The notes under the pieces are model-generated. The model was given only the letters and a program-made list of their open reading frames with translations. It was not told the DNA's origin and did not search any database. From contig NZ_CP009291.1 of assembly GCF_000767465.1 (NCBI RefSeq), positions 1,877,501 to 1,941,500 on the forward strand: 64,000 bases of DNA. Direction: 5' to 3'. The position numbers were made by a program, and so were the translations under genes. Positions 1-64,000 of this stretch are shown here, piece after piece. Each line of letters opens with the position of its first letter. The first letter of the stretch is position 1. The stretch comes from Novosphingobium pentaromativorans US6-1 (GTDB lineage Bacteria > Pseudomonadota > Alphaproteobacteria > Sphingomonadales > Sphingomonadaceae).

Positions 1-25
1 CTTTGCTAATGGCGCGCTCCTGCCA

Positions 26-50
26 CGGGGCTGGTGCGAACCAAGCCCCG
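26..50 (+). terminator. Hairpin terminator of a gene upstream of the window
   Basis: A stem made of CGGGGCT (26-32) and AGCCCCG (44-50), extended by GGT/ACC pairing, is followed by TTTGATTT. This looks like a rho-independent terminator just before the tRNA gene. The gene it would serve lies outside the window. Confidence 0.45.
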
Positions 51-59
51 TTTGATTTA

Positions 60-146
60 GCGGTCGTGGCGGAATTGGTAGACGCGCAACGTTGAGGTCG
101 TTGTGGGCGAAAGCCCGTGGAAGTTCGAGTCTTCTCGACCGCACCA
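60..146 (+). tRNA. tRNA-Leu (anticodon GAG)
   Basis: The 87-nt cloverleaf has acceptor arms GCGGTCG (60-66) and CGACCGC (136-142), discriminator A and an encoded CCA (144-146). The anticodon stem CAACG/CGTTG encloses the loop TTGAGGT, giving anticodon GAG at 94-96, which reads CTC and CTT leucine codons. A long variable arm (GTGGGCGAAAGCCCGT) and the T-arm TTCGAGT confirm a class II tRNA. Its 3' end is duplicated at 1295-1310, marking it as an integration target; the gene itself is intact. Confidence 0.96.
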
Positions 147-148
147 TC
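133..148 (+). repeat. attL core: 16-bp direct repeat in the tRNA 3' end
   Basis: The sequence TCTCGACCGCACCATC covers the 3' acceptor strand, CCA and two further bases, and recurs exactly at 1295-1310. Duplication of a tRNA 3' end is the usual footprint of tyrosine-recombinase integration. Confidence 0.8.
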
Positions 149-151
149 ACC

Positions 152-180
152 AAATCTAAGTGCCTGTGGCACTTAGATTT
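152..180 (+). terminator. Strong hairpin immediately downstream of tRNA-Leu, carried by the element
   Basis: A 13-bp perfect stem AAATCTAAGTGCC / GGCACTTAGATTT with a 3-nt loop (TGT) is followed by T and a G run. It lies just inside the left attachment repeat and probably ends tRNA transcription, standing in for the hairpin at 1310-1337 that the insertion moved away. Confidence 0.6.
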
Positions 181-201
181 TGGGGTGAACTCTCAAAACC
201 C

Positions 202-223
202 ATTCCACCCTCTGTTCCACCCT
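202..223 (+). repeat. Left pair of TTCCACC repeats (arm-site-like)
   Basis: Two TTCCACC copies start at 203 and 215, a 12-bp period, within ATTCCACCCTC followed by TGTTCCACCCT. The same motif with the same spacing occurs at 1167/1179 at the other end of the element. Short repeats at fixed spacing inside both attachment sites resemble the arm-type sites bound by tyrosine recombinases. The role is inferred. Confidence 0.5.
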
Positions 224-449
224 ATGCGGGTGAGCTATCCACTGTGCGTGTTCGACAAATGTTCAGGTGGTTGCTACCATTGTTTAATGGATAGATGATT
301 GGTTCACTCCAGTACCTCATGTCGTTCACGCTTGTTTGTTTGCTTGCTCAGACGACCTCTGGATAGTGCACATCAGGGTGCTGGCGCGAGCCAATCATCA
401 AAGCAGCACAGTTGGTGTGTTGGTGCGTGGGAATAAGAGTAAAATCTGC

Positions 450-477
450 ACCCAGTTATCCTCACTGGGTATATCTC
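450..477 (+). other. Small hairpin with T-rich tail inside the element
   Basis: ACCCAGT (450-456) and ACTGGGT (464-470) form a 7-bp stem with a 7-nt loop, followed by ATATCTCTTTTT. It could end a short transcript made from the non-coding stretch 181-450. I see no gene in the roughly 400 bp between the tRNA terminator and the coding region apart from the repeats listed here. Confidence 0.3.
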
Positions 478-576
478 TTTTTACGAGAGACTAATCCAAA
501 AAGGCCAGAAGTGTAGCAATCTCCGCTCTGCCCCACGCACAAGCACATCAAAAATAGCTCAGGGGAAAGGCAAAAG

Positions 577-1152
577 ATGGCTAGTGACAAATCACCAAGG
601 GCTACCCCTGAGGATATTGCGCTGGTCAAGAAGGCCGAAGATGAAATCAAAGCTGAGGTTTCAGTTTTCTCGTTCGACATACCCGCACTGAAAAAGAGGG
701 TGCCGGATGATGACCCAGCGCAAGCCTTCATCCAGGCTCATCTCTACCTCGACCATGTCATCACCCGATTGCTGAGCGAGAGCGTGCCATTCCCTAGGCA
801 CCTTCAGCTCGACCGCACCGGCTTCTCCCAGAAACTCCAACTCGTGGCAGCGATGGGGCTTTTGCATCCGAGCCACATTCCCCCGATCAAAGTGGTCAAT
901 GCCATTCGCAACAAAATTGCACATCAGCTCGACTATGTCGTGAAGTCAGAGGACGAGACGAAACTCCGCTCGTCTCTTCCAAAGGGCACTGACCGGGAGG
1001 ATGATGGAAGTCAGACCTCTCTGGCGGGTTTGCTGCGCCTGCTTGCCGTCATGATAGACGTCGAACGACAGCAGCGGGCATTTGAGCGGACTATGAGAAA
1101 CAGAGCCATGGCAAATGCGCGGGTTGTGTTGGATGGCATCAAAATTGACTGA
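577..1152 (+). CDS. HEPN/MltR-like helical protein, cargo of the tRNA-Leu element
   Basis: This 191-residue soluble protein has no signal peptide or membrane segment. Residues 48-120 carry a pattern of helical families such as MltR/DUF4145 and HEPN: AHLYLDHVI, then FSQKLQLVAAMGLL, then NAIRNKIAH. R111 and H116 form an RX4H motif, the catalytic signature of HEPN ribonucleases, although non-catalytic relatives also carry RNxxAH. The ATG at 577 has a good ribosome site, AGGGGAAAGG, 6 nt upstream. It is the only gene between the attachment repeats, and its base composition is lower in GC than the neighbours. A defence, toxin or regulatory role is possible; no antitoxin gene is visible. Confidence 0.75.
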   Translation: MASDKSPRATPEDIALVKKAEDEIKAEVSVFSFDIPALKKRVPDDDPAQAFIQAHLYLDHVITRLLSESVPFPRHLQLDRTGFSQKLQLVAAMGLLHPSHIPPIKVVNAIRNKIAHQLDYVVKSEDETKLRSSLPKGTDREDDGSQTSLAGLLRLLAVMIDVERQQRAFERTMRNRAMANARVVLDGIKID

Positions 1153-1165
1153 ATCAAGCCATTCT

Positions 1166-1187
1166 ATTCCACCCTCCATTCCACCTT
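1166..1187 (+). repeat. Right pair of TTCCACC repeats (arm-site-like)
   Basis: TTCCACC copies start at 1167 and 1179, again 12 bp apart and in the same orientation as the left pair at 203/215. They begin 14 bp after the cargo stop codon and lie about 110 bp before the right attachment core. A weaker inverted ATTCCAC lies near 1215-1221. Confidence 0.5.
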
Positions 1188-1294
1188 GTCCTCTGCGTTA
1201 CCCTGAAACAGCATGACGTGGAATGAGGACAAAACTGAGTCCGCTCAAAAGCTTTTCGGTCACTATGCTGTTGTATGAGAAGGGTTTTTATGCC

Positions 1295-1310
1295 TCTCGA
1301 CCGCACCATC
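1295..1310 (+). repeat. attR core: 16-bp direct repeat
   Basis: An exact copy of the tRNA-Leu 3' end (TCTCGACCGCACCATC) that is not part of any tRNA. It marks the right end of the inserted element. Confidence 0.8.
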
Positions 1311-1337
1311 CCCTGAATTGACGAAACAATTCAGGGG
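1310..1337 (+). terminator. Hairpin next to attR, probably the original tRNA-Leu terminator
   Basis: CCCCTGAATTG (1310-1320) pairs perfectly with CAATTCAGGGG (1327-1337) around a 6-nt loop. It abuts the attR core, where the chromosome downstream of the tRNA should resume, so it was probably the native tRNA-Leu terminator before integration. There is no U tract after it. Confidence 0.45.
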
Positions 1338-1359
1338 CCTGAGGCAAGGGCGCAGACCA

Positions 1360-1396
1360 GCCTCTCCCCTACCGGAAAGCCTCTCCCCTACCGAAA
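1360..1396. repeat. 19-bp tandem duplication in the intergenic region
   Basis: The unit GCCTCTCCCCTACCG plus AAA occurs twice in a row (from 1360 and from 1379), differing by one extra G in the first copy and one base near its end. It lies between attR and the stop codon of the next gene and is probably a replication-slippage product. Confidence 0.5.
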
Positions 1397-1421
1397 ATGG
1401 CCAGCGGAATTTTCCGGACGG

Positions 1422-2267
1422 TCAGGCGACCGCAAGCCGGGGCGCGGCTTCGATCTGTTCCTCGCCCCGCGTTTCGAGCAGGTCACGCACCACCGCATAA
1501 GTGCGATCATCGTCGACATCGATCGCCTGGCTGCCATCTCCGAGAATGACCGCGCCGACCTTCAGCGCAAGGCGCCGGGAAGCCCGCGCAATCGCCCCAC
1601 AGAGCGTCTCCATCCCGAGCATGACCCGCAGGAGGCCAAGCACTCCGGTTGCGCGCGCGATACGCTGGCCGCTGCGGTCGCCGCGAAACACCTCGATGGC
1701 TCGCAACGCGGCAGGTCCTGACATGCCGTAAAGATCGCAGGCGGCGAATTCACCGTCACGCAGCCGGAGATAATGGCCGTGGCCTGCGCGGTGGGCAGCC
1801 TCCACCCATTCGCGACGGGTAAGGGCAAAGGCGATGTCGGCCGTCTCCAGCGTATCGAGCAGGGCATCGATCGACGACTCGCTCAGCAGCGCGTGATCGG
1901 CAGTGGTCACGATCACCGGCCCTTCCCAGCCTTCGGCGGCAGCGCGCACGCTATCCGCCAGGCTGTCACGCGCGGGAACGAGCGCCACCGTACCGCGCCC
2001 GGGCAGGCGGGTGAGGACATCATATATAGGCTCGAAGCCCTCGCGCTCGATGCATACGGCGAGACTGGCAATTCGCGGATGGTTCGCCGCAGTCTGCAGG
2101 ACATGCGCGACAAGCGGCTTTCCCGCGAGCGGGATCAGGCACTTGTGGCTCACGCCGAAACGCTCCGCGAGGGGATGGGCCCCCTTGCGCGGACGGCCGG
2201 CGAGAACGATCAGACGGATCGGCGGTCCGGCGCGGCCCTGATCGGGCGAGAGACTGCGAAGGTTCAT
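1422..2267 (-). CDS. Nucleotidyltransferase family protein (MobA-like NTP transferase)
   Basis: This 281-residue cytosolic protein begins, after about 16 residues, with the pattern of NTP-transferase (GT-A-like) folds: IRLIVLAGRPRKGAHPLAERFG, then KCLIPLAGKPLVAHVL. The conserved PLAGKPL loop and the later TTADHALL, with an acidic metal-binding Asp, suit nucleotidyl transfer from an NTP to a sugar phosphate or cofactor. The exact substrate cannot be read from the sequence. It is transcribed towards the tRNA-Leu element, with DUF3422 in the same orientation 70 bp upstream. Confidence 0.75.
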   Translation of the reverse strand: MNLRSLSPDQGRAGPPIRLIVLAGRPRKGAHPLAERFGVSHKCLIPLAGKPLVAHVLQTAANHPRIASLAVCIEREGFEPIYDVLTRLPGRGTVALVPARDSLADSVRAAAEGWEGPVIVTTADHALLSESSIDALLDTLETADIAFALTRREWVEAAHRAGHGHYLRLRDGEFAACDLYGMSGPAALRAIEVFRGDRSGQRIARATGVLGLLRVMLGMETLCGAIARASRRLALKVGAVILGDGSQAIDVDDDRTYAVVRDLLETRGEEQIEAAPRLAVA

Positions 2268-2337
2268 GGACTGCGCCTATGCCGCGTACTTGTGACAGCC
2301 CCATGACCGGCGAGTCATTGTCATGGATTGTCGTAAA

Positions 2338-3636
2338 CTACCTCGCCATGGGGTCAAGAATCCGTCTCTTCATATAGTGGATCCCAAGCCACACCGCGCC
2401 AAGCACGAACGGCACCATCAATGCGGTCAGGAAATGGGCGTGCAGGCCCGGCACGACGCTCTCGACTCCTTCCAGCAGCTTCCCCAGCAAGCCAAGCGCG
2501 TAATAGCTTACCGCCACCACCGAGAGCCCTTCGACCAGTTGCTGCAGGCGCAGCTGGCGCGTGGCATTGCGTTCCATCGAGGCGAGGAGGCGCCCGTTCT
2601 GGTTCTCGATGCGCGTCTCGATCCGGGTGCGGAACAGCGAGACGAACTGCGCGGTGCGCTGGGCGAGTTGTTCAGCGCGGCGACGATGGGCAGCGCAGGT
2701 CCGCACCGCCGGAAAGAAGCGGCGCTGGGTGAAATCGGTCAGCGACAGGTGCCCCGGGCATGGCCGGATGTTGAGGTCGGTCAGCCGCTCCTCGACGATG
2801 GTCGCATAAGCCTCGGTCGCGCTCATCCGGTAATCGCATTCGGCCGAGTGGGTGATGAGATCCATGTAGAGGCTGGTCACTTCGTCCAGCAGCGAATCGT
2901 CGGTCACTTCGGGCCGCGCGATGGCGCCGTTCATCTTGCCCAGCATCGCCTCGATGTGATCGAGCCGCTTCCAGCCTTCGCGCGCAACCGGAAGCCCGAG
3001 CAGCGCGAGATTGCGATAGTTGCCCAGTTCCTGCAACCGCTGGACGGTGCGCGTGAGATCGGCGGGCAGCATCCCGTTGGCCGCAACGATCAGGATACCG
3101 AAGCCCTGTTCACGCAGGCGAAAATCCGACCAGATCCGCGCCGAGGCGTCCAGCGCCTCTTCCGTGCCGATCCGGCAGCAGACGAGTTCGTCGTCGGCAA
3201 TCCCGATCTGCGGCAGAAGGTCGCTTGCTTGTCCCTCGTCCTCTACCAGCAGCAGCCGGGTTGAGCGGATCACCTTGCCTGGCAGCGAATTGGCCCAGGC
3301 CACCGCCTTGTCCAGGTCGCTGCCAGCCTCGGGGGCGAAGAGCGCATCCAGCGTGCCATCCGGAATGAACAGGGTGGTCGTGCTGGCTTCGCTATGCCGC
3401 TCCAGCGTGAAGGCGACACCGGGGGCGAACAGGCCCTTCACGTGGCGCGGATTGTCGGCGCAGTCGATCCACGCCCCGTGCGGCAGATCGCTCAGCGCCA
3501 GCCGCTCCGCCTCACGGTCGTGTGCATCGAGAACCCGGACCAACTGGATGACGAGTGACGGCGCCTGCAGCAGGGGCCAGCGTCGCAAGTGCATCTCGCC
3601 GACGACGGTGCGGCGCAACTCGTGTTCATCGTGCAT
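2338..3636 (-). CDS. DUF3422 family membrane protein
   Basis: The 432-residue protein matches the length and layout of DUF3422: a long cytosolic part rich in charged residues and two hydrophobic segments close to the C-terminus (about 375-395 and 400-420, the second ending HYMKRRILDPMAR). Recognisable family stretches include HVKGLFAPG near the N-terminus and a central ATEAYATIVEERL before the coiled, Arg-rich region ahead of the membrane segments. The function of the family is unknown. It probably anchors a cytosolic domain to the inner membrane. Confidence 0.85.
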   Translation of the reverse strand: MHDEHELRRTVVGEMHLRRWPLLQAPSLVIQLVRVLDAHDREAERLALSDLPHGAWIDCADNPRHVKGLFAPGVAFTLERHSEASTTTLFIPDGTLDALFAPEAGSDLDKAVAWANSLPGKVIRSTRLLLVEDEGQASDLLPQIGIADDELVCCRIGTEEALDASARIWSDFRLREQGFGILIVAANGMLPADLTRTVQRLQELGNYRNLALLGLPVAREGWKRLDHIEAMLGKMNGAIARPEVTDDSLLDEVTSLYMDLITHSAECDYRMSATEAYATIVEERLTDLNIRPCPGHLSLTDFTQRRFFPAVRTCAAHRRRAEQLAQRTAQFVSLFRTRIETRIENQNGRLLASMERNATRQLRLQQLVEGLSVVAVSYYALGLLGKLLEGVESVVPGLHAHFLTALMVPFVLGAVWLGIHYMKRRILDPMAR

Positions 3637-3891
3637 TGAACATCCCTGTTGCGATCCCGGCTGCTGCCTGGATTCGATGCCCGCATAATAACGTCAGCGG
3701 GCACGTGGCCTCAACCGGGCCGACGGCTCGGAATACCAATTCCTGCGTCCCGCGCGACCGAAGCCATCAGGCGGCAAGTCATCTTCAATTCTGGGGGTGT
3801 GAAACGGAAAGGACCGCGGCCTGCGCGAAATGCCGCTGGCAACTTCCCGGAATCCGGCTAGCTTCTATGCAAACAATTGGGAGAGCCGGTT

Positions 3892-4080
3892 ATGTTCGTG
3901 AAGTTCACCGCCACCGACAGGGTCCCTGCGATCGTCAATGCCTCGCAGGTCACCTTCATCACTCCGGTGGAAGAAGGCACGCGCATCCGCTTCGGCGAGA
4001 ATCGCACGATCACGGTGATCGAACCCATGGACGAAGTGTGGCGGCGGCTGGACCAGACCGGCCAGCTACCCAGTAGCTGA
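3892..4080 (+). CDS. Small hypothetical protein (62 aa)
   Basis: A 62-residue soluble protein starting MFVKFTATDR. The ATG at 3892 is preferred over a TTG at 3877 because GGGAGAG at 3879-3885 is a suitable ribosome site for it. Alternating beta-prone stretches (AIVNASQVTFITP, TRIRFGENRTITV) followed by a helix (MDEVWRRL) recall the small FlbD-type fold, but no flagellar genes are nearby and identity is too weak for a name. It is convergent with the cytochrome b561 gene. Confidence 0.7.
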   Translation: MFVKFTATDRVPAIVNASQVTFITPVEEGTRIRFGENRTITVIEPMDEVWRRLDQTGQLPSS

Positions 4081-4147
4081 ACCGGCCTGATTGCAGGTTC
4101 GAAACGATATTGTCAGGCTGCGGCCAGTGTCGCGGCCTGACTTGCCT

Positions 4148-4666
4148 TTACAGCATGCGACGCAGGATACCGTCCTTGAGCAGGAAGTGGTGGCGCAAGG
4201 CCGCCGCTATATGCAGGACCACCAGCGCGAGCATCAACCAACCCAGGATCTCGTGTCCCTCGTGTGCGGGACCGGCAAGCGGACCGTCCTTGCTGATGGG
4301 CAGCTTGGGCCAGAGGAACAGGCCGAAGAAACTGAGCGGATACTTGCCTGCCGATGAGAAAATCCAGCCGGTGAGCGGCATGATCAGCATCAGCGCGTAG
4401 AACGCCAGGTGCGTGGCCGATGCGGCCATGCGCTCCAAGGGCGATATGGAGCCGGGAAGCGGCGGTTTTGTCCAGCGCAGGCGCCAGACGATCCGCCCGA
4501 TCGTGACCAGCAGAATGATCAGGCCGATCGACTTGTGCACGGTCATAAGCTGAATGACGTCTTCGAGCGGTTCGTGCAGAAGGCCCGAAGCCAGATTGAG
4601 AATGACCAGAATCGCAAGGGTCCAGTGGAACCACCGGGCTCCCAGGTTGTATTTCTCGACCGTCAT
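4148..4666 (-). CDS. Cytochrome b561-type membrane protein
   Basis: A 172-residue integral membrane protein with four hydrophobic helices. It opens with YNLGARWFHWTLAIL, whose first-helix His is a typical haem ligand of the CybB/b561 family. Further His residues sit in TVHKS, SATHLAFY and LHIAAALRHHF. Such proteins are di-haem b-type quinol oxidoreductases in the inner membrane, often implicated in superoxide-to-quinone electron transfer. A monocistronic gene, about 240 bp from the divergent HerA-type gene. Confidence 0.88.
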   Translation of the reverse strand: MTVEKYNLGARWFHWTLAILVILNLASGLLHEPLEDVIQLMTVHKSIGLIILLVTIGRIVWRLRWTKPPLPGSISPLERMAASATHLAFYALMLIMPLTGWIFSSAGKYPLSFFGLFLWPKLPISKDGPLAGPAHEGHEILGWLMLALVVLHIAAALRHHFLLKDGILRRML

Positions 4667-4909
4667 TTATTGCCCTTATGATAGGGGGCCGAATTGCGAC
4701 CCCCAGCGAAAACGGATCTACGGCGCGCCCGGCACGCCATGGTCCAACGAGCGTTCAGATTTGCGAGTTATTTCATTCCCGTCAAACAGGATTTCATTGC
4801 ACCGGGCGGCCTCGTGGTTCCGCCTTGCGCCGCCAGGTTGCCCCCAAGCTATGGATAAAGGCCACTCGCACCTTTGATTCCCCTGGCCCGCTTGCTTAAT
4901 GCAGGACCG

Positions 4910-6379
4910 GTGAGTGCAGAAATCGTCATCGGCCAGACCCCCAGCGGGGAGGCGATCAGGATAGACATCAAGGAGCTTCTCGCGACCCGCCTGCTGGTGC
5001 AGGGCAATTCCGGGTCCGGCAAGTCGCACCTGCTGCGCCGCCTGCTCGAAGAGAGTGCCGCCATCGTCCAGCAGGTGGTGATCGACCCCGAAGGCGATTT
5101 CGTCAGCCTCGCCGAGGAATTCGGCCATGTCGTGATCGACGGCGCGGCCTATGGCGAGGCCGAGATCGTCCGGCTCGGCGCGCGCATCCGCCAGCACCGC
5201 GCCTCGGTTGTCCTTGCGCTCGACGAGCTGGAAATCGACCAGCAGATGAAGTGCGCCGCGCAGTTCCTCAATGCCATGTTCGATGCCCCGCGCGAACAGT
5301 GGTACCCGGCGCTGGTTGTGGTCGACGAGGCGCAGATGTTCGCGCCTGCCGCCGCCGGCGAAGTTTCCGAGGAAGCCCGCCGCATATCGCTGGGCGCGAT
5401 GACCAACCTGATGTGCCGCGGGCGCAAGCGCGGCCTCGCCGGGGTGATCGCCACCCAGCGCCTTGCCAAGCTGGCCAAGAACGTCGCGGCCGAAGCATCC
5501 AACTTCCTGATGGGCCGCACCTTCCTCGACATCGACATGGTGCGCGCAGCCGACCTGCTGGGCATGGAACGCCGCCAGGCCGAACAGATCCGCGATCTTG
5601 CGCGCGGCCAGTTCCTCGGTCTCGGCCCGGCCATCGCGCGCCGCCCGGTCGCGGTGAACATCGGTTCGGTCCGGACCGGCGCGAAGTCGGTGACACCCGG
5701 CCTCGCCCCGCTGCCGACCGCCAGCACCGAGGACATGCGCGAACTGCTCCACGCCGACCTGCACGTCGAGCCCGAGCGCCCCGAATTCCCGCGCCCGGCG
5801 CCGCGACCGCGCCTCGACGTCGAGGAGCTGTCGGCCAGCATCGCGACGTCCGACAGCGTGGCCGATCCCGCCCCGCGCCCCGAACGGCCCGAACCCGAGC
5901 CGGAAGAAAACCGCGCGGCGATGGTCGAGATCCTCAACGCCATGGCGCAGGAGGAGGACTGCACGTTCCAGTCCTCGACCACGCTGTTCCAGGATTTCAC
6001 GATCCGCTGCCGGATGAAGGGCATTTCGATCCGCGGCCTCGACGCCACGATGTTCCGCCGCGGATTTGCCGCCGCCCTTGCGGGGATCGAGGATCCGGAG
6101 GACGAACGCTGGCTCGACTTGCTCAACCTTGCCAAGCACGTGCCCGACGATGCGCTGGCGACGTTCTACGTCATCGCCCGCGCCGCAATGGACGGAAAAC
6201 CGTGCCCGGACGACATGGAACTGGCGCGCATCTACGGCACCAGCAGCCCGCGCCGGGTCCAGCGCCTGCTCGATTATCTGGAAAAGGACGGCCTGATCGT
6301 CGTGCGCACCGACTTTTCAGGCAAGCGATCGGTCGGCCTGCCCGATCTGGGCGTGACGACAGCCCCCGTCGAGGCGTAA
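4910..6379 (+). CDS. HerA/DUF87-type ATP-binding protein
   Basis: About 489 residues. A Walker A motif (GNSGSGKSHLL, about 32-42) and the adjacent VIDPEGDF are typical of HerA/VirB4-like DUF87 ATPases. Walker B is ALVVVDEAQMF, and the RKRGLAGVIATQRLAKL stretch carries the sensor and arginine-finger region. The C-terminal third, after a Pro/Arg/Glu-rich linker, contains a winged-helix-like segment (ARIYGTSSPRRVQRLLDYLEKDGLI), suggesting DNA binding. The start is uncertain: GTG 4910 gives MSAEIVIGQTP, while an in-frame TTG at 4874 adds 12 residues. The gene is probably co-transcribed with the next two small genes. A partner NurA nuclease is not present here. Confidence 0.82.
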   Translation: MSAEIVIGQTPSGEAIRIDIKELLATRLLVQGNSGSGKSHLLRRLLEESAAIVQQVVIDPEGDFVSLAEEFGHVVIDGAAYGEAEIVRLGARIRQHRASVVLALDELEIDQQMKCAAQFLNAMFDAPREQWYPALVVVDEAQMFAPAAAGEVSEEARRISLGAMTNLMCRGRKRGLAGVIATQRLAKLAKNVAAEASNFLMGRTFLDIDMVRAADLLGMERRQAEQIRDLARGQFLGLGPAIARRPVAVNIGSVRTGAKSVTPGLAPLPTASTEDMRELLHADLHVEPERPEFPRPAPRPRLDVEELSASIATSDSVADPAPRPERPEPEPEENRAAMVEILNAMAQEEDCTFQSSTTLFQDFTIRCRMKGISIRGLDATMFRRGFAAALAGIEDPEDERWLDLLNLAKHVPDDALATFYVIARAAMDGKPCPDDMELARIYGTSSPRRVQRLLDYLEKDGLIVVRTDFSGKRSVGLPDLGVTTAPVEA

Positions 6380-6391
6380 GACTGGCCGGAC

Positions 6392-6595
6392 ATGGCCGAA
6401 ATCATCAACCTTCGCCTGGCCCGCAAGGCCAAGGCCCGCGCCGGAGACAAGGCGCAGGCGGACAGCAATCGCGCCCGGCACGGACGCACCGCGGCAGAGC
6501 GCAAGGCAACCGAGGCCGAAGCGGAGCGGCTTGCCCGTACGGTCGACGGTGCACGGCGCGAAAAGGACTCCGACAGCAACGGGGGCCCGGACTGA
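6392..6595 (+). CDS. DUF4169 family protein
   Basis: A 67-residue, highly charged helical protein beginning MAEIINLRLARKAKAR, the hallmark of DUF4169, a small alphaproteobacterial family of unknown function. It starts 12 bp after the HerA-like gene, and its stop TGA overlaps the next ATG (TGATG), so the three genes look like one operon. No signal or membrane segment is seen. Confidence 0.85.
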   Translation: MAEIINLRLARKAKARAGDKAQADSNRARHGRTAAERKATEAEAERLARTVDGARREKDSDSNGGPD

Positions 6596-6798
6596 TGCGC
6601 ACGACTTACGAGAGCGCGACAGTGCGCCTCTATCACCTCGATGCCGGTCCCGAAGGCGGCGCGGCACATACCTTGTTCTACGGCCCCCTGTCCGAAGCCA
6701 TGCGAATCGCGGCGCAGCAACCCGAAGACGTCCAGGACGGGCTGTTCATCGCCACCGACAACGACGTGGTGGCCTACCTCGACCTGTTCGAAAGCTGA
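6595..6798 (+). CDS. Small hypothetical protein (67 aa)
   Basis: The ATG at 6595 overlaps the stop codon of the DUF4169 gene by one base, implying translational coupling. The 67-residue product starts MRTTYESATVRLYHLD and is acidic, with no motif I recognise. The translational overlap and a sensible protein composition support a real gene even though no family is assigned. Confidence 0.6.
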   Translation: MRTTYESATVRLYHLDAGPEGGAAHTLFYGPLSEAMRIAAQQPEDVQDGLFIATDNDVVAYLDLFES

Positions 6799-6834
6799 TC
6801 CCTCGCATTGCACCTGTGCGGCCAGGGGAAAAAT

Positions 6835-6888
6835 GCCCGGTGCAGGATCGCGGAGAGAGAATGGAAGAGAAGCGATCCGGCACCGGGC
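6835..6888 (+). other. Long imperfect hairpin between the HerA operon and bioF
   Basis: GCCCGGTGCAGGATCGC (6835-6851) pairs with GCGATCCGGCACCGGGC (6872-6888), with one mismatch in 17 pairs, around a purine-rich 20-nt loop. A second hairpin follows (ACGCCCG 6895-6901 with CGGGCGT 6912-6918). Neither has a U tract, so they may be leader structures of the biotin operon or transcript-end stabilisers for the upstream genes. Confidence 0.45.
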
Positions 6889-6928
6889 CAATCAACGCCC
6901 GCGTCCGACTTCGGGCGTCAGGGAAGCA

Positions 6929-6950
6929 ACTATGCTATCGATTGCATAGT
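6929..6950. promoter_or_regulatory. 22-bp imperfect palindrome upstream of bioF (candidate operator)
   Basis: ACTATGC (6929-6935) and GCATAGT (6944-6950) flank T-ATCGAT-T, giving a palindrome broken only by the T/T pair. It lies about 113 bp before bioF in AT-richer sequence (CTTAAAAAATCC follows). It differs from the BirA operator (TTGTAAACC) and BioR-box (TTATMKATAA) patterns I know. Its role as a biotin-operon operator is a guess from position and symmetry. Confidence 0.4.
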
Positions 6951-7062
6951 CCGTAAACTCTTAAAAAATCCAACACGGCCTATCGTTGAAAAACCGTGCC
7001 CCGGGCGCCGATTTCCCTAGCGCCATTGTACAAAGGCTCCGCTTGCCATACCGGCACCTGCG

Positions 7063-8226
7063 ATGAGCAGGCTCGATTCCCTTCTCAAGTCCGCGCTCGC
7101 GCGGATCGAGAGCGCCGGACAGCGCCGCACCTTGCGCGCGGCTGCCCTTGCCGGCGGCGGCCGCGTGATCCGCGAGGGGCGCGAACTGGTCGACTTTTCC
7201 AGCAACGACTACCTCGGACTTGCCCGTCATCCGCTGCTGATCGAGCGTTCGCGCGAATGGACCGCAAGATTAGGCACCGGCTCCGGCGCATCGCGGCTGG
7301 TCACGGGCACGAGCGATGCGCACCTCGCGCTCGAAGCGCGCATCGCGCAGTTCAAGGGGGCCCAGGCCGCGCTGATCTTTGCCAGCGGCTGGCAGGCCAA
7401 TGCCGCGGTCATCCCCGCCCTGCTCGCAGCCGTACCGGGCGCCGCCATTTTCACCGACCGGTTGATCCACGCCAGCATGCACGCAGGCATCGCCATGGCC
7501 GGCGTGCGCCAGCACCGCTTCAGGCACAACGACCTCGACCACCTCGAGACGTTGCTTGCCGACAAGGGACGCGATGCCCCGGCCCGGATGATCCTGACCG
7601 AAAGCGTGTTCAGCATGGACGGCGACCGCGCCGACATGGCACGCCTTGCCGCCATCGCCGAAGCGCACGATGCCGTGCTCTTCATCGACGAGGCCCATGC
7701 CACCGGCGTCCTCGGCCCCGGCGGCGCGGGCCTTTCGGCCGAAATACCGGGCCGGGTCGATCTGATCATGGGCACCTTCAGCAAGGCGCTCGGCGGATTC
7801 GGGGCCTATGTCGCGGGCTCGCAGGCGCTGATCGACTACCTCGTCAACACCGCCAGCGGCTTTATCTTCACGACCGCGCCGCCCCCTGCGGTGCTGGGCG
7901 CTATCGACGCCGCGCTCGACCTCGTGCCCGGCATGGACGCCGAGCGCGCCCACCTCGCGGCGCTGGGCGACCGACTGCGCGCGGGCCTGTCGCGGCTCGG
8001 CCTCGACCATGGCGCCTCGAGCACCCAGATCGTGCCTGCCGTGATTGGCGCAGAAGCCGATGCCATGGCACTTTCGGCCCGGCTGGAAACGGCAGGCTTG
8101 CTTGCCTCCGCGATCCGCCCGCCCACGGTTCCGCCCGGCACCAGCCGCCTGCGCATCGCCCTGCGCGCCAGCCAGAGCGAGGCCGACGTCGATGCCCTGC
8201 TGACAGCCATAGAGGCGCACCGGTGA
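7063..8226 (+). CDS. bioF: 8-amino-7-oxononanoate synthase (BioF)
   Basis: This 387-residue PLP enzyme condenses pimeloyl-ACP with L-alanine to form KAPA, the first ring-assembly step of biotin synthesis. Family marks are DFSSNDYLGLA near residue 45, GSGASRLVTGT around 73-83, and the PLP lysine in MGTFSKALGGFGAYV near residue 240. The length equals the usual 380-390. It heads a five-gene biotin cluster; its TGA overlaps the GTG of the next gene. Non-coding sequence upstream carries hairpins and a palindrome that may regulate the operon. Confidence 0.95.
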   Translation: MSRLDSLLKSALARIESAGQRRTLRAAALAGGGRVIREGRELVDFSSNDYLGLARHPLLIERSREWTARLGTGSGASRLVTGTSDAHLALEARIAQFKGAQAALIFASGWQANAAVIPALLAAVPGAAIFTDRLIHASMHAGIAMAGVRQHRFRHNDLDHLETLLADKGRDAPARMILTESVFSMDGDRADMARLAAIAEAHDAVLFIDEAHATGVLGPGGAGLSAEIPGRVDLIMGTFSKALGGFGAYVAGSQALIDYLVNTASGFIFTTAPPPAVLGAIDAALDLVPGMDAERAHLAALGDRLRAGLSRLGLDHGASSTQIVPAVIGAEADAMALSARLETAGLLASAIRPPTVPPGTSRLRIALRASQSEADVDALLTAIEAHR

Positions 8227-8843
8227 AGCTGCTGTTCTGTCACGGCTGGGGATTCGACCGGCACTTCTGGGACGCGCTGGCCCCGCTCCTGCCCGAATGG
8301 GAGCAGCTGCGCGACGACCGCGGCTATTTCGGCGACGCGCTGGCCCCGGCAGTCGAAGGTCCCTGCCTGGCGGTAACCCATTCCTTCGGCACCATGCGGC
8401 TCCTCGCCGATCCACCGCCGGGACTGGCCGGTCTCGTCGCCATCAACGGGTTCGAGCGCTTCACCGCCACGCCCGACTGTCCGGGCGTGGCGACCCGCGT
8501 CGTCGAGCTGATGCTGCGCCAGTTCGGCCGCGATCCGCGAACGGTCGTTGAAGACTTCCGCCGGCGCGTCGGATGCGACGCGGCTTTCGCGCGGATCGAT
8601 CCCGCTCCCCTGCGCGATGACCTGCTGAGCCTGCGCGATGCGCATCCCCGCCTGCCGGAAGTTCCCGTTCTGGTCGTGCAGGGCGCCAGGGATCCGCTGC
8701 TTCCGCAAGCCATGCGCCAGGGCTGCTTTGCCGGCATCGCGGCACGGCACCTGAGCCACGAAGGCGGCGGCCATCTGCTCCCCCTCGAAGACCCGGCGTT
8801 TTGCGCGCAGGCGGTCCGCGACATGGCTGGGTCCCTCGCATGA
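8223..8843 (+). CDS. bioH: Alpha/beta hydrolase, probable pimeloyl-ACP methyl ester esterase (BioH-like)
   Basis: The GTG start at 8223 overlaps the bioF stop by 4 bp. The 206-residue protein begins VKLLFCHGWGFDRHFWDAL, an oxyanion-hole strand typical of BioH. The nucleophile sits in THSFG (Ser about residue 54; the family usually has GHSxG), with acid in ARDPLLP (about 156) and His in GGGHLLP (about 184). Position between bioF and bioC supports demethylation of pimeloyl-ACP methyl ester, the end of the BioC-BioH pathway. It is about 50 residues shorter than E. coli BioH, mainly in the lid region, so another esterase type (analogous to BioG) is possible. Confidence 0.72.
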   Translation: MKLLFCHGWGFDRHFWDALAPLLPEWEQLRDDRGYFGDALAPAVEGPCLAVTHSFGTMRLLADPPPGLAGLVAINGFERFTATPDCPGVATRVVELMLRQFGRDPRTVVEDFRRRVGCDAAFARIDPAPLRDDLLSLRDAHPRLPEVPVLVVQGARDPLLPQAMRQGCFAGIAARHLSHEGGGHLLPLEDPAFCAQAVRDMAGSLA

Positions 8844-9595
8844 GCGGGCAACGCGAACGCATCATCCGGGCCTTCGCCAAGGCGCCGGACTACGAGGACC
8901 ATGCCCGCGTCCAGCGCAGCGTCGCCGAAGCCCTTGCCGCGCGCATCGCCGCACTTGCGCTGCCGCAAAGCCCGCGCGTGCTGGAAATCGGCTGCGGCAC
9001 CGGCTTCCTGACGCGTGCGCTGCTCGCGGCCGATGTCGGCGGAGACTGGACGATTACCGACATCGCACCCGAAATGGTCGAGCGTTGCCGCGCCAGCCTG
9101 GGCGATGCGCCCTCGCGCCAATTCGCTGCGATGGACGGGGAATTCGGCACCCCGGAAGGCGGCCCTTTCGATCTCATCTGCTCCAGCCTGGCCCTGCAGT
9201 GGTTCACCGACGCCCCGGCCGCGCTGGCCCGCATGGCCGACTGGCTCGCGCCGGGCGGTCACTGCCTCGTGACCACTCTCGGCCCCGGCAGTTTCGCCGA
9301 ATGGCGCGAAGCCCACGCGGCCGAGGGACTGGTCGCCGGAACCCCGGAATTCCAGCCCGTCGAAGACTTCGCCCGGCTCGACCCGGCCGCGCTCGACGTC
9401 GAGGCACACGTGGAATGCCATGCCGATGCCCGCGCGTTCCTGCGCTCGCTCAAGGCCATCGGCGCCGGCACGTCTTCGCCCCGCCATCGCCCGCTGCCGC
9501 CCGCCGCCCTACGCAGGGTCATGGCGCGTTTCGAGGCTTCCGGAAGCGCTGTCACGTACGAGGTCGTGACCTGCCACCTTCATCGCGCTAGGTGA
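8840..9595 (+). CDS. bioC: Malonyl-ACP O-methyltransferase (BioC)
   Basis: The ATG at 8840 overlaps the upstream stop (ATGA). The 251-residue class I SAM methyltransferase has motif [17 protein letters not shown] near residues 46-60, then [11 protein letters not shown] and [14 protein letters not shown], the last matching the BioC family. BioC methylates the malonyl-ACP carboxyl so that fatty-acid enzymes can elongate it to pimeloyl methyl ester. The neighbouring bioF, esterase, bioD and bioA make the assignment firm. Confidence 0.88.
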
Positions 9596-9602
9596 GCCCG
9601 CA

Positions 9603-10238
9603 ATGCCAAACACCCCCATCATCGTCACCGGCACCGACACCGAAATCGGCAAGACCGTCTTTGCCGCCGCCCTGACCGGCGCGCTCGGCGCTTGCTACTG
9701 GAAGCCCGTGCAGGCCGGACTGGAGGCCGACGGCGGCGACCGCGACCGTGTGGCCCGTCTCGCCGGGATCGCGCCCGAGCGTGTGCTGCCCGACGCCTAT
9801 CGGCTCTCGACACCCTGCTCACCCCACCTCGCTGCCGAGATCGACGGGGTCGTCATCGACCCGGATCGGCTCGCCCTTCCGCAAGTGGACGGCCCACTGG
9901 TGATCGAAGGAGCCGGCGGCGCTCTGGTGCCCCTGACCCGCCAGATGACTTACGCCGACCAGTTCGCGCAATGGCGATGTCCGGTCGTCCTCGTCGCGCG
10001 CACCGTGCTGGGCACGATCAACCATTCGCTGCTGTCGATCGAGGCGCTGCGCGCGCGCGGCATCGACATTCTCGGCGTCGCCTTCGTCGGCGATGCGGTG
10101 GAAGACAGCGAGGCGACGATCTGCGAGATGGGCAAGGTCCGCCGTCTGGGCCGCCTGCCGCGGCTCGATCCGCTGACGCCCGAAACCCTGCGCACGGCCT
10201 TTGCCGAACATTTTCGACTGGAGGATTTCACCCGGTGA
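9603..10238 (+). CDS. bioD: Dethiobiotin synthetase (BioD)
   Basis: A 211-residue ATP-dependent enzyme that closes the ureido ring of dethiobiotin from DAPA and CO2. The P-loop GTDTEIGKT spans residues 10-18, followed by the family segment WKPVQAGLE and, later, [12 protein letters not shown], which binds substrate. It starts 7 bp after bioC and its TGA overlaps the GTG of bioA. Length is normal for the family. Confidence 0.94.
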
Positions 10239-11488
10239 CGTCATCTGTCTGGCACCCCTTCACGCAGCACGGCCTGCGCGAACCGATCCCGCTGGTCGAA
10301 CGCGCCGAGGGCGCCGTGCTCCACACCGCGGACGGCAAATCCTACATCGATGCGATCTCCTCGTGGTGGGTAACGACGCACGGGCACTGCAATCCGAAGA
10401 TCATGGCCGCCATCGCCGAACAGGCTGGCAAGCTCGACCAGATGATCTTCGCGGGCTGGACCCACGAACCCGCAGAAGCCGTCGCCGCGGGCCTGCGCGA
10501 AATCATGCCGCAGAACCTGACTCGGGTGTTCTTCTCCGATTCGGGATCGACCGCCGTCGAAGTCGCGCTGAAGATGGCGCTGGGCTACTGGCATGCGCGC
10601 GGCGAGGCGCGGCACCGCATCGTCGTGATGGAGCACAGCTACCACGGCGATACCATCGGCGCGATGTCGGTCGGTGCGCGCGGCGTGTTCAACCAGGCCT
10701 ATGAGCCGCTGCTGTTCGACGTCGCAACCATGCCCTTCCCCGCCGCGGGGGCGGAACAGGCCGCACTCGATGCGCTGGAGGCGATCTGCCGCAAGGGCGA
10801 TGCGGCGGCATTCATCGTCGAGCCGCTGGTGCTCGGCGCAGGCGGGATGCTGTTCTACGCGCCGGAAACGCTGGCGCGGATGCAGGAGATCTGCACGCAG
10901 CACGACGTCCTGTTCATTGCCGACGAAGTGATGACCGGCTGGGGCCGCACCGGCACCCTGCTCGCGTGCGAACAGGCCGGCGTTTCGCCCGACATCCTGT
11001 GCCTCTCCAAGGGACTGACCGGCGGCGCGGTGCCGCTTGCGGTCACGATGGCGAACGAGGCGATCTTCGAGGCGCACTGGTCGACCGACCGCGCGAAGAT
11101 GTTCTTCCACTCGTCCAGCTACACCGCCAACCCGCTCGCCTGCGCGGCAGCCCGCGCGAACCTCGAGATCTGGCGCGAGGAGCCGGTGCGCGAGCGGATC
11201 GCCGTTCTCGCCAAGCGACAGGCGCAGTGGCTCGATAAACTCGGCAGCTTCTGCCACTTCGACAATGCCCGCCAATGCGGAACGATTGCCGCGCTCGACC
11301 TCAAGACGTCGGGCGAAGGCGGCTATCTCGACACTTTGGCGCCCGACCTCATGGCCTTCTTCCGCGAGCGCGGCATCCTGCTGCGTCCCCTGGGCAACAC
11401 GGTCTATGTCATGCCGCCCTACTGCATCGGCGAGGATCAGCTGGCCGATGTGTGGAATGCCATCGGCGAAGCCGTGATCAGCTTCTGA
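10235..11488 (+). CDS. bioA: Adenosylmethionine-8-amino-7-oxononanoate aminotransferase (BioA)
   Basis: The 417-residue class III aminotransferase converts KAPA to DAPA with SAM as amino donor. The GTG start at 10235 overlaps the bioD stop by 4 bp. The N-terminus [18 protein letters not shown] and the [16 protein letters not shown] stretch are BioA signatures. The PLP lysine lies in [13 protein letters not shown] at about residue 259. It is the last gene of the cluster; bioB is not in this window. It is convergent with the next gene, with 9 bp between stops. Confidence 0.95.
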
Positions 11489-11497
11489 GCGGCAGGG

Positions 11498-12346
11498 CTA
11501 TTCCGGCTCGACCGGCGCCTGGTCACATGCGGCAAGATCGACGAAGGCCTTGCCCACTTCGGTAAGCCTGCCCCCTGCGACCAGCCCGGAATGCAGCTTC
11601 CAGCCGTCGAGCCCTTCGTAGAGACCGAACCATGCGTGCCGCTCGACATAGGGCAAGTCATCGAGCATCGCCGAGGCGCGGCGGAAGAACGCTGCCTGCT
11701 CGGCAAAGGAAAAGCGGCCCGGCCGCGACCAGTCCGCCAGCGCCCATTCGGTGACCCAGACGGGACGGCCGTAAGCCTCGTGGACCCGCTCGAGGTAGCC
11801 GCGGAAAGCGTCGATGTCCGGCGACTGCGTGTAATAATGGACGGCGATGAAATCGACGCGGTAGCCGCGCTCCGCTGCCCCTGCCATGAAGCGGCCAAGC
11901 CAGCTGCTTGGGCCCACTTCGTTGCCCGTACGCGTCGCCGGTGAACCGAGGCGCTTTCCGGTCGCCATCAGCGTCGGCCAGTAGGCCAGCGCCAGTTCGA
12001 CGCTCATGTTCGCCTGCTTCGCTTCGTCCGGTTCATTGAAAGTCAGCAGGACCGGCGAAGGCGCGGCGAAGACTTGCGGCAGATCGCGGCCAGACCGGAT
12101 CATCGGCACGAAGCCGGGATCGCGAAGATCCGTCCGGGCCTGCCAGGTATGGAACCACCCCCCGTGGAGCCGCTCCAGATCTGCTTCCAGTGAGCTATCG
12201 CCCTCAAGGGGCCAAGCGCCGATCCCGAGTTTCCCGGCATGGTCGACCGGGCATCGCCCCGCATGGGCCCCGCCCGGCACAGACAGGCTGAGGGCCACCG
12301 CGAGTAAGGGCAACAGGCGAATTGCGGGGATAGCGGCGCGGGCCAT
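11498..12346 (-). CDS. Exported glycosyl hydrolase, GH128/Asl1-like
   Basis: A 282-residue protein with a signal peptide (RLLPLLAVALSLSVPGGAHAG, cleavage near residue 29). Recognisable features of the Asl1/GH128 beta-glucanase fold are LLTFNEPDEA, a candidate acid/base Glu at a strand end, and VWVTEWALADWS, the candidate nucleophile Glu; between them lies VDFIAVHYYTQ. GH128 enzymes cut beta-1,3-glucans, but substrate here is unproven. Transcribed alone, back-to-back with bioA. Confidence 0.78.
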   Translation of the reverse strand: MARAAIPAIRLLPLLAVALSLSVPGGAHAGRCPVDHAGKLGIGAWPLEGDSSLEADLERLHGGWFHTWQARTDLRDPGFVPMIRSGRDLPQVFAAPSPVLLTFNEPDEAKQANMSVELALAYWPTLMATGKRLGSPATRTGNEVGPSSWLGRFMAGAAERGYRVDFIAVHYYTQSPDIDAFRGYLERVHEAYGRPVWVTEWALADWSRPGRFSFAEQAAFFRRASAMLDDLPYVERHAWFGLYEGLDGWKLHSGLVAGGRLTEVGKAFVDLAACDQAPVEPE

Positions 12347-12416
12347 GGCAAGGGCTTCAACGCGCGGGGGAGGTGCGCGGTTGCGGCGGGGCCTTGCGTC
12401 CCCGCCATCGCTGCGA

Positions 12417-13247
12417 TCAGGCGTAAGGCGGCTTGTGCTGGCCTGCCGGGCTGAGCGTGAAGATCTCGCAGCCGTCCTCGGTAATGCCGATCGAGTGTTC
12501 GAACTGGGCCGAAAGCGACTTGTCGCGCGTGACCGCGGTCCAGCCGTCGTTGAGAAGCTTCACCGGCGGCTTGCCGAGGTTGATCATCGGCTCGATGGTC
12601 ATGAACATGCCCGGCTTCAGCATCGGCCCCGTGCCGGCGCGACCGGCGTGGACCACTTCGGGCGCATCGTGGAACAGGCGGCCGAGGCCATGGCCGCAGA
12701 ATTCGCGCACGACGCCGTAGCGATGCGCTTCGGCATGGGCCTGGATGGCCGCGCCGATGTCACCCACGCGGTTGCCCGGCTTGGCCTGCTCGATGCCGAT
12801 CATCAGGCACTCGTAAGTCACCTCCACCAGCTTGCGCGCCTTCAGCGAGGGCTCGCCCGCGAAATACATGCGGCTGGAATCGCCGTGCCAGCCGTCGAGC
12901 AGCGGGGTCACGTCGATGTTGAGGATATCGCCTTCCTTCAGCGTCTTTTCCGAAGGAATGCCGTGGCACACGACATGGTTGATCGAGATGCAGCACGAAT
13001 GCGCATAGCCGCGATAGCCCAGCGTTGCCGGAACGGCGCCGCCATCGAGCGTCAGTTCGCGAACCTTGTCGTCGATTTCAGCCGTAGTGACGCCCGGCTC
13101 CACCATCGAGGCCACTTCATCGAGGATCGCTGCGGCAAGGCGTCCGGCCTTGCGCATGCCCTCGAAAGCCTCGGGTCCGTGCAGCTTGATGGTGCCGTCG
13201 CGCAGGACGGTTTCACTTCCGGGTTCGACAATCTGGTATTCGCTCAT
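12417..13247 (-). CDS. map: Methionine aminopeptidase, type I
   Basis: A 276-residue metalloprotease that removes the initiator Met from nascent proteins. Motifs of type I MetAP are present: GYRGYAHSCCISINHVVCHGIPS, then DVTPLLDGWHGDSSRMYFAGE with two metal-binding Asp residues, then VREFCGHGLGRLFHDAPEV and MFMTIEPMI. The ATG at 13247 (MSEYQIV) is preferred over an upstream GTG at 13256 because GTGGGGG lies at ribosome-site distance. Lies just downstream of the lipoprotein gene on the same strand. Confidence 0.93.
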   Translation of the reverse strand: MSEYQIVEPGSETVLRDGTIKLHGPEAFEGMRKAGRLAAAILDEVASMVEPGVTTAEIDDKVRELTLDGGAVPATLGYRGYAHSCCISINHVVCHGIPSEKTLKEGDILNIDVTPLLDGWHGDSSRMYFAGEPSLKARKLVEVTYECLMIGIEQAKPGNRVGDIGAAIQAHAEAHRYGVVREFCGHGLGRLFHDAPEVVHAGRAGTGPMLKPGMFMTIEPMINLGKPPVKLLNDGWTAVTRDKSLSAQFEHSIGITEDGCEIFTLSPAGQHKPPYA

Positions 13248-13302
13248 GGCCCCCACATAGCGATCTTGCTCGCCAAATGCGAGATGCTCGCAAGCGCGAA
13301 GA

Positions 13303-14169
13303 TCAGCCGCCGCTCGAGAAGCTGTCCTTGTAGGCGGGCTTCACCGTGTCGAGCACGGCCGGAGTGACCGGCAGGGTGATCTCGTATGTGCCTTCGGCAT
13401 AGGGCCCGGCCGCGTAGGGACCGACGAGGATTCCGAGGCGATCGAAAGTCTTGCCGTTCGACGAGCCGAGAATGACCGTACTTTCGAGCGGATCGATACA
13501 ATCGCTGAACATGTCGTCACTGCCGCGGCGTACCGGCACCCCGCGCCGCTTCTCACGCTCCTTGTCGAGCGCATTGCAGAAAGGCCTGCGGATTGCCGAG
13601 CGCAGCGCCGATTCGCTGGTGAACAGGGCCTCGGGCTTGCGGGCCGCGTCGGCCTGCTTGTCCCAAAGCAGCGAATCGAAACCGCTCATGCCATGGGCAC
13701 CGCCGGAAAAGACGTAGAACTCGGAGGACAGCGACAGCCAGCCCGGCAAGTCGGTCACCACCTTCCACGAGGTCTGGCTGCTATGCGCGTGATAGGGAAA
13801 GTCGTTCTTCTTCGCCTCGCGCCGGTCATCGCGCGATTCGGAGATGAGCGCCTTGCGGGTTTCGTCCAACTTGGCATCGAGCCTTGCGCGCAGCCCGGGG
13901 ATTGCGCCGGCCTGGTCCGGGTACTCGTAGGCGAATTCGTAAAGATCGTTCGAGGCTTCTTCCTTGCGGCCCATGGGCGCGGCAGCTTGCGCAACCTGCG
14001 AAGCCCCGTCGCTGGCCGCCCCTTGCGAGGCCATGCCCGCTCCCGCAGGACCGGCACTGGCCTCGCTCGAGGCTGAAAGCGAAGGCTGATCCTCGGGGGC
14101 ATCGGCCTGCTTGCCCGAACAGCCACCTGCCAGGAGAACGCTTGCCAACACCAATCCGCCAATTCGCAT
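13303..14169 (-). CDS. Lipoprotein with DUF4163/DUF3298-type domain
   Basis: A 288-residue protein with a lipoprotein signal (LASVLLAGGCSGK, lipobox Cys near residue 17), then a low-complexity Ser/Ala/Gly linker to about residue 65. The rest, with FAYEYPDQAGAIPGLRARLD, WLSLSSEFYVFSGGAHG and a C-terminal TYEITLPVTP, matches the RsiV/PdaC-like DUF3298 and DUF4163 domains. These are typically cell-envelope proteins of uncertain function. It is divergent from the aminopeptidase gene. Confidence 0.82.
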   Translation of the reverse strand: MRIGGLVLASVLLAGGCSGKQADAPEDQPSLSASSEASAGPAGAGMASQGAASDGASQVAQAAAPMGRKEEASNDLYEFAYEYPDQAGAIPGLRARLDAKLDETRKALISESRDDRREAKKNDFPYHAHSSQTSWKVVTDLPGWLSLSSEFYVFSGGAHGMSGFDSLLWDKQADAARKPEALFTSESALRSAIRRPFCNALDKEREKRRGVPVRRGSDDMFSDCIDPLESTVILGSSNGKTFDRLGILVGPYAAGPYAEGTYEITLPVTPAVLDTVKPAYKDSFSSGG

Positions 14170-14217
14170 AATTTTCCTCTCGCACTCAGGCCTGAGCCAA
14201 CGCTAGAGAAACTCTAT

Positions 14218-15603
14218 ATGAGCGACAAGAACCCATTGATTCAGCCGGACCGGGGCCAGAAGGCCGTGGCCATCCACCTCGTCGACAAGGACGGACTGGA
14301 CGCCTTCCTCAAGGAACGCACCGCTGCCCAGCGCGCTGCGCTCGAAGCGCACAAGTTCTCCGCCGATGCAGGCGAACACGCGATCGTCCCCGATGGCGAC
14401 GGCTGGATCGTGGTGGCAAGCGTTGCCCGGACCGGGGAACTGTCGAGCTGGTGCCTGGCCAAGCTCGCCGATGCCCTGCCCGCCGGCACCTATCGCTGCC
14501 ATGGCGCCGAACCGGGCCGCGCCATGTTCGGCTGGATCACCGGGCAGTACAGCTTCGACCGTTATCGCTCCGATCCTTCCGAAGAAGGCCCCCGCGTACT
14601 GCTGACCGCCGAGGCGGGCAAGATCGACGCGATCACCGCCGAGGCCGAGGCCGTCGAACTGGTCCGCGACCTCGTCAATACCCCGGCCGAGGACATGGGC
14701 CCCGGCCAGCTCGAGGCAGAGGCCGAGAGCCTTGCCAAGGCCTATCGCGCCGAGATCCACGTGACCCGCACCGACATGCTCGAGCGCGAGTTCCCGATGG
14801 TCCATGCCGTGGGCCGCGCCGCCGGGCGCAGCCACGCCCCGCGCATGATCGAGCTGGAATGGGGCGATCCCAGGCATCCCAGGATCGCCATCGTCGGCAA
14901 GGGCGTCTGCTTCGATTCGGGCGGGCTCGACATCAAGCCGTCCTCGGGCATGCTGCTGATGAAGAAGGACATGGGCGGCGCGGCACATGCCCTGGCACTG
15001 GCGCGGCTGATCATGGACGCGAAGCTGCCGGTGCGCCTGCACCTGCTGGTCCCCGCCGTCGAAAACGCGGTTTCAGCCAACTCCTTCCGCCCGGGCGACG
15101 TCCTGCGCAGCCGCGCAGGCATCTCGGTGGAGATCGGCAATACCGATGCCGAAGGCCGCCTGATCCTCGGCGATGCCCTTGCCCGGGCCGGCGAGAAGGA
15201 GCCGGAGCTGATCATCGACTTCGCGACTCTCACCGGCGCGGCCCGGGTCGCGCTCGGCCCCGACCTGCCCGCACTGTTTGCGCGCGAGGATGCAACCGCG
15301 CAGGCCCTGCTCGACGGCGGCCTCGCCAGCGACGATCCGTGCTGGCGCCTGCCGCTGCACGAAGGCTACCGCGAAATGCTCAAGTCCGACGTGGCCGACA
15401 TCAACAATGCAGGCACGGGCGGCTTTGCCGGCGCCTGCACCGCGGCGCTGTTCCTCGACCGTTTCGTGCCCAAGGGCGTCGACTGGGCCCACTTGGACAC
15501 TTTCGCCTGGCGCCCCTCGGCCAAGCCGGGTCGTCCGAAAGGGGGAGACGCTTTGGGTCTGCGGGCGAGCTGGAATATGCTAAGACAGCGCTACGGCAAA
15601 TGA
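14218..15603 (+). CDS. Leucyl aminopeptidase family protein (M17)
   Basis: The 461-residue cytosolic peptidase carries the M17 catalytic core: VGKGVCFDSGGLDIKPSSGM, KKDMGGAAHALALARL and the signature NTDAEGRLILGDAL, which supplies the two-zinc ligands. These enzymes remove N-terminal residues from peptides during turnover. The ATG at 14218 follows a short leader shared with the divergent lipoprotein gene. The short SH3 gene and argC follow on the same strand. Confidence 0.93.
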   Translation: MSDKNPLIQPDRGQKAVAIHLVDKDGLDAFLKERTAAQRAALEAHKFSADAGEHAIVPDGDGWIVVASVARTGELSSWCLAKLADALPAGTYRCHGAEPGRAMFGWITGQYSFDRYRSDPSEEGPRVLLTAEAGKIDAITAEAEAVELVRDLVNTPAEDMGPGQLEAEAESLAKAYRAEIHVTRTDMLEREFPMVHAVGRAAGRSHAPRMIELEWGDPRHPRIAIVGKGVCFDSGGLDIKPSSGMLLMKKDMGGAAHALALARLIMDAKLPVRLHLLVPAVENAVSANSFRPGDVLRSRAGISVEIGNTDAEGRLILGDALARAGEKEPELIIDFATLTGAARVALGPDLPALFAREDATAQALLDGGLASDDPCWRLPLHEGYREMLKSDVADINNAGTGGFAGACTAALFLDRFVPKGVDWAHLDTFAWRPSAKPGRPKGGDALGLRASWNMLRQRYGK

Positions 15604-15628
15604 CTCGCCGAAACCTTGCTTCTTGGCC

Positions 15629-16033
15629 ATGCCCCAGCTAAGCGCGCCCATCTTTGACTTTGGAGACATGACCGCGTTGGCCATCCAGGATTCCCATACC
15701 CGTCCCCCCCGGATCGACGGCATTCTTGCCATGACCGGGCCGAGCGTGACCGCGGATCCCGGCTGCCTTCCGGTTCGCGGAGACCTGGCGCACATCAAGC
15801 TCGCCGGTCTCTACTTCGTGCCGCACTACTCGGTGCCGATGCCGCACAAGGTGCTTCCGGGCGCCGTCCTGCGCAGCGCCGGGCGCGAGGATGCGGACGC
15901 GATCCGCGAACTGCCCGCGGGCGAAACCTTCAACGTGCTGGATATCGCCGGCAACTGGGCCTGGGGCCAGCTCGGCGAGGAAGGCCAGGTCGGCTACGTC
16001 GCGCTTTCCGGGATTGAGGTGATCGGGCAGTGA
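15629..16033 (+). CDS. SH3-domain protein, possible NlpC/P60 remnant
   Basis: A product of 134 residues (ATG 15629) or 121 (ATG 15668, which has GGAG just upstream). The region PVRGDLAHIKLAGLYFVPHYSVPMPHKVLPGAVLRSAG and the closing WAWGQLGEEGQVGYVALSGIE resemble the N-terminal SH3 part of sphingomonad C40 (NlpC/P60) peptidases, which in my experience lie beside the M17 aminopeptidase. Here the protein stops after the SH3 unit, so no Cys/His catalytic domain is present. Its TGA overlaps the GTG of argC, showing coupling. Confidence 0.65.
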   Translation: MPQLSAPIFDFGDMTALAIQDSHTRPPRIDGILAMTGPSVTADPGCLPVRGDLAHIKLAGLYFVPHYSVPMPHKVLPGAVLRSAGREDADAIRELPAGETFNVLDIAGNWAWGQLGEEGQVGYVALSGIEVIGQ

Positions 16034-16953
16034 GCGCGACGGTCTTCATCGACGGCGCCGCCGGCACCACCGGGCTTGAAATTGCAGAGCGGCTCGGCAG
16101 CCGCAGCGAGTTCGACCTCATCGTTCTCGACGACGAACGCCGCAAGGACGCCTCAGCGCGCGCCGAAGCGCTGAACGACGCGGATTTCGTCGTGCTGTGC
16201 CTGCCCGACGACGCCGCCCGCGAAGCCGTGGGGATGATCCGCAACGACCGGACCCGGGTGATCGACGCATCGACCGCCTACCGCACCGCCGATGGCTGGA
16301 CTTACGGCTTTCCCGAGCTGGTCGGCCGCGATGCGATTGCATCGGCCATGCGCGTCAGCAATCCGGGCTGCTATCCCACCGGCTTCCTCGCCCTCGTCGC
16401 GCCGCTCGTGGCCGCGGGGCTGCTGCCGGCCGACTGGCCCTATGTGTGCCACGCCGTTTCCGGTTACTCGGGCGGCGGCAAGGCGCTGATCGGCCGATTC
16501 GAGGAAGACCGCGACATCGCATTTCGCGCCTATGGCCTGACCATGGGCCACAAGCACGTGCCCGAAATGACGGTTCATGCTGGCCTTTCGATCCCGCCGA
16601 TCTTCGCGCCCGCCGTCATCGCTGCGCATCGCGGCATGGTCGTCGAAGTGCCGCTGCACCTCGGCGCCATGAAGAACGCCGGCTCGCCCGAGGCCCTGCG
16701 CGGAAAGTTAAGCGAGACTTATACAGGCAGCCCAATCGTCTCGGTCGTCGACGACGAACCAGGTGAACTGCTGCTGCGCGCCTCGATGCAGCCGGTCGAC
16801 ACGTTGACCCTGCGCGTCTTCGGCTCTGCCGACGGCAGCCAGGCCCGCCTCGTCGCCATGCTCGACAATCTGGGTAAGGGCGCCAGCGGCGCCGCGGTCC
16901 AGAACCTCAACATCATGGCCGGCCTGCCGGAAACAGCAGGACTGCGTCTCTGA
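16030..16953 (+). CDS. argC: N-acetyl-gamma-glutamyl-phosphate reductase, type 2 (ArgC)
   Basis: The 307-residue NADPH enzyme reduces N-acetylglutamyl phosphate in arginine synthesis. The short form starts VFIDGAAGTTGLEIAERL, a nucleotide-binding loop typical of type-2 ArgC, against about 340 residues in type 1. The catalytic Cys is in SNPGCYPTGF, about residue 114, with the His in GHKHVPEM. The GTG start at 16030 overlaps the preceding stop. Confidence 0.92.
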   Translation: MSATVFIDGAAGTTGLEIAERLGSRSEFDLIVLDDERRKDASARAEALNDADFVVLCLPDDAAREAVGMIRNDRTRVIDASTAYRTADGWTYGFPELVGRDAIASAMRVSNPGCYPTGFLALVAPLVAAGLLPADWPYVCHAVSGYSGGGKALIGRFEEDRDIAFRAYGLTMGHKHVPEMTVHAGLSIPPIFAPAVIAAHRGMVVEVPLHLGAMKNAGSPEALRGKLSETYTGSPIVSVVDDEPGELLLRASMQPVDTLTLRVFGSADGSQARLVAMLDNLGKGASGAAVQNLNIMAGLPETAGLRL

Positions 16954-17110
16954 CGAGCCGGGCTTGCGCACCGGTGCCGTTGCAGCGCCGATTGCCCCGC
17001 CAAACAGTGCTCCCGGGGTGGGAACGACCGGCAAGCCCTACCGGCTGCCCGTTGCCTTACCCGGTTTCCGAATCCAACCCACCGCGCCTCGTGTCGACGC
17101 CTTCTTGGGC

Positions 17111-17168
17111 GCACTGCACAATTTTGAGGCACGGCTTGCCTGAATATTGAACAGATGTTGTGCACTGC
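17111..17168. promoter_or_regulatory. Inverted repeat upstream of glnB (candidate NtrC-type enhancer)
   Basis: GCACTGCACAA (17111-17121) and TTGTGCACTGC (17158-17168) are inverted copies with one mismatch, about 100-160 bp upstream of the sigma-54-like element. A third ACTGCACA lies near 17235. NtrC sites are TGCAC-rich palindromes, so activator binding here is plausible but unproven. Confidence 0.35.
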
Positions 17169-17190
17169 GTCTGTCGAACATTGCCGAAAC

Positions 17191-17207
17191 ACCCTATTCG
17201 ATAGGGT
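17191..17207. promoter_or_regulatory. 17-bp palindrome upstream of glnB
   Basis: ACCCTAT-TCG-ATAGGGT is a perfect inverted repeat with 7-bp arms, about 60 bp upstream of the probable sigma-54 promoter. It may be an operator; no matching consensus is known to me. The rest of the 415-bp gap after argC (16954-17368) shows no gene. Confidence 0.35.
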
Positions 17208-17269
17208 AAATCGAGCGATTCCGGTCTTTTCGCGACTGCACACATGCCCTACCTAGTGGGCAACCGTAT

Positions 17270-17285
17270 TGGCACGATTCTTGAT
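17270..17285 (+). promoter_or_regulatory. Putative sigma-54 promoter of glnBA
   Basis: TGGCACGATTCTTGAT matches the RpoN consensus TGGCACG-N4-TTGCW except for one base in the -12 element (TTGA for TTGC). The predicted start is about 70 bp before glnB. Nitrogen-regulated glnBA promoters in Alphaproteobacteria are commonly of this type. Confidence 0.6.
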
Positions 17286-17362
17286 GGGAGTCGCGCGCGA
17301 GGCATCTGGTTCCCGGACCGGAAAACCTCTTCGGAAATCCGGGATCAAGTGCAGGGGTCTAG

Positions 17363-17707
<345 letters not shown>

Positions 17708-17845
17708 TCCGAGGGCCATCTCAAATTCCGGCTTGAGCCGGACTGGGGAACAATCCGGCACGGGGGGCCGGTAAAATTCCTGGAGTGCCAATAACCCCTG
17801 ATCCCCTGCCGCGCGGCGGCAGGGCAAGACTGGAGAACAACGCAA

Positions 17846-19255
17846 ATGGCAAGTGCAAAGGACGTCCTCAAGCAAATCAAGGACGAGGAAATCGAGTGGG
17901 TTGACCTCCGCTTCACCGACCCCAAGGGCAAGTGGCAGCACCTGACGATGGTGTCCTCGGTTCTTGGTGAGGACGAACTGGAAGACGGCCTCATGTTCGA
18001 CGGTTCGTCGATCGAGGGCTGGAAGGCCATCAACGAGTCGGACATGATCCTCAAGCCCGACCTCGACGCCGTCTATGTCGATCCGTTCTCGGCCACCCCG
18101 ATGCTGATCCTGTTCTGCGACATCGTCGAGCCTTCGACCGGCGACCTCTACGGACGTGACCCGCGCTCGACCGCCAAGCGCGCCGAAGCCTTCGTCAAGG
18201 CTGCCGGTTTCGGCGACACCGTCTATGTCGGCCCCGAAGCCGAATTCTTCATGTTCGACGACGTGAAGTTCTATGACGGCTACGACGGCAACGGCTTCAA
18301 GCTCGACGACATCGAACTGCCCGGCAACTCGGACAAGTCGTACGACACCGGCAACCTTGCCCACCGTCCGCGCGCCAAGGGTGGCTACTTCCCGGTCGCT
18401 CCGGTCGACTCGGCTGTCGACATCCGCGCCGAGATGGTCTCGACCATGATCGAAATGGGCCTGCCCTGCGACAAGCACCACCACGAAGTGGCCGCCGCGC
18501 AGCACGAACTCGGCCTGACCTTCGGCACGCTGGTCACCACCGCCGACCGCATGCAGATCTACAAGTACGTCGTGCACATGGTCGCTCAGGCCTATGGCAA
18601 GACCGCCACGTTCATGCCCAAGCCGATCATGAAGGACAACGGATCGGGCATGCACACGCACATCTCGGTCTGGAACGAAGGCAAGAACACCTTCGCCGGC
18701 AACGGCTATGCCGGCCTGTCGGATACCTGCCTGTACTTCATCGGCGGCGTCATCAAGCACGCCAAGGCCCTCAACGCCTTCACCAACCCGACCACCAACA
18801 GCTACAAGCGCCTGGTGCCGGGCTACGAAGCCCCGGTCCTGCTCGCCTACTCGGCGCGCAACCGCTCGGCCTCGTGCCGCATCCCCTACGGTGCGGGCGA
18901 CAAGGCGAAGCGCGTGGAATTCCGTTTCCCCGACGCGATGGCCAACCCCTACCTGTGCTACGCCGCGCTGCTCATGGCCGGCCTCGATGGCATCAAGAAC
19001 AAGATCCATCCGGGCGACGCCATGGACAAGAACCTCTACGATCTGCCGCCGGCCGAACTCGCCGAAGTGCCGACCGTCTGCGGTTCGCTGCGTGAAGCTC
19101 TCGAGGCCCTGGCCGCTGACCACGAGTTCCTCATCGAGGGCGGCGTGTTCACTGCCGACCAGATCGAAGCTTACCTCGAACTGAAGTGGCCGGAAGTTCT
19201 GCGCTGGGAAACCACGCCGTCGGCCGTCGAGTTCGACATGTACTACAGCGCCTGA
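17846..19255 (+). CDS. glnA: Glutamine synthetase type I (GlnA)
   Basis: The 469-residue enzyme makes glutamine from glutamate, ammonia and ATP. Visible signatures include [27 protein letters not shown] (metal ligands), the ATP-site [16 protein letters not shown] and the glutamate-site [10 protein letters not shown]. Tyr398 in NLYDLPPAE is the adenylylation site, so regulation by GlnE is expected. Length is standard for the dodecameric type I enzyme. A GC-rich terminator follows. Probably co-transcribed with glnB. Confidence 0.97.
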
Positions 19256-19297
19256 TTTCGCTCCCTTTTCCGGAAGGGACAATCGGTTCGCCGAGTG

Positions 19298-19327
19298 GGG
19301 CGCCTGGAGCAATCCAGGCGCCCTTTT
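19298..19327 (+). terminator. Rho-independent terminator of glnBA
   Basis: GGGCGCCTGG (19298-19307) pairs perfectly with CCAGGCGCCC (19314-19323) around AGCAAT, followed by TTTT. It lies 43 bp after the glnA stop. Confidence 0.85.
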
Positions 19328-19493
19328 CCGTTTGCGCGCTCCTGCTGCCCCCTTGTGGTGGCAAATGCACACCGCAGTCAGCGCCGATTAATCGCAGCCG
19401 GTCCACCCCGTCGCTCGCCCGAGGCGGCGAAGAGTCCCCAAGGAACGAACTGTCGCCGATCCGCGTTGCAACTGCCAACCCAAGGAGATGCAA

Positions 19494-20645
19494 ATGATGC
19501 AAAGGATCTTCATCGGCAGCGTGGCAAGCCTGGCCCTGATCGCCGGGGCCGCTTCCGCCGCGCCCGGCGGCAACGACCACGGCAGCGATCACGGTAGCGG
19601 CCACGGCAAGGCCCAGGGCGGCGGCAGGGAAACCGTGCAGGGCAATGCCAAGGGGCCGCAGAATGACCACAAGGGGCCGCCCGCATCAAGGCCCGACAAC
19701 AAGCCCGACAAGCCGCAATCTGGCGGTAATGCCCATGTCCAGGCAAAGCAGGACAGAGCGGCAATGCAGGCTTCGCATCCGACCATGCGCTCGCCGGTCC
19801 ACGACGCCCCGGCCAAGGCGGAAAAGCACCAGCAGGCCGGGAACGGGGCCCAGCACATGGCCGAGCGCAAAGTCGACAGGAAGGCCGACGACAACCATCC
19901 CGGCAACAAGGGCGCCAAGGCCGTTGCTGCCGGCCCGCGTCCGCCACAGCGCAAGGACGTCAAACGCGTCAGCTACAAGGGTCATGGCGGCAAGAAATTC
20001 ATCGTTCCCACCAACGACCGGGTCCACGTGATCACCGATCGCCGCATTTTCGACTGGGCCTCGCTCGAGCGTCGCCATGCCTACGACGGTTGCCCGCCGG
20101 GCCTCGCCAAGAAATACAACGGTTGCACCCCTCCCGGCCTCGCCAGACCGCGCGACGTCAGCTGGGTCGATCCGGCCTGGTACTTCAGCGACTACGACCG
20201 GTCCTATCGCTACCGCTATGCCGACGGCTACATGCTGCGCCTGGGCGCTGGCGACAGCATCCTGAGCTACATTCCGCTGCTCGGCGGCGCGCTGGGTATC
20301 GGCCAGACCTGGCCCTCCGCCTATCAGCCGGTGACGCTGCCGTCATACTACGACAGCTACTACGATCTCGGCCCCGCCAGCGGCTATCGCTACTACGACG
20401 ACACGATCTACCGCGTCGATCCGGATACGTCCTCGATCCGCTCGGTTGCAGCGCTGCTGACCGGCAACGACATCCGGATCGGCCAGCCGATGCCGATGGG
20501 CTACGATGTCTACAACGTGCCTTACGACTATCGCGACCAGTACTACGACGGGCCGGAGGCAATGTATCGCTATAGCGACGGCTACGTCTATCAGATCGAT
20601 CCCACCACGCGGCTCGTGCAGGCCGCCATCGAACTGCTTGTCTGA
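19494..20645 (+). CDS. Exported His/Gly-rich hypothetical protein
   Basis: About 383 residues. AAGGAGAT just upstream fits the ATG at 19494 (MMQRIFIG) better than the one at 19488, which it nearly abuts. A signal peptide (IGSVASLALIAGAASA) leads into a low-complexity region rich in Gly, His, Asp and Lys (NDHGSDHGSGHGK; about 25-150), which could bind metal. A central CPPGLAKKYNGCTPPGLARP repeat, known from many sphingomonad exported proteins, precedes a Tyr/Asp-rich C-terminal domain with three YRY/YRYxDGY-like units. Function unknown; periplasmic or surface location inferred. Confidence 0.75.
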   Translation: MMQRIFIGSVASLALIAGAASAAPGGNDHGSDHGSGHGKAQGGGRETVQGNAKGPQNDHKGPPASRPDNKPDKPQSGGNAHVQAKQDRAAMQASHPTMRSPVHDAPAKAEKHQQAGNGAQHMAERKVDRKADDNHPGNKGAKAVAAGPRPPQRKDVKRVSYKGHGGKKFIVPTNDRVHVITDRRIFDWASLERRHAYDGCPPGLAKKYNGCTPPGLARPRDVSWVDPAWYFSDYDRSYRYRYADGYMLRLGAGDSILSYIPLLGGALGIGQTWPSAYQPVTLPSYYDSYYDLGPASGYRYYDDTIYRVDPDTSSIRSVAALLTGNDIRIGQPMPMGYDVYNVPYDYRDQYYDGPEAMYRYSDGYVYQIDPTTRLVQAAIELLV

Positions 20646-20662
20646 TCGGGAGGGAAACCAGG

Positions 20663-21229
20663 ATGCGGATCAAACACCTCGCCATTGCGCTGCTTGGCGG
20701 CGCCAGCCTTGCCACCGCCGCCTGCTCGGGCGGAACGCCGGAGGACACCGGCACCGGAGCCGCCGAGCTTGCCACGCCCGAAACCGAATCGCTGCCTGCC
20801 CTGCTCGACGATGCGGATGGCCTGCAGACTGTGGCGGAAGCCATCAAGGAAACCGGCATCAGCGGCATTTTTGAAGGAAAGGGCAGCTATACGCTGCTTG
20901 CGCCCGAGGATGCCGCCTTTGCGGCCCTGGGCGATTCGGCCAAGGAGCTGACGGGCAGCGCAGACCATGCAGCGCTTGCGGCCTTGCTCAAGGATCACCT
21001 GATCCCCGGCTACCTGACCCCGCAGGACATTTCCGCGGCGATCGACGCCAGCAAGGATGGCGAAGTCTCGATGCCCACGGTGAGCGGGGAAGAGCTGATC
21101 TTCACCCGCAAGGGCGATGCGATCTCGGTCTCCGCGCCGGACGGATCGGAAGCGACGTTCGACGGCGAAGCGCTTGCCGGCGGCTCCAGCATCGCCATAC
21201 CGCTGACCGGGATCCTCAAGAAGATCTGA
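20663..21229 (+). CDS. Fasciclin-domain lipoprotein
   Basis: A 188-residue protein with a signal and lipobox-like ATAACSGG (Cys near residue 21), then one fasciclin (FAS1) domain: TLLAPEDAAFAAL (H1-like motif), LKDHLIPGYLTPQDI (H2-like) and IAIPLTGILKKI at the end. FAS1 domains usually mediate adhesion or envelope interactions. It starts 17 bp after the His/Gly-rich gene and is followed by a hairpin terminator, so the two genes likely share a transcript. Confidence 0.88.
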   Translation: MRIKHLAIALLGGASLATAACSGGTPEDTGTGAAELATPETESLPALLDDADGLQTVAEAIKETGISGIFEGKGSYTLLAPEDAAFAALGDSAKELTGSADHAALAALLKDHLIPGYLTPQDISAAIDASKDGEVSMPTVSGEELIFTRKGDAISVSAPDGSEATFDGEALAGGSSIAIPLTGILKKI

Positions 21230-21247
21230 TCCCCTGCACCTGTCACG

Positions 21248-21279
21248 AAGGCCCGCTTCACTTCGCTGCGGCGGGCCTT
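21248..21279 (+). terminator. Hairpin terminator after the fasciclin gene
   Basis: AAGGCCCGC (21248-21256) pairs with GCGGGCCTT (21271-21279) around a 14-nt loop, followed by TGCC. It sits 18 bp after the stop codon. Confidence 0.6.
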
Positions 21280-21373
21280 TGCCTGCCGGGGTTCCAAAAA
21301 CCATTTTCCTACAGACCCGCTTGCGGTTTACTTGGATCGCCTTTCCGCACCGAACCGGGGAGGTCCCTTCCAG

Positions 21374-21958
21374 ATGAATCGCAAACCGATTTTCGATGTC
21401 GTGCGCCAATTGCTCGGCCGCGGCTTCCGGCCATCCGACATTGCGCTGCTCGACGCAGCCATCGACCGCGCCGACAACGACAGCCCCGTCCCTGCCGATC
21501 TTGCCCTCGGCGAGGCAGGTCGCGCCCTGATCCGCAAGTGGGAAGGCTGTGCCAGGCGCCGGTCGGACGGCCGCTTCGAAGCCTATCCCGATCCCGGCAG
21601 TGCCACGGGTGAGCCCTGGACGATCGGTTGGGGTTCAACCGGAGCGGACATAGGCAAGGGTCTGATCTGGACGCAGGCGCAATGCGACGCCCGCTTCGAC
21701 AGGGACATCGCGCGCTACGTCAACGAGGTCCGCGATGCGGTAGGCGATGTGGCGACGACGCAGGGGCAGTTCGATGCCCTCGTCTCGTTCCACTACAACA
21801 CGGGCGCCATCCGCAAGGCCACGCTCACCCGCCTGCACCGCGAGAGGCGCTTTGCCGAGGCGGCTCTGGAATTTGCGAAGTGGATCTACAACGACGGCAA
21901 GCCGCTATCCGGCCTCAAGAATCGACGCGCGGAAGAAGCAGCGCTCTACCGCGCCTGA
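21374..21958 (+). CDS. GH24 (phage-type) lysozyme
   Basis: The 194-residue product has, after about 45 N-terminal residues, the GH24 core: ALIRKWEGC with catalytic Glu, then YPDPGSATGEPWTIGWGSTG, then QGQFDALVSFHYNTGAI and FAKWIYNDGKPLSGLKNRR. GH24 enzymes hydrolyse peptidoglycan beta-1,4 bonds. The ATG at 21374 (MNRKPIFD) has GGGAGG upstream; an earlier frame start at 21332 is less likely. No signal peptide and no other phage genes are nearby, so it may be a domesticated endolysin. Confidence 0.85.
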   Translation: MNRKPIFDVVRQLLGRGFRPSDIALLDAAIDRADNDSPVPADLALGEAGRALIRKWEGCARRRSDGRFEAYPDPGSATGEPWTIGWGSTGADIGKGLIWTQAQCDARFDRDIARYVNEVRDAVGDVATTQGQFDALVSFHYNTGAIRKATLTRLHRERRFAEAALEFAKWIYNDGKPLSGLKNRRAEEAALYRA

Positions 21959-21982
21959 CCGAATGCGTGTCGCGCCGGATCG

Positions 21983-22822
21983 TCAGTTGGCGATGGAGGG
22001 TACGCCGTCCTTGCGCCCACCGGCACCGGCCTTGCCGTGTCCGTCCGGGTTCTTGACGACGGCAGCGATCAGCTTGTCCTGCTCTTCGGGCGAAAAGCGC
22101 TCCCAGCCGGAACGGCCAAGGCGTTCCATCGGCCGGTAACGCACCTTGTACTGCATGCGCGGCGAGCCTTCGACCCAGTAGCCGAGGTAGACGTAGGGCA
22201 GGCCCATTTCCTGCGCCTTATGGATATGGTCGAGGATGATATAGTTGCCCAGCCCTGCCCGCGATTCATGCTCCGGATCGTAGAAGCTGTAGATCATCGA
22301 CAAGCCGTCGCACTGACGATCTGTAAGGCATGCGCCGACAAGGCGGCCCGGAGTCACGCCATCGGCCGAGGGTTCGCGATATTCGATGACGAAGCTGGTG
22401 ACTGGCGTGTGCTCGACCATGTCGGCGAAGTCCACCTCGTCCATCGAGGTCATCCCGCCTTCGGGATGGCGCGCGCTAAGGTACTTCTGCAGGAGCTGGA
22501 ATTGCTCACCGGTCGACCAGGGACGACATACGGTGGCGATCAGGTCTCCGTTGCGCTTCATCATGCGCTTCTGGGTTCCCGATGGCGTGAACTCGCTGGC
22601 GACGACACGCACCGAGACGCAGGCATTGCAGTCAAGGCAGGACGGGCGATAGGCGACGGTCTGGCTGCGGCGGAAACCGATCCGGCTGAGCGCATCGTTC
22701 AGGGAGTCCGCGTGTGGCCCCTTGAGTTCCGTGAACACCTTGCGTTCGCTCCGCCCAGGCAGATAGGGGCACGGCGCAGGGCTCGTTACAAAGAACCTCG
22801 GAAATCGAACGGGAGCCGTCAC
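21983..22822 (-). CDS. bpt: Aspartate/glutamate leucyltransferase (Bpt)
   Basis: A 279-residue aminoacyl-tRNA-protein transferase that attaches leucine to N-terminal Asp/Glu and feeds the N-degron pathway. Family marks are the Cys-rich N-terminal part ([16 protein letters not shown], then [14 protein letters not shown]) and the C-terminal [27 protein letters not shown] related eukaryotic ATE1 fold is shared. It is convergent with the lysozyme gene. Its upstream gap contains structured sequence. Confidence 0.93.
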
Positions 22823-22890
22823 GGAGGCGCCTCTTCCTTTACTTGTTTGCGACCATAGGCCTTTCAGTTGCAGAGCGAATATGCATGCGC

Positions 22891-22986
22891 GGGCAGTTAG
22901 TTGAAAGTCTTTTAACTACAAAACTGCCCTCGAACCGGAGGTTTCGCCCCGGAGTACCCCTTGCGATATCAACTTGTCCCGGTTCG
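22891..22986. other. Structured intergenic sequence (two hairpins)
   Basis: GGGCAGTT (22891-22898) pairs with AACTGCCC (22922-22929), with an inner AGTT/AACT extension; directly after it CGAACCGG (22931-22938) pairs with CCGGTTCG (22979-22986) across 40 nt. The 215-bp gap between bpt and the SDR gene is otherwise empty. It might be a terminator, a leader of bpt, or a small structured RNA. Confidence 0.4.
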
Positions 22987-23037
22987 GGGCGTAAGTGAAT
23001 CAGAACCTTAGCACTTCCATGACTGGTCCATTCCCGA

Positions 23038-23823
23038 TCAGGCATCTTGCGCCACCTTGAGCGAAAGTCCCCCGTCAATCCTGACCGTAGCCCCGGTAAT
23101 ATAATCGGCTCGGTCGGAAAGCAGGTAGCCGACAAGCTCGGCGACTTCCTCCGGACGACCCGCCCGGCCCCAGGGAATCGCGTCGGCCTTGCGCGCCCGC
23201 ACCTGCGGATCGTCCAGCGCGGCCTGGTTCATCGGCGTCAGGATCATGCCCGGCGCCACGCCGTTGACCGCGATTGCGCGCGGCGCCAGCTCCAGCGCGA
23301 GCGTCGCGGTCAACTGGGCCAGCCCGCCCTTGGCGCTGTCGTAGTCGACGGCTCCGGCCCGCGGCGCCGATTCGTGAATGGATGAGACATTGACGATCCG
23401 GCCCCCGCCCTGCCCCTCGAGGCCGCGGACGAAACGGCGACAGCTCAGGAACGGACCATAGAGGTCGGCACGCATGACGGCATCGAAATGCTCCAGCGTC
23501 ATGTCCTGCACCGCCGTCCCGCTCATGTTGCGGCCTGCACTGTTCACCAGCAGGCGGACCGGACCGAAGGCGGATTCGGCAGCTGCGAAAAGTACCTCGA
23601 CGTCTTGCTCGTCACCGACATCGGTATCGCAGGCGATAGCCCTCCCGCCGTTGGCGTGGATCCGGCCGATGACTTCGTCAGCCTCCTCCGGTGCATGAAA
23701 GTGCGTGATCGCGACCGCCAGCCCGCGTCCGGCCAGCGCCATCGCGCAGGACTTGCCGATCCCCGAGCTGCCGCCGGTCACGACCACGCAATCGCCGGTG
23801 AAGTCGAGATAATCGAGTGCCAT
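23038..23823 (-). CDS. SDR family oxidoreductase (FabG-like)
   Basis: A 261-residue short-chain dehydrogenase. The Rossmann motif VVVTGGSSGIGKS lies near residues 12-24, followed by NSAGRN, the catalytic Ser in NVSSIHES and the YxxxK pair in VDYDSAKG. The C-terminal IDGGLSLKVAQDA is the usual SDR ending. The ATG at 23823 (MALDYLDF) is chosen over an extended frame starting 12 codons earlier. Substrate not determined by sequence; FabG-type or sugar dehydrogenase activity is possible. Confidence 0.87.
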   Translation of the reverse strand: MALDYLDFTGDCVVVTGGSSGIGKSCAMALAGRGLAVAITHFHAPEEADEVIGRIHANGGRAIACDTDVGDEQDVEVLFAAAESAFGPVRLLVNSAGRNMSGTAVQDMTLEHFDAVMRADLYGPFLSCRRFVRGLEGQGGGRIVNVSSIHESAPRAGAVDYDSAKGGLAQLTATLALELAPRAIAVNGVAPGMILTPMNQAALDDPQVRARKADAIPWGRAGRPEEVAELVGYLLSDRADYITGATVRIDGGLSLKVAQDA

Positions 23824-23919
23824 GCCCCAGCAACGCGCGGCAACGCGTCCGGGTTTCAAGGGCCGGCCAGTTTCAGCCTCGTGCAGCCTATCCGGACGAA
23901 GCCGGACCAGGGCAGTTCG

Positions 23920-25173
23920 TCAGTCGGTCTCGACCTGGCGCACTTCATACCCCGCCGAACGCAGGGCGGAGACGAGCGTCTCGAGCTGCTCGCGGTCGCG
24001 CGCCTCGCACTCGATCTCGGTCAGCAGTCCCTTGGCAGGCAGGTTGGTGAAAATGCGGTGATGCAGCACCTCGACGATGTTCACATTGTGCTCGTGGAAC
24101 ACCTTGGCGACCTTGTAGAGCGCACCGGCACGGTCCTGCAGGCCGATCTTCAGGCGCGCGAGCCGGCCCGAGCGGGCAAGGTCGCGCAGCAGCACGTTGG
24201 CAAGCAGGCGCGTGTCGATATTGCCGCCCGACAGCACGATGCCGACCTTCTTGCCGGCAAACAGCTCGCGGTTGGCCATGACTGCGCCCAGGCCGGTCGC
24301 TCCCGCGCCCTCCACCAGGGTCTTTTCGATCTGCAGCAGGAGCGCCAGCGAGCTTTCGATGCGCGATTCGCTGACCAGCAGGAACTCGTCGAGCAGGCCG
24401 CGCAGCACCTTGGAAGTGAACTTGCCCGGCTCGAACACCGCGATGCCCTCGGCCAGCGTATCGCCGCCGACAGGCAGGTTGGTGCCCTTGAGCAGGTTGT
24501 ACATCGAGGGGTAGAGCTGCGCCTCGACGCCGATCAGGCCGATGCCCGGCTTGATGGCGCGCGCCACCGTGCCCATGCCCGATGCCAGGCCGCCGCCGCC
24601 GATCGGCAGCACCAGCGTATCGATTTCGGGCACGTCCTCGAGCATTTCGAGCGCGACAGTCCCCTGCCCGGCCGCGACGTGCGGATCGTCGAAGGGATGG
24701 ATGAAGGTAAGGCCGAGTTCGGCCTCCATCTTGCGCGCATGGGCATAGGCTTCGTCGAAACTTTCGCCTTCGAGCACGACCTTGCCGCCCACGCTTTCGG
24801 TCTGCATCACCTTCACCAGCGGAGTGGTGTTGGGCATGACGATGGTTACCGGCACGCCCAGCCGGGTGCCATGGTAGGAAAGCCCCTGCGCGTGATTGCC
24901 CGCCGAAGCGGCGATGACACCGCGCTGTTTCTGTTCTTCCGAAAGCAGCAGCAGGGCATTGAGCGCTCCGCGCTCCTTGTAGGCGGCGGTGAACTGCAGG
25001 TTTTCGAACTTGAGCCAGACGTCGGCACCGGTGATCGCACTCAGCGTATTGGAGTGCTGCGTCGGCGTGCGCACGACCTTGCCCGAAATTCGCGCCGCCG
25101 CCGCACGAACGTCGTCGGCAGTCAGCAGGGCACCATCGGTCCCCGGGGCGGTCTTGAGCGTTTGCTGGTCCAT
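23920..25173 (-). CDS. ilvA: Threonine ammonia-lyase with ACT domain
   Basis: The 417-residue PLP enzyme deaminates threonine to 2-oxobutyrate. The PLP lysine is K66 in FTAAYKERGA, and the glycine loop GGGGLASG follows later. The C-terminal roughly 80 residues (LKIGLQDRAGALYKVAKVFHEHNVNIVEV) form one ACT domain, indicating allosteric control. This matches the short threonine ammonia-lyase type with a single C-terminal ACT unit rather than the long IlvA with two. A tdcB-like catabolic role cannot be excluded. Confidence 0.88.
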   Translation of the reverse strand: MDQQTLKTAPGTDGALLTADDVRAAAARISGKVVRTPTQHSNTLSAITGADVWLKFENLQFTAAYKERGALNALLLLSEEQKQRGVIAASAGNHAQGLSYHGTRLGVPVTIVMPNTTPLVKVMQTESVGGKVVLEGESFDEAYAHARKMEAELGLTFIHPFDDPHVAAGQGTVALEMLEDVPEIDTLVLPIGGGGLASGMGTVARAIKPGIGLIGVEAQLYPSMYNLLKGTNLPVGGDTLAEGIAVFEPGKFTSKVLRGLLDEFLLVSESRIESSLALLLQIEKTLVEGAGATGLGAVMANRELFAGKKVGIVLSGGNIDTRLLANVLLRDLARSGRLARLKIGLQDRAGALYKVAKVFHEHNVNIVEVLHHRIFTNLPAKGLLTEIECEARDREQLETLVSALRSAGYEVRQVETD

Positions 25174-25272
25174 AGGGTGGCGCGGGTAAAGGAAACCGGG
25201 GCAAATTGAAAGCGTGGGCTTAGGCCCGGCTTAGATTGATAGCGTCACAGACCCTCGCTAGAAGACATCCCC

Positions 25273-26169
25273 ATGACCGAACGACGCAAGGTTTCCTTCC
25301 TCGGCCTCGGCGTGATGGGCGGCGCTATCGCGCGGCACATCGCCAAGGCGGGCCATGAGCTCACCATCTACAACCGTTCGCCCGAACGCGCGCAGAAATG
25401 GGTGGAGGACAATCCCGGACTCGCCCATCGCATCGCCGCGAACCCGGCGCACGCGGCGCAGGACGCCGACGTGGTGATCACATGCGTGGGCAACGACGAC
25501 GACCTCGCCGAAGTCGTGCTCGGCCCCAACGGCGTCTTCAAGATGCTCAAGAAGGGCGGCGTCTTCATCGACCACACGACCGTATCGGCGCGCATCGCCC
25601 GCCAGATCTCGGTGGAGGCGCGCGACCTGCAGGTCCATTGCATCGACGCGCCGATGACCGGTTCGCAGATCGGCGCGGAAAAAGGCACGCTCACATTGAT
25701 GTGCGGCGGACGCAACGAAGCGGTGGAAGCCGCGCGTCCGGTGATGGAAGCCTATTCGCAGCGCATCGTCCACGTCGGCAAGGCCGGCTCGGGCCAGATC
25801 GCCAAGATGGCCAACCAGATCTGCATCGCAGGCAATGTCGCCGCGCTGGCCGAGGCGGTGCGCTTCGCGCAGGCCTCGCACCTCGACATGGACAAGGTCT
25901 ACGAGGCGATTTCCGGCGGCGCCGCGCAGTCGTGGCAGATGGACAACCGCTGGCAGTCGATGGACGAGGACCGCTTCGACTTCGGCTTCGCGATCGACTG
26001 GATGCGCAAGGATCTCGGCCTCAGCCTCGACGAAGGGCGTGGCCTTGGCGTCTCGCTGCCGGTGGCCGCCCTCATCGACCAGTTCTTCGCCGAGATCCAG
26101 GCCATGGGCGGCGGCCGCCTCGACACCAGCGCGATCATCAAGCGACTGCCGAGGAAAGGCCGCAAGTGA
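25273..26169 (+). CDS. NAD(P)-dependent oxidoreductase, 3-hydroxyisobutyrate dehydrogenase family
   Basis: A 298-residue beta-hydroxyacid dehydrogenase with an N-terminal FLGLGVMGGAIARHIAKAG Rossmann motif, the substrate-site GSQIGAEKGTLTLMCGG and the catalytic Lys in GQIAKMANQ. It resembles MmsB and tartronate semialdehyde reductase. Substrate is not settled. Its stop overlaps the GTG start of the amidohydrolase gene. Divergent from the threonine ammonia-lyase gene. Confidence 0.88.
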   Translation: MTERRKVSFLGLGVMGGAIARHIAKAGHELTIYNRSPERAQKWVEDNPGLAHRIAANPAHAAQDADVVITCVGNDDDLAEVVLGPNGVFKMLKKGGVFIDHTTVSARIARQISVEARDLQVHCIDAPMTGSQIGAEKGTLTLMCGGRNEAVEAARPVMEAYSQRIVHVGKAGSGQIAKMANQICIAGNVAALAEAVRFAQASHLDMDKVYEAISGGAAQSWQMDNRWQSMDEDRFDFGFAIDWMRKDLGLSLDEGRGLGVSLPVAALIDQFFAEIQAMGGGRLDTSAIIKRLPRKGRK

Positions 26170-27872
26170 AGCATTTCGCCGCGGCAGCGCTCGCGCTGCT
26201 GATCGTCACGCCCGCCCATGCGGACGTGCTTGTCGACAATGTCGAGGGCCTGACGCCGGACGGCAAGGGCGGGATAGAGCGCTTCGAGGGCTTCCTGATC
26301 GGCGAAGACGGCCGCGTGATCGAGGTCTACCGCCACGGCGACAAGCGCCCCAGGAAAGTCCAGTACCAGGTCGACGGCAAGCACCGCGTGGTCGTGCCCG
26401 GCATGATCGATGCACATGGCCATGTCATGCAGACCGGCTTTGCGAAGATGACGCTCGACCTCTCCGCGACGAAATCGCTGGACGAGGCGCTGTCCCGGAT
26501 CGCGGCATGGGCCGCCGCCCATCCCGAAACGCCCTGGATCCTCGGCAGTGGCTGGAACCAGGTCAACTGGGGCATCGACCGGATGCCGACCGCGGCCGAG
26601 CTCGACAGCGTGACCGGCGGCAAGCCCGCGTGGCTTACCCGCGTCGACGGTCATGCCGGCTGGGCCAACAGCGCCGCGCTGGCTTCTGCCGGTATCACCG
26701 CCGCCACCACCGATCCGGCTGGCGGCCAGATCCTGCGCAAGGTGGGCAGCAAGGCCCCGGCCGGCGTGCTGGTCGATGCCGCCACCGCACTGGTTGAGGC
26801 CAGGGTACCGCGTCCCCGCCCCGAAGACCGCGATACCGCGCTGGGCGAAGCGCAACTGGCGCTGCTCGCCTCGGGCGTGACCGCAATTGCCGACATGGGC
26901 ACGACGATCGAGGACTGGCAGGCCTATCGCCGCGCCGCCGACCTCGGCCATTTGCGCATCCGCATCGTCGCCTATGCCGCAGGCATCGACAACATGACGC
27001 TGATCGGCGGCCCCCGCCCGACACCGTGGCTCTATGGCGACCGGCTGAAGATGAACGGGGTGAAGCTCTACCTCGACGGCGCGCTCGGCTCGCGCGGGGC
27101 ATGGCTAAAGGCGCCTTATGCCGACGCGCCCGAAACGAAGGGCCTGCCCCAGATCAGCGAAACCCAGTTGGGCAACCTGATGAGCCGGGCGGCGATAGAC
27201 AACTTCCAGGTGGCCGTCCACGCCATCGGCGATGCCGCCAATGCCGCGGTGCTCAATTCCATCGACGAACTATCGCAGACCTACAAGGGCGACCGCCGCT
27301 GGCGCATCGAACATGCCCAGATCGTCGACCCCGCGGATATCGCGCGCTTCGGCGAACACGGCATCGTCGCCTCGATGCAGCCGCAGCACGAAGCCTCGGA
27401 CCGGACGATGGCCGAAGCGCGGCTGGGACCCAGACGGCTGTCCGGCGCCTATGCGTGGAAGTCGATCGCCGCCACGGGCGCGCCGCTGGCCTTCGGATCG
27501 GACACCCCTGTCGAACCGGCCCACCCCTTCGAAGGGATCGCCGTCGCCGTTACGCGCCAGGGCGCGGACGGTCAGCCGACAGGTGGCTGGCAGCCGCAGG
27601 AGATCCTCTCGCGCGAGGCGGCCATCAACGCCTACACGACCGGCGCGGCCTACGCGATGTTCGCCGAGGACCGCCTTGGCCGCATCGCCAAAGGCTATGA
27701 CGCGGACTTCCTCTTCGTCGATATCGATCCGATGGAAGCGACGCCCGAGCAGCTGCGCCAGATCAGGGTTCTCGAGACGTGGATCGGTGGCAAGCTCGCC
27801 TGGTCCAATGCCAAGGATCGGGTGTTGCCGACCAAGGGCGAAGGCGAAGTCTCTCCGATCGAGGGCCGCTGA
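26166..27872 (+). CDS. Exported amidohydrolase (YtcJ-like, amidohydrolase family 3)
   Basis: Starting at GTG 26166, overlapping the previous stop by 4 bp, the product is 568 residues. A signal peptide (FAAAALALLIVTPAHA) indicates periplasmic location. The metal-binding VPGMIDAHGHVMQ, the later VAVHAIGDAAN and WRIEHAQIVD, and a final FGSDTPVEP with Asp are typical of YtcJ-like metal-dependent hydrolases. Closest general family: amidohydrolase 3. Probable operon with the dehydrogenase. Confidence 0.88.
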   Translation: MKHFAAAALALLIVTPAHADVLVDNVEGLTPDGKGGIERFEGFLIGEDGRVIEVYRHGDKRPRKVQYQVDGKHRVVVPGMIDAHGHVMQTGFAKMTLDLSATKSLDEALSRIAAWAAAHPETPWILGSGWNQVNWGIDRMPTAAELDSVTGGKPAWLTRVDGHAGWANSAALASAGITAATTDPAGGQILRKVGSKAPAGVLVDAATALVEARVPRPRPEDRDTALGEAQLALLASGVTAIADMGTTIEDWQAYRRAADLGHLRIRIVAYAAGIDNMTLIGGPRPTPWLYGDRLKMNGVKLYLDGALGSRGAWLKAPYADAPETKGLPQISETQLGNLMSRAAIDNFQVAVHAIGDAANAAVLNSIDELSQTYKGDRRWRIEHAQIVDPADIARFGEHGIVASMQPQHEASDRTMAEARLGPRRLSGAYAWKSIAATGAPLAFGSDTPVEPAHPFEGIAVAVTRQGADGQPTGGWQPQEILSREAAINAYTTGAAYAMFAEDRLGRIAKGYDADFLFVDIDPMEATPEQLRQIRVLETWIGGKLAWSNAKDRVLPTKGEGEVSPIEGR

Positions 27873-27965
27873 ACCGAGGATCGGGCGGCACTCACGCGGC
27901 GCTTTCGTGCGCCCGCCTCGCGACAGGCCCGGGGTAAGCGGACATAGCCAAGGCCCGCGTGAAGC

Positions 27966-28787
27966 TCAGTTGCTGGCAGGAGCCTCGGGCTCACCCGCGG
28001 GTTCCGCTGTGTCGGTCTTGGCCTTTTCGCGCGCATCGCGCTTTTCGGTGAACCACATCACGATCAGCGTGCCTTCGAACAGAAGCAGCAGCGGTATGGC
28101 CAGCAGGAGCTGCGAGATAACGTCGGGCGGCGTGGCCACGGCGGCGACGATGAAGATGCCGACGATGGCGTAACGACGCGCGCCTGCGGTCTGGGCGCGG
28201 GTGATGATGCCGGCGCGGTTCAGCAGCATCAGCAGTACCGGCATCAGGAAGCTGATCCCGAAAGCGAGGATGAACTGCATGACGAGCGCGAGGTAATCCC
28301 CTGTGCCCGGCAGCGCCTCCAGCTTAAGGCCGCCCTTGTCCCCCTGGAAACCCAGGAAAAAGTGGAAGGCGGTGGGCATGACGACGTAGTACGCCATCGC
28401 CGCGCCCATCGTGAACAGCACCGGGGTCGCGATCAGGAACGGCAGGAAGGCCTTCTTTTCCTTGGCGTAGAGGCCCGGCGCAACGAAGGCCCATATCTGG
28501 TTGGCAATCACCGGGAAGCTCACGAAGAAGGCCGCGAAGATCGCGATCTTCACTTCGACAAAGAAGGCCTCGTAGAGCTTGGTGTAGATCAGCCTGCCCT
28601 GCCCTGCCGGGAAGGCCTCGGTCAGCGGGCGAACGAGGAAGCTGAAGATGTCGTTCGAGAAATAGAAGCACACGCCGAAGGCGACCGCGAAGGCGGCGAA
28701 GGCGCGCATCAGGCGGCGGCGCAGTTCGATCAGGTGATCGAGCAGCGGCGCCTGCGTGTCGTCGATATCGGAAATCTTGAAAGCCAT
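27966..28787 (-). CDS. tatC: Sec-independent protein translocase TatC
   Basis: A 273-residue polytopic inner-membrane protein with six hydrophobic helices. Diagnostic segments: LLDHLIELRRRLMRAFAAF at the N-terminus, FVSFPVIANQIWAFVAPGLYAKEKK, FGISFLMPVLLMLL and VAAVATPPDVISQLLLAIPLLLLFE. TatC is the twin-arginine signal receptor. The gene lies 11 bp after tatB and closes the tatABC run; the C-terminus is an acidic Glu/Pro-rich tail. Confidence 0.96.
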   Translation of the reverse strand: MAFKISDIDDTQAPLLDHLIELRRRLMRAFAAFAVAFGVCFYFSNDIFSFLVRPLTEAFPAGQGRLIYTKLYEAFFVEVKIAIFAAFFVSFPVIANQIWAFVAPGLYAKEKKAFLPFLIATPVLFTMGAAMAYYVVMPTAFHFFLGFQGDKGGLKLEALPGTGDYLALVMQFILAFGISFLMPVLLMLLNRAGIITRAQTAGARRYAIVGIFIVAAVATPPDVISQLLLAIPLLLLFEGTLIVMWFTEKRDAREKAKTDTAEPAGEPEAPASN

Positions 28788-28798
28788 GGAGCGTTCGA

Positions 28799-29248
28799 TC
28801 AGGGCGGCGGCGGCGGGAGATTCAGTTCGGCCTGCCGGCTTTGCTGTTCTTTCGCATCTCGCGGGGCTTCATCTTGAGCAGCGGACTGTTCGCCGCTCAG
28901 CGGCGCAGGGGTATCGGTTGCAGCAGCTTCAGGCGACTTCGCTTCGCCAACGGAACCCGCATCACCCTGACGCGAGGCGATCGGGGCCTGCATCTCTTCG
29001 GCACTGGGCAGCTGCGGCGTCGACTTCATGATCGCCTCGTTCTGCGCGCGCCACTGCTTTTCCATTTCCTCCAGCTCGGCCTCGCGCACCATCGCATCGA
29101 CGCCGGCGCGGAAGTGGCCGGAGATCTTCCGCATCTTGCCGATCCATCGGCCAGCCGTGCGCATCGCCATCGGCATGTCCTTGGGGCCGATGACGACGAC
29201 CGCCACGATGATTACCATCAGCAGTTCTGATGCGCCGATGTCGAACAT
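28799..29248 (-). CDS. tatB: Sec-independent protein translocase TatB
   Basis: A 149-residue protein with one N-terminal membrane helix (FDIGASELLMVIIVAVVVIGPKDMP, typical TatB), an amphipathic helix (MRTAGRWIGKMRKISGHFRAG) and a long low-complexity, Pro-rich C-terminal tail. TatB pairs with TatC to bind Tat substrates. 25 bp after tatA. Confidence 0.94.
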   Translation of the reverse strand: MFDIGASELLMVIIVAVVVIGPKDMPMAMRTAGRWIGKMRKISGHFRAGVDAMVREAELEEMEKQWRAQNEAIMKSTPQLPSAEEMQAPIASRQGDAGSVGEAKSPEAAATDTPAPLSGEQSAAQDEAPRDAKEQQSRQAELNLPPPPP

Positions 29249-29273
29249 CGTTTAAGTCGCTTTCTGCGCTGGC

Positions 29274-29513
29274 TTACGACTGCTCGGTCTTCTTCTCGCT
29301 GGCGCTCGGCGTGGCCGAGGGATCAGCGGGCTTCGACGAAATCTGAGCCGGCGGGGTGGAGGAATCTTCCGACTTCTCGTCGTTCATGCCTTCCTTGAAG
29401 CTCTTGATGCCCTTGCCGAAGTCTCCCATGATTTCAGAGACGCGACCGCGGCCAAACAGAACCAGTACGATCACGAGCACGACAAGCCAGTGCCAGATCG
29501 AAAAGCTACCCAT
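29274..29513 (-). CDS. tatA: Sec-independent protein translocase TatA
   Basis: A 79-residue protein with a single helix and the Tat hallmark [20 protein letters not shown] amphipathic segment after residue 20. It forms the oligomeric translocation pore. It begins the tatABC set, 97 bp downstream of scpB in the block that starts at argS. Confidence 0.95.
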
Positions 29514-29610
29514 AACTTCAACTCCAAACCGTGCGACCGATTCCGGTCGCCACGAGGCTCATCTAGGGATTTTCGGGGGAACTTGCCACCCTGTCATGAA
29601 TTTGACCCGG

Positions 29611-30303
29611 TCAGGTCACGTCGTCGTCATCATCGCCATGTCCGTCCCGGTCGCCCGCCTCTTCCGGCGCATCGCGCTCCTGAGGAACGGGACCGGAAAG
29701 CGCCGCCTCGATCATGTCGTCATCCACAGGATCGAGCAGCCCTGCGGCCCGCAGCTCGTCGATCCCCGGCAGCTCCTTGAGCGAACGCAACCCGAAATGC
29801 GCGAGGAATTCGGGCGTGGTGGCGTAGATCACCGGCCGGCCCGGCACTTCGCGGCGCCCGGCCACGCGTACCCAGCCCGCTTCCATCAGCACGTCCAATG
29901 TGCCCTTGGCCGTCTGCACCCCGCGAATCGATTCGATTTCGGCGCGGCTGACCGGCTCGTGGTATGCGACGATCGCCAGCACCTCGGTCGCCGCGCGCGA
30001 CAAGCGCCGCAGTTCTTCCTTTTCGCGGCGCAGGAGATGGGCAAGGTCCGGCGCGGTTTCGAAATGCCAACGCTTGCCGCGCTCCACCAGATGGATGCCG
30101 CGTCCCGCGTAGTGGCGCTGCAGCTCGGCCAGCGCCGGACGGATGTCGGCCTGCCCCAGGTGCGCGGAAAGCGCTTCGACGGTCATCGGCTCTTGGGAAG
30201 CGAACAGCGCCGCCTCGACCGCCCGGACGAGATCGTCGGGTGCCGTCTCGTTGGCCGCCGCAGCCTCTTCCAGTGCGTCTTCGGTCATCGCGTCTTCATT
30301 CAT
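29611..30303 (-). CDS. scpB: Segregation and condensation protein B (ScpB)
   Basis: A 230-residue protein that joins ScpA and Smc in the condensin complex. The core, from LVRAVEAALFASQEPMTVEAL to YATTPEFLAHFGLRSLKELP, forms the two winged-helix domains typical of ScpB; the tail is acidic (GHGDDDDDV). The ATG at 30303 overlaps the scpA stop. The smc gene is in this window too, at 51153-54587. Confidence 0.92.
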   Translation of the reverse strand: MNEDAMTEDALEEAAAANETAPDDLVRAVEAALFASQEPMTVEALSAHLGQADIRPALAELQRHYAGRGIHLVERGKRWHFETAPDLAHLLRREKEELRRLSRAATEVLAIVAYHEPVSRAEIESIRGVQTAKGTLDVLMEAGWVRVAGRREVPGRPVIYATTPEFLAHFGLRSLKELPGIDELRAAGLLDPVDDDMIEAALSGPVPQERDAPEEAGDRDGHGDDDDDVT

Positions 30304-31115
30304 GGCTTCACCGCTTTCAGCCTTAGCGGCCCGAATGTTTCGTCCTGCGCGATCTCCGCCTTGCCGGTGCGCGCCAGTTCCAGTGCAGCGACGAAGCTGG
30401 ATGCCAGCGCCGACTTGCGCAGCTGCGGATTGGCCCACGAATCGTGCGCAGGCGGCAGGAATTCACGCAGTTCCATCCAGTCGAGCGAAACGCCCAGCAT
30501 CGAGGAGACGCGGGTAATCGCACTTTCGAGCGTCATCACCATGCGCTCGCGCACCATGTGGACCACCGGTTCGCTGCGGATCTTGATGTCGCCATAGGCG
30601 CGCACGAGGTCGAACCAGGTGCATTGCCAGGCATTGCGACGGGCCACCCGCAAGCCTTCGGGTGCGCCGCGCGGGAAGACGTCGCGGCCCAGCCTGTCGC
30701 GGCCCATGAGGCGCGCTGCCGCCTCGCGCATCGCGCCCAGCCGCTGCAGGCGCAGCTGCAGGCGCAGTGCCAGTTCCTCCGGGCTGGGATCGGCCTGTTC
30801 GTCCTTGGGCAGCAGCAGCGCCGACTTGAGGTAGGCGAGCCAGGCCGCCATCACCAGATAGTCCGCCGCCAGTTCCAGCCGCAGCGCTTCGGCCTGCTCG
30901 ATATAGGTCAGATACTGGTCGACCAGTTCGAGGATCGAGATGCGCCGCAGGTCGACCTTCTGCCGACGGGCAAGGTCAAGCAGGAGGTCGAGCGGGCCTT
31001 CCCAGCCTTCGATCTCGAGGTAGAGCGCTTCCTTGTGCGCCTCGGCCGCCGCCACGCCGTCCCATTCCTGGTCCGCAGCTTCGAAGGAAAGACCGGATTC
31101 CGGCGGCAGGTCCAT
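30300..31115 (-). CDS. scpA: Segregation and condensation protein A (ScpA)
   Basis: The 271-residue kleisin bridges Smc heads. Diagnostic stretch: YLEIEGWEGPLDLLLDLARRQKVDLRRISILELVDQYL, then LVMAAWLAYLKSALLLP. The C-terminal winged helix ends in ASSFVAALELARTGKAEIAQ. It overlaps scpB by 4 bp and starts 3 bp after nagZ, so translational coupling in the operon is likely. Confidence 0.93.
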   Translation of the reverse strand: MDLPPESGLSFEAADQEWDGVAAAEAHKEALYLEIEGWEGPLDLLLDLARRQKVDLRRISILELVDQYLTYIEQAEALRLELAADYLVMAAWLAYLKSALLLPKDEQADPSPEELALRLQLRLQRLGAMREAAARLMGRDRLGRDVFPRGAPEGLRVARRNAWQCTWFDLVRAYGDIKIRSEPVVHMVRERMVMTLESAITRVSSMLGVSLDWMELREFLPPAHDSWANPQLRKSALASSFVAALELARTGKAEIAQDETFGPLRLKAVKP

Positions 31116-31118
31116 GGC

Positions 31119-32132
31119 TCAGGCCGCCACCTGCGCCAGCAGCGCATCGCGCCGGGCGATCAGTTCCGCTTGGTCTCCCGCGGTTCCGCTGTCGCCGACG
31201 GCGGTCAGCGCCCGCTTCAGGCGGAGCGCGGTCTCCTCGCTCATGCTTGGCAGGCGCTCGGCGATGCCGACCATGTCGTCCATCTTCGCCCAGCAATTGA
31301 GGGCGATATCGCAGCCCGCGGCGATGGCGCGCTCGGCGCGTTCCGGCACCGTGCCGGAAAGCGCCTCCATGTCGAGGTCGTCGGTCAGCAGCAGGCCGGC
31401 AAAGCCGACGCTCTTGCGGATCACCTCCCGCACCACGACGGGCGAAAGCGTGCCCGGGTTCTCCTTGTCCCACGCGGTATAGAGGACATGGGCGGTCATC
31501 CCGATCGGCGAATCGGACAGCGCGCGAAAAGGCTGCAGGTCCGTTTCGAGGTCTTCTGCGCTCGCATCGACCCGCGGCAGCTCCTTGTGGCTGTCGGCCA
31601 TAGCCCGGCCGTGCCCGGGAATGTGCTTGATGCACCCGGCGACACCGGCCCGTGCCAGCCCGGCAAGGATCGCTCGGCCCAGTGCGGCAACGCGCATCGG
31701 ATCGGTGCCGAGTGCGCGATCGCCGATAACGTCGTGCGCGCCGGTCTGGCGCACGTCGAGCGAGGGATGGCAATCGACCGTGATGCCGACTTCGGCAAGG
31801 TCCAGCCCGAGCGCCTCGGCGTTGGCCCGCGCCGCCTCGATCGCGGTGGCCGGGGCGATGTCGTAGAGCCGGTCGAAGGCTTCCCCGGGCGGATAGGCCG
31901 GCCAGACCGGCGGCTTCATCCGGGCAACGCGGCCGCCTTCCTGGTCAATGCAGATGAACAGGTTGTCGCGGCCATGGATCGCGCGCAGTTCGTCGGTAAG
32001 GGCGCGCATCTGCTCGCGGCTTTCGACGTTGCGCCCGAACAGGATGTACCCGGCGGGATCGGCATCCTTGAAGAACGCGCGCTCGTCCTGACCGAGAGTG
32101 AGTCCGGAAAGGCCGAAAATTGCAGGAACCAT
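31119..32132 (-). CDS. nagZ: Beta-N-acetylhexosaminidase (NagZ)
   Basis: A 337-residue GH3 enzyme of peptidoglycan recycling that cleaves GlcNAc from anhydromuropeptides in the cytoplasm. The GH3 marks are DQEGGRVARMKPPVWPAYPP at the active-site entrance, and KHIPGHGRAMADSHKELPRVDAS, holding the catalytic His/Asp loop, and LLTDDLDMEAL with nucleophile Asp. No signal peptide. Located in the usual position between the SPOR gene and scpA. Confidence 0.94.
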   Translation of the reverse strand: MVPAIFGLSGLTLGQDERAFFKDADPAGYILFGRNVESREQMRALTDELRAIHGRDNLFICIDQEGGRVARMKPPVWPAYPPGEAFDRLYDIAPATAIEAARANAEALGLDLAEVGITVDCHPSLDVRQTGAHDVIGDRALGTDPMRVAALGRAILAGLARAGVAGCIKHIPGHGRAMADSHKELPRVDASAEDLETDLQPFRALSDSPIGMTAHVLYTAWDKENPGTLSPVVVREVIRKSVGFAGLLLTDDLDMEALSGTVPERAERAIAAGCDIALNCWAKMDDMVGIAERLPSMSEETALRLKRALTAVGDSGTAGDQAELIARRDALLAQVAA

Positions 32133-32228
32133 GGCGGATTCGTCGCAGAAATCCGCGCTCTTCGCAAGGAAGCGGCGTCCTTGAGGTGTGGAAATGCGCC
32201 AAGGCGGGCCGAGCCCGCCCGGCCGCGT

Positions 32229-33035
32229 TCAGTTCTTGACCTGGCAGCTCAGCCCGGCGTCCTTCATGCCATTGCACAGCGCCTTTGCGGCAGCGAGATC
32301 GCCCGGCACCGCCTGGAGGCGATAGACCGTACCGATGTCCGCCTGCCCTTCGAGCACGCGATGGTTCACGCCCGAAAGGTCGGGATACTGGGTCTTGAGC
32401 GTATTCCAGCCGGTTTCGGCCGCCTGCTTCGAAGTATAGGCGCCAACCTGCACGCCGACGCCGGAAACCGGTGCAGGCGCCTTTGCCGGAACCGAAGCCT
32501 TCTCGGCGGACTTGTCGGCAGGCTTGTCGACCGATTCGAAACCGGGCCCGGGCACTTCCTCCTGCTCGCCGATCCGCGGCTGGCGGGACTGGCCCTCGGC
32601 TACCGCGAAGCTGGTGTCGCCGGTCCCGGCCACGACTTCGCCGCCCGGGTTTTCGGGCTTGGTCTTGTAGGGCTCCTTGGGCGCGGCGATGACCCCGCCA
32701 TCGGCGACGAGCGGCTTGTCGGAAGATCCCTTCATCGCCCAGAAGACGATCCCGACGATTACCGCGATGGCAAGCAGGCCGAAGATACCCAGCAGCAGGC
32801 CCTGGCTCATGCCCGAGCCGCGCTCGTCCTCGAATTCGTCGTCATCGCCCTCGAGCCAGGGCAGGCGCACGTCCTCGTCGCCCAGCTCGAGCTGCGGCGG
32901 CTCCTCGAACGAAGGCTGGCCTTCCGGCGCGACGCCTGCGAAACCGGCGCCTTCGAATTCGCCGTCGTCACCGTCGACCTTCGGACCCTGCGGATCTCCG
33001 CTCCGGTCCCCCTGACCCGTGTCCGAGAATGCCAT
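32229..33035 (-). CDS. SPOR-domain membrane protein
   Basis: A 268-residue protein with an acidic N-terminus, one membrane helix (LLLGIFGLLAIAVIVGIVFWAM, about 80-102), a Pro/Ala/Lys linker and a C-terminal SPOR domain (GVGVQVGAYTSKQAAETGWNTL ... VYRLQAVPGDLAAAKALCNGMK, about 190-268). SPOR domains bind denuded glycan at division septa. Two Cys residues in the last 15 residues are typical of this version. It ends 3 bp after the argS start region in the block, matching alphaproteobacterial gene order. Confidence 0.92.
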   Translation of the reverse strand: MAFSDTGQGDRSGDPQGPKVDGDDGEFEGAGFAGVAPEGQPSFEEPPQLELGDEDVRLPWLEGDDDEFEDERGSGMSQGLLLGIFGLLAIAVIVGIVFWAMKGSSDKPLVADGGVIAAPKEPYKTKPENPGGEVVAGTGDTSFAVAEGQSRQPRIGEQEEVPGPGFESVDKPADKSAEKASVPAKAPAPVSGVGVQVGAYTSKQAAETGWNTLKTQYPDLSGVNHRVLEGQADIGTVYRLQAVPGDLAAAKALCNGMKDAGLSCQVKN

Positions 33036-33037
33036 CC

Positions 33038-34795
33038 TTACATTTCCTCTACAGCCTCTACGCCGAGCAATGCCAGGCCGTTACGGACAAGTTGCCCGAT
33101 CTGCACAGCCAGGAAAAGCCTCGCAGCAGTAAGGTTAACATCGAGTAAGTTAATAAACCGCTTCTCGACGCGATCATTGCCGAGATTCCAGTATCCGTGG
33201 AACGCGGCGGCAAGGTCGCCAAGGAAGAAGGCGATACGGTGCGGCTCGCGCGCGGCTGCCGCCGCCTCGACGATGCGCGGGAACTGCGCGGCCAGCTTGA
33301 CCAGCTCCAGCTCCTCCTCACCCAGCAGCTCGAGGTGATCGGCCGCAGGCGTCAGCCCTTCGGCCGCGGCCTTGCGCAACGTCGAATGGACGCGGGCATG
33401 GGCGTACTGGACATAGAATACCGGGTTGTCCTTCGAGGCTTCGACGACCTTGGCGAAGTCGAAGTCCATCTGCGCTTCGGGCTTGCGGGTCAGCATGGTG
33501 AAACGCACCACGTCCTTGCCCACTTCGCGCACGACGTCGGCCAGCGTGACGAACGTGCCTGCGCGCTTGGACATCTTCACCGGCTCGCCGTCGCGCAGCA
33601 GCTGGACCATCTGCACCAGCTTGATCTCGAACGGGGTCGGCTCCCCGTCCGCGCCGGTCATCGCGGCAACCGCGGCCTTGATCCGCTTGACCGTGCCGGC
33701 ATGGTCGGCGCCCCAGATATCGACGAGCGCGTCGGCTTCCTGGGCCTTCTGGTAGTGATAGGCGAGGTCGGCGCCGAAATAGGTCCAGGTGCCGTCCGAC
33801 TTCCTGATCGGGCGATCCTGATCGTCGCCGAACCGGGTCGACCTGAACAGCGGCAGCTCGACCGGTTCCCAGTCCTCGGGCGTCTTGCCCTTGGGCGCTT
33901 CGAGCACGCCGTCATAGACGAGCCCCTTGGAACGCAGCCAAGCTTCCGCCTCGTCGGGCTTGCCCGAGGCCTGCAGCTCTGCTTCGGACGAGAACACCTC
34001 GTGCTCGATGCCGAGCAGTGCGAGGTCGTCCTTGATCATCACCAGCATCGCGGCGACCGCCTTTTCGCGGAACAGTGCGAGCCATTCCGATTCGGGCGCA
34101 TGAGCGTATTTGTCGCCGAATTCCTCGGCGAGCGCCTTGCCGACCGGGACGAGGTAGTCGCCCGGGTAGAGGCCTTCGGGGATGGCGCCCACGTCCTCGC
34201 CCAGCGCTTCGCGGTAGCGGATGTGGACCGAGCGGGCGAGCACCTGCACCTGCGCGCCGGCATCGTTGACGTAGTATTCCTTGACCACCTTGTGCCCGGC
34301 GAATTCGAGCAGGGTCGCCAGCGCATCGCCGACGACCGCGCCGCGGCAGTGGCCCATGTGCATCGGCCCGGTGGGGTTGGCCGAAACGTACTCGACGTTG
34401 ACGGTCGACCCGCCGCCCATGGCCGAACGGCCGTAATCCGCGCCCAGATCGGCAATCGCGCGCAGCTCCGCGATCCAGGTCGCAGGCGCGAGGCGCAGGT
34501 TGATGAAGCCCGGCCCGGCGATTTCCGCCGAAGTCACGGCATCGAGCTTCGCCAGCTCGGAGACCAGCGCCTCGGCCAGGTCGCGCGGCTTCATGCCAGC
34601 GGGCTTGGCCAGCACCATCGCCGCATTGGTCGCAAGATCGCCGTGCGAGGGATCGCGCGGCGGCTCGACCGTGATCGCACCTCGCTTCAGCCCGCCCGGC
34701 AGCGTCCCCGCCGCTTCCAGCGCATCGAGCGCAGCGTTGAGGTGGCCCGTGAAGGCGGCGTACAGGGTCTGGTTGTCACGAGTTGCAGTGTTCAT
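33038..34795 (-). CDS. argS: Arginine--tRNA ligase (ArgS)
   Basis: The 585-residue class I aminoacyl-tRNA synthetase charges tRNA-Arg. The HIGH-like motif is MHMGHCRG in EYVSANPTGPMHMGH; the KMSKS motif is VKMSKRAGTF. The N-terminal Add-1 region and C-terminal DALR domain are both present. The ATG at 34795 (MNTATRDNQTLY) is chosen over a start 18 codons upstream. It heads the block ending with tatC. In related genomes a dgt gene precedes argS; none is seen in the 270 bp upstream. Confidence 0.96.
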   Translation of the reverse strand: MNTATRDNQTLYAAFTGHLNAALDALEAAGTLPGGLKRGAITVEPPRDPSHGDLATNAAMVLAKPAGMKPRDLAEALVSELAKLDAVTSAEIAGPGFINLRLAPATWIAELRAIADLGADYGRSAMGGGSTVNVEYVSANPTGPMHMGHCRGAVVGDALATLLEFAGHKVVKEYYVNDAGAQVQVLARSVHIRYREALGEDVGAIPEGLYPGDYLVPVGKALAEEFGDKYAHAPESEWLALFREKAVAAMLVMIKDDLALLGIEHEVFSSEAELQASGKPDEAEAWLRSKGLVYDGVLEAPKGKTPEDWEPVELPLFRSTRFGDDQDRPIRKSDGTWTYFGADLAYHYQKAQEADALVDIWGADHAGTVKRIKAAVAAMTGADGEPTPFEIKLVQMVQLLRDGEPVKMSKRAGTFVTLADVVREVGKDVVRFTMLTRKPEAQMDFDFAKVVEASKDNPVFYVQYAHARVHSTLRKAAAEGLTPAADHLELLGEEELELVKLAAQFPRIVEAAAAAREPHRIAFFLGDLAAAFHGYWNLGNDRVEKRFINLLDVNLTAARLFLAVQIGQLVRNGLALLGVEAVEEM

Positions 34796-35066
34796 GGGCG
34801 CGCGGATAGCCGATGTGCGCGCAAAGGGGAACAGGCTGGCTCGCGCCAATCGTGAGTGACGGCTTCAGGCGCAGGCCGCTCCATGACGGACCGATGACGC
34901 GCCACGCCGGAGATGGATGTTCGATTCCTGCAAGACGGACTCCGAGTGCTGCCGAGGCAGTTCCTGCGGCTCCGCTCGCGCCCTGCGCGGCGATGGCGAC
35001 TGTTTCACGCCATTGCCGCGCAGGGGCTGTGCGATTGCCGGCGGGCAAAGCCTGCCGGCTTGCAAC

Positions 35067-35945
35067 TTAGAGGCCGTCGAGCCCCTTGCTGACCAGAATG
35101 TTCACCTCCACGCGGCGGTTCTGGGCCTTGCCCTCCGCGGTGTCGTTGCTCGCCAGCGGATCGGCTTCCGACATGCCGGTGGGCGTGAGCATGCGATAGG
35201 GCTTCCAGTGGCAGGCCTGCTGCAGGTAGTTCACGACACGTCCGGCACGCTTTTCACTGAGAACCTGGTTGTAATCCTCGTTACCGGTCGAATCCGTGTA
35301 ACCGACGACCAGCAGCAGCGCATTGTCCATGCCCTCGGCCTGGGCGGCCGTGGCGCACAGGGCGTCCTTGGCCTGCGGCGAAAGCACCCACTTGCCCGTG
35401 TCGAAGTTCACGTTGGTCGTGCCCTTGATGTTGTACTTGTCGATATCGCCCATGCGGCTGCGCAGAGCGTCGGTGGCGGCAGTCTGCTCGGCAAAGCGCT
35501 GGTCGGTGCCGTTGTGGATCATCGCCGCGGTCTTGAGATCCTTGCTCTTCAGGTCGATCTTGCTGGCCACGAGACCGTAGCCCGACTGCAGGGTCTCCAC
35601 GCTGACCGGCAGGCCGTTGACGAGCGAAGTCGCTGCCAGCTTGTCCTTGTCCAGACCCAGGAACCCGCCGCTGGCCTTGATGACGGTGGCATCGTTGATG
35701 ACGACGACCGTCTTCGTACCGTCAGCCGAAGTGACCTGCATCTTGTCGCCGCTGCGCGCGGAGATGAAGCCCTCGACCTCCGGGCCCGCAGTCATCTGGG
35801 ACGCATCTGCCGCACCCGTGTCATACGTGGTGGTCAGAACATCACCCTGTGAGGGATCCTGCGACTGGGCAAGGCTGCCGGTCGCGGGAAGGCTGATCAT
35901 GGCCAGCATCAACAGGGCCTTCGGACTTTTCGAAACGACACTCAT
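35067..35945 (-). CDS. OmpA-family protein
   Basis: A 292-residue secreted protein with signal peptide (ALLMLAMISLPATGSLAQ). The middle (about 50-150) is beta-rich; the C-terminal peptidoglycan-binding OmpA domain has FDTGKWVLSPQAKDAL, VGYTDSTGNEDYNQVLSEKRAGRVVNYL and NRRVEVNI, the key Asp and Arg of the diaminopimelate site being present. It lacks an eight-stranded OmpA barrel, so it is probably periplasmic or anchored. GAGGAG precedes the ATG. Monocistronic. Confidence 0.9.
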   Translation of the reverse strand: MSVVSKSPKALLMLAMISLPATGSLAQSQDPSQGDVLTTTYDTGAADASQMTAGPEVEGFISARSGDKMQVTSADGTKTVVVINDATVIKASGGFLGLDKDKLAATSLVNGLPVSVETLQSGYGLVASKIDLKSKDLKTAAMIHNGTDQRFAEQTAATDALRSRMGDIDKYNIKGTTNVNFDTGKWVLSPQAKDALCATAAQAEGMDNALLLVVGYTDSTGNEDYNQVLSEKRAGRVVNYLQQACHWKPYRMLTPTGMSEADPLASNDTAEGKAQNRRVEVNILVSKGLDGL

Positions 35946-36395
35946 TACGTTACTCCTCGATTTTGCATCAGCCGGCCCTGCATTCGCGCGGCCCGATATG
36001 GTACCGCCCCCCGTGATGGCGTGACCGGCTGTCGGAACTGATCATTCACCTCGATTTGATGAGATGTGCGGCAGGGAAGCCGCCTGTGAACGTCGATCGT
36101 GCGTGTTCAGGTCGTCCTTTCTGGCAGATGAACGCGCCGGACGAGTCCGCCGTTTGTGCGGGTAATCGGACGCAATTGTGCGACGAGCCGATGCAGGCCG
36201 AACCGCGGACGCGTGCCTTCGTGCCTCGAAAAATTTACCATGTTCGGGCCTGAATGTCAGCGCCCTTGCTGCCAGCCCTTTGCCTGAACGGCGCCTTCGC
36301 ATCGCCGATTCTCTGCTGACAGCCGTCCGGCCCCGCGCCCATGACCCTGCGCGGCGCCCCTTCAAAAGCCGTGCAAACGCGTGTATCGGGCCGCC
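35946..36395. other. Intergenic region between divergent ompA-like gene and miaB
   Basis: About 450 bp without a convincing gene; the only longer frames are GC-driven and lack ribosome sites. It must hold the promoters of both genes, but I see no clear operator or RNA. Confidence 0.5.
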
Positions 36396-37730
36396 ATGCA
36401 TCCTACCCAGACTCCCAAGACCTACCGGGTCAAGAGCTTCGGCTGCCAGATGAACGTCTATGACGGCGACCGCATGGCCGAACTGCTGGCCGAACAGGGC
36501 ATCGCCCCCGCGCCCGAAGGCGAGGATGCCGACCTGGTCGTGCTCAACACCTGCCACATCCGCGAAAAGGCGGCCGAGAAGGTCTATTCCGACATCGGCC
36601 GCCTGAAGCGCGAGGACGGCTCTTCGCCGTTGATCGCCGTGGCGGGCTGCGTCGCGCAGGCCGAGGGCGAGGAGATCATGGCACGCGCGCCCAGCGTGAA
36701 GATGGTCGTGGGCCCGCAGGCCTACCACCGCCTGCCCGACATGATCCGCGAGGCCAGCGAGGGCCGCCGCGTCACCGATACCGACATGCCCGCAGAGACG
36801 AAGTTCGACGCGCTGCCGCGCCGTCGCCGCTCCGGGCCCACCGCCTTCCTCACCGTGCAGGAAGGCTGCGACAAGTTCTGCACCTACTGCGTGGTGCCCT
36901 ATACCCGCGGCGCCGAAGTCTCGCGCCCGCATGGCGACCTGATCGAGGAGGCCAGGCGCCTCGTCGAAGCCGGCGCGCGCGAGATCACGCTGCTCGGCCA
37001 GAACGTCAATGCCTGGACCGGCGAGAACGCGAAGGGCCAGACGGTCGGCCTCGACGGCCTGATCCGGGAACTGGCGCAGATCGCGGACCTCGCCCGCATC
37101 CGCTATACCACCAGCCATCCCAACGACATGACGCCCGGCCTGATCGCGGCCCATGGTGAGATCGACAAGCTGATGCCCTTCCTTCACCTGCCGGTGCAGG
37201 CGGGCAACGACCGCGTGCTCAAGGCGATGAACCGCAGCCACTCGGCGGAAAGCTACCTGAAGATTCTCGAGCAGGTGCGCGCGGCGCGGCCCGACATTGC
37301 GCTTTCGGGCGATTTCATCGTCGGCTTCCCCGGCGAGACCGATGCCGAATTCGAGGACACGCTCAAGCTGGTCGACGCGGTCGGCTATGCCCAGTGCTTC
37401 AGCTTCAAGTACTCGCCACGCCCGGGCACGCCCGCCGCGACGATGGACGGGCAGGTCCCGCTGGCGGTTATGGATGAGCGCCTGCAGCGCCTTCAGGCCG
37501 CGCTCAACCGCGACCAGTACGCCTTCAATACCGCGACCGTGGGCAAGACCTGCTCCGTGCTGGTCGAGCGCAAGGGCAAGCACCCCGGCCAGTGGCTGGG
37601 CAAGTCGCCCTGGCTGCAGTCGGTCCACTTCGAGGCAGACGTACAGGTGGGCGACCTCGTCGAAGTCGAGATCACCAGCGCCGGGCCCAACAGCCTGGGC
37701 GCCGCCGCGCGGATGGTCGCCGCGGCGTGA
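36396..37730 (+). CDS. miaB: tRNA-2-methylthio-N6-dimethylallyladenosine synthase (MiaB)
   Basis: The 444-residue radical-SAM methylthiotransferase modifies i6A37 in tRNA. The N-terminal Cys set (SFGCQMN, NTCHIR, VAGCVAQ) binds the auxiliary cluster; [15 protein letters not shown] holds the CX3CX2C radical-SAM motif. A C-terminal TRAM domain starts around residue 375. The ATG at 36396 is preferred to an upstream GTG at 36381. Its TGA overlaps the next GTG. It starts the miaB-phoH-ybeY-corC segment. Confidence 0.95.
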
Positions 37731-38440
37731 GCGACGGCGTGGAGGGCCGCCAACCGCTCGTCCTGATCCCCGGCCTCGCCTGCGACGCCGCCTTGTGGGA
37801 AGCGCAGGTCTCCGGCTTGTGGGACATTGCCGAGTTCACCATCGGCGACACCTTGCGCGACGATTCGATCTCGGTCATGGCCAGCCGCATCCTCGCGAAC
37901 GCGCCGGAGCGGTTTGCCGTCGCCGGCCTGTCGATGGGCGGCTACGTCGCGCTGGAGATCTGGCGGCAGGCCCCGGGCCGCGTCACTCGCCTTGCCCTGC
38001 TCGACACCAATGCCCGCGCCGACAATCGCCACACCTCCGCCATGCGCCGGGGCACGATCGCGGCGGCCGAGCAGCGCGGCTACGAAGCCGTGGCCCGCGA
38101 GGGGCTGGCGCGGCTGGTGCATCCCGAGGCGCCGGAAGACCTGCGCGAACAGGTCGTCGCCATGGCGCTGCGGACCGGCTTCGAGGTCTATGCCCGCCAG
38201 CAGAACGCGATCATCACCCGCCCCGATTCGCGCGACGACCTGCCGGCGATCAAGGTCCCCACCCTGGTCCTCGTCGGCGAGCAGGATGCGCTGACGCCGC
38301 CCGCGCTTTCGGAAGAGATCGCCGCCGCCATTCCCGGCGCCGTGCTGGAGCGAATAGCCGACAGCGGCCACCTTTCCGCCATGGAGCAGCCCGCAGCCGT
38401 GACCGCGGCGATGCGCCGCTGGCTCGCACGTCCCGCCTGA
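37727..38440 (+). CDS. Alpha/beta hydrolase
   Basis: The 237-residue product starts at GTG 37727, overlapping the miaB stop by 4 bp. It shows [17 protein letters not shown] (oxyanion region), the nucleophile [10 protein letters not shown], Asp in [11 protein letters not shown] and His in [11 protein letters not shown], a complete triad. Substrate unknown. It sits unusually between miaB and phoH, which are commonly adjacent. A 19-bp tandem repeat spans its stop codon. Confidence 0.88.
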
Positions 38441-38462
38441 GAACGCACGTCCCGCCTGAGAA
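38425..38462. repeat. 19-bp tandem duplication over the hydrolase stop codon
   Basis: CGCACGTCCCGCCTGAGAA is repeated exactly at 38425-38443 and 38444-38462, each copy containing the TGA stop context; a degenerate third start (CGTACGTG) follows. Probably a recent slippage event. Confidence 0.7.
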
Positions 38463-38476
38463 CGTACGTGCGGTGC

Positions 38477-39058
38477 TTACGCGCCGGGCTTGAGCGGTTT
38501 GAGCGGTTTGTCCGCAATCAGTTCCTTGCCGATCGAATCGACCGGCTCCGCCGGGCTGACCGTCGGGTTGCGGGCATAGGCCTTGCCATCGAAGGGGACG
38601 CGCATGATGCCGCCCGGCCTGCCGCCGCCCGAAACCGAGACGGCGAGGTCCTTCCAGCCGTTCGTCTTGCTGGACAGCACGCCTACCGGAAGCTGGACCA
38701 CCGAGAGGTCGCCGACCTGCCTGTAGCCTTCTCCATCGCGCTTGAGCACGACGAGATTGCAGCCGCCCGTCCCGCACATCATCGGGCCGCCGACATAGGC
38801 GAGCACTTCATCGACGCCGTCGCCGTCCAGATCGGCCTCGGCGCGGGCGTACTGCAGCGAATCGGTCTGACCGCCCAGATCCTTCGCGGCGCTTTCTTCA
38901 AGCCAGCTTTCGACCGTAACCGGCGTGACCGCGGCTTCGGAAGCCTCGCCGGTCGCGGTTGCGCTGGTCTCGGGAGCGGGTTCCTCGCCCTTGCACGAGG
39001 CGAGCAGCAGGGCCGGGACTGCCAAGAGGGCGAGCGGAAAAATGTGCTGGCGGTTCAT
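38477..39058 (-). CDS. Hypothetical lipoprotein with DxDxDGxxE motif
   Basis: A 193-residue protein with a lipobox (LLAVPALLLASC, Cys near residue 21). ADLDGDGVDEVLAYVGG resembles the calcium-binding loops of EF-hand/FG-GAP repeats. MCGTGGC could form a disulfide. No family assigned. The ATG at 39058 (MNRQHIFPL) is chosen because it gives the signal peptide directly. It overlaps nothing and is on the strand opposite its neighbours. Confidence 0.75.
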   Translation of the reverse strand: MNRQHIFPLALLAVPALLLASCKGEEPAPETSATATGEASEAAVTPVTVESWLEESAAKDLGGQTDSLQYARAEADLDGDGVDEVLAYVGGPMMCGTGGCNLVVLKRDGEGYRQVGDLSVVQLPVGVLSSKTNGWKDLAVSVSGGGRPGGIMRVPFDGKAYARNPTVSPAEPVDSIGKELIADKPLKPLKPGA

Positions 39059-39264
39059 GGGACATGGATAGCCTTGGTCCTTCGCCCCGGCAATGCGCCT
39101 TGCCTCGATCCGGCTTGCGGCGGGCCCATCCCGCAGGATCCGGGGAGGTTTATGGGTTATCCACCAGGAATCGATCTGCGCCATGTGCGCGAGAGCTTGC
39201 AAGCTGCCCGGAGCGGGACCATCTTCGCTTACAGAACAGCACACGTTTTGCCCGAAAGGAGCGC

Positions 39265-40302
39265 ATGGCCCGCAAAGCAGCCCGTGCCGATGACCCGGCG
39301 CAGTTCAGGCCCGAAACCCACCGCCGGGCCCGTGTCGAAATACAGTTCGACGAACCCACGCTGCTAGGCGCCCTGTTCGGCCAGTTCGACGCCAATCTCG
39401 TACAGGTTGAGAACCGGCTCGGCGTTTACATCGCGGCGCGCGGCAATCGCATCCAGATCGAAGGTCCGGAAGATGCCGTGGCCAGGGCCCGCGAGACTCT
39501 CACCGGCATGTACCACCGCCTCGAACAAGGACAGGATCTCGATGCAGGCGCAGTCGAATCATTGATCACGATGTCGGCCGAACCCACGCTCGAAGGCATC
39601 ATCTCCGGCGACCAGGGCGCGCCGCCGATCATGATCCGCACCCGCAGGAAAACGATCGTGCCGCGCTCGGCGACGCAAATCGACTACATGCGCGCGCTGG
39701 CCCGTTCGGACGTCATCTTCGCGCTCGGCCCGGCCGGCACCGGCAAGACCTACCTTGCCGTCGCACAGGCGGTCAGCCAGCTCATGACCGGTTCGGTGCA
39801 ACGCCTGATCCTCTCGCGCCCGGCGGTCGAAGCCGGTGAGAAGCTGGGCTTCCTGCCCGGCGACATGAAGGACAAGGTCGATCCCTACCTGCGGCCCCTG
39901 TACGACGCGCTCTACGACTGCATGCCGCCCGAACAGGTGGAACGCCGCCTCGCCTCGGGAGAGATCGAGATCGCGCCGATCGCCTTCATGCGCGGCCGCA
40001 CACTGGCCGATGCCTTCGTCATCCTCGACGAAGCGCAGAACACCACGCGCGAGCAGATGAAGATGTTCCTCACCCGCTTCGGCCAGAACAGCCGCATGGT
40101 CGTCTGCGGCGACCCCAGGCAGGTCGACATCCCAGGCGGCGACCGCATGAGCGGCCTGGCCGACGGCGTCCAGAAGCTGGAAGGGATCGACGGCATCAAC
40201 GTCACCCGCTTCACCGCCGCCGACGTTGTGCGCCACCCGATCGTCGGGCGGATCGTCGAGGCTTACGAGGGACCTCTGTCGCAGTACGACGAGAGCAAGT
40301 AA
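39265..40302 (+). CDS. phoH: PhoH-family ATPase
   Basis: A 345-residue cytosolic protein. Residues about 25-110 hold a KH-like region, followed by Walker A (FALGPAGTGKTYLAVAQA, about 155-170) and Walker B (FVILDEAQNTTREQMKMFLTRFG). Length and order match PhoH/YbeZ, an RNA-associated ATPase that partners YbeY, which is the next gene. AAAGGAG precedes the ATG at 39265. Confidence 0.93.
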   Translation: MARKAARADDPAQFRPETHRRARVEIQFDEPTLLGALFGQFDANLVQVENRLGVYIAARGNRIQIEGPEDAVARARETLTGMYHRLEQGQDLDAGAVESLITMSAEPTLEGIISGDQGAPPIMIRTRRKTIVPRSATQIDYMRALARSDVIFALGPAGTGKTYLAVAQAVSQLMTGSVQRLILSRPAVEAGEKLGFLPGDMKDKVDPYLRPLYDALYDCMPPEQVERRLASGEIEIAPIAFMRGRTLADAFVILDEAQNTTREQMKMFLTRFGQNSRMVVCGDPRQVDIPGGDRMSGLADGVQKLEGIDGINVTRFTAADVVRHPIVGRIVEAYEGPLSQYDESK

Positions 40303-40335
40303 GGCAGTCTCGGTTCGGCCCTGTCTGTGTAGTCG

Positions 40336-40487
40336 CTGGATCCCGCCTTCGCGGGGATGGCGGCTGAAGGCTGACGTGCGCGTCCTGCCCCAGCCAGTTG
40401 ACCTCTCGTCATCCCCGCGTACTCCAGTCTTCCCCCCGCGCCCGTCATCCCCGCGCGCCCGTCATCCCCGCAAAGCCGGGGATCCAG
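40336..40487. repeat. REP-like inverted and direct repeats between phoH and ybeY
   Basis: CTGGATCCCGCC plus TTCGCGGGGATG at 40336-40359 is inverted at 40463-40487 (CATCCCCGCAAAGCCGGGGATCCAG, near-complementary). Three direct copies of CGTCATCCCCGC lie at 40407, 40443 and 40460. These are typical extragenic palindromic repeats of sphingomonads. Confidence 0.6.
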
Positions 40488-40525
40488 CTTCCTTGCACCG
40501 CCGCAAACCGCTAGAGGCAGTAGCG

Positions 40526-41011
40526 ATGAATCTCGAAATCGATATCGAAGAGCCCTGGCCGGAAAGCACCGATTGGGCAGAGCTGACCGAGAGCGCCTGC
40601 GCGGCTCTGGCACAGGTGGCGCCCGAACTCGCGAATCCGCGGCTCGTGACGAGCGTGCTGTTCACCTGCGACGCCGAAGTCCACGTCCTGAACCGCGAAT
40701 GGCGCGAAAAGGACAAGCCGACCAATGTCCTTTCCTTTCCGATGCTTGAGCGCGATCAGGTACTCGAACTGGAAGCCGATGGCCCGCCCGAGATGCTCGG
40801 CGACATCGCTCTCGCCTTCGAGACCTGCGCCAGCGAAGCCGCGGAAAAGGGCATATCGGTCGAGGATCACGCCAGTCACCTCGTCGTTCACGGACTGCTC
40901 CACCTGGCCGGCCACGACCACGAGATTTCCGATGCCGATGCCGAAGCAATGGAAGCACTGGAGACGAAAGCACTTGCCCAATTGGGGATCGCCGACCCAT
41001 ATGACGACTGA
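40526..41011 (+). CDS. ybeY: Endoribonuclease YbeY
   Basis: A 161-residue metal-dependent RNase in 16S rRNA maturation and ribosome quality control. The zinc motif HGLLHLAGHDHE (three His) is diagnostic, with the substrate-site Arg and the family stretch REKDKPTNVLSFPM. It is separated from phoH by a 222-bp repeat-rich gap and is followed 28 bp later by the CorC-like gene. Confidence 0.94.
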   Translation: MNLEIDIEEPWPESTDWAELTESACAALAQVAPELANPRLVTSVLFTCDAEVHVLNREWREKDKPTNVLSFPMLERDQVLELEADGPPEMLGDIALAFETCASEAAEKGISVEDHASHLVVHGLLHLAGHDHEISDADAEAMEALETKALAQLGIADPYDD

Positions 41012-41039
41012 ATCAGGTTTGAAGGGGTAACCAGTCACG

Positions 41040-41963
41040 ATGGCCGACAATGGCCGCCACACCGAGCCCGGCTCGGGAGATCCGGACAGTAGCGGCACGC
41101 TTTGGCGTGTCTTCCGGAGACTTTTTCACGCAGACGCAGATCAGTCGCTCAGGGCGCAGATCGAAGACGTCATCAACGAACACGAGGGCGACGCCGAACA
41201 TGGGGCGCAGCCCAACGGCGACCTGTCGCAGCTCGAGCGGCAGATGCTGCGCAACCTCCTGCACTTCAGCGAGCACGATGCCGACGACGTCGCGGTGCCG
41301 CGCGGCGACATCATTGCCATCCCGGCCTCGGCATCGTGGGAAGAAGTGGTCGAGGCCTTTGCGGAACACGGTCACAGCCGCATGCCGGTTTACGGGGAAT
41401 CGCTCGACGAGATCCGCGGGATGATCCACATCAAGGATATCTTCCCGATCCTCGCGCGTGGACTGCCGGCGCCGGCCGACTGGACCAGCCTGATGCGCCA
41501 GCCGCTCTACGTGCCGCAGGCGCGCGGGGCGCTGGACGTACTGGCCGACATGCGCGCACGCCGCACGCACCTGGCCGTCGTGATCGACGAGTACTCGGGG
41601 ACCGACGGCATCATCACCATCGAGGATCTCGTCGAAGAAATCGTCGGCAGTATCGAAGACGAACACGACGATGCGCCCGAAGAACTTCTGCTGCCGCTGG
41701 AAGACGGCATGTGGGATGCCGACGCCCGCGTGGAACTCGATGAAGTTGCGGAACGAATCGATCCACGACTTGCCGAAGTTGAAGAAGCAGTAGATACACT
41801 GGGCGGCCTCGCATTCGTACTGGCTGAGCAGGTTCCACAGGTCGGAGCGATCCTGGAACACGACAGCGGCTGGCGAATCGAGGTAACCGAAGGAAATGAG
41901 CGACACGTCACCCGATTACGGTTGCATCCGCCGGTAGAGGAGCTCGAGAGCGCAACAGATTGA
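41040..41963 (+). CDS. CBS-domain hemolysin-family protein (CorC-like)
   Basis: A 307-residue protein without membrane helices, with two CBS domains (IPASASWEEVVEAFAEHGHSRMPVYGE ... and YVPQARGALDVLADMRARRTHLAVVIDEYSGTDGIITIEDLVEEIVG) followed by the CorC_HlyC transporter-associated domain (VDTLGGLAFVLAEQVPQVGAILEHDSGWRIEV). The family is linked to Mg/Co efflux. In many relatives lnt follows; here a LysR gene does. Confidence 0.9.
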   Translation: MADNGRHTEPGSGDPDSSGTLWRVFRRLFHADADQSLRAQIEDVINEHEGDAEHGAQPNGDLSQLERQMLRNLLHFSEHDADDVAVPRGDIIAIPASASWEEVVEAFAEHGHSRMPVYGESLDEIRGMIHIKDIFPILARGLPAPADWTSLMRQPLYVPQARGALDVLADMRARRTHLAVVIDEYSGTDGIITIEDLVEEIVGSIEDEHDDAPEELLLPLEDGMWDADARVELDEVAERIDPRLAEVEEAVDTLGGLAFVLAEQVPQVGAILEHDSGWRIEVTEGNERHVTRLRLHPPVEELESATD

Positions 41964-42014
41964 AGCCGTCATCTGCCCAGCAGTTGACTCGTGACCGGAT
42001 GAAAAGACGAAACA

Positions 42015-42899
42015 TTGCCCGTACGCCGCCTCCCCCCTCTGCGCGCACTTGAAGCCTTCGTGCGCGTCGTCCGCCTTGGTTCGGCCAAGGCGGCAGCCAG
42101 TGAACTTGCCCTGTCGCCCTCCGCCCTCTCCCGCCGCGTCGCCGCGCTGGAAGATTTCACAGGCAAGCGCCTGTTCACCCGCCAGCACCAGGCGATGAAG
42201 CTGACCGACGAAGGCCAGGCTTTCTACAACGTCGTCGGCCCCAAGCTGGAAGAACTGGCCGAAGCCGTCGAATCGCAGATCGACCGCGGACAGGTCCTGC
42301 GCCTGCACCTTGGCGTGCCGACCCTGTTCGGCGGCCAGCGCCTGTTCCCGCGCCTGCCCGAACTGCGCAAGCTGCATCCGCGCCTGCATATCGACATCGA
42401 TACCGGCGCCCACCTCGAGGATCGCGTCGGCGACACCCTCGACGCGGCGATCATCCTGGCCAAGGAGCCCGATCCCAATTTCTACCGGATCCAGCTCGAC
42501 CACAACAAGGTCTATGGAATCGTGTCCAGAGGACTTGCCGAGGAAATCGGTTCAGCACCCGATGTCGAGACGCTCTCGAAGCAGACCATCCTGATCCACA
42601 ACGACCTGTTCGACAGCTTCGAGGCCTGGAAGACCGCAATCGGCATGCCGCAGCTCGAACCGGCATCGATCGACCGCTTCGACTCCGGCCAGCTCGTCCT
42701 CGAGGCAGCGGCGCAAGGGCTGGGCATCGCGATCATGCACGACGACCACTTCCGCCGCTCGCACGACAATCGCCTCGCCCGCCTGTTCGACATCGATGTC
42801 GAGAGCCCGTACCGCTACTGGTTCGTCTGCCGTCCCAAGGCGCTGGAAACCCGCCCGGTGCGCATCTTCCACGAGTGGCTGCTGCAGGCGGGGCTCTGA
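42015..42899 (+). CDS. LysR-family transcriptional regulator
   Basis: A 294-residue protein with an N-terminal winged helix (LRALEAFVRVVRLGSAKAAASELALSPSALSRRVAALEDFTGKRLF, about 8-55) and a substrate-binding domain beyond residue 90. The start is TTG at 42015; a nearby ATG is out of frame. The effector and targets are unknown. It resembles GcvA-type LysRs in its N-terminal layout. Confidence 0.9.
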   Translation: MPVRRLPPLRALEAFVRVVRLGSAKAAASELALSPSALSRRVAALEDFTGKRLFTRQHQAMKLTDEGQAFYNVVGPKLEELAEAVESQIDRGQVLRLHLGVPTLFGGQRLFPRLPELRKLHPRLHIDIDTGAHLEDRVGDTLDAAIILAKEPDPNFYRIQLDHNKVYGIVSRGLAEEIGSAPDVETLSKQTILIHNDLFDSFEAWKTAIGMPQLEPASIDRFDSGQLVLEAAAQGLGIAIMHDDHFRRSHDNRLARLFDIDVESPYRYWFVCRPKALETRPVRIFHEWLLQAGL

Positions 42900-42976
42900 G
42901 CCGAGTAGCGCCGCAGGCCTTGACAGGCTCAGCTTGAACCTGCCGAAGGACGGGATTGCTGGCACCGAGCCAACGA

Positions 42977-43010
42977 AAAAGGGGCGCCCCGGCCGGGGCG
43001 CCCCTTCTTG
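42977..43010 (-). terminator. Bidirectional GC hairpin terminator
   Basis: GGGGCGCCCCGG (42981-42992) and CCGGGGCGCCCC (42993-43004) form a perfect palindrome, with AAAAA before it and TTCTT after. On the minus strand this gives a T5 tail, ending the cyclophilin transcript; it may serve the LysR gene from the other side. Confidence 0.75.
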
Positions 43011-43028
43011 CATTCGAACCGGTAGGGC

Positions 43029-43496
43029 TCAGCCTTCCGAGACCGTCGCCTTGACGATCTTGCCCGGCTCGCGCGGCGGCTCGCCCTTGGGCAGCGCGTC
43101 CACGTGTTCCATGCCTTCGACCACCTGACCCCAGACGGTGTACTGCTTGTCGAGGAAGGTTGCGTCGTCGAAGCAGATGAAGAACTGGCTGTTGGCCGAG
43201 TGCGGATAGCTGGTGCGGGCCATCGAGCAGACGCCGCGCACATGGGGCTCTGCATTGAATTCGGCCTGCAGGTCCGGCTTGTCCGAACCGCCCATGCCGG
43301 TGCCCTGGGGACAGCCGCCCTGCGCCATGAAACCGGGGATCACGCGGTGGAACTTCACGCCGTCGTAGAAGCCCTCGCCGGTCAGCTCCTTGATGCGCTC
43401 GACGTGGCCGGGGGCCAGGTCGGGGCGAAGCTTGATCTTGACGTCGCCACCGCCGCTGCCGGTGTCGAGAGTGAGCGTCAGGTATTCGTCGGCCAT
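43029..43496 (-). CDS. Peptidylprolyl isomerase, cyclophilin type
   Basis: A 155-residue cytosolic cyclophilin catalysing cis-trans prolyl isomerisation. Core motifs: FYDGVKFHRVIPGFMAQGGCPQGTGMGG, SMARTSYPHSANSQFFICFDDATFLDKQYTVWGQVVEGME. The ATG at 43496 (MADEYLTL) follows a good ribosome site and gives a product with no signal peptide. Convergent with LysR, divergent from mgtE. Confidence 0.93.
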   Translation of the reverse strand: MADEYLTLTLDTGSGGGDVKIKLRPDLAPGHVERIKELTGEGFYDGVKFHRVIPGFMAQGGCPQGTGMGGSDKPDLQAEFNAEPHVRGVCSMARTSYPHSANSQFFICFDDATFLDKQYTVWGQVVEGMEHVDALPKGEPPREPGKIVKATVSEG

Positions 43497-43665
43497 CTGT
43501 AATCTCCTGTTGTCCGCGTCGATGCGGATCCGGGCACCGGCCCGATATAGGCTGCGTCTCGCCAATGTCACGCGCGCCTGTCCGGAACAAGTATCCGAAC
43601 AGCTATCTGCCGCGGCCCTTCCTTCGCCTGTTGCAATTGCGAAATTGGCGCTTAGACCGGCCCTT

Positions 43666-45111
43666 ATGAGCGGCGCGGACCTCGACGACGAACTGAAGCA
43701 GGACGATGCCGTCGCTGCAGAGGCGGAAGCGGAATCGCCTGCGCCCGAGAGTGAGAGCCTCGACGAGGAGAACCGCCTCAAGCCCGAATTCGTGCGCAAC
43801 GTCATGGATGCGCTCGACGAGGAAGACTCCGACCGCGTCTACGAGCTGGTCGAACCGCTCCACCCGGCCGACATCGCCGACCTTTTCGAGCTGGTCAACG
43901 AGGATGAGCGCCTCCAGCTCGCCCGCTCGATTCGCGACCTCATGGGCGTCGAGGTCATCGCCGAACTCAACGACTGGGTCCGCGAACTCCTGATCGAGGC
44001 GCTGCCGGCCGACGTCGTCGCCGAAATTGCCGAACAGCTCGACACCGACGACGCCGTCGCGATGATCGAGGACCTCGACCGCGAGGACCAGCAGGCGGTC
44101 CTTGCCGAACTCGATCCCGAAGACCGCGCCGCGATCGAGGCCGCGCTTTCCTATCCCGAGGAATCCGCCGGCCGTTTGATGAGCCGCGAGTTCGTCGCGG
44201 TGCCCGAGACGATGACGGTGGGCGATCTCATCGATTTCCTGCGCGAACACCGCGAACTGCCGACCGAGTTCTGGGAAGTCTTCATTGTCGACGCGATGCA
44301 CCGCCCGGTCGGCACTTGCGCGCTGTCCTGGATTCTACGCTGCCCGCGCAACATTCCGCTCTACGACGTGATGTCGCGCGACCAGACGCTGATCCCGGTC
44401 GACATGGACCAGGAAGAAGTGGCTCTGCGCTTCCAGAAGTACGCGCTGATCTCCGCTGCGGTGACCGATTCCGCCGGGCGCCTGATCGGCCAGATCACCG
44501 TCGACGACATCGTCCACATTATCCAGGAAGAGGCGAGCGAGGACATCCTGCGCCTGTCCGGTGCCGGTGATGGCGACATCAACGAGCCGATCCTGATCAC
44601 CGTGCGCGCGCGCCTGACCTGGCTGTGCGTCAACCTTGCCACTGCGATTCTGGCATCGTCCGTGGTCGGACTGTTCCAGGGCGCGATCACCCGTTTCGCG
44701 CTGCTTGCGGTGCTCATGCCGATCGTATCGGGGATGGGCGGCAATGCCGGGACGCAGACGCTGGCCGTGGTGGTGCGCGCCATCGCCACCAACCAGCTGA
44801 CCGATTCCAATACCGTGCGCATGATCCTGCGCGAACTGCGCATCGCCACGGCCAACGGCGCTGCGCTCGGCCTGCTGATCGGCGGGGGCACCACGCTGTT
44901 GTTCTCCAACCCGCTGCTGGGTGCCGTCATCGGGGCGGCCATGGTGATCAACAACCTCGTCGCCGGTCTTGCCGGCATCCTCGTGCCGGTCACGCTCGAC
45001 CGCTTCCGCATCGACCCGGCCGTATCGTCCGCGGTTTTCGTCACGACGGCCACCGACACCATGGGATTTTTCTCGTTCCTCGGCCTTGCCGTGCTGACCG
45101 GACTCGCCTGA
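43666..45111 (+). CDS. mgtE: Magnesium transporter MgtE
   Basis: A 481-residue Mg2+ channel: acidic N-terminus, MgtE N domain of Glu/Asp-rich helices (ELVEPLHPADIADLFELVNEDERLQL), tandem CBS domains (about 160-285), then five membrane helices beginning LTWLCVNLATAILASSVVGLF. LLAVLMPIVSGMGGNAGTQTLAVVVRAIA holds the conserved pore region. No M-box-like leader is evident. ATG 43666 chosen from frame and size. Confidence 0.93.
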   Translation: MSGADLDDELKQDDAVAAEAEAESPAPESESLDEENRLKPEFVRNVMDALDEEDSDRVYELVEPLHPADIADLFELVNEDERLQLARSIRDLMGVEVIAELNDWVRELLIEALPADVVAEIAEQLDTDDAVAMIEDLDREDQQAVLAELDPEDRAAIEAALSYPEESAGRLMSREFVAVPETMTVGDLIDFLREHRELPTEFWEVFIVDAMHRPVGTCALSWILRCPRNIPLYDVMSRDQTLIPVDMDQEEVALRFQKYALISAAVTDSAGRLIGQITVDDIVHIIQEEASEDILRLSGAGDGDINEPILITVRARLTWLCVNLATAILASSVVGLFQGAITRFALLAVLMPIVSGMGGNAGTQTLAVVVRAIATNQLTDSNTVRMILRELRIATANGAALGLLIGGGTTLLFSNPLLGAVIGAAMVINNLVAGLAGILVPVTLDRFRIDPAVSSAVFVTTATDTMGFFSFLGLAVLTGLA

Positions 45112-45139
45112 CCCACCGCGAATACCTATCTTCGTTCCC

Positions 45140-45541
45140 ATGCCGCTGCACATGACCAAGATCGCCTATTCCGCCGAGAGCCCGGCGGACCTGCGCGCAT
45201 GGCTGGAAAGCCACGCAGACATCGGCGAAGCGCGCCTGACGACGCGCTACCTGCCCAAGCGGCACGAGGAAATGGCGGGCGGTTCGCTTTACTGGATCTA
45301 CGAACACGCCCTCATCGGCCGCTCCCCGATCCTCGGCTTCGAACAGCGCGAGGACGGCCGCTGGTGGATCCGCCTCGCCCCCAAGCTGATCCCGGTCGTG
45401 ACCAAGCCCAAGCGCGCCCACCAGGGCTGGCGCTATCTCAAGGAAGAGGACGCCCCGCGCGACCTTGGCGACGGCGAAAGCTCGGGCGATATCATGCCGC
45501 CCAAGCTGGCCCGGGAACTGGCAAGGCTCGGCCTCGTCTGA
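45140..45541 (+). CDS. DUF1489 family protein
   Basis: A 133-residue cytosolic protein matching DUF1489: TRYLPKRHEEMAGGSLYWIYEHALIGRSPILGF and DGRWWIRLAPKLIPV, then RAHQGWRYLKEEDAPRD. Function unknown, confined mainly to Alphaproteobacteria. 28 bp after mgtE. Confidence 0.88.
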   Translation: MPLHMTKIAYSAESPADLRAWLESHADIGEARLTTRYLPKRHEEMAGGSLYWIYEHALIGRSPILGFEQREDGRWWIRLAPKLIPVVTKPKRAHQGWRYLKEEDAPRDLGDGESSGDIMPPKLARELARLGLV

Positions 45542-45592
45542 AGGTTCGGCGCCAAGGGCCGGCTTCCTCCTTGCCGCGCCCTGAGCGGAGCC

Positions 45593-46498
45593 TCAGCCCC
45601 GATCGATCCACCAGCGCATGAGGACATGGGCAATCGCCGTCTTCGGCGGCGCACCGAAGGCCCGGCCCAGTTCGCCGCGGCCGATCGCCTCGAGGGCATC
45701 GACCACGTCCTCGCGGCTGAACCAGCGGGCATCGTCCAGTTCGGTTTCGTCGATGGTTATCTCGGTCGTCTCGGCATAGGCGTGGCAGCCGATCATCAGC
45801 GAGGACGGGAACGGCCAGGGCTGGCTGGCGATGTAGGTCACGTCGCGGACCCGGATCCCGGCTTCCTCCAGCACTTCGCGGGCAACCGCCTCCTCTATCG
45901 TCTCGCCCGGCTCGACGAAACCGGCCAGCGTCGAATAGCGCCGCTCGGGAAACCGCGGCTGGCGCCCCAGAAGCACCTTGCCCTCATGCTCGACCAGCAT
46001 GATCGTGACCGGATCGACGCGCGGAAAGTGCTCCGCACCGCATGATTCGGAGGTGCAGGTGCGCTGCCAGCCGCCCTTGGCGAGCCGCGTGGGCTGCCCG
46101 CATACGGCGCAGAAGCGGTGACGCGCATGCCAGCCGACCAGCGAGCGGGCGCCGCCATAGGTCGCCAGTTCGCCCGCGCCCAGAACCGACATTGCATTCC
46201 AGCTAGCCGGTCCGGCATGGGGACTGCCCGAGGGATAGGACGATCGCACTTCGGCAAAGCAGCCGCGCTCGCCATCGAGGCCGAGGAACACCAGGTCGCT
46301 GTCGGGCGCGGCATCGGCAAGGCTGCCCCATTCCAGCGCGCCATCGGGCGTCAGCACCGGGTCGAGCCCATCCATGCGCAGCAGCCGCGCCTTCCACGTC
46401 ATCAGGGCATCGAGCGCGGCAGGATCGCTGCGGACATGATCGGCGCGGTCGAGCTGCGATCCGGAGAAGGCAATCGGGGTAGAATCGAGGGCAATCAC
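45593..46498 (-). CDS. nudC: NAD(+) diphosphatase (NudC)
   Basis: A 301-residue Nudix hydrolase with a zinc finger (CAVCGQPTRLAKGGWQRTCTSESCG) and a Nudix box (GFVEPGETIEEAVAREVLEEAGI). It hydrolyses NAD(H) and can decap NAD-RNA. The GTG start at 46498 directly precedes the serine hydrolase stop; no better ATG is in frame without extending into the neighbour. Length is slightly above E. coli NudC. Confidence 0.92.
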   Translation of the reverse strand: MIALDSTPIAFSGSQLDRADHVRSDPAALDALMTWKARLLRMDGLDPVLTPDGALEWGSLADAAPDSDLVFLGLDGERGCFAEVRSSYPSGSPHAGPASWNAMSVLGAGELATYGGARSLVGWHARHRFCAVCGQPTRLAKGGWQRTCTSESCGAEHFPRVDPVTIMLVEHEGKVLLGRQPRFPERRYSTLAGFVEPGETIEEAVAREVLEEAGIRVRDVTYIASQPWPFPSSLMIGCHAYAETTEITIDETELDDARWFSREDVVDALEAIGRGELGRAFGAPPKTAIAHVLMRWWIDRG

Positions 46499-46499
46499 G

Positions 46500-47810
46500 T
46501 CAGCGTTTCTCCAGCAGGGCCATGACATCGGCTTTGAGTGCGGCCTGGAACTCGGGAAGCAGTCCCACCGCGTTGGGCGGCATGAACTGCACGAATATCT
46601 GCGAGCGCAGGGCATGGACCATATCGACCATGCCGACCGTGCCCGCCGCGCCCGACCAACCGTAGATCCCGGCCTCGCCGCCGCGCCCGACGCGCCCCCC
46701 GGCGCCGAAACCTGCCGCCCCCCCGAACGCGGCCGGGATCGTCACGCCTGCGGGCAGGAGATCGCTGGTGCCGGTGCGCACGGCCTGTGCAGCGAGCACG
46801 CGCTGACCGTCGATCGTGCCCGACTGGGCAAGCATGCGCAGGAACCGGTCGTAGTCGCGCGGCGAACTGACGAGGCCCGCCCCGCCGAAGGGGAACGGCG
46901 GCTTATCGAGAAAGATCGAATCCATCCCGCTATCGATTGGCACCAGCAACTTGCCGAGCGCGCCATAGTTGGTGGTCAGGCGGGCGGCATCGGACTGCGG
47001 CACCTGGAAGAAGGTGCTCGTCATCCCGGCGGGTTCGAAGATCGTTTCGCGCAGGTAATCGGCAAAGCTGCGCCCGCTGGCCACTTCGATCACCCGGCCC
47101 ATCAGGTCGAGCCCCATGGAATAGCTCCAACGCGTGCCGGGGTCGGCCACCAGCGGCACTTCGGCAAGCCGGTCGGCAAAGCGATCGAGGCCATGGACCG
47201 GCTCGCCTTCGAACACGCCGGGAATCTTCATCCGGCTGATCTGGCCCGCGACCAGGCCCTTGCGCTCCATCAGGTCCTTGATCGGCCCTTTCTGGATGAT
47301 CGTGTAGCCGATGCCCGAGGTGTGGGTGAGCAGGTGCCGGATCGTGATCGGCGAGCGGGCCGGGTGCAGCGCGGCAACCGATCCATCGTATGTGTCCTGC
47401 ACCTGCATGTGCCGATACTGCGGCAGGATGTCGTAAAGCGGCTGGTCGAGACCGAGCCTGCCTTCGCTGACAAGCTGCATGGCGGCCATGCCGGTAATCG
47501 GCTTGGTCATCGAATAGATGCGGAACAGGCTGTCCGCCGTCACCGCATCGCCATCGGTGAAGCCTTCCGAACCGCGCGCGACATATTGCGCTTCACGCCC
47601 CGGGATACCGAGCGATGCGACCATGCCGGGAAACTTGCCCGGCCCCACCCAGCGCTCCACCACAGCGCGCACTTGCGGCAGCAGGTCCGGATCGGCAGCG
47701 GCGAGCGCAAGGCGCGGCATCAGCGCAGCGCCAATCCCGGCGCAGGCGCCCATGCGCAGCAGCGCGCGCCGGTCCATCGCGGCTTCGAGCTGGGCGAGAG
47801 TGCGAATCAT
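46500..47810 (-). CDS. Serine hydrolase, beta-lactamase (class C) family
   Basis: A 436-residue product (ATG 47810, overlapping the mutY stop). N-terminal MDRRALLRMGACAGIGAAL is a possible Tat/Sec export signal. The SxxK nucleophile is S100-M-T-K103 in FRIYSMTKPITG, and WSYSMGLDLMG supplies the YxM/N motif. These proteins are mostly esterases or D-aminopeptidases rather than true beta-lactamases. Co-transcribed with mutY and nudC. Confidence 0.87.
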   Translation of the reverse strand: MIRTLAQLEAAMDRRALLRMGACAGIGAALMPRLALAAADPDLLPQVRAVVERWVGPGKFPGMVASLGIPGREAQYVARGSEGFTDGDAVTADSLFRIYSMTKPITGMAAMQLVSEGRLGLDQPLYDILPQYRHMQVQDTYDGSVAALHPARSPITIRHLLTHTSGIGYTIIQKGPIKDLMERKGLVAGQISRMKIPGVFEGEPVHGLDRFADRLAEVPLVADPGTRWSYSMGLDLMGRVIEVASGRSFADYLRETIFEPAGMTSTFFQVPQSDAARLTTNYGALGKLLVPIDSGMDSIFLDKPPFPFGGAGLVSSPRDYDRFLRMLAQSGTIDGQRVLAAQAVRTGTSDLLPAGVTIPAAFGGAAGFGAGGRVGRGGEAGIYGWSGAAGTVGMVDMVHALRSQIFVQFMPPNAVGLLPEFQAALKADVMALLEKR

Positions 47811-48865
47811 ACCCTTTCTCCCGTTCCGGCGAGCGCCAGATGCGCCGCCTTGGCGAAAAGCGTGGGCAGGCCGGCTTCCCCGATCCGGTCCAGCGGCCAC
47901 CACTCGCCCTCTTCGGCGGGAAGACTATCGCATTGATTGCCGAGATAAACCGCAAGGCTCAGCTCTAGCGAGAAGTGCGTGAAGACGTGGCCGACCTTGC
48001 CGGCGCTTTCCCACGGTCCGTCCAGCGGCCCTTCACCGGTGCCGTCGCCGCGCGAATGCCAACCGTCGTCGGGCAGCGCCCGCATTCCGCCAAGCATCCC
48101 CTTGCCGGGACGGCGCACCAGCCAGACGCGTTCGTCGCGCTCGATCCAGAAGGCCCGGCAGCGGCGCGCCGGCTTGGCCTTTTTGGGCGCCTTGACCGGG
48201 AAGCGCTCCGGCTCGCCAAGTGCCCGCCCCTCGCACTCGGCCGAAAGCGGGCAGAGCAGGCAGCGCGGCGCCCGGCTGGTGCACACGGTCGCGCCCAGAT
48301 CCATCATCGCCTGTGCGAAGTCTCCGCTGCGCCGCTCCGGCGTGATCGCATCGGCCTTCTCGCGGATTGCGGTCCGTCCACCCGGCAGCGGCGTATCGAG
48401 GGCGAAGAGCCGGGCGACGACGCGCTCGACATTGGCGTCGACCACCACCGCGCGGCGGCCGAAGGCGATGGCGGCAACCGCGGCGGCAGTATAGGCGCCC
48501 AGCCCCGGCAGCGCGCGCAGTTCCTCCTCGCTATCGGGAAAGCGCCCGCCGCGCGCCGCGACCTCGCGCGCGCAGGCCAGCAGGTTGCGGGCACGGGCGT
48601 AGTAGCCAAGCCCCGCCCAGGCGGCCATGACCTCCTCGTCCGGCGCGGCGGCCAGCGCGCTCACATCGGGCCAGCGCCTCGTGAATTCGGCGAAATAGTC
48701 CTTCACCGCGGCGACGGTAGTCTGCTGGAGCATGACTTCCGAGAGCCAGACGCGGTAGGGTTCCGGGGCCGGCGCACCGGGACGCGCACGCCACGGCAGG
48801 TCCCGCGCATGGGCGTCATACCAGTTGAGAAGCTTGCGCGAGATCGTATCGGAACTGGCTTCCAT
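47807..48865 (-). CDS. mutY: A/G-specific adenine glycosylase (MutY)
   Basis: A 352-residue DNA glycosylase removing A opposite 8-oxoG. Visible: LPWRARPGAPAPEPYRVWLSEVMLQQTTVAAV (catalytic Glu), HhH LPGLGAYTAAAVAAIAFGRRAVVVDANVERV with the catalytic Asp, the 4Fe-4S ligand set CTSRAPRCLLCPLSAEC (CX6CX2CX5C), and a C-terminal MutT-like domain that reads 8-oxoG. Overlaps the next gene by 4 bp. Confidence 0.95.
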   Translation of the reverse strand: MEASSDTISRKLLNWYDAHARDLPWRARPGAPAPEPYRVWLSEVMLQQTTVAAVKDYFAEFTRRWPDVSALAAAPDEEVMAAWAGLGYYARARNLLACAREVAARGGRFPDSEEELRALPGLGAYTAAAVAAIAFGRRAVVVDANVERVVARLFALDTPLPGGRTAIREKADAITPERRSGDFAQAMMDLGATVCTSRAPRCLLCPLSAECEGRALGEPERFPVKAPKKAKPARRCRAFWIERDERVWLVRRPGKGMLGGMRALPDDGWHSRGDGTGEGPLDGPWESAGKVGHVFTHFSLELSLAVYLGNQCDSLPAEEGEWWPLDRIGEAGLPTLFAKAAHLALAGTGERV

Positions 48866-48894
48866 GGGCCCGCTATGGCATTGCAGCGCCGGTA

Positions 48895-49449
48895 ATGGAA
48901 CGGGATCGCGGCAAACAATCGAGCAAACCGGGCAAGACCTCGCCCGCCCTCAAGCGCTACGAGCGTCCGCGCGGCGGGCAGGCGCGCGCGATATCGGACC
49001 TGATGCCCGAAGTCGGGCGCACCGCCTTTCGCCGTTTCGGCTTTGTCCAGTCCAGTGTGGTGACCCGCTGGCCCGAGATCGTCGGTGCCCGCCATGCCCG
49101 GGTCTGCTCTCCCGAATCGATCCGCTTTCCGCCCGGCGAAAAAAGCGACGGCATTCTCCAGCTCGTCGTGCTGCCCGCCCATGCCCCGATTATCCAGCAC
49201 GTCATTCCCGAGATCATCGACCGGGTGAACCGCTTCTTCGGCTACAATGCGGTGGCCAGGGCCAAGATCCGGCAAGGCGAGGTTAAGGCGCCGCCTGCTT
49301 CAGACCGCAGGTCTGCTCCGCCTTCGCTCAAACCGGTGCCGATGGAACTGGGAGAATCGCTGCGCGACATCGGCGACCCGGAACTTCGGGCCGTGCTGGA
49401 ATCGCTGGCGCGGAGCATGGCTGCCAAGGAAGACCAGAAGGACAAGTGA
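48895..49449 (+). CDS. DUF721 / DciA-like protein
   Basis: A 184-residue, basic N-terminal protein with the DUF721 domain (about 45-130: FGFVQSSVVTRWPEIVGARHARVCSPESI ... GILQLVVLPAHAPIIQHVIPEIIDRVNRFFGYNAV). DciA-type proteins act as replicative helicase loaders in bacteria without DnaC. Divergent from mutY; its stop overlaps the ATG of the next gene. Confidence 0.85.
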   Translation: MERDRGKQSSKPGKTSPALKRYERPRGGQARAISDLMPEVGRTAFRRFGFVQSSVVTRWPEIVGARHARVCSPESIRFPPGEKSDGILQLVVLPAHAPIIQHVIPEIIDRVNRFFGYNAVARAKIRQGEVKAPPASDRRSAPPSLKPVPMELGESLRDIGDPELRAVLESLARSMAAKEDQKDK

Positions 49450-50231
49450 TGAAGCCGTCATTCGTGAAGTCCATTGCCCGTAACGCCGCCCGTACTATCG
49501 CCCTTGCCTCCTGCGCCGCGCTGAGCCTCGCCGCCAGCCCGCCCCAACCCGCACCTAAGCCCACGCCCACCGCAAAAGCGAGGCAGCAGCTTGCCGCCAA
49601 GGGCAACTGGAACGGCACGATGAGCGTGACGGCGGACGGCAGCCATACGCTGGGCAATCCCGACGCACCGATCAAGATGACCGAGTTCGTCAGCTACACC
49701 TGCCCGCACTGCGCCGTGTTCCACCGCGAAGCGGACCCGGTGCTGCGCACGACGCTGATCCCCAAGGGTCAGATCCAGGTCACCGTCACCAACCTGCTGC
49801 GCAACCCGATCGACCTGACGATCGCGATGCTGACCTCTTGCGGCGATCCGAACCGCTTCTGGGTGCGCCACAATGCGTTCTTCGCCTCGCAGGACCAGTG
49901 GCTCGCCGCCGCGCAGAAGTTGACGCCGGAACAGCTTGCGCGCTGGGGACAGGGTGAAATCCCGGCCCGCATGCGCGCCATCGCCGGCGACCTTGGCTTC
50001 TACGCCAAGATGCAGCAATGGGGCATCGACCGCGCCCGGGCGGACCGCTGCCTCAACGACGCCGCGATGCTCGACAAACTGCGCGCGCAGCAGTCGGCCG
50101 CCGGATCGCTGGGGCTGACCGGCACGCCCAGCTTCGTCATCAATGGCGAAGTGCAGCAGGTTCACGATTGGGAGCATCTCTCGAAACTGCTCAGCGACCG
50201 CGCCGCGGCGCTGCAGGCCGGCAGGATCTAG
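49449..50231 (+). CDS. DsbA-family thioredoxin-like protein (CPHC)
   Basis: A 260-residue exported protein with signal (IALASCAALSLAASP, possibly a lipobox Cys). The redox site CPHC lies in TEFVSYTCPHCAVFH; the cis-Pro region is TGTPSFVINGE. The ATG at 49449 overlaps the preceding stop. It is followed by a second paralogue of similar type. A disulfide oxidase or isomerase role in the periplasm is likely. Confidence 0.88.
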   Translation: MKPSFVKSIARNAARTIALASCAALSLAASPPQPAPKPTPTAKARQQLAAKGNWNGTMSVTADGSHTLGNPDAPIKMTEFVSYTCPHCAVFHREADPVLRTTLIPKGQIQVTVTNLLRNPIDLTIAMLTSCGDPNRFWVRHNAFFASQDQWLAAAQKLTPEQLARWGQGEIPARMRAIAGDLGFYAKMQQWGIDRARADRCLNDAAMLDKLRAQQSAAGSLGLTGTPSFVINGEVQQVHDWEHLSKLLSDRAAALQAGRI

Positions 50232-50360
50232 ACCGCGAAATCGGCGCTTTCGCCGAATTGCGGGGGTTAGCTGTGGAGATGTCCCCTCCCGGCCCCCGCA
50301 CGCCCTTGATCTGTCCGGACCATGGGTTAGCCATTTTCAATTCGCAAAGGATTCGCTTCG

Positions 50361-51119
50361 ATGACCCGTTTTCGCTTCCGTAACGTCGCGCTGGGCCTGA
50401 TTGCCGCTCCGCTCGCCCTCGGCCTGGCCGCCTGCGGCGACAAGAAGGACGAGGCCGCGCCGGTTTCGAACGAGCCGATCGCCCCGATCGCCGCTCCCGC
50501 CGGCAAGAGCTGGTCGGACATGGTCGCCAAGACGGACGAGGGCGGCTATCGCCTCGGCAATCCCGAGGCACCGATCAAGCTCGTCGAATATGGCGCGCTG
50601 AGCTGCTCGCACTGCGCCGAATTCGCCAAGGAAAGCTTCGCCAAGCTGCGCGACGACTATGTCGCCAGCGGCCGCGTCAGCTACGAACTGCGCTACTTCA
50701 TGCTCAACCCCTACGACGTGCCGGCCTCGCTGCTGGCCACTTGCGGGTCGACCGAGGCGGTGATCCCGCTCAGCGAACAGTTCTGGGCCTGGCAACCCAA
50801 CATGTTCCAGAACGTGCAGGCGCTGGGCGAGGACAAGCTCAAGGCCATCGGCGCAATGTCGCCGCCGCAGCAGATCCCGGCCATCGCGCAGGCATCGGGC
50901 ATGACCGAATTCTTCGCCTCGCGCGGGATCGCACTCGACCAGGCCAAGTCCTGCCTTGCCGACACCGCCAAGGCCAAGACCCTTGCCGACCAGACCGAGA
51001 AGGCGACGAAGGAATTCAACGTCACCGGTACGCCCACGTTCATCATCAACGGCTCTTCGGTCGGTTCGATGGGCTGGGACGAGCTGGAAACCAAGCTGCA
51101 ACAGGCCGGCGCGCGCTGA
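50361..51119 (+). CDS. DsbA-family lipoprotein (CSHC)
   Basis: A 252-residue protein with a clear lipobox (LALGLAACGDKKDE, Cys near residue 25). The redox motif is CSHC in VEYGALSCSHCAEFA, and the cis-Pro loop is TGTPTFIINGS. It is a paralogue of the gene just upstream (similar LGNPEAPIKLVEY versus LGNPDAPIKMTEF lead-in). It probably sits at a membrane facing the periplasm. Separated from the first gene by 129 bp. Confidence 0.9.
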   Translation: MTRFRFRNVALGLIAAPLALGLAACGDKKDEAAPVSNEPIAPIAAPAGKSWSDMVAKTDEGGYRLGNPEAPIKLVEYGALSCSHCAEFAKESFAKLRDDYVASGRVSYELRYFMLNPYDVPASLLATCGSTEAVIPLSEQFWAWQPNMFQNVQALGEDKLKAIGAMSPPQQIPAIAQASGMTEFFASRGIALDQAKSCLADTAKAKTLADQTEKATKEFNVTGTPTFIINGSSVGSMGWDELETKLQQAGAR

Positions 51120-51152
51120 TGCGCCGGTTCTGGCTTCGATAAGGGCGACGCG

Positions 51153-54100
51153 ATGCGCATAAGGCGGCTCAAGCTCAGTGGATTCAAGAGCTTCGTAGAG
51201 CCTTCCGAACTGCGCATCGAGCCGGGGCTGACCGGCGTCGTCGGCCCCAACGGCTGCGGCAAGTCCAACCTTCTCGAAGCGATCCGCTGGGTCATGGGCG
51301 AAAGCTCGCCCAAGTCGATGCGCGGCGGCGGCATGGAAGACGTGATCTTCGCCGGCACCTCCAGCCGCCCCCCGCGCAGCTTCGCCGAAGTCGTCCTGAC
51401 CGGCGAGACCACCCCCATCGACGGCAAGCGCGAAGAGCTTGAAGTCGTGCGCCGGATCGAGCGCGGGGCGGGCAGCGCCTATCGCGTCAACGGCCGCGAC
51501 GTGCGCGCCAAGGACGTGGCGCTGATCTTCGCCGACGCCGCGACCGGCGCGCATTCGCCCGCGCTGGTCAGTCAGGGCAAGATCGCCGCAGTCATCGCCG
51601 CCAAACCGACCGAACGCCGCGCGATGCTGGAAGAAGCAGCTGGCATCGCCGGCCTCCACGTGCGCCGCAAGGACGCCGAGCAGAAGCTGCGCGCGACCGA
51701 AACCAACCTTGCCCGCCTCGAAGACATCATGGCCGGGCTCGACAAGCAGGTCGCCACGCTGCGCCGCCAGGCCCGGGCGGCCGAGAAGTACAAGGCCCTC
51801 ACCGACGAAATCCGGCTGGCCGAGGCGCGCCTCGTCTATGCCCGCTGGCGCGATGCCGCCGCTGCCGCAGAGGCCGCGCGCAAGGAAGCCCAGGCCGCGG
51901 AGGCCCGCGTCAATGAGGCGCAGGAGGCCGCGAAGCTGGCGCAGAACGCCCAGGCCGCCGCTGCCGAAGCGCTGGTCGAAGCGCGTGACGAACTGGCCGA
52001 CCGCCGCGACGATGCCAATGCGCAAGGCCACCGCATGGCAACGCTCACCAGCCAGCTCGAAGCGGCAGAACAGCGTCTGGCCGATCTCGAGAGGCAGAAG
52101 GCCCGGCTCGAGGAAGACCGCGGCGATGCCGACCGCGTGACCCGCGATGCGGCGCAGGCGCTTTCCCGCCTCGAACGCGAACTGGCCGAGAGCGAAAAGC
52201 AGCTTGCAGCCGACGAGGCGCACCGCCCCCGTCTGGCCAATGCCCTGGAAGGCGCCGAACGCGCCGCCCGCACCGCCGAACTCGAACTGGCGCAGGCGAC
52301 CGCCCAGCAGGCCGGCGTCGAGGCCGAATGGCGCATTGCCGAGGCCGAACTGGCGCAGGCAAGGAACCGGCTTGCCCGCCTCGATTCCGAGGCAGAGCGC
52401 CTGCAGTCGCAGATCGGCGCGCTCGAGGCGGCGGGTGACCTCGACGCCGTCGTCGCCGCTGCACGAGCGAAAGCCGAAGCTGCCGGAAAGGCCCTTGCCG
52501 AGGCCCGCGAGGGACTTGAGGCACAGCAGGCCCGCAAGGCAGAGCTGCAGGCCCAGCGCGATGCCGCGGCCTCGGAACTCGCCGGCGCGCGTGCCGACCT
52601 CACCGGCATCGAACGCGAACACGGCGCCCTCGTTCGCGACCGCGAGGCCCGGGCCAAGGGCGCCAAGGCCGCACATGGCCTGCCCGTCGCAATCGACGCG
52701 GTGCGTGCCGCGCCGGGCTACGAACGCGCGCTGGCCGCCGTGCTGGGCCGCGACGCCAAGGCGCCGCTGGGCAAGGTCGAGGGCGCCGATGGCCGCTTCT
52801 GGACCGGCGCCGAGGCGCCCGCGCCAGTGGCCCAGAGCCTTGCCGCGCACGTCACGCAGTGCCCGCCCGAACTCGCGGCGCGCCTCGCGCTCGTCCATGT
52901 CGTGGACGAGGATGACGGCCGCGCCCTCAAGGCCGGCGAGTGGCTGGTCACGCGTTCGGGCGTGCTGCGCCGCTGGGACGGTTTCGTTGCGCGCGGCGAA
53001 GGCGCCGCCGAAGCCGCCCGGCTCGAGGCCGAAAACCGCTTTGCCGAACTCGACGCCCAGCTGCCGCCGCTGCGCGAAGCCGTGGCGGTTGCCGAAGCGC
53101 GCCAGACCGGGGTGCAGCAGGAACTCTCCGCGCTGCAGGCCGCGGTCATTGCCGCCGAACGCGCCATCGCGCAGGCCACCGATGCCGAACGCAGCGCCCT
53201 GCGCGCCGCCGACCAGGCCGAAGACCAGCGCCAGCGCCAGCGGGCCCGCCGCGCCGAACTCGATACGCAGGTCGGCGAACTGGCCGAGCAGCGCAAGACC
53301 GCCGCGCAGGACCTGTCCGCCGCCGAAGACAAGCGCAAGACACTGCCCGATCCTGAAACCGGTCGCGCCGCGCTGCAGGCCGCAAGGGAGAGGAACGAGA
53401 CCGCCAAGAGCGGGCTGCAATCGGCGACGGCCGCACTTGCCGCGCACGATCAGGCGCTGGCGGTGGGGCGCGAACGCACCGCGTCGCAGCGCAGCGACAT
53501 CCGCAACTGGCAGGGCCGTGCCGGCGACGCCACAAATCGCCTTGCACAGATGGCCGGCCGGCTCGAGGAAATCGAGGCCGAGCGCGCCGTGTTCGCCGCC
53601 AAACCTGCCTCGATCATGGCCGAGATCGAAGCCGGGGAAGTCGTGCGCAATCGCCTCTCCGATGAACTGGGCAAGGCCGAAGTGGCCGTCACTGCCGCGA
53701 CCGAGGCCGCGCGCAAGGCCGATGCCGAACTGGCCAATGCGCAGGAAAAGCTCGCCAGCACGCGCGAGAACCGCGCCGGTGCCGTCGCCCGCGCCGAAAA
53801 CGAGGACGAGCGCCGGGTCGAGATGACGCGGCTTTCGGGCGAGCGCTTCCAGTGCCCGCCTCCCGTCCTGCCGGAACGCTTCGCTTTCGATTCCTCGCAA
53901 GTCTCCGGCGCGCAGGCGGAAACCGCGACGATGGACAGGCTCGTCGCCGACCGCGAGCGCATTGGCCCGGTCAACCTCGTCGCTGCCGACGAGCTGGCCA
54001 AGGCGGAAGAAGAACTGGGCGTCAGCGTAACCGAGAAGGCCGAGCTGGCCGAAGCGGTCAACCGGCTGCGCGGTTCGATCGGCAACCTCAACCGCGAAGG

Positions 54101-54587
54101 GCGCGAACGCCTGCGCGCGGCTTTCGAGGCAGTCGATGCGCATTTCCGCCGCCTCTTCCAGCAGCTTTTCCAGGGCGGGCAGGCGCACCTGGCGCTGGTC
54201 GATTCCGACGATCCGCTCGAAGCCGGACTGGAAATCTTCGCCCAGCCGCCGGGCAAGCGCCTGCAATCGCTGACGCTGCTGTCGGGCGGCGAACAGGCGC
54301 TGACAGCCGTTGCCCTGATCTTCGCCCTGTTCCTCACCAACCCGGCCCCGATCTGCGTGCTGGACGAGGTCGACGCGCCGCTCGACGATGCCAATATCGA
54401 GCGGTTCTGCGACCTGCTCGAGGCGATGACCCGCGAGACCGACACGCGCTACCTGATCGTCACCCACAATGCCGTGACGATGAGCCGGATGCACCGCCTG
54501 TTCGGCGTGACCATGGTCGAAAAGGGCGTCTCGCGCCTCGTCAGCGTGGACCTCGGCGCGGCCGAGGAACTGCTGGCTGCCGAATAG
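51153..54587 (+). CDS. smc: Chromosome segregation protein SMC
   Basis: The 1144-residue condensin ATPase has an N-terminal head with [22 protein letters not shown] (Walker A), long Ala/Glu/Arg-rich coiled coils (about 165-500 and 620-960), a hinge near residues 510-600, and a C-terminal head with the ABC signature [19 protein letters not shown] and Walker B [15 protein letters not shown]. ScpA and ScpB partners are encoded at 29611-31115. Its stop abuts the convergent soxR stop. Confidence 0.96.
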   Translation: [1144 protein letters not shown]

Positions 54588-55040
54588 CTATTTCAGCACG
54601 AAGCGCGGCCCGGGGCCTTCCGCCCCGGCTGCATCCTCGGCATTGTAGAGGCGGCATTTCGTCAGGCTCAGGCAGCCGCAGCCGATGCACTCGTCCAGCT
54701 TGCGCCGGGTAAGTTCGAGCAGCGCGATCTTCGCGTCGATCGCCTCGCGCATGGACAGGCTGATGCGCTCCCAGTCCTCGATCGTCGGCGTGCGCCCCTG
54801 CGGCAGCTGCGCCAGCTCGCGCTCGATCTCCGCGAGGCCCAGCCCCAGTTTCTGCGCGATCAGGATGAAGCTGACGCGGCGAATGTCCGAGCGCAGGAAA
54901 CGCCGCTGGTTGCCCGAAGTGCGCAGCGAGACGAGCAGCCCCTTCTCTTCGTAGAAGCGGATCGCCGACACCGCGACGCCGGTCCGGCGCGAAAGATCGC
55001 CGATCGAGATGAAGCGGTCGGTCACGCCCTTGGCGGCCAT
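54588..55040 (-). CDS. soxR: Redox-sensitive transcriptional activator SoxR
   Basis: A 150-residue MerR-family regulator. The N-terminal winged helix FISIGDLSRRTGVAVSAIRFYEEKGLL is followed by a dimerisation helix and the SoxR-specific 2Fe-2S ligand set CIGCGCLSLTKC (CX2CXCX5C, about 120-131). It is divergent from the VOC gene with a perfect SoxR-type operator between them, so it should autoregulate and control that gene under redox-cycling stress. Confidence 0.95.
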   Translation of the reverse strand: MAAKGVTDRFISIGDLSRRTGVAVSAIRFYEEKGLLVSLRTSGNQRRFLRSDIRRVSFILIAQKLGLGLAEIERELAQLPQGRTPTIEDWERISLSMREAIDAKIALLELTRRKLDECIGCGCLSLTKCRLYNAEDAAGAEGPGPRFVLK

Positions 55041-55065
55041 CTCAATACCTCCAGTTTCCGTTTGA

Positions 55066-55083
55066 CCTCAAGTTAACTTGAGG
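55066..55083. promoter_or_regulatory. SoxR box between soxR and the VOC gene
   Basis: CCTCAAGTTAACTTGAGG is a perfect 18-bp palindrome and matches the SoxR-binding consensus. A TTGACC -35 element (55062-55067) overlaps its left end on the plus strand, as expected for MerR-type promoters with a 19-bp spacer. The likely target is the VOC gene; autoregulation of soxR is possible. Confidence 0.88.
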
Positions 55084-55150
55084 TTGCACCTTGGGCAAGC
55101 CGAGTGATTCGCCGCCGGTGCGGATCGCTGAAATCCAAGGAGAAATGCAC

Positions 55151-55522
55151 ATGCCCAAGGGAAGACTGGAACACGCCAACATCACCGTGAGCGACATCGA
55201 GCGCTCGTCCAGGCTGCTGCAGGACCTGCTCGGCTGGGAAGAACGCTGGCGCGGTCCGGCCCTTAACGGCGGCGAGACGATCCATGTCGGCGAGGAGTTC
55301 GGCTACATCGCCGTCTATACCGACCGCAAGGAACATGACCGCTTCGCCAAGGGGGCGCCGCTCAATCACTTGGGGATCGTCGTCGACGACCTCGACGCTG
55401 CCGAGAAGATCGTGGCCGATGCCGGTCTCGTCCCCTTCAACCATGCCGACTACGAACCGGGCCGCCGGTTCTATTTCCTGGACTGGGACGGCATCGAATT
55501 CGAACTGGTGAGTTATGAATGA
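55151..55522 (+). CDS. VOC/glyoxalase-fold protein, likely SoxR target
   Basis: A 123-residue protein with a single vicinal-oxygen-chelate fold: LEHANITVSDIERSSRLLQDLLGW at the start, PLNHLGIVVDDLDAAEKIVADAG in the middle and FLDWDGIEFELVSYE at the end, giving His and Glu metal ligands. AAGGAG at 55137-55142 fits the ATG at 55151. It may detoxify or sequester redox-active small molecules; the reaction is not known. Confidence 0.88.
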   Translation: MPKGRLEHANITVSDIERSSRLLQDLLGWEERWRGPALNGGETIHVGEEFGYIAVYTDRKEHDRFAKGAPLNHLGIVVDDLDAAEKIVADAGLVPFNHADYEPGRRFYFLDWDGIEFELVSYE

Positions 55523-55530
55523 GCCGCTGA

Positions 55531-56175
55531 TCACAAGAGCCGGGGCGTGGTATTGCCACCGCCCCGAGCCGGCTGCCCGCCGCCGCTCCACAATTCGTCC
55601 GTCCGGTCCACCGTCAGGGGAAGGTCGGGCGTGCGACACAGGCGAAACGCCTCCTCCGTTGTGCCGCTGATCCATTGCTCCCACGCATCGCGGGGCAGGA
55701 GGACCGGCATGCGATCGTGCACATCGACCATCTGCGGGCAGGAATCGACCATCACCATGGTATAGGCCTGCCCCCATTCGCCGGTCGGCCGCCAGAGCCC
55801 GGCGACGGCGAAAGTCTCTTCCCCTTCCACGCCATACCAGGTGCGGGTCATCCGTCCCTTGCTGCCCTCGGCCTCGGCCCAGGCGGTGACGGGCACGAGG
55901 CAGCGGCGCTTCTCGAAGCTGTCGCGCCAGAACGCGGTGGAGAGCTTGTCGTCGCGGGCATTGGTGACGGGCTTGGGCTTGAGCGGCTGCCCCTGCTTGC
56001 CCTTGAGCACGAGCGGAAAGCCCCATGTCATCGCCTGTGCCCTGCCCTCGGCAACGACGAGGCCGGGATAGCCGGGATAGACTTCCTCGGCGAAATTGGC
56101 GCCGCGTTCGGGCAGGACTTCGAAGAGCCTGGCGACTTCTTCTACACCCTTGGTCATCCGGTAGAGGTTGCACAT
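55531..56175 (-). CDS. SOS response-associated peptidase (YedK/HMCES-like)
   Basis: A 214-residue protein starting MCNLY with the catalytic Cys2 that crosslinks to abasic DNA. PVTNARDDKL, CLVPVTAWAEAEG and VHDRMPVLL give the conserved Asn, Glu and His of the active site. It shields abasic sites in single-stranded DNA. The CLVP...E segment is altered compared with the usual GFYEW but retains a Glu. Confidence 0.9.
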   Translation of the reverse strand: MCNLYRMTKGVEEVARLFEVLPERGANFAEEVYPGYPGLVVAEGRAQAMTWGFPLVLKGKQGQPLKPKPVTNARDDKLSTAFWRDSFEKRRCLVPVTAWAEAEGSKGRMTRTWYGVEGEETFAVAGLWRPTGEWGQAYTMVMVDSCPQMVDVHDRMPVLLPRDAWEQWISGTTEEAFRLCRTPDLPLTVDRTDELWSGGGQPARGGGNTTPRLL

Positions 56176-56186
56176 GGCAACCCGTC

Positions 56187-57137
56187 CTAGATCACGCCGG
56201 CGTTGCCCACCACCCAGCAGGCCAGTGCCATGACGAGGCCGGCATCGCGGTTGGAGCGGAAGCGGGCAAGCGCATTGTCGCCGTCATCGGTATCGAGGGT
56301 CACGACCTGGAAGCCGAGATGCGCAGCCACCGGGGCCAATGCGACGAGCGCAACCCAGTCGCCGCGCAGGGTCCAGAAGGCCAGCGCCCAGAATGCCACC
56401 GCAAGCGCATAGAACGCGGCGACACCGGCGCGCACGTGACGGCCCAGGCGCAGCGCTGCGGAGCGGATACCGACAAGGACGTCGTCCTCGCGGTCCTGCA
56501 GGGCGTAGATCGTGTCATAGCCGATGCACCAGAAGATGCAGCCGCCGTAAAGCGCGACGAGGACGTCGATATGGTCGCTGCGGATCTCCATCCAGCCGAC
56601 CAGCGAACCCCAGGTGAAAACGAGGCCGAGCCAGACCTGTGGCCACCAGGTGATGCGCTTCATGAAGGGATAGGCGGCAACCAGGGCCAGGCTGCTCAGG
56701 GCCATGACCTGCGCCTGCCAGCGCAGCTGGAACAGCACCACCAGACCTGCCGCGCAGAGCGTGAAGAGCCAGATCGTCGCGGCCTGCCGGCTGACCCGAC
56801 CGCTCGCGACCGGGCGGCTGGCCGTGCGCGCAACCCTGCGGTCCAGATCGGCATCGACGATGTCGTTCCACACGCAGCCCGCGCCGCGCATCGCCATCGA
56901 GCCGACGAGCATCCACAGCACGAGACCCCAGCGCGATTCGCCGCCCGCCAGCATCACGCCCCAGGCGCAGGGCCAGAACAGCAGCCACCAGCCGATGGGC
57001 CGGTCGAAACGCGCCAGCATGGCATAGTCGCGCAAGGACGGCGGCAGCATCGACACGAGGCTGCGGCTTTGCGTATCGGGCACAAATGCGGGTTCGGTCA
57101 CGCGAAGGTACGTAGTCGATTGTAGCCCGTCTGTCAT
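56187..57137 (-). CDS. ubiA: 4-hydroxybenzoate octaprenyltransferase (UbiA)
   Basis: A 316-residue polytopic membrane prenyltransferase of ubiquinone synthesis. The two Asp-rich motifs are NDIVDADLDRRVARTASRP and YALQDREDD. About eight hydrophobic segments. The ATG at 57137 (MTDGLQSTTY) is chosen; the frame extends upstream into the divergent rsmE leader. 11 bp after the YedK-like gene start region. Confidence 0.93.
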   Translation of the reverse strand: MTDGLQSTTYLRVTEPAFVPDTQSRSLVSMLPPSLRDYAMLARFDRPIGWWLLFWPCAWGVMLAGGESRWGLVLWMLVGSMAMRGAGCVWNDIVDADLDRRVARTASRPVASGRVSRQAATIWLFTLCAAGLVVLFQLRWQAQVMALSSLALVAAYPFMKRITWWPQVWLGLVFTWGSLVGWMEIRSDHIDVLVALYGGCIFWCIGYDTIYALQDREDDVLVGIRSAALRLGRHVRAGVAAFYALAVAFWALAFWTLRGDWVALVALAPVAAHLGFQVVTLDTDDGDNALARFRSNRDAGLVMALACWVVGNAGVI

Positions 57138-57246
57138 GACCGATCGCAAGCCGGCACACATGTCGGCATGCCTGGCCAGGGCACGGAGCAGTGGTTTACG
57201 CTCCTGCGCACGATTGCGAAGTAAGCCCAGCACAGTAAGAGAAAGC

Positions 57247-58005
57247 ATGGTTGCAACCCCTGCCTGGCCGCCGCGCTCCGCGCCGCGCCTGTTCGTCCCC
57301 GGTCCGATCGCGCTGGCCGCGCATGTCGCGATCGAGGGCGCGCAGGCGCATTACCTGTCCAAGGTCATGCGCGTCTCGGCAGGAGACGCGGTAATCCTGT
57401 GCGATGACGAGACGGGCGAATGGGCCTGCGCCGTCGTTTCGGCGGGCAAGCGTGACGTTGTCCTCGAGGCGCGCGAAAGGCTGCGCCCGCGCGAGCAGGT
57501 GCCCGACTTCACGCTGTGCGCCGCACTACTCAAGAAGCCAAACTTCGACCTCGTGCTGGAAAAGGCGACCGAACTGGGCGTGCGGCGCATCCAGCCGGTG
57601 GTGACGCGCCGCTGCGTGGCGGACAAGCTCAACCCCGAGCGGGCGCGCACCATGGTGACCGAGGCGGCCGAGCAATGCGCCCGCACCGCGCTGCCCGAAC
57701 TGGCCGAACCGCTCAAGCTCGAGGCGCTGCTGCGCGACTGGCCCGAAGATCGCGCGCTGTTCTTCGCCGACGAGCTGGGCGGTGAACCCGCCGCCGCGCA
57801 ATTCGACGCGTACCGGGGCCCAGCCGCCCTGCTGGTCGGGCCCGAAGGCGGCTTCGACGAAGGGGAACGCGCGCTCATCCGCGCCCTGCCGCAGGCGCGC
57901 CCGATCACACTGGGCCCGCGCATCCTGCGCGGCGAGACCGCCAGCATCGCCGCCACCGCGCTCTGGATGGCCGTGGCAGGCGATTGGTTGCCTGCCGGAA
58001 ATTGA
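57247..58005 (+). CDS. rsmE: 16S rRNA (uracil-1498-N3)-methyltransferase RsmE
   Basis: A 252-residue SPOUT methyltransferase modifying 16S rRNA U1498. Signature: LLVGPEGGFDEGERAL and ITLGPRILRGETASIAATALW near the C-terminus (the knot); N-terminal PUA-like domain with HYLSKVMRVSAGDAVILCDD. ATG at 57247. gshA follows 58 bp later. Confidence 0.94.
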   Translation: MVATPAWPPRSAPRLFVPGPIALAAHVAIEGAQAHYLSKVMRVSAGDAVILCDDETGEWACAVVSAGKRDVVLEARERLRPREQVPDFTLCAALLKKPNFDLVLEKATELGVRRIQPVVTRRCVADKLNPERARTMVTEAAEQCARTALPELAEPLKLEALLRDWPEDRALFFADELGGEPAAAQFDAYRGPAALLVGPEGGFDEGERALIRALPQARPITLGPRILRGETASIAATALWMAVAGDWLPAGN

Positions 58006-58063
58006 CTATCACCGCAGCAAATAGTGCTGGCGTCCGTGCCTTGCCGCCACTACTTCCCGGCGC

Positions 58064-59452
58064 ATGAGCACCCGCGAGATATCGGATCGCGCCGATCCGC
58101 TGATCGAGAGCCTGGACCAACTCGCCGAGCCGATGGCTGCGGGCGAAAAGCCGCGCGCCGCGTGGCGGATCGGGACCGAGCACGAGAAGTTCGTCTACGA
58201 CAAGACCGACCTTCACGCGCCGTCTTATGACGAACCCGGCGGCATCCGTGACCTGCTCATGGCGCTGACCGAATTCGGCTGGGAGCCGATCGTCGAAGGC
58301 GGCAACGTCATTGCCATGAAGGGCAGCGACGGCACTGTCAGCCTTGAGCCGGCGGGGCAGCTCGAACTGTCCGGCGCGCCGCTGGAAAGCCTGCATGAAA
58401 CCTGTGCCGAAACCGGTCGGCACCTGGCGCAGGTCAAGACCATCGGCGACCGCATCGGCAAGGGTTTCCTCGGGCTCGGCATGTGGCCGGACAAGACCCG
58501 CGAAGAACTGCCGATCATGCCCAAGGGCCGCTACGACATCATGCTGCGGCACATGCCGCGCGTGGGCTCGATGGGGCTCGACATGATGCTGCGCACCTGC
58601 ACCATCCAGGTCAATCTCGACTATTCCAGCGAAGCGGACATGGTGCAGAAGTTCCGCACCTCGCTGGCGTTGCAGCCGCTGGCGACCGCGCTCTTCGCCA
58701 ATTCACCTTTCACCGAAGGCAAGCCCAACGGCTATCTTTCCTACCGCAGCCACATCTGGTCGGACACCGACCCGGCGCGCACGGGCATGCTGCCCTTCGT
58801 GTTCGAGCAGGGCTTCGGCTACCAGCGCTACGTCGACTACATGCTCGACGTGCCGATGTATTTCGTGTTCCGCGACGGCAAGTACATCGACGCCGCGGGC
58901 CAGTCGTTCCGCGACTTCCTCAAGGGCGAGCTGCCCGCGCTTCCCGGCGAACTGCCGCGCATGAGCGACTGGCAGGATCACCTGTCCACCGCCTTCCCCG
59001 AAGTGCGCCTGAAGTCCTTCCTGGAGATGCGCGGCGCCGACGGCGGACCGTGGAACCGCATCTGCGCCCTGCCCGCCCTGTGGGTCGGCCTGCTCTACGA
59101 CCAGACCGCGCTCGATGCGGCCTGGGACCTGGTGAAGGACTGGGACATGGAAGGGCGCGAAGTGCTGCGCAGCTCCGTCCCCAGGCTCGGCCTCGACGCT
59201 CCGCTTCCTCAATCGGCGAAAGGGAGTGGCGGCACCTTGCGCGACATTGCCGGCGAAGTGCTCGACATCGCCCGGTCCGGCCTTGCCGCGCGCGGCAAGC
59301 TCAATGCCGGGGGCGACAACGAGACCGGTTACCTTGAACCGCTTGCCGAGATCGTGTCTTCGGGCAAGGTTCCGGCCCAGCGCCTGCTCGAACGCTTCCA
59401 CGGCGAATGGGGCGGCAACCTGTGCGAGGTCTACAAGCAGAAGAGCTTCTGA
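58064..59452 (+). CDS. gshA: Glutamate--cysteine ligase (GshA, plant/alphaproteobacterial type)
   Basis: The 462-residue enzyme makes gamma-glutamylcysteine, the first step of glutathione synthesis. It has the type-2 pattern WRIGTEHEKFVYD, GTVSLEPAGQLELSGAPLESLHETC, and RTCTIQVNLDYSSEADMVQKFRTSLALQPLATALFANSPF. The fold differs from the E. coli type. No gshB nearby. A REP-like sequence follows. Confidence 0.94.
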   Translation: MSTREISDRADPLIESLDQLAEPMAAGEKPRAAWRIGTEHEKFVYDKTDLHAPSYDEPGGIRDLLMALTEFGWEPIVEGGNVIAMKGSDGTVSLEPAGQLELSGAPLESLHETCAETGRHLAQVKTIGDRIGKGFLGLGMWPDKTREELPIMPKGRYDIMLRHMPRVGSMGLDMMLRTCTIQVNLDYSSEADMVQKFRTSLALQPLATALFANSPFTEGKPNGYLSYRSHIWSDTDPARTGMLPFVFEQGFGYQRYVDYMLDVPMYFVFRDGKYIDAAGQSFRDFLKGELPALPGELPRMSDWQDHLSTAFPEVRLKSFLEMRGADGGPWNRICALPALWVGLLYDQTALDAAWDLVKDWDMEGREVLRSSVPRLGLDAPLPQSAKGSGGTLRDIAGEVLDIARSGLAARGKLNAGGDNETGYLEPLAEIVSSGKVPAQRLLERFHGEWGGNLCEVYKQKSF

Positions 59453-59494
59453 ACGGAAGCTCGCCTCGTTTCTCTCCTCGGATAATTCCCGTAG

Positions 59495-59535
59495 TCATCT
59501 CCGCGCGGGCGGGGGTCCCGGATCAAGCCGGAATG
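59495..59535. repeat. REP-like palindrome downstream of gshA
   Basis: AGTCATCTCCGCGCGGGCGG and GGTCCCGGATCAAGCCGGAAT resemble the extragenic palindrome near 40336. May mark transcript ends of the two convergent genes. Confidence 0.45.
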
Positions 59536-59569
59536 ACAAAAGCCGGCGAGCCGAACCTGGTCCGCCCGC

Positions 59570-60922
59570 TTACTCCGCTGCCTGCAGCACCGGCCGACGC
59601 GGGAGCAGCTTGCCGAGAAGCCAGCCAAGGCTGCGCGTGATCGGCGCGTTCCGGGCCATCCAGGCGTGGTATTCGCGGTACTTGGCATCCTCGGCCAGCA
59701 AGTGCGCTTCCTCGGTCCTGGCGCGCCAGAAGTAGATCGTGCTGACCACGCCGAGCAACACGGTGTTGCGCACCACATCGCTCATCGCGTGACTGGTGAC
59801 GAGAAACGGCAGGGTCGAGCACCACCAGAACAGGTTCTTCGACAGGTAGGCAGGATGGCGCGTGAAGCGGTAAGGCCCGCCCGTCAGAACCCCGCGATAG
59901 GTCAGGTTGGAAAAGCGCAGGCCGAAGGCAAAAGTCGCCCAGGCATAGATTGCGGTGAGGCTCACCAGCAGCGCGGCCCAGCACCACAGCAGCAGATCGT
60001 GGCCCTGCAGCCAGTAGGCCCAGCCGCCGGTATTGACCTCATAGCCCAGCACGTCGGCCCGGCCCATCGTGCCCCACACGAAGGGCGGATAGCAGATCAG
60101 CGCGGCGACCCAGCCGGCCAGCAGCGGGTTGCCGCTGCGGATATGCGCATCGAGCGGGCGGAAGGTGAACAGATAGCCGACCGTGCCGATCTGCACGTCG
60201 ACAAGGAACAGCCCTTCGATCAGCATGGTGCCGAGCGCCACCGGATCGTGGGCTATGGCGCCGAAATCAGCCTCGACGATGCGGGCGAAGCCGCCGGGCA
60301 GGATCGAGATCATGAAGGCCCCGAAGAAGGCCTTGATCGCCCACGCGCGGCCATGCTTCCTGACTTCCTCAGCCGACCATGCCTCGCGCCCGATCAGCAT
60401 GGCGCCGAAGTGCCAGGAATGGTCGCGCGGTTCGATCATGTAGCGGTCGAGCCAGAGCACATAGGGAACCGATAGCGCGAAAAGCGGCACCGCCGCCGTG
60501 CCGATCACTTCCATCGCAAAAAGGTACTGCCCGTCCCAGTACCAGCGGCCGATGCAGTAGAACGTGCCGATCGCCGCCCAGGTCGCCCAAAGCCCGGCCA
60601 GCTTGGTAATCGAGACGTCGAGCGATAGCGCCAGCGGGCGGGGCCTGCGCCAGTCCATCCCGGTGCTGGGGCGCAGATGGACCTTGTCGACCAGCACCGA
60701 CCACAAGGTCATCGTCAGGCCAGTGACGAACAGCGTCAGGACTGCCGCGTAAGGCCCGCTGAGCGGTTCGCGGGGGCCGCCCAGGTTGAAGGCATCGGCG
60801 ATGCCCGCCCAGTTGCGGCAGACCAGCAGCCAGGCGATCAGCGCGGCCAATCCGGCGAGGCCGACACCTGCCGAAACATCGCTGACCGGCCGGCGGGCGG
60901 TGAACGTGGGGGCATTGCTCAT
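59570..60922 (-). CDS. Membrane methyltransferase, ICMT/PEMT-like
   Basis: A 450-residue protein with about ten hydrophobic segments. The C-terminal 110 residues carry the ICMT/PEMT pattern: GPYRFTRHPAYLSKNLFWW, and a later Glu pair in FWRARTEEAHLLAEDAKYREYHAWMAR. The N-terminal 300 residues are membrane-embedded and not recognised. This may methylate isoprenoid or phospholipid substrates. A longer variant than typical 200-residue ICMT proteins. Confidence 0.8.
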   Translation of the reverse strand: MSNAPTFTARRPVSDVSAGVGLAGLAALIAWLLVCRNWAGIADAFNLGGPREPLSGPYAAVLTLFVTGLTMTLWSVLVDKVHLRPSTGMDWRRPRPLALSLDVSITKLAGLWATWAAIGTFYCIGRWYWDGQYLFAMEVIGTAAVPLFALSVPYVLWLDRYMIEPRDHSWHFGAMLIGREAWSAEEVRKHGRAWAIKAFFGAFMISILPGGFARIVEADFGAIAHDPVALGTMLIEGLFLVDVQIGTVGYLFTFRPLDAHIRSGNPLLAGWVAALICYPPFVWGTMGRADVLGYEVNTGGWAYWLQGHDLLLWCWAALLVSLTAIYAWATFAFGLRFSNLTYRGVLTGGPYRFTRHPAYLSKNLFWWCSTLPFLVTSHAMSDVVRNTVLLGVVSTIYFWRARTEEAHLLAEDAKYREYHAWMARNAPITRSLGWLLGKLLPRRPVLQAAE

Positions 60923-61004
60923 GCCCGCTTGCCTAAAGGCAAATGGTTAAGGCGTCCGAAACGGCATTCGCAGCGAATGCCGGTCGGGGCGCCCGCGTGC
61001 CGCA

Positions 61005-62366
61005 TCAGCGATAGGCGGTGATACGGCCGGAATCGTCGAGGATGTAGAGCGTCTGGTTGGCCACGACCGGAGCCAGCGAGACCGCGTCGCCCAGCTTGGT
61101 GAAGGGCGTCCACTCTCCGCTGGCGGGATCGACCGAGCCGACTTCACCTTCGGAATTGGCGACCCACAGCTTGTTGCCGGCCAGAACCGGGCCGACCCAG
61201 AAGATCGGTCCCTTCTTCTTCTTCGCCTTGCGGTAGCGCTTCAGGTCGGTGAGCCACTTCACCTTGCCGGTATTGCGCTGGATGGCGAGGATTTCCGCGT
61301 GATCGTCCAGCGTGAAGATCCAGTCGCCGGCCACGGCCGGGGTCGAGATACCCGCCAGGTTGAGTTCCCAGATGCGCTGGCCGGTCACCAGTTCGTAGGC
61401 GGCCATGCGTCCGCCCTCACCCAGCGCGTAGACGCTGCCGCGATCGATGATCGGATCGGCATCGACGTCGGTCAGGCTGCCCACTTCGGTCGAGATCGAG
61501 GTGCGTGCAAGCGCGTCCGACCAGAGCTGGCGGCCGTTCTCGTAGCGATAGGCGACCAGTTCGCCCGAGGAGTAACCAGCGATGACGGTACCCTGGCCTG
61601 CAGCAGGAGCAGCGACGCCGAAGACGCCGGCCTGCGAGAGCGAGCCGGATTCGTTCCACGCCAGTTCGCCATCGGCCGCATTGAGCGCGATGATCTGGTT
61701 GTCCTGGGTCATCACGTAGACCGAGTTGAAGCCGACGGTGGGCGAACCGCGCAGCGGGCCTGCGGGCTTCTTGGTCCACAGCTGCTCGCCGGTAGCCGCG
61801 GTGAGTGCGGCCACTTCGCCAAGGCCCGTGGTGATGTAGACCTTGCCGCTGTCATAGCTGACGCCGCCGCCGAAGATCGCCTTGGAGCCGTCGCCCGAGA
61901 CGGCGAAGCTCTTGGTCCAGACTTGCGCGCCGCTCTGCGCGTCGAAGGCGTGGACGACGCCCCTGGTGTCCATCACATAGAGGCGTCCGTCGCCGATCAC
62001 CGGCGAGGCCGCGAGACGCTGGCGCTGGGAAGACCCTTCGACATTGGCGGTCCACACGCGCGAAGGCGTCGCCGAAAGCGAAAGGTGGCCGTAAGCCTTG
62101 CTCGCTGTGCCGCCGGCCTGCGCCCATTCGGCATTCACCGTTTCGGGCGGCAGGATCACCGAGACCGCGCCAAGCGTCGGGTCGACCTTTGCGCCGCTCT
62201 CGATCCGCGAGAGGATCGGCACGCGTTCGCCGACGGTCGGGGTCTTCGGGCCTTCCTTGCTTCCGAACAACTTGCAGCCCGAAAGGCCCATGACCAGGGC
62301 CAGGGCCATCATCGGCACGACCTTGCGGGCGTTGGACCGTCGGATATTCGGGGCAGTTGCCTTCAT
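61005..62366 (-). CDS. bamB: Outer membrane assembly lipoprotein BamB
   Basis: A 453-residue lipoprotein with lipobox GLSGCKLFG (about residue 31) and PQQ/WD-like beta-propeller repeats (for example GRLYVMDTRGVVHAFDAQSGAQVWTKSF, EVAALTAATGEQLWTK). BamB is the BamA partner in outer-membrane protein folding. The ATG at 62366 follows GAGGA at ribosome-site distance; an ATG at 62393 would overlap the upstream gene stop. It follows a YfgM-like gene, a pairing seen in many Proteobacteria. Confidence 0.93.
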   Translation of the reverse strand: MKATAPNIRRSNARKVVPMMALALVMGLSGCKLFGSKEGPKTPTVGERVPILSRIESGAKVDPTLGAVSVILPPETVNAEWAQAGGTASKAYGHLSLSATPSRVWTANVEGSSQRQRLAASPVIGDGRLYVMDTRGVVHAFDAQSGAQVWTKSFAVSGDGSKAIFGGGVSYDSGKVYITTGLGEVAALTAATGEQLWTKKPAGPLRGSPTVGFNSVYVMTQDNQIIALNAADGELAWNESGSLSQAGVFGVAAPAAGQGTVIAGYSSGELVAYRYENGRQLWSDALARTSISTEVGSLTDVDADPIIDRGSVYALGEGGRMAAYELVTGQRIWELNLAGISTPAVAGDWIFTLDDHAEILAIQRNTGKVKWLTDLKRYRKAKKKKGPIFWVGPVLAGNKLWVANSEGEVGSVDPASGEWTPFTKLGDAVSLAPVVANQTLYILDDSGRITAYR

Positions 62367-62389
62367 GCGCAGATCCTCAAGAAAATGGG

Positions 62390-63214
62390 TCATTCGCCGG
62401 CCCCCTGGGCGGCATCCTCGTCATTCGCCCCGGCATCCGCGGCGGTCTTTGCGCCGTCCTTGCCGATGGGCTCTCCCTTGTCATCAACAACGTCGTCCAG
62501 CGCGTCGACGCCCAGCACCGCCGCCAGTTGGCGGGCGCGGCTGCGCAGTGCTGCGCTGACGCCCTCGTCCTTAGCGATCGCACCGAACAGCGGACCGGCC
62601 TGGTCCTTCTTGTCCATCTTCAGGTAGGCCATCCCGACAAGTTCGCCAGCCACGCCGAACCACGGGTTGCCCGGGGCGGCATAGGGCTTGAGGCGATCGA
62701 CCACGTCCTGCGGCTTCATCGCATCGAAGTTCGCGCCGACTTCGCGGATCGTGGCGAGGTCGCGCATCGGCTGCGGCGCCTTTTCGTCCCTGGCGACTTC
62801 GGCGTAGAGCTTGAGCGCGTCGTCCTTCTTGCCCTGATCGAGGGCGATCCCCGCCAGCATCAGCTTGGCCGCGGAGGCGCTGCCGTCGGAACCTTCACCG
62901 GCAAGCGTCTTGAGCTTGGCATCGGCATCGTCGAGCTTGCCCGCCTTCAGGCTGTCCAGCGCCTGCACGAAGGCCTCGGCGTTCCCTTCACGCTGCTGGG
63001 TCTGCTTGTGATCCCAGTAGAGGTAACCACCGAAGGCCGCGAGAGCGATGACGATCAGCGCAATCAGCGGCTTGCCATAGCGGGCAAAGAAGCTTTCGAG
63101 CTGATCCTGGCGCACGGCATCGTCAACCTCGCGCAGGAATACATCCTGCTGCGCGGCGAGTCGCTGTTCGGCCTTGTCGTTGGACGGAGTGTTTTGAGAA
63201 GGAGGCAGAGCCAA
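62390..63214 (-). CDS. YfgM-like TPR membrane protein
   Basis: A 274-residue protein with an N-terminal cytosolic segment, one membrane helix (PLIALIVIALAAFGGYLYW, about 48-67) and a periplasmic TPR-like part (LKAGKLDDADAKLKTLAGEGSDGSASAAKLMLAGIALDQGKKDDALKLYAEV). This is the YfgM/DUF2133-type layout; YfgM links to Sec and periplasmic chaperones. Its stop overlaps an alternative bamB ATG, showing operon linkage. Confidence 0.88.
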   Translation of the reverse strand: MALPPSQNTPSNDKAEQRLAAQQDVFLREVDDAVRQDQLESFFARYGKPLIALIVIALAAFGGYLYWDHKQTQQREGNAEAFVQALDSLKAGKLDDADAKLKTLAGEGSDGSASAAKLMLAGIALDQGKKDDALKLYAEVARDEKAPQPMRDLATIREVGANFDAMKPQDVVDRLKPYAAPGNPWFGVAGELVGMAYLKMDKKDQAGPLFGAIAKDEGVSAALRSRARQLAAVLGVDALDDVVDDKGEPIGKDGAKTAADAGANDEDAAQGAGE

Positions 63215-63336
63215 TTTTCGGGCGCTTTCTGCGGAAATCAGGATGGTTGCGGGCTGTTTAGCGAATGGCTGGGGCTTTTCAACGGGGATGATCGCTGCAC
63301 GTCCCGTGGTGAAGCACCGCTGAATGAGCGCGGGAC

Positions 63337-64000
63337 CTAGATCGCGGACATCCGGCCCACCGCCTGTCCATAGACCGTGCGATACAGGGAAATCATTGTA
63401 TTTTCGTCATAATGTGCATTGGCATGGGCGCGGTTGGCAATGCCGATGCGGGTCCGCAACTGCGCGTCGCAGGCCAGTTCGACCAGCGCGCGGGCCAGTT
63501 CCGCCTCGTCGCCGGGCCTGGTGATATGTCCCCGGTTTTCCTCGGAAACCATGGATGCGACATCTCCCACCGCCGGCGAAGCTACCGCAAGGCCCGCCGC
63601 CATCGCCTCGACGACCGATATCGGGAACTGCTCGCTATCGGAGGAAAGCGCGAAGAGATCGAACAGCCCCACCGCGTGCGAGGGATCGGCGACGAAGCCG
63701 GGCAGATGCACCCGATTCCCCACGCCGCTCGCCTCGGCCTGCGCGGCGATGGCACCGCGCTCGGGCCCTTCGCCGAGGATGACCAGCCGCCAGTCCTGCG
63801 GCATCTGCGCAAAGGCGCGCACCAGACGGGGCAGGTTCTTGACCGGGCGCAGCCCGGCCAGCGTGCCGACCCATTTCTCGCCCGGCTGCTTGACGAGGCC
63901 CGGCAGGATGTCCGGGCGCGGCTTGTCGACATAGGCCGCGCAGTTGATGCCGTTGACGATCAGCCTGACCTTGCCGCGCGGCTGCTTCCACGCGTCCAGC
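63337..64000 (-). CDS. Glycosyltransferase (GT4), 3' part only
   Basis: The frame runs off the right edge; about 221 C-terminal residues are visible. It contains LIVNGINCAAYVDKP, VGTLAGLRPVKNLPRLVRAFAQ, LVILGEGPERGAI, LPGFVADPSHAVGLFDLFALSSDSEQFPISVVEAMAAGLAV (E-x7-E donor motif of GT4 enzymes). The N-terminal domain lies outside the window. Acts on polysaccharide or lipid-linked sugars; substrate unknown. Confidence 0.87.
   Translation of the reverse strand, partial: LDAWKQPRGKVRLIVNGINCAAYVDKPRPDILPGLVKQPGEKWVGTLAGLRPVKNLPRLVRAFAQMPQDWRLVILGEGPERGAIAAQAEASGVGNRVHLPGFVADPSHAVGLFDLFALSSDSEQFPISVVEAMAAGLAVASPAVGDVASMVSEENRGHITRPGDEAELARALVELACDAQLRTRIGIANRAHANAHYDENTMISLYRTVYGQAVGRMSAI

Follow-up and report, generated by a model that had tools for sequence, protein, structure and literature searches.

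Integrase-free mini-elements at tRNA-Leu genes of Sphingomonadaceae: probable attP cassettes with exchangeable cargo

Anatomy of the element at tRNA-Leu(GAG)

The window analyzed in this study is a 64-kb stretch of contig NZ_CP009291.1 from Novosphingobium pentaromativorans US6-1. Near its start, a tRNA-Leu(GAG) gene is followed by a second copy of its own 3' end, and a single gene lies between the two copies. The features of this locus are listed below.

60-146, plus strand: tRNA-Leu(GAG), the target gene, left intact (ARAGORN; Rfam RF00005)
133-148, plus strand: left core repeat (attL core), 16 bp, identical to 1295-1310
150-183, plus strand: hairpin immediately 3' of the left core
203-221, plus strand: left arm-type pair, TTCCACC-N5-TTCCACC (P' arm by analogy with lambda)
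250-264, plus strand: GTTC-N7-GTTC, a LexA/SOS-type box overlapping the -35 hexamer
252-280, plus strand: promoter-like site, TCGACA, 17 bp, TGC-TACCAT (extended -10)
294-551, plus strand: structured RNA of ~260 nt, with hairpin 1 (294-399) and hairpin 2 (412-551)
577-1152, plus strand: cargo gene for a 191-aa HEPN-fold protein (MtlR/HepS-like) with an R111-N-K-I-A-H116 motif
1167-1185, plus strand: right arm-type pair, TTCCACC-N5-TTCCACC
1186-1294, plus strand: conserved right-end (P-arm-like) region, from arms to core, common to elements with unrelated cargo
1295-1310, plus strand: right core repeat (attR core)
1310-1337, plus strand: flank hairpin (CCCCTGAATTG/CAATTCAGGGG), read from the sequence

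The core repeat, TCTCGACCGCACCATC, is an exact direct repeat of 16 bp corresponding to the tRNA-Leu(GAG) 3' end, and the window holds no third copy on the plus strand. The longest exact tRNA match obtained by chance, in 2000 first-order Markov shuffles of positions 149-1400, was 13 bp. The TTCCACC motifs start at 203/215 and 1167/1179, a period of 12 bp, and account for four of the five plus-strand copies in the 64 kb (the minus strand has five more). Across the whole 5.46-Mb genome, TTCCACC-N5-TTCCACC occurs twice, both times at the ends of this element. GC content is 50.8% within the element (149-1294), compared with 63.5% in the adjoining 1311-5000 and 65.9% in the window. The cargo gene fills the right half of the element and is the sole ORF of at least 100 aa within 149-1294. 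No recombinase is present between the repeats among the listed ORFs, as judged by eye; the family-library search was confined to the cargo ORF. Thus, the exact duplication of the tRNA 3' end, the TTCCACC pairs, the one intact gene, the hairpin, the lower GC content and the missing recombinase are all as stated in a preliminary description of the locus. The promoter with its SOS-like box (250-280) and the RNA with two hairpins (294-551) go beyond that description.

The attP sites of lambda and P4 consist of a long arm, a core and a short arm. By this analogy, the two ends of the element together appear to make up a complete attP of the lambda type. The arm pairs lie ~55 bp (left) and ~110 bp (right) from the core in the window element, and paired arm-type sites flank the core on both sides not only here but also in four of the related elements described below (one in genome G146, two in Sphingomonas sp. 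35-24ZXX and one in genome G289).

A TAAGT...ACTTA hairpin with at least four T residues follows the core in five of seven aligned left ends, being slightly altered in G524 and diverged in G146. The hairpin at 150-183 is probably a terminator supplied to the tRNA gene, and the flank hairpin at 1310-1337 is possibly the original terminator of the tRNA, displaced by the insertion. A 19-bp tandem repeat of 2.1 copies lies just behind attR, at 1359-1397.

A promoter scan of positions 1-1500 returned one site (252-280). Because shuffled sequences yield 0.8 sites on average, the scan alone proves nothing, and the weight lies in the conservation of the site in 35-24ZXX (locus L006) and G146 (locus L005), where the spacing, read from the sequences, is the same. 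The overlapping LexA-type box, GTTCGACAAATGTTC (250-264), recurs unchanged in 35-24ZXX, and the G146 copy is imperfect. Another box of this form, GTTCTCTCATTGTTC, lies ~50 bp before the LexA domain at the genome's own lexA-like locus, and GTTC-N7-GTTC is given as the Caulobacter LexA consensus in PMC4211646. The cargo gene has one feature expected of a LexA regulon member, a GTTC-N7-GTTC box at its promoter. Two such boxes occur on both strands of the window, and simple arithmetic predicts about two by chance, so the argument rests on place and conservation. From these features, the cargo promoter looks as if it is controlled by DNA damage (SOS).

The leader between promoter and cargo gene is predicted to be unusually stable (z -4.1 for 280-576; z -4.7 for its 35-24ZXX counterpart), with two long hairpins in both. 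In a consensus fold of these two leaders, 7 of 55 pairs are changed on both sides, although two sequences are too few for proof. Leaders of other elements give z -5.5 (G146) and z -3.8 (the second 35-24ZXX element, where the stretch includes a short ORF). No Rfam family besides tRNA is matched in window positions 1-2000, L005 or L006, and the tandem repeat at 1359-1397 is the only one in 1-1500, so the leader lacks the repeats of a type III antitoxin RNA.

The preliminary description had called the cargo HEPN/MltR-like, and at the level of the fold this holds. The protein is predicted to adopt the helical HEPN fold, and its closest folds are the prophage protein HepS of Gifsy-1 (PDB 9oij, 9oik) and MtlR/YggD (3brj, 3c8g, 6kcr), with 13-16% identity to the cargo over the aligned part. 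Our literature search found no paper on HepS. The R-x4-6-H RNase motif is present in the form RNxxAH, and residues R111, N112, A115 and H116 are invariant in 23 aligned sequences (the window protein and 22 of the 32 relatives found). PADLOC returned only Csm6 for the cargo (E 0.03). The cargo is probably an RNA-cutting protein. Its role would most likely be anti-phage abortive infection, with the RNA serving as regulator or antitoxin.

AbiF/RCd22 and type III toxin-antitoxin systems (PMC12373285) likewise place a structured RNA just before a gene for a HEPN-fold protein. However, the leader RNA of the element differs from both in having neither an Rfam match nor tandem repeats, the latter being a key type III feature according to PMC12373285.

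The cargo protein has relatives at no more than 37% identity in viral contigs, plasmids and phages. One viral contig encodes a distant HEPN relative (37%), at L031:3323-3964, ~2 kb from an ORF that resembles an integrase by eye (182-1222). The leader of this HEPN relative is not unusually stable (z -0.8).

Related elements and their distribution

A protein scan of genome contigs produced one relative of the cargo protein, from Sphingomonas sp. 35-24ZXX (Sphingomonadaceae), which is identical at 172 of 191 residues (90% aa). It is carried by an element (no. 1, locus L006) of the same layout, but the target is tRNA-Leu(CAG) instead of tRNA-Leu(GAG). The core repeat fits tRNA-Leu(CAG), the hairpin is present, and the arm pairs are of the GTCACC type rather than TTCCACC. 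Promoter, RNA and gene are collinear between the two elements. The two HEPN genes differ at 19, 12 and 95 sites in codon positions 1, 2 and 3, respectively, with dN 0.07 and dS 2.1 (NG86) and thus dN/dS ~0.03. The genes split long ago and have been under strong purifying selection; because dS is close to saturation, the shared cargo reflects an old exchange.

Immediately after element no. 1 of 35-24ZXX comes another whose ends are 84-88% identical to those of no. 1 (131 of 156 columns at the right end, 83 of 94 at the left) and whose cargo is unrelated; a P4-type integrase island follows. An integrase-bearing element adjoins the mini-elements in 35-24ZXX, whereas none adjoins the element in the window. 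Part of this island (L006:11625-14075) encodes a phosphoribosyltransferase, a small middle gene and a reverse transcriptase, and resembles a type III-A retron (PADLOC 2.8e-65, 1.2e-100).

Homologous right ends of ~150 bp were aligned for six copies from five genomes (the window, G146, the two of 35-24ZXX, G289 and G524), and partial ends occur in G350 and G192. Five elements appear intact, with no integrase among their listed ORFs and with core-to-core distances of 1162, 1182, 1242, 1221 (G289) and 1439 bp. Their cargo differs: a HEPN protein in the window and in 35-24ZXX no. 1, a SpoU methylase with a DUF4145 protein in G146, YopX with an unknown gene in G289, and a 163-aa unknown protein in 35-24ZXX no. 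2. The G146 element lies at tRNA-Leu(GAG), and its right end is 81% identical to that of the window element over 115 bp; this genome carries 8% contamination. Another three copies are incomplete, either truncated or without cargo, namely G192 (340 bp core to core, right arms lost), G524 (~200 bp, cargo-free) and G350 (truncated right end).

Several observations were made beside these elements. At L024:9748-9965 (minus strand), a cargo-free copy of ~200 bp has one arm pair, as if the two arm pairs had recombined, and is reminiscent of a solo LTR. In the G146 element, a near-perfect inverted repeat (ACCAAAACACTTACC) at L005:335-385 lies in the interval that separates the methylase gene from the shared promoter. 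PADLOC assigned PDC-S06 to the G146 DUF4145 protein (0.0036). Next to the G289 element, L022:11594-13073 contains an AbiEi-like gene (PADLOC 2.1e-83) and an ORF that by eye resembles its AbiEii partner.

Arm class and target do not go together. TTCCACC arms occur at tRNA-Leu(GAG) in the window and at tRNA-Leu(CAG) in G289 and G192, and GTCACC-type arms occur at tRNA-Leu(GAG) in G146 and at tRNA-Leu(CAG) in both 35-24ZXX elements. We read this independent variation, seen in aligned sequences, as a likely exchange of modules.

The family is rare. A DNA search of 195 genus genomes matched only the genome of US6-1 itself and G146. A sequence model built from four right ends (R1) matched 8 of 194 own-genus genomes at E <= 0.01, three of them convincingly (the window, G146 and G192), 4 of 9 genomes from the genus of 35-24ZXX (g2) at the same threshold, and 5 of 397 genomes of the family sample at E <= 1e-4. 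A six-sequence model (R2) matched 1 of 164 order-sample genomes at E <= 0.001, namely the genome of US6-1. The convincing new copies derived from R1 are those of G289, G524, G192 and G350. Filters were stricter, with the loss of weak matches, whenever more than 40 genomes were searched, so the family counts are lower bounds. The R1 match in G009 (25 bits) is an integrase island. Own-genus matches in G038, G122, G035 and G054 (18-21 bits) were treated as chance. Among the weak R1 matches, the loci L027, L029 and L030 (18-21 bits) have no match to the query integrases; L028 (18 bits) adjoins an integrase gene but is unsupported (8 to 278 of 300 shuffles).

Phages and plasmids gave no DNA match to the element, and plasmids gave no right-end match. 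Viral contigs gave no match to the promoter, right-end or GTCACC-arm patterns and three matches to the TTCCACC-arm pattern, all without a tRNA or R1 match.

The right flank of the window element was matched in 14 of 61 relatives. A tRNA scan of eight of these loci located tRNA-Leu(GAG) in two, G082 and G079, which have the same flanking gene behind the tRNA and lack the insert (G082 by sequence, G079 by positions only). The preliminary description proposed looking for relatives with an empty tRNA-Leu site and for insertions that share the ends but not the cargo. Both exist, the latter in 35-24ZXX no. 2, G146 and G289, where the ends are homologous. A vertically inherited remnant fixed in the genus, which that description held out as the contrary outcome, is ruled out as the sole explanation by the scattered occurrence (two DNA matches in 195 genomes) and by the insert-free sites.

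Search for a helper integrase

Besides the two pairs of the element, the US6-1 genome holds no TTCCACC pair. Its four PF13356 integrases lie at tRNA-Leu(CAG), tRNA-Met, tRNA-Ser and, for the fourth, a place where ARAGORN detects no tRNA in 3.3 kb. None of the four is linked to a TTCCACC pair, and for the three beside a tRNA no similarity to the right ends was convincing. A resident helper of the PF13356 family was rejected on the grounds that the TTCCACC pairs are confined to the element and the four PF13356 integrases are unlinked to them.

TTCCACC-N5-TTCCACC is present in 48 other genus genomes. The loci L051-L058 and L060-L090, which carry such pairs, include one tRNA gene (Met) and have no tblastn match to the three query integrases. 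In the genomes and contigs searched, no integrase was found with the TTCCACC or GTCACC arm pairs of these mini-elements. The preliminary description had proposed looking for a full-length island that uses these TTCCACC pairs; none was found, nor was any larger island with the HEPN cargo or these exact ends in the samples searched.

One lead is the P4-type integrase island of G009, which sits at tRNA-Leu(GAG). The stretch from its core to its integrase contains a 36-bp match, including an arm pair, to the right arm of G146, with a score of 43 that was reached in 0 of 300 and 0 of 2000 shuffles. With the other ends, the scores of this stretch were reached by 853 (window), 178 and 31 (35-24ZXX), 1091 (G289) and 735 (G524) of 2000 shuffles, and the core of the island is in the opposite sense. 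Because the match is limited to G146 and the core is reversed, this island can at most be related to the helper. No match was seen between the integrase island of 35-24ZXX and the right ends of the two mini-elements beside it, the scores being reached in 1301 and 1397 of 2000 shuffles. The same island does match the right end of the window element (3 of 2000 shuffles), by the core and outside the arms; with 42 pairs tested, this match was given no weight.

Proposed mode of movement and relation to known systems

We consider it likely, with a probability of roughly 0.75, that the window element is a non-autonomous integrative element belonging to a family of ~1.2-kb "attP cassettes" in Sphingomonadaceae, moved in trans and carrying an SOS-linked, HEPN defense-type cargo. 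The basis for this reading is homologous ends with differing cargo, two tRNA targets, insert-free sites, purifying selection and a predicted fold. The rarity of the family, and the failure to find a matching integrase in the samples searched, count against it. The comparison among genomes thus supports the main proposal of the preliminary description, a non-autonomous element; its movement in trans is the part that we infer as probable.

In such a scheme, each element would provide the cis-acting parts for a tyrosine integrase of the lambda/P4 kind: a core (the tRNA 3' end), a short arm carrying one pair (P') and a longer one, ~130-150 bp, carrying the second (P). A co-resident island or phage would lend its integrase in trans to insert the circle at tRNA-Leu, which would duplicate the core, restore the tRNA and add a new terminator hairpin. 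Excision would require the same integrase and an excisionase. The cargo would be transcribed together with the long structured leader RNA from the promoter that overlaps the LexA-type box.

The main rival is that the elements are separate decay remnants, in which larger tRNA-Leu islands lost their integrase and most genes and became fixed and immobile. Such remnants are known as CIMEs, which PMC5704250 describes as decayed ICEs or IMEs that retain attL and attR, have no integrase and are moved in cis. The window element likewise retains both att sites (the 16-bp core repeats, each with its arm pair) and has no integration or transfer genes (the cargo gene is the only ORF of at least 100 aa in 149-1294). 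Tandem accretion with an integrase-bearing island, as described for CIMEs (PMC5704250), is seen in 35-24ZXX but not in the window. CIMEs are a described outcome of island decay (PMC5704250), decay is evident within the family in G192, G524 and G350, and no helper was found in the element's own genome, either through TTCCACC pairs or among the PF13356 integrases. However, decay does not readily account for five apparently intact copies of 1.16-1.44 kb, each with its two ends and undamaged genes but without an integrase among the listed ORFs. Nor does it explain why one combination of cargo, promoter and RNA is found at two tRNAs, enclosed by ends of two types, or why the cargo is under purifying selection. 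Unlike CIMEs as portrayed in PMC5704250, these are intact 1.2-kb units in which the same chassis carries changing cargo, with two targets and two arm classes, and whose parent island was not found. We regard decay remnants as unlikely. Still less probable is passive spread, in which homologous recombination after DNA uptake swaps cassettes between resident remnants with no integrase acting on the mini-form; homology of the ends among strains, a mosaic-like pattern of arm classes and cores, and the resemblance of G524 to an arm-to-arm deletion speak for it, but exact core duplications fitted to two tRNAs, and presence versus insert-free sites, are left unexplained.

Other known elements resemble non-autonomous attP cassettes in part. 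MITEs and CALIN cassettes are hitchers of intra-genomic mobility that carry only recombination sites and use a recombinase in trans (PMC11389934). However, MITEs use transposase ends and CALINs use integron attC sites, whereas the sites of the mini-elements resemble those of a tRNA-targeting tyrosine integrase. Tycheposons, according to a second-hand description in PMC10872708, are also tRNA-bounded cargo elements tied to tyrosine recombinases, but they span 4-200 kb and include a recombinase gene, in contrast to the 1.2 kb of the mini-element without one. The literature on integrase-less or sphingomonad tRNA-Leu islands, mostly excluding subscription papers, contained no description of this mini-element family. 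Because CIMEs are described (PMC5704250), the preliminary statement that no family with this architecture is known was too strong: integrase-less att-flanked elements were already known, and what looks new is that 1.2-kb attP cassettes form a family across several species, with ends that can be exchanged.

A broader proposal, which we put forward tentatively and at somewhat less than even odds, is that these elements are the integrase-world counterpart of MITEs. Under this proposal, self-contained attP cassettes of ~1.2 kb would circulate single defense or toxin-like operons, exchanging their arm pairs to change helper and their core to change target tRNA. Their cargo would be coupled to the same SOS signal that also wakes helper phages and islands.

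Both arm classes occur at both tRNAs, and these naturally exchanged arm sites and tRNA cores offer a ready test of what allows an element to switch integrase. If the cassettes move in trans, tRNA hot spots would gain and lose single defense genes without any recognizable mobile-element gene, and island finders based on integrases would miss them.
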